Assembly: GCA_028697515.1 (NCBI GenBank)
Contig: JAQVEY010000015.1
Coordinates: forward strand, 1 to 15,056
Direction of reading: 5' to 3'
Source of the DNA: Bacteroidales bacterium
GTDB taxonomy: Bacteria > Bacteroidota > Bacteroidia > Bacteroidales > ML635J-15
Length of the DNA: 15,056 nt
This document shows positions 1 through 15,056 of this stretch, one piece after another; the stretch's first letter is position 1, and each line of letters starts with the position of its first letter. The position numbers were made by a program, and so were the translations under genes. A model generated the notes under the pieces. That model was not told the origin of the DNA and did not search any database. It was given only the letters and a program-made list of their open reading frames with translations.

Positions 1-891
1 CCCAAGCATATTCTGCTGAGCAAAAGAATTAACTTTAATTACAATGCCATCAACGTCGTATGGAAGGTTTCTCCTTTCTTTATCCCAATAATGAACATAA
101 TCCATTACTTCATCAATATTTTTGCAAATTCTAGCATGTTCTGATGTTTTAAAACCCCATTCTTTTAACATTTTAAGGCTGTCAAAATGTGTGGCCGCTG
201 GAATTGTTTTACCCATCATATAGTAAAAATAACAATCAAGATTACGCTTTGCCACTTCCCTGGAGTCTATCATCTTTATCGAACCCGAAGTTGCGTTTCG
301 TGGATTTGCAAAGGGACTATCTTCATTCTCGATACGAATAGCATTTAGTTTATCAAAAACTTCATGAGGCATTATTATTTCTCCCCTAATTTCGAACTTA
401 TCGGGCAAATTATTTCCCGAAACTGATAATGGAATACTGCGAATAGTTTTAATATTGTCAGTAACATCATCACCTTTTGTACCATCACCTCTGGTTATTG
501 CTTTTGTGAAAATACCGTTTTCATATTTAATTGAGATGGAAGCTCCGTCAAATTTTAATTCACAAACATATTCGGGTTCTATTTCAAGTTCTTTTACAAT
601 GCGATTATGAAACTCTTGTAAATCCGATTCAGAATATGTGTTACCCAGCGAAAGCATTTGGTAATCATGTGCAACTGTTTCAAAAATGTTGGAGATATCG
701 TTTCCTACACGTTGAGTTGGACTATCTGGTCTTTTAAATTGAGGATAATTGGTTTCTAATTCATTTAATTCAGCAAGGAGTTTGTCAAATTCAAAATCGC
801 TGATTTCTGGTTGACTTAAAACATAGTAATTATGATTATGTCTATTCAGTTCTTTGGTCAGTAATTCAATTTTTTCTCTGATCTTATCCAT
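1..891 (-). CDS. ligA: NAD+-dependent DNA ligase LigA, N-terminal part (runs off left edge)
   Basis: The minus strand is open from an ATG at 889-891 to the window edge, giving 297 residues with no stop. LigA seals nicks in duplex DNA using NAD+ as AMP donor and is essential in replication and repair. Residues 1-60 form the family's NMN-binding Ia domain (NHNYYVLSQPEISDFEFDKL). The adenylation motif ELKFDG places the nucleotidyl-lysine at K113. Other family blocks are TRGDGTKGDDVT (133-144), the FEIRGEI region near 167-172, FANPRNATSG (194-203) and DVDGIVIKV (279-287). The OB, zinc-finger, HhH and BRCT domains of the usual ~670-residue protein lie outside the window. It is transcribed away from its neighbour at 993 and is unrelated in function to the lysine genes. 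The identification rests on several ordered motifs and is firm. It is cut only by the window boundary. Confidence 0.97.
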   Translation of the reverse strand, partial: MDKIREKIELLTKELNRHNHNYYVLSQPEISDFEFDKLLAELNELETNYPQFKRPDSPTQRVGNDISNIFETVAHDYQMLSLGNTYSESDLQEFHNRIVKELEIEPEYVCELKFDGASISIKYENGIFTKAITRGDGTKGDDVTDNIKTIRSIPLSVSGNNLPDKFEIRGEIIMPHEVFDKLNAIRIENEDSPFANPRNATSGSIKMIDSREVAKRNLDCYFYYMMGKTIPAATHFDSLKMLKEWGFKTSEHARICKNIDEVMDYVHYWDKERRNLPYDVDGIVIKVNSFAQQNMLG

Positions 892-961
892 ACAATTTTT
901 TTTGTTAAAATTACAAAAATTAATAAATATTTTATTGTTTTAATATACTTGTATAATTTAC

Positions 962-969
962 TATTTTTG
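962..969 (+). promoter_or_regulatory. Candidate Bacteroidota -7 element for the lipoprotein at 993
   Basis: The octamer TATTTTTG fits the Bacteroidota sigma-ABfr -7 consensus TAnnTTTG and lies 23 bases before the ATG at 993. The region 20 bases upstream is T-rich (GTTTT) but is not a clean TTTG -33 box. An A-rich, purine-rich stretch (AAAAGGAAAAAG, 970-981) between the element and the ATG may aid ribosome binding. The assignment is a consensus match only. The sequence is so AT-rich that chance matches are expected. Confidence 0.4.
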
Positions 970-992
970 AAAAGGAAAAAGAATTAATTTAT

Positions 993-2225
993 ATGACAGC
1001 AAAAATAAAACTGTTTACTATAATTGTATTAGTGTTAACGGTGTTTTGTGTTATTTCTTGTAAAAATGATGATACTAAACAAAATCTTGGACTGAATAAG
1101 GAATTGACTGAGGGAGTTAGTTCTGCCGATTCTGTTGTAATTAAGAGTGCGGAGGTTAAACTTAGTGAATTCTATATTTTATTAAAAGAATCAGATTTTG
1201 ACAGCTGTATTTATTTTTTTAAAAAAGAATTGTATTCCAACAACAACAAAGAATCCCTTGTTAAAGCTCTCGAGCAAAGAATAATTTCGATGGGTAAACC
1301 TGATAATTATAAAATCATTTACAATTACATCGATTATTTTCAAAATAAAGATACTGTTTACTATTTTATCTTAAGAGTATTTAATGAGCAAGGAGGGATG
1401 TGTTATGAAAAATATGGAATTGAGAATATTGATAAAAAATATGTGATAGGTCGTTATGAATATAGTCCTGTGCCATATATTGACACAAAAATTGCTAACG
1501 ATGAACGCTCTGAAATATATCAGGCTATAAATAATATTTATAAAATAATAAACTCTAAGGATTATGAAAAAGTTTTAACAATTGTTGATCAGAGTCTTAT
1601 TAACAAACAAGGGGAAGAAAAACTCATGGAAATGTTCCAGAACCAATTCAAAGATTATAAGAAAATCAATCAATTTGTTGTTAATTCAGTCAATGCAGAA
1701 ATTGTATCAGGAGCTATATACATAAATATGAGCTTGAATGTTGAGGATGCCAATAAATCGATCTTTAAGGAAAATATTGTTTTGATTGATAGGGCTGGAA
1801 CTTATTATGTTACAAATTATCAGAGAGAAAACGCAAATGATAAAGTAAATGCTGCAGAAGTTGTTTTAACCGATGAGCAATATGGCAGGTTTAAAAAGGA
1901 ATTTACTGTATTTTATCAAAACTTGTCTTCAAATAATATTGAAGTCATCATGTCAAAATTCGATAGCTCTGCATTTAATAAAAAGAGTTATAGTCAGATT
2001 AAAGATTATATTGTATCAAGAATTAATGATTATGGAATCCCTGTTGATACAAAAAAGACAGAACATTTAGTAAGATCTGTTAATGATTTTGTTGTAGTTG
2101 ATTTTTATATGAATGTTTCAAACTCAAAAGGAACTTTAACATACGAAAAGCTGAGTATTGGTTATAATGAAAAGACAGACTTTATGATTCTCGGTTATGA
2201 CTATTCACCAACTCCTTTAAAATAA
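993..2225 (+). CDS. Predicted surface lipoprotein with three internal ~110-residue repeats, function unknown
   Basis: A 410-residue protein begins with a lipoprotein signal: basic MTAKIK, a hydrophobic core to about residue 22, and a lipobox VISC with Cys23 as the acylated residue. The following KNDD resembles the Bacteroidota lipoprotein export signal (acidic residues shortly after Cys), so the outer face of the outer membrane is likely. By eye the mature part consists of three related segments, about residues 55-165, 172-283 and 298-410. Each has an alpha-helical start with a hydrophobic-acidic pattern and a beta-rich end. Segments 1 and 3 finish alike, with IGRYEYSPVP and LGYDYSPTP. This alternation resembles small NTF2-like or DUF4019-type secreted domains, but I do not recognise the family with confidence. 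It stands alone on the plus strand, divergent from ligA and convergent with the next lipoprotein. Nothing ties it to lysine metabolism. Confidence 0.8.
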   Translation: MTAKIKLFTIIVLVLTVFCVISCKNDDTKQNLGLNKELTEGVSSADSVVIKSAEVKLSEFYILLKESDFDSCIYFFKKELYSNNNKESLVKALEQRIISMGKPDNYKIIYNYIDYFQNKDTVYYFILRVFNEQGGMCYEKYGIENIDKKYVIGRYEYSPVPYIDTKIANDERSEIYQAINNIYKIINSKDYEKVLTIVDQSLINKQGEEKLMEMFQNQFKDYKKINQFVVNSVNAEIVSGAIYINMSLNVEDANKSIFKENIVLIDRAGTYYVTNYQRENANDKVNAAEVVLTDEQYGRFKKEFTVFYQNLSSNNIEVIMSKFDSSAFNKKSYSQIKDYIVSRINDYGIPVDTKKTEHLVRSVNDFVVVDFYMNVSNSKGTLTYEKLSIGYNEKTDFMILGYDYSPTPLK

Positions 2226-2250
2226 TCAGATTTTATAAAATTCTATTATT
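2221..2250. terminator. AT-only inverted repeat between convergent genes, possible bidirectional terminator
   Basis: AATAAT and ATTATT flank a perfect palindrome ATTTTATAAAAT (2230-2241), with three unpaired or wobble bases on each side. The structure spans the 20 bases between the two convergent stop codons and includes both of them. There is no G/C clamp, so as an intrinsic terminator it would be weak. Its position at a convergent junction is the main argument for it. Confidence 0.3.
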
Positions 2251-3493
2251 CCCAAGTAATAACTTTTGTAAATGCAGGCGTTTCCATATCACCTTCGTAA
2301 TATTCTATAGTTGCTGAGCCTGTTCCTTGCAAATTAAATAAGTATGTACAATTAGCATTTTGTACTTTGGCAGTAAAGGTCCAAATGCCATCTTCATATT
2401 CTCGTAGCCATTTACCATTATAAACTGACCAATCACAAAAACAACAATACATTCCTTCATCTGCCTCGCAAGTATTGGGTATAATTCGGATTTTTAAACT
2501 CCCTCCAACCGGGCAGGTTGCAGCAACAACGTGATATGAATATGAAGACGTTACTTCAAAATTTGTACTTTCTTTATGCAACAAATTTAAATATTCAGGA
2601 CCAGGGTCAGAATCAAAATCTGCACTAGACATTAAAGGATAAATATATTCAAGCACTACTTCGGGATCATACTTTATCTGGAACTGCCCGATATAGTACT
2701 CAAAATCAGGTATTTCAGCAGTTATTCCAAGTTCATTATATCTATTCTGGATATTCGTTCTTATGTTGCTGTAATTTAGAGTAGAAATATTATTAAGGAG
2801 TTGACTTATAATACTTTGATCGTCAATTTCTCCATTATCTTTCAAATCCAGATTTATTTTTGATGTTAATTCTGCAAGTTCTCCTGTTAGGCTTGATTGA
2901 TCCATAATACCAGTAAATCTTTGACAAATCAGAGAATATGCAAGCAGTAAACTATTCATATCTCCTTGTTCAATAATATTCAATTGGTCAAAATCATCAA
3001 CACTTGTTTGGATTACACCCAAGAAATTCAGAAACTCTGTTTTTGCCTGCGAATTAGCTTCAATATAGCTTTTCCCTTCGCTAATTAGTTGAATTACTCT
3101 GGGTTTTATAGCGTCTGTCATCAAATTGACGTTCATAATATCCTTGTCTGTGATATCAACAATTGTATTAAGTGTAAGCGGTCCGGAAGAATTTTGCCCT
3201 AATACCTCATTGAAATAATAACCGTTTGCTGATAGTAATACATAAGGGGTTTCTAATTCAATATTATCAAAACTGAAACTTCCATCATTTGAAGTGATTT
3301 CTGTTGTAAAACTTTTTCCAGTCTGTACAAGGTCTTCGTTTAATTCATAAGCAACTACTGTAGAGCCTATAAGGTAAGGTCCTTTCTGAACTTTCCCCGA
3401 AAAACTTTTGACAATTGCTTGGTCGTCCTTTTTACACGAGTTGAATGTAAGTGTAATAAAAACAAAAACAGATAATATGATTGCAGCTTTCAT
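2246..3493 (-). CDS. Predicted surface lipoprotein with N-terminal carboxypeptidase-regulatory-like beta domain and cysteine-rich C-terminus
   Basis: A 415-residue protein opens with a signal sequence (MKAAIILSVFVFITLTF) and lipobox FNSC, Cys20 being the lipidated residue. The next residues KKDDQ closely resemble the Bacteroidota surface-lipoprotein export signal. Residues about 30-110 (SGKVQKGPYLIGSTVVAYEL ... GSFSFDNIELETPYVLLSANGYYF) look like the beta-sandwich 'KGPY-GS' or carboxypeptidase-regulatory-like domain common in Bacteroidota lipoproteins. A mostly helical middle follows to about residue 280. The last ~100 residues are beta-rich and hold several cysteines (ATCPVGG, NTCEADEGMYCCFCDW, NANCTY), suggesting disulfides outside the cytoplasm. 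I do not recognise a specific function. It lies downstream of the lysine block on the same strand, but the strong terminator at 3547-3579 separates them, so it is probably its own unit. Confidence 0.8.
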   Translation of the reverse strand: MKAAIILSVFVFITLTFNSCKKDDQAIVKSFSGKVQKGPYLIGSTVVAYELNEDLVQTGKSFTTEITSNDGSFSFDNIELETPYVLLSANGYYFNEVLGQNSSGPLTLNTIVDITDKDIMNVNLMTDAIKPRVIQLISEGKSYIEANSQAKTEFLNFLGVIQTSVDDFDQLNIIEQGDMNSLLLAYSLICQRFTGIMDQSSLTGELAELTSKINLDLKDNGEIDDQSIISQLLNNISTLNYSNIRTNIQNRYNELGITAEIPDFEYYIGQFQIKYDPEVVLEYIYPLMSSADFDSDPGPEYLNLLHKESTNFEVTSSYSYHVVAATCPVGGSLKIRIIPNTCEADEGMYCCFCDWSVYNGKWLREYEDGIWTFTAKVQNANCTYLFNLQGTGSATIEYYEGDMETPAFTKVITWE

Positions 3494-3546
3494 ACTAAAA
3501 TAATTATGATTTTTATATAAAACGTTTGTTTATAAGATTTGGTTGC

Positions 3547-3579
3547 AAAAAAAAATCCTGCCAATACTGACAGGATTTT
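3547..3579 (-). terminator. Rho-independent terminator closing the lysine fermentation block
   Basis: Arms AAAATCCTG (3552-3560) and CAGGATTTT (3571-3579) pair perfectly over nine bases around a ten-base loop. Read on the minus strand the hairpin is followed directly by a run of Ts (complement of the A run at 3547-3555). It lies 17 bases past the thiolase stop codon, the expected place for the end of that transcript. The partial T run on the other side would also let it work on plus-strand transcripts, but no plus-strand gene leads into it. Confidence 0.85.
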
Positions 3580-3596
3580 ATTTCGATATTTATTGG

Positions 3597-4802
3597 TTAG
3601 ATATTTTTAATGATAATGGCAGTTCCCATACCACCACCAATACATAATGAAGCGAGACCAATTTTGTTATTATTGCGTTTCATTTCATAGATTAGACTGA
3701 CTATTATTCTGTTTCCGGAAGCTCCAATAGGATGTCCCAGAGCAATTGCACCACCGTTTTTATTACATTTTTCGTCAAAAAAATCTTTTGTTACGCCATG
3801 GTCATCACATAATTGTTTGATAACTCCCAGCGATTGAGCCGCAAATGCTTCGTTTAGTTCAAGTACTTCCATTTGTTCTAGCTTCATTTCGGCTTTAATT
3901 AAAGCATTTTTTATTGCTGGAACAGGTCCCATCCCCATAATTGAAGGATCAACGCCACCCTGACCTACAGAAACAATTTCGGCTAATGGAGTTAGATTAT
4001 GTTTTTTAACTGCATCTTCGCTGGCGATCATAAGATATGCAGCTCCGTCATTTATCCCCGATGCATTTCCAGCAGTTACTGTACCATCTTTTTTAAATGC
4101 AGGACGAAGCGTGCTAAGTTTCTCGAAATTTGTATTTCTATTAATGAATTCATCTGCATCAAATACAATGGTTTCCTTTTTGTTAACAATTGAAACTGGG
4201 ACAATTTCTTGTTTAAAATTTCCAGTATCTTGAGCTTTAGTAGCTTTTAGTTGAGATGCTGCTGCAAATTTGTCCTGCTCTTCACGTGTGATACTGTATT
4301 TCTCTGCTATGTTTTCTGCTGTAATTCCCATGTGATAATTATTGTAAATGTCCCATAGACCATCATATATCATGTGGTCTTTAACACTAAAGTCACCCAT
4401 TTTCACACCTGTTCTTACTGATGGAGGAAGTAACATAGCCGCACCTGACATTGTTTCTGTTCCTCCAGCAATAATGAGGTTTGCTTCGCCTGCACGAATG
4501 GCAGAATAAGCGTTTGATACAGCTTTCATACCTGAACCACAAACCATATTCAAAGAATATGCGGGTACCTCAGCAGGGATACCAGCTTTAATTGCACACT
4601 GACGACCAACCCCTTGTCCTTGTCCAGCAGAAAGGATATTCCCACTTATTACTTCGTCGATAAAAGAAGGATCTACTTTTGTTTCAGACAAAATTGACTT
4701 AATAACTTGTGCTGCGATATCAGATGCACTAAGTGTCGAAAGTGAACCGCCAAATTTTCCAATAGCTGTACGTTTTGCAGCTACAATAAATACTTTTTTC
4801 AT
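3597..4802 (-). CDS. Thiolase II (acetyl-CoA C-acetyltransferase)
   Basis: The product reversibly cleaves acetoacetyl-CoA with CoA into two acetyl-CoA, the last step of lysine fermentation, regenerating the acetyl-CoA used by Kce. I place the start at the ATG 4800-4802 (401 residues, MKKVFIVAAKRTAIGKFGG), the standard thiolase N-terminus. An in-frame ATG 36 bases upstream would add 12 residues atypical for the family. The catalytic set is complete: nucleophile Cys88 in NMVCGSGMKA, ELNEAFA at 315-321, His357 in GHPIGASG, and Cys387 in CIGGGMGTA. The length is usual for a degradative or biosynthetic short-chain thiolase. It is the last gene of the block, 60 bases after the CoA-transferase subunit, and is followed by a strong terminator. 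A beta-ketoadipyl-type thiolase is a less likely alternative given the context. Confidence 0.93.
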   Translation of the reverse strand: MKKVFIVAAKRTAIGKFGGSLSTLSASDIAAQVIKSILSETKVDPSFIDEVISGNILSAGQGQGVGRQCAIKAGIPAEVPAYSLNMVCGSGMKAVSNAYSAIRAGEANLIIAGGTETMSGAAMLLPPSVRTGVKMGDFSVKDHMIYDGLWDIYNNYHMGITAENIAEKYSITREEQDKFAAASQLKATKAQDTGNFKQEIVPVSIVNKKETIVFDADEFINRNTNFEKLSTLRPAFKKDGTVTAGNASGINDGAAYLMIASEDAVKKHNLTPLAEIVSVGQGGVDPSIMGMGPVPAIKNALIKAEMKLEQMEVLELNEAFAAQSLGVIKQLCDDHGVTKDFFDEKCNKNGGAIALGHPIGASGNRIIVSLIYEMKRNNNKIGLASLCIGGGMGTAIIIKNI

Positions 4803-4862
4803 TATAATATGTTTTAAAATGTTGTAATCGGATGACAATTGAAATAAGATAAGTAATTTAAT

Positions 4863-5522
4863 TTACTGTTTCATAGGTTTTAAATCATCTGCAATAATCA
4901 AATCTGCTTCTGTTGCAGCTTTGATATCATCAATTGAGAAGTCGGGATGTAATTCTTTGAGTACAATTCCTTTATCTGTTACCTCCATAAATCCCATTTC
5001 AGTAACAATAGTATTAACTTGAGCTTTTGCAGTAAGTGGTAAATTACATTTTTTTAGGATTTTTGGTTCACCTTTAGCAGTATGTTCCATTGCAAGAATT
5101 ACTCTTTTAGCACCGACAATCAAGTCCATTGCTCCTCCCATACCAGTAACTCGTTTCCCAGGAATAGCCCAGTTCGCGAGATCACCGTTTTGATCAACTT
5201 GCATAGCACCTAAGACAGTTACGTCAACATGTCCTCCTCTGATTATACCGAATGATTTTGCAGAATCGAATGCAGATGCACCGGGAAAAGAAGTAATAAA
5301 ACCACCACCCGCATTTATCATATTTTTATCTTCTGTGCCTGGGGCGGGAGTAGGTCCCATTCCAAGTAAACCGTTCTCGGATTGTAGAGTGACTTTTACT
5401 CCTTTGGGAAGATAATTTGGGACTTCGGTTGGAAAGCCTATACCTAAATTTACAACGTCACCATCTTTTAGTTCCAGAGCTACACGCCTGGCAATAACTG
5501 CTTTTACTTGATCTTTATCCAT
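4863..5522 (-). CDS. atoA: Acetoacetate/butyrate-type CoA-transferase, beta (B) subunit
   Basis: This 219-residue protein is a subunit B of the 3-oxoacid CoA-transferase family (AtoA/CtfB/ScoB type). It has the expected length, and the catalytic glutamate is at position 49 in SENGLLG, which forms the glutamyl-CoA thioester. Further family features are LGIGFPTEVPNYLP (26-39), GGGFITSFPGASAFDSA (72-88), RGGHVDVTVLGAMQVD (95-110) and NWAIPGKRVTGMGGAMDL (117-134). In lysine fermentation the enzyme moves CoA from butyryl-CoA to acetoacetate, yielding butyrate and acetoacetyl-CoA. The gene starts ten bases after kamE, so it is almost surely cotranscribed. The alpha subunit, normally adjacent, is absent on either side here; it may be upstream of kal outside the window or elsewhere. 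The exact substrate pair (butyryl-CoA versus another acyl-CoA) is inferred from context. Confidence 0.9.
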   Translation of the reverse strand: MDKDQVKAVIARRVALELKDGDVVNLGIGFPTEVPNYLPKGVKVTLQSENGLLGMGPTPAPGTEDKNMINAGGGFITSFPGASAFDSAKSFGIIRGGHVDVTVLGAMQVDQNGDLANWAIPGKRVTGMGGAMDLIVGAKRVILAMEHTAKGEPKILKKCNLPLTAKAQVNTIVTEMGFMEVTDKGIVLKELHPDFSIDDIKAATEADLIIADDLKPMKQ

Positions 5523-5532
5523 AACGATAGTA

Positions 5533-6324
5533 TTATTTTGTTTGTAATCTTCTGTTTAACTCTTGAGCAATATAACTGGCAACATCGTCAGCATAGGAAT
5601 TCATGCTAAATCCAGCATCATAACCTAGTTCTTTTGCAAGCTCATGACTTATTCTAGGACCTCCGCAAATGAGTAGAACTTTATCTCTTAAGCCTTCGGC
5701 TTCAAGCATTTCGACCAACTCGGTAAGGTTTTTTATATGAACGTCTTTTTGAGTCACTGTTTGAGAAACCAACATAGCGTCTGCTTTTAATTCAATCGCC
5801 TTTGCAATAAAGTCTTCATTTGATACTTGAGCTCCCATATTCAAAGCCTCAAACATTTCATATCGTTCAATTCCATAATGGCCTGCATAGCCTTTCATGT
5901 TCATAATTGCATCAATTCCAACAGTATGGGCATCGGTACCTGTACTTGCTCCGATGACGACAATTTTACGACCGATATTTTCTTTTATAAATGTATCAGT
6001 TCCTTTCATATCCATTTTGGTCGATTCAACTTTTGGAACATGAATAGAACTAAAGTCAACTGTATGTTTACATGTGCCATAGCAGTTAAAAAAAGTAAAA
6101 CCTTGTGTCAGCTCTTTGTAATATACAATCTGAGGGTTTTCAAATCCAAGTTTTTTTAATAATTGTTTTGCAGCTTCTATGGCTTCATCGTTGCATGGGA
6201 CAGGCAGAGTAAAGCTGAGTTGTACTTTGCCGTCATTCATTGTATCACCGTAAGGTTTTATTTTTTTTAAGTCAAGAGTCTGGTCAAAGTTTCTTTGATC
6301 CATCGAATATAGTCCACCACTCAT
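5533..6324 (-). CDS. kamE: Lysine 5,6-aminomutase, beta subunit (B12- and PLP-binding)
   Basis: KamE is the small subunit of the adenosylcobalamin- and PLP-dependent aminomutase that moves the terminal amino group of beta-lysine (or D-lysine) to the adjacent carbon. The 263-residue length matches the family (about 262). The base-off B12 motif GTDAHTVGID contains D131, H133 and G136, and H133 has the same number as the cobalt-ligating histidine of characterised enzymes. The lysine of MNMKGYAG is K144, matching the known PLP Schiff-base lysine K144. The N-terminal ~110 residues form the dimerisation part, followed by the Rossmann-like cobalamin domain (about 118-255, ending LLICGGPRISHELAKELGYDAGFS). 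Its ATG overlaps the kamD stop by one base (TAATG), implying translational coupling and the 1:1 stoichiometry of the alpha2beta2 enzyme. Identification is essentially certain. Confidence 0.97.
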   Translation of the reverse strand: MSGGLYSMDQRNFDQTLDLKKIKPYGDTMNDGKVQLSFTLPVPCNDEAIEAAKQLLKKLGFENPQIVYYKELTQGFTFFNCYGTCKHTVDFSSIHVPKVESTKMDMKGTDTFIKENIGRKIVVIGASTGTDAHTVGIDAIMNMKGYAGHYGIERYEMFEALNMGAQVSNEDFIAKAIELKADAMLVSQTVTQKDVHIKNLTELVEMLEAEGLRDKVLLICGGPRISHELAKELGYDAGFSMNSYADDVASYIAQELNRRLQTK

Positions 6325-6338
6325 TATTTTTTCCCTCC
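6322..6338 (-). promoter_or_regulatory. Shine-Dalgarno-like sequence and TAATG coupling at the kamD-kamE junction
   Basis: On the minus strand AAGGAGG, within the last codons of kamD (Lys-Gly-Gly), lies nine bases before the kamE ATG, which itself overlaps the kamD stop as TAATG. Most leaders in this window have no such purine motif, as is usual for Bacteroidota, so this one stands out. The motif also encodes conserved-looking protein sequence, so it may be incidental. Confidence 0.45.
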
Positions 6339-7883
6339 TTTCATTATTGCTATAAACGGATTAAAGTAATTATCTGATTTTTCAACTACACCAGACAATC
6401 CTTTTCCGCCTGTTTTGCTACGTTTAGTGTCGGCAAAAAGTCCTTTTTCAAGAGCATCAAAGAGACCTTCTTCTTCTATTTGGTGCAATAAGGACAATGC
6501 ATCATTAAGGACTTTGTGGGCTCTGTTTTGAATAATACCATTTTCCTTAAATTCGACCTCGTCACCGATATTTTTTAAATTATTAAAAATGTATTTGGCA
6601 TTCTCAATTGCAAGATATCTGTCCGACATAAACGGAGTATGCACAGCTTCTGTAATCATTCCTAGGAGTTGAATACCCTGACCAGTCCAAATAGAAATCT
6701 CATTAAAAAGAGCATTTTGAATCTGTCCACGAAATATATTCCCGGTCATAAATTTTGTTGGAGGCATATATTTTAAAGGAGCCTTAGGGAAAATTTCTCT
6801 TGTCATTTGAGCCTGTGCAAGTTCATATAAAAACCCGTTCTCCATATCAGGATTCATTTCAAAAGCATGACCTAATCCCATTTGTTCTTCGTGCATTCCT
6901 GCCAATAGAGCCAACTGCTCGTTGATTAAATCGGAAGCCAAAACAGTGTGAGCTTGTTCGAAAGCATCTGCAGTAGTAAGATAATTGTCTTCGCCTGTAT
7001 TTATTATAACTCCTGCAAATCCATTGATTATACGCGAAAAGTACTGATCAATTATTGTACGTTGCGGATTTATATCTCTGAATAAAATACCATAAAGAGC
7101 ATCGTTTAACATAACATCAAGACGTTCAAGGGCTCCCATAGCTGCAATTTCGGGCATACATAATCCTGAACAATAGTTACAAAGTCGAATATATCTTCCG
7201 ACCTCATTTCCTACCTCGTCAAGAGCTGCACGCATTATTCGAAAATTCTCCTGAGTGGCATAAGTGCCTCCGAAACCTTCGGTTGTCGCTCCAAAAGGAA
7301 CGTAATCTAATAGACTTTGCCCTGTAGTTCTAATTACCGCAATAATATCAGCTCCTTGACGCGCAGCAGCCTGTGCCTGAACGACATCTTCATAAATATT
7401 ACCCGTAGCTACAATAACATAAATATATGGTTTATTGCCTTCACCTAGTTGTTTTAAATAGTTATTTCGGGTTTTAACATTATTGCTTATCCTTTCGATA
7501 GTTGAATTTATATAAGGTTCAACTGCTGTTTTTATGGCTTTTAAAGGATTTACCTTTAGCTCAGTAATGTTAATTTCTTTATCTGCAATCTTTTCAGCAA
7601 TTTGTTGAGGAGTTAAACCTGTTTCAATTATTGCATTTCCAATAAAGAATAAAACTCCCTCTCTAAGTAATCCTTTTTCATGAATTTGATCTACAACTAT
7701 ATTTGGAAGTGGCACATCATTTTTATCAACTCCGTCAATCGATAATAATCTACAAAGTGTGCGTTCAACTGCAACTGTGGTGTAACAATCAACAAATTTC
7801 TGAACATCATAAGCAATTTTCCCTGATATTTTTTTTGCTTCTACAACCTTTCCAAAATCTAATCCTAATTTGCTGTTATTCAT
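6324..7883 (-). CDS. kamD: Lysine 5,6-aminomutase, alpha subunit
   Basis: KamD is the large TIM-barrel subunit of lysine 5,6-aminomutase; at 519 residues it has the family length. It supplies the barrel over which KamE's cobalamin swings to start radical chemistry on PLP-bound substrate. Visible blocks include IRTTGQSLLDYVPFGATTEG (184-203), RLCNYCSGLCMPEIAAMGALERLDVML (233-259), DALYGILFRDINPQRT (261-276), MHEEQMGLGHAFEMNPDMENGF (330-351) and KYMPPTKFMTGNIFRG (371-386). From memory of the Clostridium sticklandii enzyme, the residues contacting PLP or substrate are R184, S189, S238, Y263 and K370. Their counterparts here, all shifted by one, appear to be R185, S190, S239, Y264 and K371. The start ATG lies about 25 bases past a promoter-like element. 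It is coupled to kamE downstream, and kamC lies upstream. No truncation is apparent. Confidence 0.97.
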   Translation of the reverse strand: MNNSKLGLDFGKVVEAKKISGKIAYDVQKFVDCYTTVAVERTLCRLLSIDGVDKNDVPLPNIVVDQIHEKGLLREGVLFFIGNAIIETGLTPQQIAEKIADKEINITELKVNPLKAIKTAVEPYINSTIERISNNVKTRNNYLKQLGEGNKPYIYVIVATGNIYEDVVQAQAAARQGADIIAVIRTTGQSLLDYVPFGATTEGFGGTYATQENFRIMRAALDEVGNEVGRYIRLCNYCSGLCMPEIAAMGALERLDVMLNDALYGILFRDINPQRTIIDQYFSRIINGFAGVIINTGEDNYLTTADAFEQAHTVLASDLINEQLALLAGMHEEQMGLGHAFEMNPDMENGFLYELAQAQMTREIFPKAPLKYMPPTKFMTGNIFRGQIQNALFNEISIWTGQGIQLLGMITEAVHTPFMSDRYLAIENAKYIFNNLKNIGDEVEFKENGIIQNRAHKVLNDALSLLHQIEEEGLFDALEKGLFADTKRSKTGGKGLSGVVEKSDNYFNPFIAIMKGGKK

Positions 7884-7913
7884 TATTACTTAAGTGTTTA
7901 AATATTAATTTGT

Positions 7914-7945
7914 CAAAAATAAGAAAATTTAGAGACATTTACAAT
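7914..7945 (-). promoter_or_regulatory. Candidate Bacteroidota promoter for kamD-kamE-CoA transferase-thiolase
   Basis: In the 95-base gap between kamC and kamD the minus strand carries ATTG (7942-7945), twenty bases, then TATTTTTG (7914-7921). This matches the Bacteroidota pattern of a TTTG-like -33 box and a TAnnTTTG -7 box with normal spacing. A start about seven bases downstream would leave a leader of roughly 25 bases before the kamD ATG. It would allow the aminomutase and downstream genes to be transcribed independently of kamB-kamC. The match is by eye in an AT-rich gap. Confidence 0.5.
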
Positions 7946-7978
7946 ATGTTTAAAGTCAGTATAAAATCTTATTATTAC

Positions 7979-9343
7979 TTACTCTAACTTGCTTCTGGTA
8001 ATTTGGATAAACTCAGAATCTACGTCTAATATTTCTGCAATTCTTATAGCTTCAGTAGGAACATCATCATTTTTTGTTTCCTGAAGTGAATAATCCATAA
8101 AGTCATTAATATTGTTAACTGTAATTTTATCAGTCTTTTTTATTCCACTAAGTCCCTTTACTTTAAGCCTGAAACAATTTGTTTTTATGCCGCTATAATG
8201 AGTTGTTATTAAGCAGCTAACTTTTAATTTAGACATTAATTGTAAATATGCTGCTACAAAAGCTTTTCCTTCGTCTGGATTTGTTGTTCTGGCAAGTTCA
8301 TCAACCAAGGCCAGAATTGTTTTCCCCGATTTAGCTTCCTTAATAATTTCGTTTATATTAAGCATTTCAACTGCAAATGATGACAAACCGTTCATTTCGT
8401 TTTGGTTATCACCGACACTCATCAAAATTTCATCAACAATTTTAATTTTTGCTGATTTTGCAGGAATAAAAAATCCAAATTGAAATAAATATTGACAGAG
8501 AGCAAGAGTCTTTAATAATACTGACTTTCCTGACATATTTGCTCCTGTTATAAGTATTGGTTCATTGTTTATGGAAATGTCAATAGGTTGAAATGATTTT
8601 CCTTTGTCAATAAGATTTTTACTTATTTGAGGATTGAAAACACCTCTGTACTCTGTTTTATTAGATACTTCAGGGCATACTAAATTCTGACTTATCGCTA
8701 ATTCAGCTTTAGCAAATATTATATCTATATGGGCAAATTGTTCAAGATTGTGACTTATCCTAGTCTCAAATTTTGCAAGTTCATGAGAAATATTTTGCCT
8801 AATTTTATCTTCAATTTCCTCACATTGTTCTCTTATTTTTTCAGCCTTTGTTTCATCTTGTACTAATTCCTTTTCTTTTCTGAGTTTTGATAGTTCATTG
8901 TCGTAAGCTGAATAAATATAAAAAGAAGGAATTCGTGATTTTTCAGGATCGAGAACATTTATAACATCTATTAAATCGAATATAATAATGTCATTAAAAC
9001 ATGACTTCTCAAAGGATTCTTTAATCTTTTCGGATACCAATGCGAATTTTTTAATTTCGAATAATGCTATATCATCTAAATTATTTTTTTCTGAAAGGAT
9101 TTTAAGGGATGAACTAATATCATTGATTTCGCATAGATAATGACTTAGTTTTTTATAGTTCTCAGTGTTTAGATAATTAATTGCTTTTGAGATACAAGAA
9201 AACAATGTCTCAAGTTCATCTCTTTCGGTAATAAACTTCGAATTTAATAGATTTTTCCTTCCGATAGAGGATTTAATATTGAGATTTTCATATATGAATC
9301 TAAGTCCGCTATTTTCTGCAATATGTTGTTTAAATGTTCTCAC
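7979..9343 (-). CDS. kamC: MutS-like ATPase of the lysine 5,6-aminomutase locus (probable reactivase ATPase KamC)
   Basis: This 454-residue protein has a MutS-superfamily ATPase domain in its C-terminal half: Walker A GANMSGKS (267-274), the MutS-type GLSSFAVEM segment (319-327), Walker B TILALVDEL (342-350, D348/E349) and TTHY (380-383). The N-terminal half is helical, with a charged coiled-coil-like stretch (about 145-190). It resembles the MutS lever/clamp more than a DNA-binding module, and mismatch-recognition domain I is absent. Classical mismatch repair is therefore unlikely. Genes of this kind sit beside kamD/kamE in other lysine fermenters and, from memory, are named KamC, ATPase of an aminomutase reactivase; I treat that role as probable, not proven. 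It starts with GTG at 9341-9343, overlapping the kamB stop as GTGA, which implies coupled translation. An ATP-driven conformational change that expels damaged cobalamin is the most plausible activity. Confidence 0.72.
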   Translation of the reverse strand: MRTFKQHIAENSGLRFIYENLNIKSSIGRKNLLNSKFITERDELETLFSCISKAINYLNTENYKKLSHYLCEINDISSSLKILSEKNNLDDIALFEIKKFALVSEKIKESFEKSCFNDIIIFDLIDVINVLDPEKSRIPSFYIYSAYDNELSKLRKEKELVQDETKAEKIREQCEEIEDKIRQNISHELAKFETRISHNLEQFAHIDIIFAKAELAISQNLVCPEVSNKTEYRGVFNPQISKNLIDKGKSFQPIDISINNEPILITGANMSGKSVLLKTLALCQYLFQFGFFIPAKSAKIKIVDEILMSVGDNQNEMNGLSSFAVEMLNINEIIKEAKSGKTILALVDELARTTNPDEGKAFVAAYLQLMSKLKVSCLITTHYSGIKTNCFRLKVKGLSGIKKTDKITVNNINDFMDYSLQETKNDDVPTEAIRIAEILDVDSEFIQITRSKLE

Positions 9344-10353
9344 AGCTTAATTGATTTTATGTCGTAAATTGGTATTCCTAAAGTTTGATATAGCTTATCA
9401 CAGAGTTTTTCAGAGTCAAGAATAAACCCTTCAGGTGAAACAGGATTTACGCAAACAGTTATAAGTTTTGCTTTAAGCAATACTTTAATTTTTCCACCTT
9501 TTGCTAAAAATACAGAATATTTCTCAGGACTAACAAAAATCTTTGTAAAATCTTTGACAACTATAGTTGTAGAGCTAATATTTTTCTGAAGTCTTGCAAA
9601 ATCAACTAATTTGTCAGTTAGAATACCGCTTACAAAAATAGTATTACCATGTCTGAACAATTTTTCAGTCGATTTTTCTAATAATAGACTTGATTTTATT
9701 TCAAGGTCATGAATTTTATTATTTTCATCAATAGCCCAAAGCCCTCGTTCGATAGAAAGCAAATCTTCTGATTCTGGAATTTCGAAAACATCAAGATTGA
9801 TTAATTGATGTACAAAGGCTGTTTTTTTTACGATACTATTTATGCTTGCTGATAGTGCGGCTCCAGTTGTCAAAATGATACTTTCAGTAACCGATGGTGA
9901 TCCTGGGCTTTTTCTTGAAATAGCTCCGTCAACTAAAATAATATCGGGATTATATTTATCTAATTCATTAATAACATTCTTAAGCCATACAGTATCAGAA
10001 GGTCCTGAAATAATTACTTTTCCCTTGTTTTGCGCTCTCGCAGTTACTAATCTGCCCAAAGCTGTTTGCTTTTCGGATAAATCAAGAATTTCTGCAATTA
10101 GTTGTTTTTGCCTGAAGTGTAGTTCGGATGTTACGAAAATATTTCCTCTTGTTAATTCAATTTCAGGTTTTGGGGTTTCAGTTACCTGGTCAATATTTTC
10201 ACCATCCGGACCAATTGAGCTAAGAGCAATTGTCTTGTTTTTTGCTTCAAGACGTTTAATTATATAGTTTAAACATTCAGTTTTGCCGGTATTTTTTTCC
10301 ATTCCGACAATCGAGAGGCTTTTGTGTTTTAATATTTCGTTAATAAATGGCAA
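9340..10353 (-). CDS. kamB: BioD-like P-loop NTPase of the lysine 5,6-aminomutase locus (probable reactivase subunit KamB)
   Basis: The 337-residue protein carries an N-terminal P-loop, GMEKNTGKTE (17-26), with the spacing G-x5-GKT seen in dethiobiotin synthetase (GTDTEVGKT), and a Walker B-like IILVDGA (138-144, D142). This suggests a SIMIBI-class (BioD/MobB/DUF1611-like) nucleotide-binding fold in the first ~165 residues. The rest has no motif I recognise. The start is the TTG at 10351-10353. An in-frame stop lies nine bases upstream of it, and the first in-frame ATG (residue 18) would cut into the P-loop. It is coupled to kamC by a four-base GTGA overlap and lies just upstream of kamDE. 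I assign it, from context and remembered family naming, as KamB, partner of the MutS-like ATPase in reactivating the B12 enzyme. Biochemical function is inferred. Confidence 0.65.
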   Translation of the reverse strand: MPFINEILKHKSLSIVGMEKNTGKTECLNYIIKRLEAKNKTIALSSIGPDGENIDQVTETPKPEIELTRGNIFVTSELHFRQKQLIAEILDLSEKQTALGRLVTARAQNKGKVIISGPSDTVWLKNVINELDKYNPDIILVDGAISRKSPGSPSVTESIILTTGAALSASINSIVKKTAFVHQLINLDVFEIPESEDLLSIERGLWAIDENNKIHDLEIKSSLLLEKSTEKLFRHGNTIFVSGILTDKLVDFARLQKNISSTTIVVKDFTKIFVSPEKYSVFLAKGGKIKVLLKAKLITVCVNPVSPEGFILDSEKLCDKLYQTLGIPIYDIKSIKL

Positions 10354-10363
10354 TAGATAATTT

Positions 10364-10466
10364 TAAATTACGAATCATAAAATTACGAATAATAAATCAC
10401 AAAATTACGAATAATAAATCACAAAATTACGAATAATAAATTATAAAATTAAGAACAATAAATCAC
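10364..10466. repeat. 22-bp direct tandem repeat, four copies plus a partial copy, upstream of kamB
   Basis: Four adjacent 22-base units beginning AAAATTACGAATAATAAA occupy 10379-10400, 10401-10422, 10423-10444 and 10445-10466. The first two are identical; the third and fourth each differ at two positions. A 15-base partial unit (10364-10378) follows toward kamB. On the minus strand the junctions of the first two units create TAATTTTG, matching the -7 consensus TAnnTTTG, with no properly spaced -33 box. There are no spacers, so it is not a CRISPR array. Short AT-rich tandem repeats of the TTACGAAT kind are familiar between Bacteroidota genes; their role is unclear. The copy number may vary among strains. 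Confidence 0.85.
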
Positions 10467-10539
10467 AAAAAGCAAGTCTCCTAAAACTGCTTAGGGTCAA
10501 GTGAGGCAAACCTGAATTTGTAGATATATTTATAAATTT
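10467..10539 (-). terminator. Weak terminator-like hairpin downstream of kamA
   Basis: On the minus strand, 44 bases after the kamA stop, CCTAA (complement of 10491-10495) pairs with TTAGG (complement of 10480-10484) around a six-base loop. A CTTGCTTTTTG stretch follows a few bases later. The stem is only five base pairs, so termination is uncertain. The rest of this stretch shows no gene or recognised RNA. If it works, it separates kal-kce-kdd1-kdd2-kamA from kamB onward. Confidence 0.25.
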
Positions 10540-11781
10540 TTATTTATGTCTTTTTTTTCTCGAAAGACCTTCGGGTTCTAAGGACAATTGGTCGCCACGT
10601 AATAATGATGCTACACCTTCATTTTTTGTAACATCTTTACAATCTTCGCAGTCGCAATTATTAACATAATCGGTCGGTTCGGTATAAGTAGTAATCACAC
10701 CTTCGAAATTTCTTAAAACAACTTTACCGGGACTTTGTGAAATAATGTAAGTAGGCATGACCGGAATTTTCCCACCACCACCGGGAGCATCCACAACAAA
10801 AGTTGGAACAGCGTATCCTGATGTATGGCCACGCAAATTTTCAACTATTTCAATTCCTTTGGAAACTGGAGTTCTGAAATGTTCTAGTCCCATGGAAAGA
10901 TCGCACTGATAAATATAATATGGACGGACGCGAATCTTTACTAAATCCTGAACGAGTTTCTTCATTATATTAACACAATCGTTAACCCCTCTTAACAGAA
11001 CAGATTGGTTTCCAAGTGGAATTCCTGCATCTGCAATTTTTGCACAAGCGGCTGCCGATTCTGGAGTTACTTCTTTAGAGTGGTTAAAATGTGTGTTTAG
11101 CCATATTGGATGATATTTTTTTAGCATATTAACCAAGTCGTCAGTAATTCTTTGCGGACAGACAACAGGTGTGCGAGTTCCTATACGTATAATTTCGACA
11201 TGAGGTATTGCTCTCAGTCTTTGAATAATAGATTCTAGCATTTTGTCGCTTACCATCAGAGCATCGCCACCAGATAATAAGACATCGCGTACTGCTGGGG
11301 TTTTTGCTATATAATCAATAGATTTCTGTATCCTTTCTGATGGAGACTCTTTGTCTGTTTGTCCTGCAAAACGGCGTCTTGTACAATGACGACAATACAT
11401 AGAGCACATATCTGTAATCAAAAACAAAACTCTGTCTGGGTATCGGTGAGTAAGACCTGGAACGGGAGAATCTTCGTCTTCGTGCAGAGGATCGAGTAAG
11501 TCTGCTGCTGACTTATGGGTTTCAGCACCTGTCGGAATAGCCTGTTTTCTTACAGGGCAGTTTCTATCATTTGGATCAATTAGACTAAGATAATAAGGAG
11601 TAATAGCCATTCTTAAAGTTCTTAAAGATTGCGCAACACCTTCTTCTTCTTCTTTAGTAAGACTAATATATTTTTTTAATTCATCCAGAGTCTCAACCCT
11701 GTTTTTAACCTGCCATTTCCAATCGTTCCATTGTTCGTCTGTAACTTTTGGAAACATTTTTTTCCTTCCGTTATTAATCAT
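10540..11781 (-). CDS. kamA: L-lysine 2,3-aminomutase
   Basis: KamA is the radical-SAM, PLP-dependent enzyme that converts L-lysine to L-beta-lysine, the entry step of the pathway. All 413 residues align well with the clostridial enzyme from memory, one residue out of register. The [4Fe-4S] cysteines are C126, C130 and C133 in CSMYCRHC. The PLP lysine is K338 in PGGGGK. D294 (QCDLSMG) and D331 (VVDAPGG) match the aspartates that hold the substrate side-chain amine. C269, C376, C378 and C381 match the structural zinc ligands. The presence of the zinc-ligand tail and both aspartates favours a true lysine 2,3-aminomutase over EpmB/YjeK. The start MINNGRKKMF matches the clostridial N-terminus. 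It lies 11 bases after kdd2 in the same operon. Identification is firm. Confidence 0.97.
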   Translation of the reverse strand: MINNGRKKMFPKVTDEQWNDWKWQVKNRVETLDELKKYISLTKEEEEGVAQSLRTLRMAITPYYLSLIDPNDRNCPVRKQAIPTGAETHKSAADLLDPLHEDEDSPVPGLTHRYPDRVLFLITDMCSMYCRHCTRRRFAGQTDKESPSERIQKSIDYIAKTPAVRDVLLSGGDALMVSDKMLESIIQRLRAIPHVEIIRIGTRTPVVCPQRITDDLVNMLKKYHPIWLNTHFNHSKEVTPESAAACAKIADAGIPLGNQSVLLRGVNDCVNIMKKLVQDLVKIRVRPYYIYQCDLSMGLEHFRTPVSKGIEIVENLRGHTSGYAVPTFVVDAPGGGGKIPVMPTYIISQSPGKVVLRNFEGVITTYTEPTDYVNNCDCEDCKDVTKNEGVASLLRGDQLSLEPEGLSRKKRHK

Positions 11782-11792
11782 TTGTATCAGTA

Positions 11793-12827
11793 TTAAACGT
11801 ATAATTTTTCAAATAGACTTCTTATTTCCGGTGATTCTCTTAAAATGTTAAGAGTAAGACCAGCATGGCCTTTAGCATATCCATTCCCAACAATCAGATT
11901 TATGTCTTTACCAATTCCCTCAGCACCTAGAGCTGCTTTTGTAAACGATGTAGCCATTGAAAAGAAATATATTAATCCCTGTCCTTTTGTAATTAAAATT
12001 GATGTCATTTCGGTGCTGGGGACATTTACATTGTTTATTACAACTTCGCAACCTCTTTCTCCCGTAATTGCTGTAACTTTGTTATATACCTCCATAACAT
12101 TAGTGGCATCTGCAACAATTACATGATGTGCAAGTTTGAGATCAACTATTCTTTGAGCATTTTCGGGCGAATATTCTACAACTATTACTTTTCCAAAGCG
12201 GCCTACATTTTTCATTGCCTGATAGCAACATAGAATTCCAGATTTACCACCGCCACCGATAATACATACAGTATCGCCTTCTTTAACAAGTCGGTCAACC
12301 TGAGCAGGAGCCCCGGCAACATCCAGAGCAGCCAAAGCAAGTTTTTCAGGGATATCTTCAGGCAATATTGCGAAAATTCCACTTTCGAAAAGTATTGCTT
12401 CAGCTTTAACATCAACTTGGTCGTGTTGTGCGTCAAGTTTTACAATTTCGTGTATTTTTAAAGGAGTTAGGGACAATGAAACTAAAGTTGCGATTTTAGC
12501 TCCGACTTTCAGTTTTTTATCAGGGAAATTAGGCCCAATCTCTTTTACTGTTCCAATTAGCATTCCTCCTGAACCGGTAATTGGATTTTGCATTTTACCT
12601 CTTTCTTCGACGATAGACAAAATCATTTCTTTCATTTTCTGAGAATCGTCTCCACATGCTTTACGAATTTGAGTATAACTGGCAGAATCAATATTCAAAG
12701 TTTTCACATCAATTAATACCTCATTTTCATAAATGTTCATAGTATTATCCAACTTCAGTGCTGGTTGAGGTAAAGTTCCTTTTGGCTCTATAACCCTGTG
12801 AGTACCATATCTGCAGGCTTTTTCCAT
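11793..12827 (-). CDS. kdd: 3,5-diaminohexanoate dehydrogenase, second paralog
   Basis: A 344-residue member of the Kdd family, an alcohol-dehydrogenase-like NAD(P)-dependent enzyme that oxidises and deaminates L-erythro-3,5-diaminohexanoate to 5-amino-3-oxohexanoate. The nucleotide-binding loop is CIIGGGGKSGILCCY (188-202). Family blocks are RVIEPKGTLPQPA (11-23), NPITGSGGMLIGTV (81-94), ATLVSLSLTP (113-122), ALDVAGAPAQ (167-176), INNVNVPSTEMTSIL (264-278), FFSMATSFTKAALGAEG (288-304) and VGNGYAKGHA (313-322). It is clearly homologous along its full length to the next gene upstream, at roughly 55-60% identity by eye. Both keep every conserved block, so neither looks like a decaying copy. The ATG at 12825-12827 lies 79 bases after kdd1, across a hairpin. 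It may form hetero-oligomers with kdd1 or differ in substrate, stereoisomer or cofactor preference; the sequence cannot decide. Confidence 0.88.
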   Translation of the reverse strand: MEKACRYGTHRVIEPKGTLPQPALKLDNTMNIYENEVLIDVKTLNIDSASYTQIRKACGDDSQKMKEMILSIVEERGKMQNPITGSGGMLIGTVKEIGPNFPDKKLKVGAKIATLVSLSLTPLKIHEIVKLDAQHDQVDVKAEAILFESGIFAILPEDIPEKLALAALDVAGAPAQVDRLVKEGDTVCIIGGGGKSGILCCYQAMKNVGRFGKVIVVEYSPENAQRIVDLKLAHHVIVADATNVMEVYNKVTAITGERGCEVVINNVNVPSTEMTSILITKGQGLIYFFSMATSFTKAALGAEGIGKDINLIVGNGYAKGHAGLTLNILRESPEIRSLFEKLYV

Positions 12828-12841
12828 CTTCTGAATATATT

Positions 12842-12892
12842 AAAAAACTATTCGGGACATTTTAACTACAAAATTAGCTAAAATATCCCGAA
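12842..12892 (-). terminator. Long hairpin plus U-tract between the two kdd paralogs (terminator or attenuator)
   Basis: TTCGGGACATTTTA (12851-12864) pairs with TAAAATATCCCGAA (12879-12892) over 14 positions with a single mismatch, around a 14-base loop. Read on the minus strand the hairpin is followed after three bases by six Ts (complement of 12842-12847). This is the layout of an intrinsic terminator, placed just after kdd1 and before kdd2-kamA. The loop carries TAATTTTG (minus strand, 12869-12876), a match to the -7 promoter consensus, but without a clear -33 box. Partial termination would lower kdd2 and kamA relative to upstream genes; mRNA stabilisation is another possibility. Confidence 0.7.
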
Positions 12893-12906
12893 TTATGAAA
12901 TAAAAC

Positions 12907-13950
12907 TTAAGCGTAAAGTTCAGTAAATATTTTTCTTAATTTTTCACTTTCCTTTAATAAAGCTAGTGTGATTTCTGCATGTCCTTTTGTATAACCATTG
13001 CCAACAATCATTGTAACATCGCTTCCAACGCCTTCGGCACCAAGTGCTGCTTTTGTAAATGATGTTGCCATTGAAAAGAAATAAACGACGCCATCATTTT
13101 TTGTGCAAAGAATACTTGTCATTTCGGTATCTGGGATATTTACATTATTTATTGTGATATCCGCTAGCTGGCCATTTGTTATTTCTTCGATTTTTTCTAG
13201 AATTGCAACAGGCTGAGTTGCATCACCTGAAAAAACGTAATCACAAAAACCTAAGTCAATAAGACGCTTAGTACTTCTTTCACTATGGCATAATCCTATT
13301 ACTTTACCTGTGACACCTGCACGTTTTTTTGCTTCGTAGCAACATAGCATACCTGATTTTCCACCTGCACCTATTATTAATACATTATCACCTGGTTTTA
13401 CTAATTTTGCTGTTTGAGCGGGAGCACCTGCAACATCCAAAGCAGAAAGTACAAGACCTTCGGGCATGTCTTTAGGAATTTTTGCATAAATACCGCTTTC
13501 GAATAAAATAGCTTTACCATCAATGTCAACTTGGTCAATATCTGGACGAATATCTTTAATTTTGTCTATTCGTAATGGTGTTAGAGATAATGAAACTAGA
13601 GTCGCAATTTTATCACCTACTTTAAGGTCTGTTTTACCAATAAGAGCATCGCCGATTTTTTCGACAGTTCCTAGAAGCATTCCACCAGAACCCGTAACTG
13701 GATTTCTGTGTTTTCCTTGTTTTGCAACAATACCCATCATTATTTCAGCGATTTTTGCTTTGTCTCCACCGGCTTGTTCTTCAATTTGTGTAAAACTTGC
13801 AGAGTCAACATTTAAAGTTTGAACGTCAATCAGGATTTCATTATCCCAAATTTCATCCATATTATTATCTATTTTATTTGCCGGTTGTGGCAAGACTCCT
13901 TTTGGCTCTATCACTCTGTGAATACCATATTTACTACCTTTTTTCTGCAT
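12907..13950 (-). CDS. kdd: L-erythro-3,5-diaminohexanoate dehydrogenase, first paralog
   Basis: This 347-residue Kdd family protein catalyses the NAD(P)-dependent oxidative deamination of 3,5-diaminohexanoate, releasing the first ammonia and giving the substrate of Kce. The dinucleotide-binding loop is IIGAGGKSGMLCCY (192-205). Conserved blocks run RVIEPKGVLPQPA (12-24), NPVTGSGGMLLGTV (83-96), ATLVSLSLTP (116-125), ALDVAGAPAQ (170-179), INNVNIPDTEMTSIL (267-281), FFSMATSFTKAALGAEG (291-307) and VGNGYTKGHA (316-325). It lacks the zinc-ligand pattern of classical MDR alcohol dehydrogenases, as expected for Kdd. It starts 31 bases after kce and is followed by a hairpin and a second paralog. 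Being next to kce, it is the more conventional kdd by position, but which copy is the principal enzyme cannot be told from sequence. Confidence 0.92.
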   Translation of the reverse strand: MQKKGSKYGIHRVIEPKGVLPQPANKIDNNMDEIWDNEILIDVQTLNVDSASFTQIEEQAGGDKAKIAEIMMGIVAKQGKHRNPVTGSGGMLLGTVEKIGDALIGKTDLKVGDKIATLVSLSLTPLRIDKIKDIRPDIDQVDIDGKAILFESGIYAKIPKDMPEGLVLSALDVAGAPAQTAKLVKPGDNVLIIGAGGKSGMLCCYEAKKRAGVTGKVIGLCHSERSTKRLIDLGFCDYVFSGDATQPVAILEKIEEITNGQLADITINNVNIPDTEMTSILCTKNDGVVYFFSMATSFTKAALGAEGVGSDVTMIVGNGYTKGHAEITLALLKESEKLRKIFTELYA

Positions 13951-13981
13951 GTTTTAAAATGTTAATATGTTTTTAATTATT

Positions 13982-14806
13982 TTAATTTTGTTTTAATCCT
14001 AATATTTCTCTTGCTTCTGCAGGACTTGCAATTTCACGTCCCAGTTCTTTAGCCATTCTAACAACTTTGGCTACCAGTTCACCATTCGATTTAGCAAGAA
14101 CGCCTTTCGAAATAGATACATTATCTTCAAGACCTACCCGAACATGACCTCCGTCAATAATTGCTGCCATGGCTAGTGGAAATTCAAAACGTCCAACGCC
14201 GGCGACAGTGTATGTTGAGTTTTGCGGAATGCTGTTTCGCATAAATATAAAATCTCTTAGGCTTCCTCCAATACCACCCTGAACGCCATGGACAAAATCA
14301 AAATGCATAGGGTCTTTAATTATTCCTTTTTTATGTAGTCTTAAAGCGGTATCAATCATTGATTTGTCAAAAACTTCAAGTTCAGGTTTTACGCCCAATG
14401 CATTCATTTTTTCCGCGAAGTAAGTAATGGTTTTTTCTGTATTAACGAAAATATCTACCGGACCAAAATTCAAAGTTCCGCAGTCAAGAGTTGCCATTTC
14501 GGGAACAAGTTCGAGAGGTTGAAGTCTTTCATCATCTGACATTCCTACTGCACCACCTGTTGAAGGTTGAATAATTACATCGGGGACTTCTTTTTTTATT
14601 GCATCAATGATTTGTTTAAATCTATCTCTGTCCTGAGTAGGAGTTCCGTCATCCCATCTCACATGAAGATGAATTATGCTTGCACCCGCCTCATAAGATA
14701 GTTTAGCTTCTCTAACAAACTCATCAACTGTATAAGGAACCGCAGGATTATGTTCTTTTAACACTTCTGCTCCACAAATTGCTGCGGTGATAATTAGTTT
14801 CTCCAT
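13982..14806 (-). CDS. kce: 3-keto-5-aminohexanoate cleavage enzyme (BKACE family)
   Basis: Kce condenses 5-amino-3-oxohexanoate with acetyl-CoA and cleaves it to acetoacetate and L-3-aminobutyryl-CoA, in a zinc-dependent, thiamine-free reaction. The 274-residue length is typical. Zinc ligands are H46 and H48 (IIHLHVR) with E227 in GGHVRVGLEDN. Catalytic counterparts of E14, R226 and D231 of the structurally characterised Cloacimonas enzyme appear as E14, R223 and D228. Other family features are QPSTGG (80-85) and CGTLNFG (109-115). BKACE proteins act on varied beta-keto acids, but the genes around it (kal, kdd, kamA) make the lysine-pathway substrate by far the most likely. The ATG lies four bases after the kal stop, so the two are cotranscribed and probably translationally linked. 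The leader (TAAAAATATG) has no Shine-Dalgarno sequence, as usual for Bacteroidota. Confidence 0.95.
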   Translation of the reverse strand: MEKLIITAAICGAEVLKEHNPAVPYTVDEFVREAKLSYEAGASIIHLHVRWDDGTPTQDRDRFKQIIDAIKKEVPDVIIQPSTGGAVGMSDDERLQPLELVPEMATLDCGTLNFGPVDIFVNTEKTITYFAEKMNALGVKPELEVFDKSMIDTALRLHKKGIIKDPMHFDFVHGVQGGIGGSLRDFIFMRNSIPQNSTYTVAGVGRFEFPLAMAAIIDGGHVRVGLEDNVSISKGVLAKSNGELVAKVVRMAKELGREIASPAEAREILGLKQN

Positions 14807-14810
14807 ATTT

Positions 14811-15056
14811 TTATTTTTTACGTTGACAATTCTTTGGGACTACACATGTTCCGCTGGCACGGCAAACAACAATAGGCTCTTCAAGGAAATCTGCGGCAGA
14901 ATCGCTTAGGTCAGGGCGAGGTTTAATAACTTTTTTCGCTTCAAAAATCATTTTTCTTGAAGAATTCCCGACACTGACTATTTCACCTGTGGCTTCGATA
15001 AAGTCTCCTGCATAAACTGGTGCTAGAAATTCTACTTTATCATAAGCAGCAAATAA
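14811..15056 (-). CDS. kal: 3-aminobutyryl-CoA ammonia lyase, C-terminal part (runs off right edge)
   Basis: The minus strand is open from the window edge to a TAA at 14811-14813, giving 81 C-terminal residues starting [20 protein letters not shown]. The [33 protein letters not shown] stretch is characteristic of Kal, a small hotdog-fold enzyme of about 130 residues that eliminates ammonia from L-3-aminobutyryl-CoA to give crotonyl-CoA. So roughly the last 60% is present; it is cut by the window boundary, not broken. The tail has three cysteines ([15 protein letters not shown]). It is immediately upstream of kce, four bases apart, as in other lysine-fermentation clusters. The operon promoter and any genes before kal lie outside the window. 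Confidence 0.92.

Follow-up and report, generated by a model that had tools for sequence, protein, structure and literature searches.

A candidate maintenance factor of lysine 5,6-aminomutase: the P-loop protein KamB and the MutS-type ATPase KamC in a Bacteroidales lysine-fermentation cluster

The lysine-fermentation cluster and the kamB-kamC pair

The stretch of DNA analysed here, hereafter referred to as the window, is 15,056 nucleotides long and carries a lysine-fermentation cluster on its minus strand. The cluster runs from a truncated kal through kce, kdd, a second kdd, kamA, kamB, kamC, kamD, and kamE to genes for a CoA-transferase subunit B and a thiolase. Its features are as follows:

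14811..15056, minus strand: kal, partial, 3-aminobutyryl-CoA ammonia lyase (NF052388, 105.9 bits, model positions 47-120 of 120)
13982..14806, minus strand: kce (NF052387, 434.2 bits, cut-off 382)
12907..13950, minus strand: kdd, 3,5-diaminohexanoate dehydrogenase (NF052381, 272.6 bits, cut-off 200)
11793..12827, minus strand: second, diverged kdd copy, with 58% identity to the other kdd (NF052381, 276 bits, cut-off 200)
10540..11781, minus strand: kamA, lysine 2,3-aminomutase, a radical SAM enzyme (TIGR03820, 631.1 bits, cut-off 525.4)
9340..10353, minus strand: kamB, predicted SIMIBI-class P-loop NTPase, 337 aa, TTG start
9340..9343, minus strand: GTGA overlap of the kamB stop and the kamC start, read from the sequence
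7979..9343, minus strand: kamC, predicted MutS2-type core ATPase, 454 aa, GTG start
6324..7883, minus strand: kamD (NF052384, 918.2 bits, cut-off 600)
5533..6324, minus strand: kamE, lysine 5,6-aminomutase beta (B12-binding) subunit (NF052385, 414.1 bits, cut-off 280; PF02310, B12-binding)
4863..5522, minus strand: 3-oxoacid CoA-transferase subunit B (TIGR02428, 314.5 bits, cut-off 243.55)
3597..4838, minus strand: acetyl-CoA C-acyltransferase, a thiolase (TIGR01930, 476.1 bits, cut-off 240.55)

The kal score falls below the NF052388 cut-off of 160, as expected for a gene cut by the window edge. On the minus strand, the overlap of kamB and kamC reads ...aagctGTGAgaaca..., and an earlier note on this DNA had described a two-gene module of 337 and 454 aa with a GTGA overlap placed directly before kamD and kamE. 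The coordinates, lengths, and strand of this module were all confirmed, and the motifs listed for it are all present, namely GMEKNTGKT (G-x5-GKT) and IILVDGA in KamB, and GANMSGKS, LVDEL, and TTHY in KamC.

Searches returned 1770 KamB relatives at E<=0.001 and, among 8000 candidates scored, 2126 relatives of KamC, a number that may include some MutS proper; we therefore regard kamB and kamC as real genes. The long start of KamB is backed by many relatives of 334-347 aa that align over 98-100% of the query, but a later start was called in the database entry for the same protein (P0001) and in its three nearest relatives, which gives lengths of 318-320 aa. One 609-aa relative of KamC (P0135) has an internal repeated stretch and is probably an assembly duplicate. 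When the spacing of 50 KamB-KamC pairs was read from 82 loci, 49 of them fell within -60 to +200 bases; the exact 4-base overlap occurs in 10 of the 50 and is not a trait of the family.

Other features of the window were also observed. The two kdd genes form a tandem pair (11793-13950), and two kdd genes are likewise present in 12 of the 45 fetched loci that have a kdd reading frame. No recognisable subunit A was found within the window beside the gene for CoA-transferase subunit B (4863-5522). A truncated NAD-dependent DNA ligase gene, of which the window edge leaves only the start, lies at 1-891, and two long frames at 993-2225 (plus strand) and 2246-3493 (minus strand) begin, by eye, with lipoprotein-signal-like sequences and gave no Pfam match over the cut-off and no NCBIfam match.

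Families and predicted folds of KamB and KamC

The earlier note gave KamB and KamC as possible names for genes of this kind and suggested a search against these families, among others. Both names proved correct, as the two proteins exceed the curated cut-offs of equivalog families in NCBIfam release 20.0: NF052386 for KamB ('lysine 5,6-aminomutase reactivase subunit KamB', 338.3 bits, cut-off 210) and NF052383 for KamC ('lysine 5,6-aminomutase reactivase ATPase KamC', 438.5 bits, cut-off 300). Because both are named there, we rejected the idea of a new, unnamed system, and the pair in itself is no new find. The window proteins are like the NCBIfam KamB and KamC in the cut-offs that they pass and in their position beside kamDE, and we saw no essential difference between them. 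At 454 aa, KamC compares with an NF052383 model of 508 positions, and its score is lower than that of the Acetoanaerobium protein (538.9 bits) and that of the Fusobacterium protein (556.1 bits). The term 'reactivase' may itself have been predicted from gene neighbourhood. Relatives of KamB carry varied public names (KamB, hypothetical protein, molybdopterin-guanine dinucleotide biosynthesis protein, and CobW-like GTP-binding protein), and those of KamC are often annotated as 'DNA mismatch repair protein MutS'. We found no study of KamB/KamC function in the open-access literature; a figure legend in a 2011 paper labels one gene of such a cluster 'MutS family' and goes no further (PMC3149608).

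Pfam gave no family for KamB. In its predicted structure we recognised the SIMIBI fold, with BioD and SRP GTPases (tied) as the apparent nearest folds and IcmF and MeaB after them; this assignment rests on a second-look aligner, and Foldseek alone gave TM-scores of only about 0.2-0.3. The description of KamB as a BioD-like P-loop protein in the earlier note stands as far as the fold is concerned, BioD being among the nearest, but does not extend to the family, as no BioD match was found in Pfam or NCBIfam at E<=0.1. A match to DUF1611, for which a search had also been suggested, was absent from Pfam at E<=0.1. There is a weak P-loop likeness to MobB, the molybdopterin-guanine dinucleotide protein B (TIGR00176, 16 bits, E 0.0096), but this is far under the cut-off of 76.2 bits and limited to residues 14-42. 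MeaB and the G domain of IcmF, which are chaperones of B12 mutases, belong to the same fold class as predicted for KamB. However, KamB differs from them in having no conserved [NT]KxD guanine motif, which occurs in 20 of 243 sequences and most often (13) at residues 220-239, in having no MeaB match in Pfam or NCBIfam, and in being paired with a MutS-type protein.

KamC is predicted to fold as a MutS2-type core, and both parts of the MutS superfamily core fold, the helical lever and the ATPase domain, were found in the model. MutS_V was the only Pfam family above its cut-off, and neither a mismatch-recognition nor an Smr domain was found in Pfam at E<=0.1, in agreement with the earlier claim of a complete set of MutS-type ATPase core motifs with no mismatch-recognition domain. 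The curated MutS and MutS2 cut-offs were missed (TIGR01069, 184.1 of 400 bits; PRK05399, 136.1 of 480; TIGR01070, 114.5 of 641.7). Across 51 KamC sequences, comprising 49 from Bacteroidota (the window included), one from Fusobacterium, and one from Acetoanaerobium, the T-G-x-N-M-x-G-K motif is kept in 51/51, the GLSS serines in 50-51, the D-E pair in 51, and the histidine in 51/51. In the tree, KamC makes up one side of a branch, separate from MutS and MutS2. The closest likeness in the modelled lever and ATPase fold is to the core of MutS2, whose complex with a collided disome has been solved for B. subtilis (7qv3), but in KamC no Smr domain was found, it stands apart in the tree and under the MutS2 cut-off, and its expected client is another one. 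A role in phage defence was considered and rejected, with PADLOC giving KamC four matches of at most 28.1 bits around the P-loop and KamB none.

Co-occurrence with lysine 5,6-aminomutase

For a survey of the order to which the window belongs, we used an even draw of 198 genomes. KamD is present in 26 of these, and KamB in exactly the same 26. The chance of two sets of 26 coinciding would be about 10^-32 for independent genomes; as these are not independent, the value says no more than that the sets are identical. KamC exceeds its cut-off in 25 of the 26 and in none of the other genomes of the survey; in the 26th (G261), the KamC reading frame runs off the contig end. Below the cut-off, NF052383 matches something in 196/198 genomes because the model also picks up ordinary MutS and MutS2. 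KamB and KamC lie within 3 kb of each other in 21/25 genomes. KamB does not lie within 10 kb of KamD in 10/26, and in five genomes kamB and kamC form a pair while kamD lies elsewhere, so inheritance as an operon does not by itself explain the pattern. The co-occurrence of KamB and KamD outlives the break-up of the operon, and some of the separations may be contig breaks.

The second set consisted of the best 80 of 323 confirmed KamB loci on GTDB contigs, all Bacteroidota by title and with genomes partly shared with the 198-genome survey. In the fetched flanks of these best 80 of 323 loci, KamC was found in 49 and KamD in 36. Whole-genome searches of the remainder recovered KamC in 29/31 and KamD in 40/44 (39 over the cut-off and one cut by a contig end), for totals of 78/80 genomes with KamC and 76/80 with KamD. 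These whole-genome searches gave no KamD match in G465, G476, G480, and G483 and no KamC match in G457 and G476, five genomes in all, each a MAG by its title. The earlier note had tied the pair to a B12-dependent aminomutase and had proposed a gene-neighbourhood survey, and our results bear the link out: KamB tracks KamD in 26/26 cases, occurs in none of the 198 order genomes without KamD, and is accompanied by it in 76/80 genomes of the locus set.

Among 72,556 plasmid records, KamB occurs only in two chromosome-sized ones, Fusobacterium vincentii NZ_CP084075 and Acetoanaerobium noterae NZ_CP154629. The records with KamD are these two again. At 2.1 and 2.6 million bases, respectively, they look like chromosomes filed as plasmids. 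KamB and KamC are over the NCBIfam cut-offs in both species, and the gene order in both records is kce-kdd-kamA-kamB-kamC-kamD-kamE. The former Clostridium sticklandii, the organism of the first studies on lysine 5,6-aminomutase, is placed in the genus Acetoanaerobium (PMC3958899).

Other enzymes do not show the same pattern. KamA is over its cut-off in 32/198 genomes, seven of which have neither KamB nor KamD, and we rejected it as the partner of KamB on this ground. A general B12 maintenance factor was rejected as well, since methylmalonyl-CoA mutase is present in 172/198 genomes and KamB in 26. The sister enzyme ornithine aminomutase has an unrelated accessory protein in the two loci examined, as a GlmL-type protein (PF13941) adjoins it in G156 and in A. 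noterae (NF040744, 691.7 and 752.3 bits, cut-off 600). Ornithine aminomutase is present in G156, a genome from the phylum draw with a weak KamD match, and KamB was not found there; A. noterae has one KamB only, beside KamDE. The GlmL-type accessory of ornithine 4,5-aminomutase and glutamate mutase resembles KamBC in being the adjacent gene of a sister B12 aminomutase, but it belongs to a different family, and no match to it appeared in Pfam and NCBIfam searches of KamBC.

Some further arrangements were seen in these genomes. In 17 of the 80 loci (L012-L020, L022, L025, L032, L054, L062, L065, L067, and L070), kamA and kamB are adjacent (17-427 bases) with no kamC in the fetched flanks; the flank past kamB reaches its full 10 kb in 11 of them and stops short of that in the rest. 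In L089 and L092, one locus from Acetoanaerobium and the other from a member of the window's phylum, a GlmL-type gene comes immediately after oraS-oraE. The window's own genome (assembly 91% complete, 453 contigs) gave no methylmalonyl-CoA mutase match.

Possible functions of KamBC

Published work attributes the inactivation of KamDE to the transfer of an electron from cob(II)alamin to the substrate or product radical, which leaves cob(III)alamin. Such suicide inactivation is described in a 2025 paper as an obstacle to the use of lysine 5,6-aminomutase as a biocatalyst, and in a term search, 'reactivat-', KamB, and MutS were absent from the text of this paper on the inactivated enzyme (PMC12429584). 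Recombinant KamDE is reported to be active alone, to inactivate with substrate, and to show no ATP-dependent allostery (PMC3958899); as it is active without KamBC, the pair is dispensable for catalysis itself. The same source recounts that the enzyme has an auxiliary protein of about 80 kDa that activates it, E2, which is known from the Stadtman laboratory in the 1970s and is described there without a gene. E2 is reported to have shown AdoCbl synthetase activity, to have made E1 respond to ATP, and to pass label from ATP to E1 (PMC3958899). OraS has also been reported to restore ATP regulation to KamDE (PMC3958899), and an ATP effect therefore does not single out KamBC.

We believe that KamBC is probably a dedicated NTP-dependent maintenance factor of KamDE. 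Together, KamB and KamC would form an ATP-dependent activating or reactivating factor of this B12- and PLP-dependent lysine 5,6-aminomutase, with KamE as the likely client. KamC would contribute the lever and ATPase core, presumably as a dimer by analogy with MutS proteins, and its ATP-driven lever would grip and open KamDE such that dead cobalamin leaves KamE and is replaced by AdoCbl from the housekeeping adenosyltransferase. The lever step is modelled on diol dehydratase reactivase and on the ribosome-acting MutS2. KamB would be the second switch, of the SIMIBI type and probably ATP-using, which may couple KamC to the client or sense the state of the client, as its fold and strict pairing suggest. 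These specific lever and expulsion steps are drawn by analogy and are put forward tentatively. Diol dehydratase reactivase (DdrAB) carries out the ATP-driven release of damaged cobalamin, the same job as expected for KamBC, but its large subunit is Hsp70-like, a fold unlike those of KamBC, and no sequence match to it appeared in Pfam and NCBIfam searches of the pair.

KamBC is a good candidate for the E2 activating protein of the Stadtman laboratory, but we think this identity less likely than not. In Acetoanaerobium, KamB (37.4 kDa) and KamC (57.0 kDa) would add up to 94.4 kDa as a 1:1 pair, which fits the 80 kDa of E2 only loosely, and a KamB dimer would have 74.8 kDa. Neither of the predicted folds would explain the AdoCbl synthetase activity of E2, which could have come from a PduO-type adenosyltransferase, found elsewhere in 3/3 genomes or records tried.

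The AdoCbl synthetase activity of E2 and the label that it passed from ATP to E1 (PMC3958899), together with the fold class that KamB shares with MeaB and the IcmF G domain, would also suit a factor that loads or adenosylates KamDE, charging the apoenzyme by MeaB/MMAA-like gating or by adenosyl transfer from ATP and removing no damaged cofactor. We consider this unlikely: the PduO-type enzyme is encoded elsewhere in all three cases tried, KamB has neither an adenosyltransferase match in Pfam or NCBIfam nor a conserved guanine motif, and the MutS-type partner would be left unexplained. A role for KamBC as an allosteric regulator that senses ATP and activates KamDE when ATP is present, with no repair function, is quite improbable. 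ATP did regulate the native enzyme with E2 present, and recombinant KamDE lost this regulation (PMC3958899), but the catalytic residues of KamC (Walker B D-E, histidine, and GLSS serines) are kept in 50-51 of the 51 sequences, a pattern that suggests work driven by ATP and not the sensing of a ligand, and KamBC need not be the source of a regulation that OraS can restore (PMC3958899).

That KamBC acts as a chaperone in the assembly of KamDE, or of a different pathway enzyme such as KamA, seems slightly less credible still. The 17 loci with adjacent kamA and kamB and no kamC in the fetched flanks speak for it; against it, KamA occurs in 7/198 genomes without KamB while the KamB and KamD sets are identical, and recombinant KamDE is reported to be active without KamBC (PMC3958899). 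We give almost no credence to KamC being a DNA-acting MutS paralogue that entered the operon by accident, a reading that would accord with its MutS-type ATPase core and with its frequent public annotation as a mismatch repair protein. KamC is far under the MutS and MutS2 cut-offs, no mismatch-recognition or Smr domain was found in it (Pfam, E<=0.1), it groups separately in the tree, and it is strictly paired with KamB and KamD; a DNA-repair MutS was rejected on domains, cut-off scores, and tree.

Maintenance of KamDE by KamBC can be set in a broader reading, which we consider less likely than not. KamC would be a MutS-type lever ATPase that no longer acts on nucleic acids at all and, with KamB as its SIMIBI switch, mechanically opens a metabolic B12/PLP enzyme so that the dead cofactor is exchanged; the pair would correspond to E2; and the lysine and ornithine aminomutases would use the unrelated KamBC and GlmL for the same job. 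The strict phylogenetic profile makes KamBC an obvious addition to the KamDE assay. If KamBC does reactivate the enzyme, it would represent a MutS-type ATPase with a metabolic enzyme as its client and would differ, as a B12 reactivase, from those of the Hsp70-like, GlmL-like, and MeaB-like kinds.
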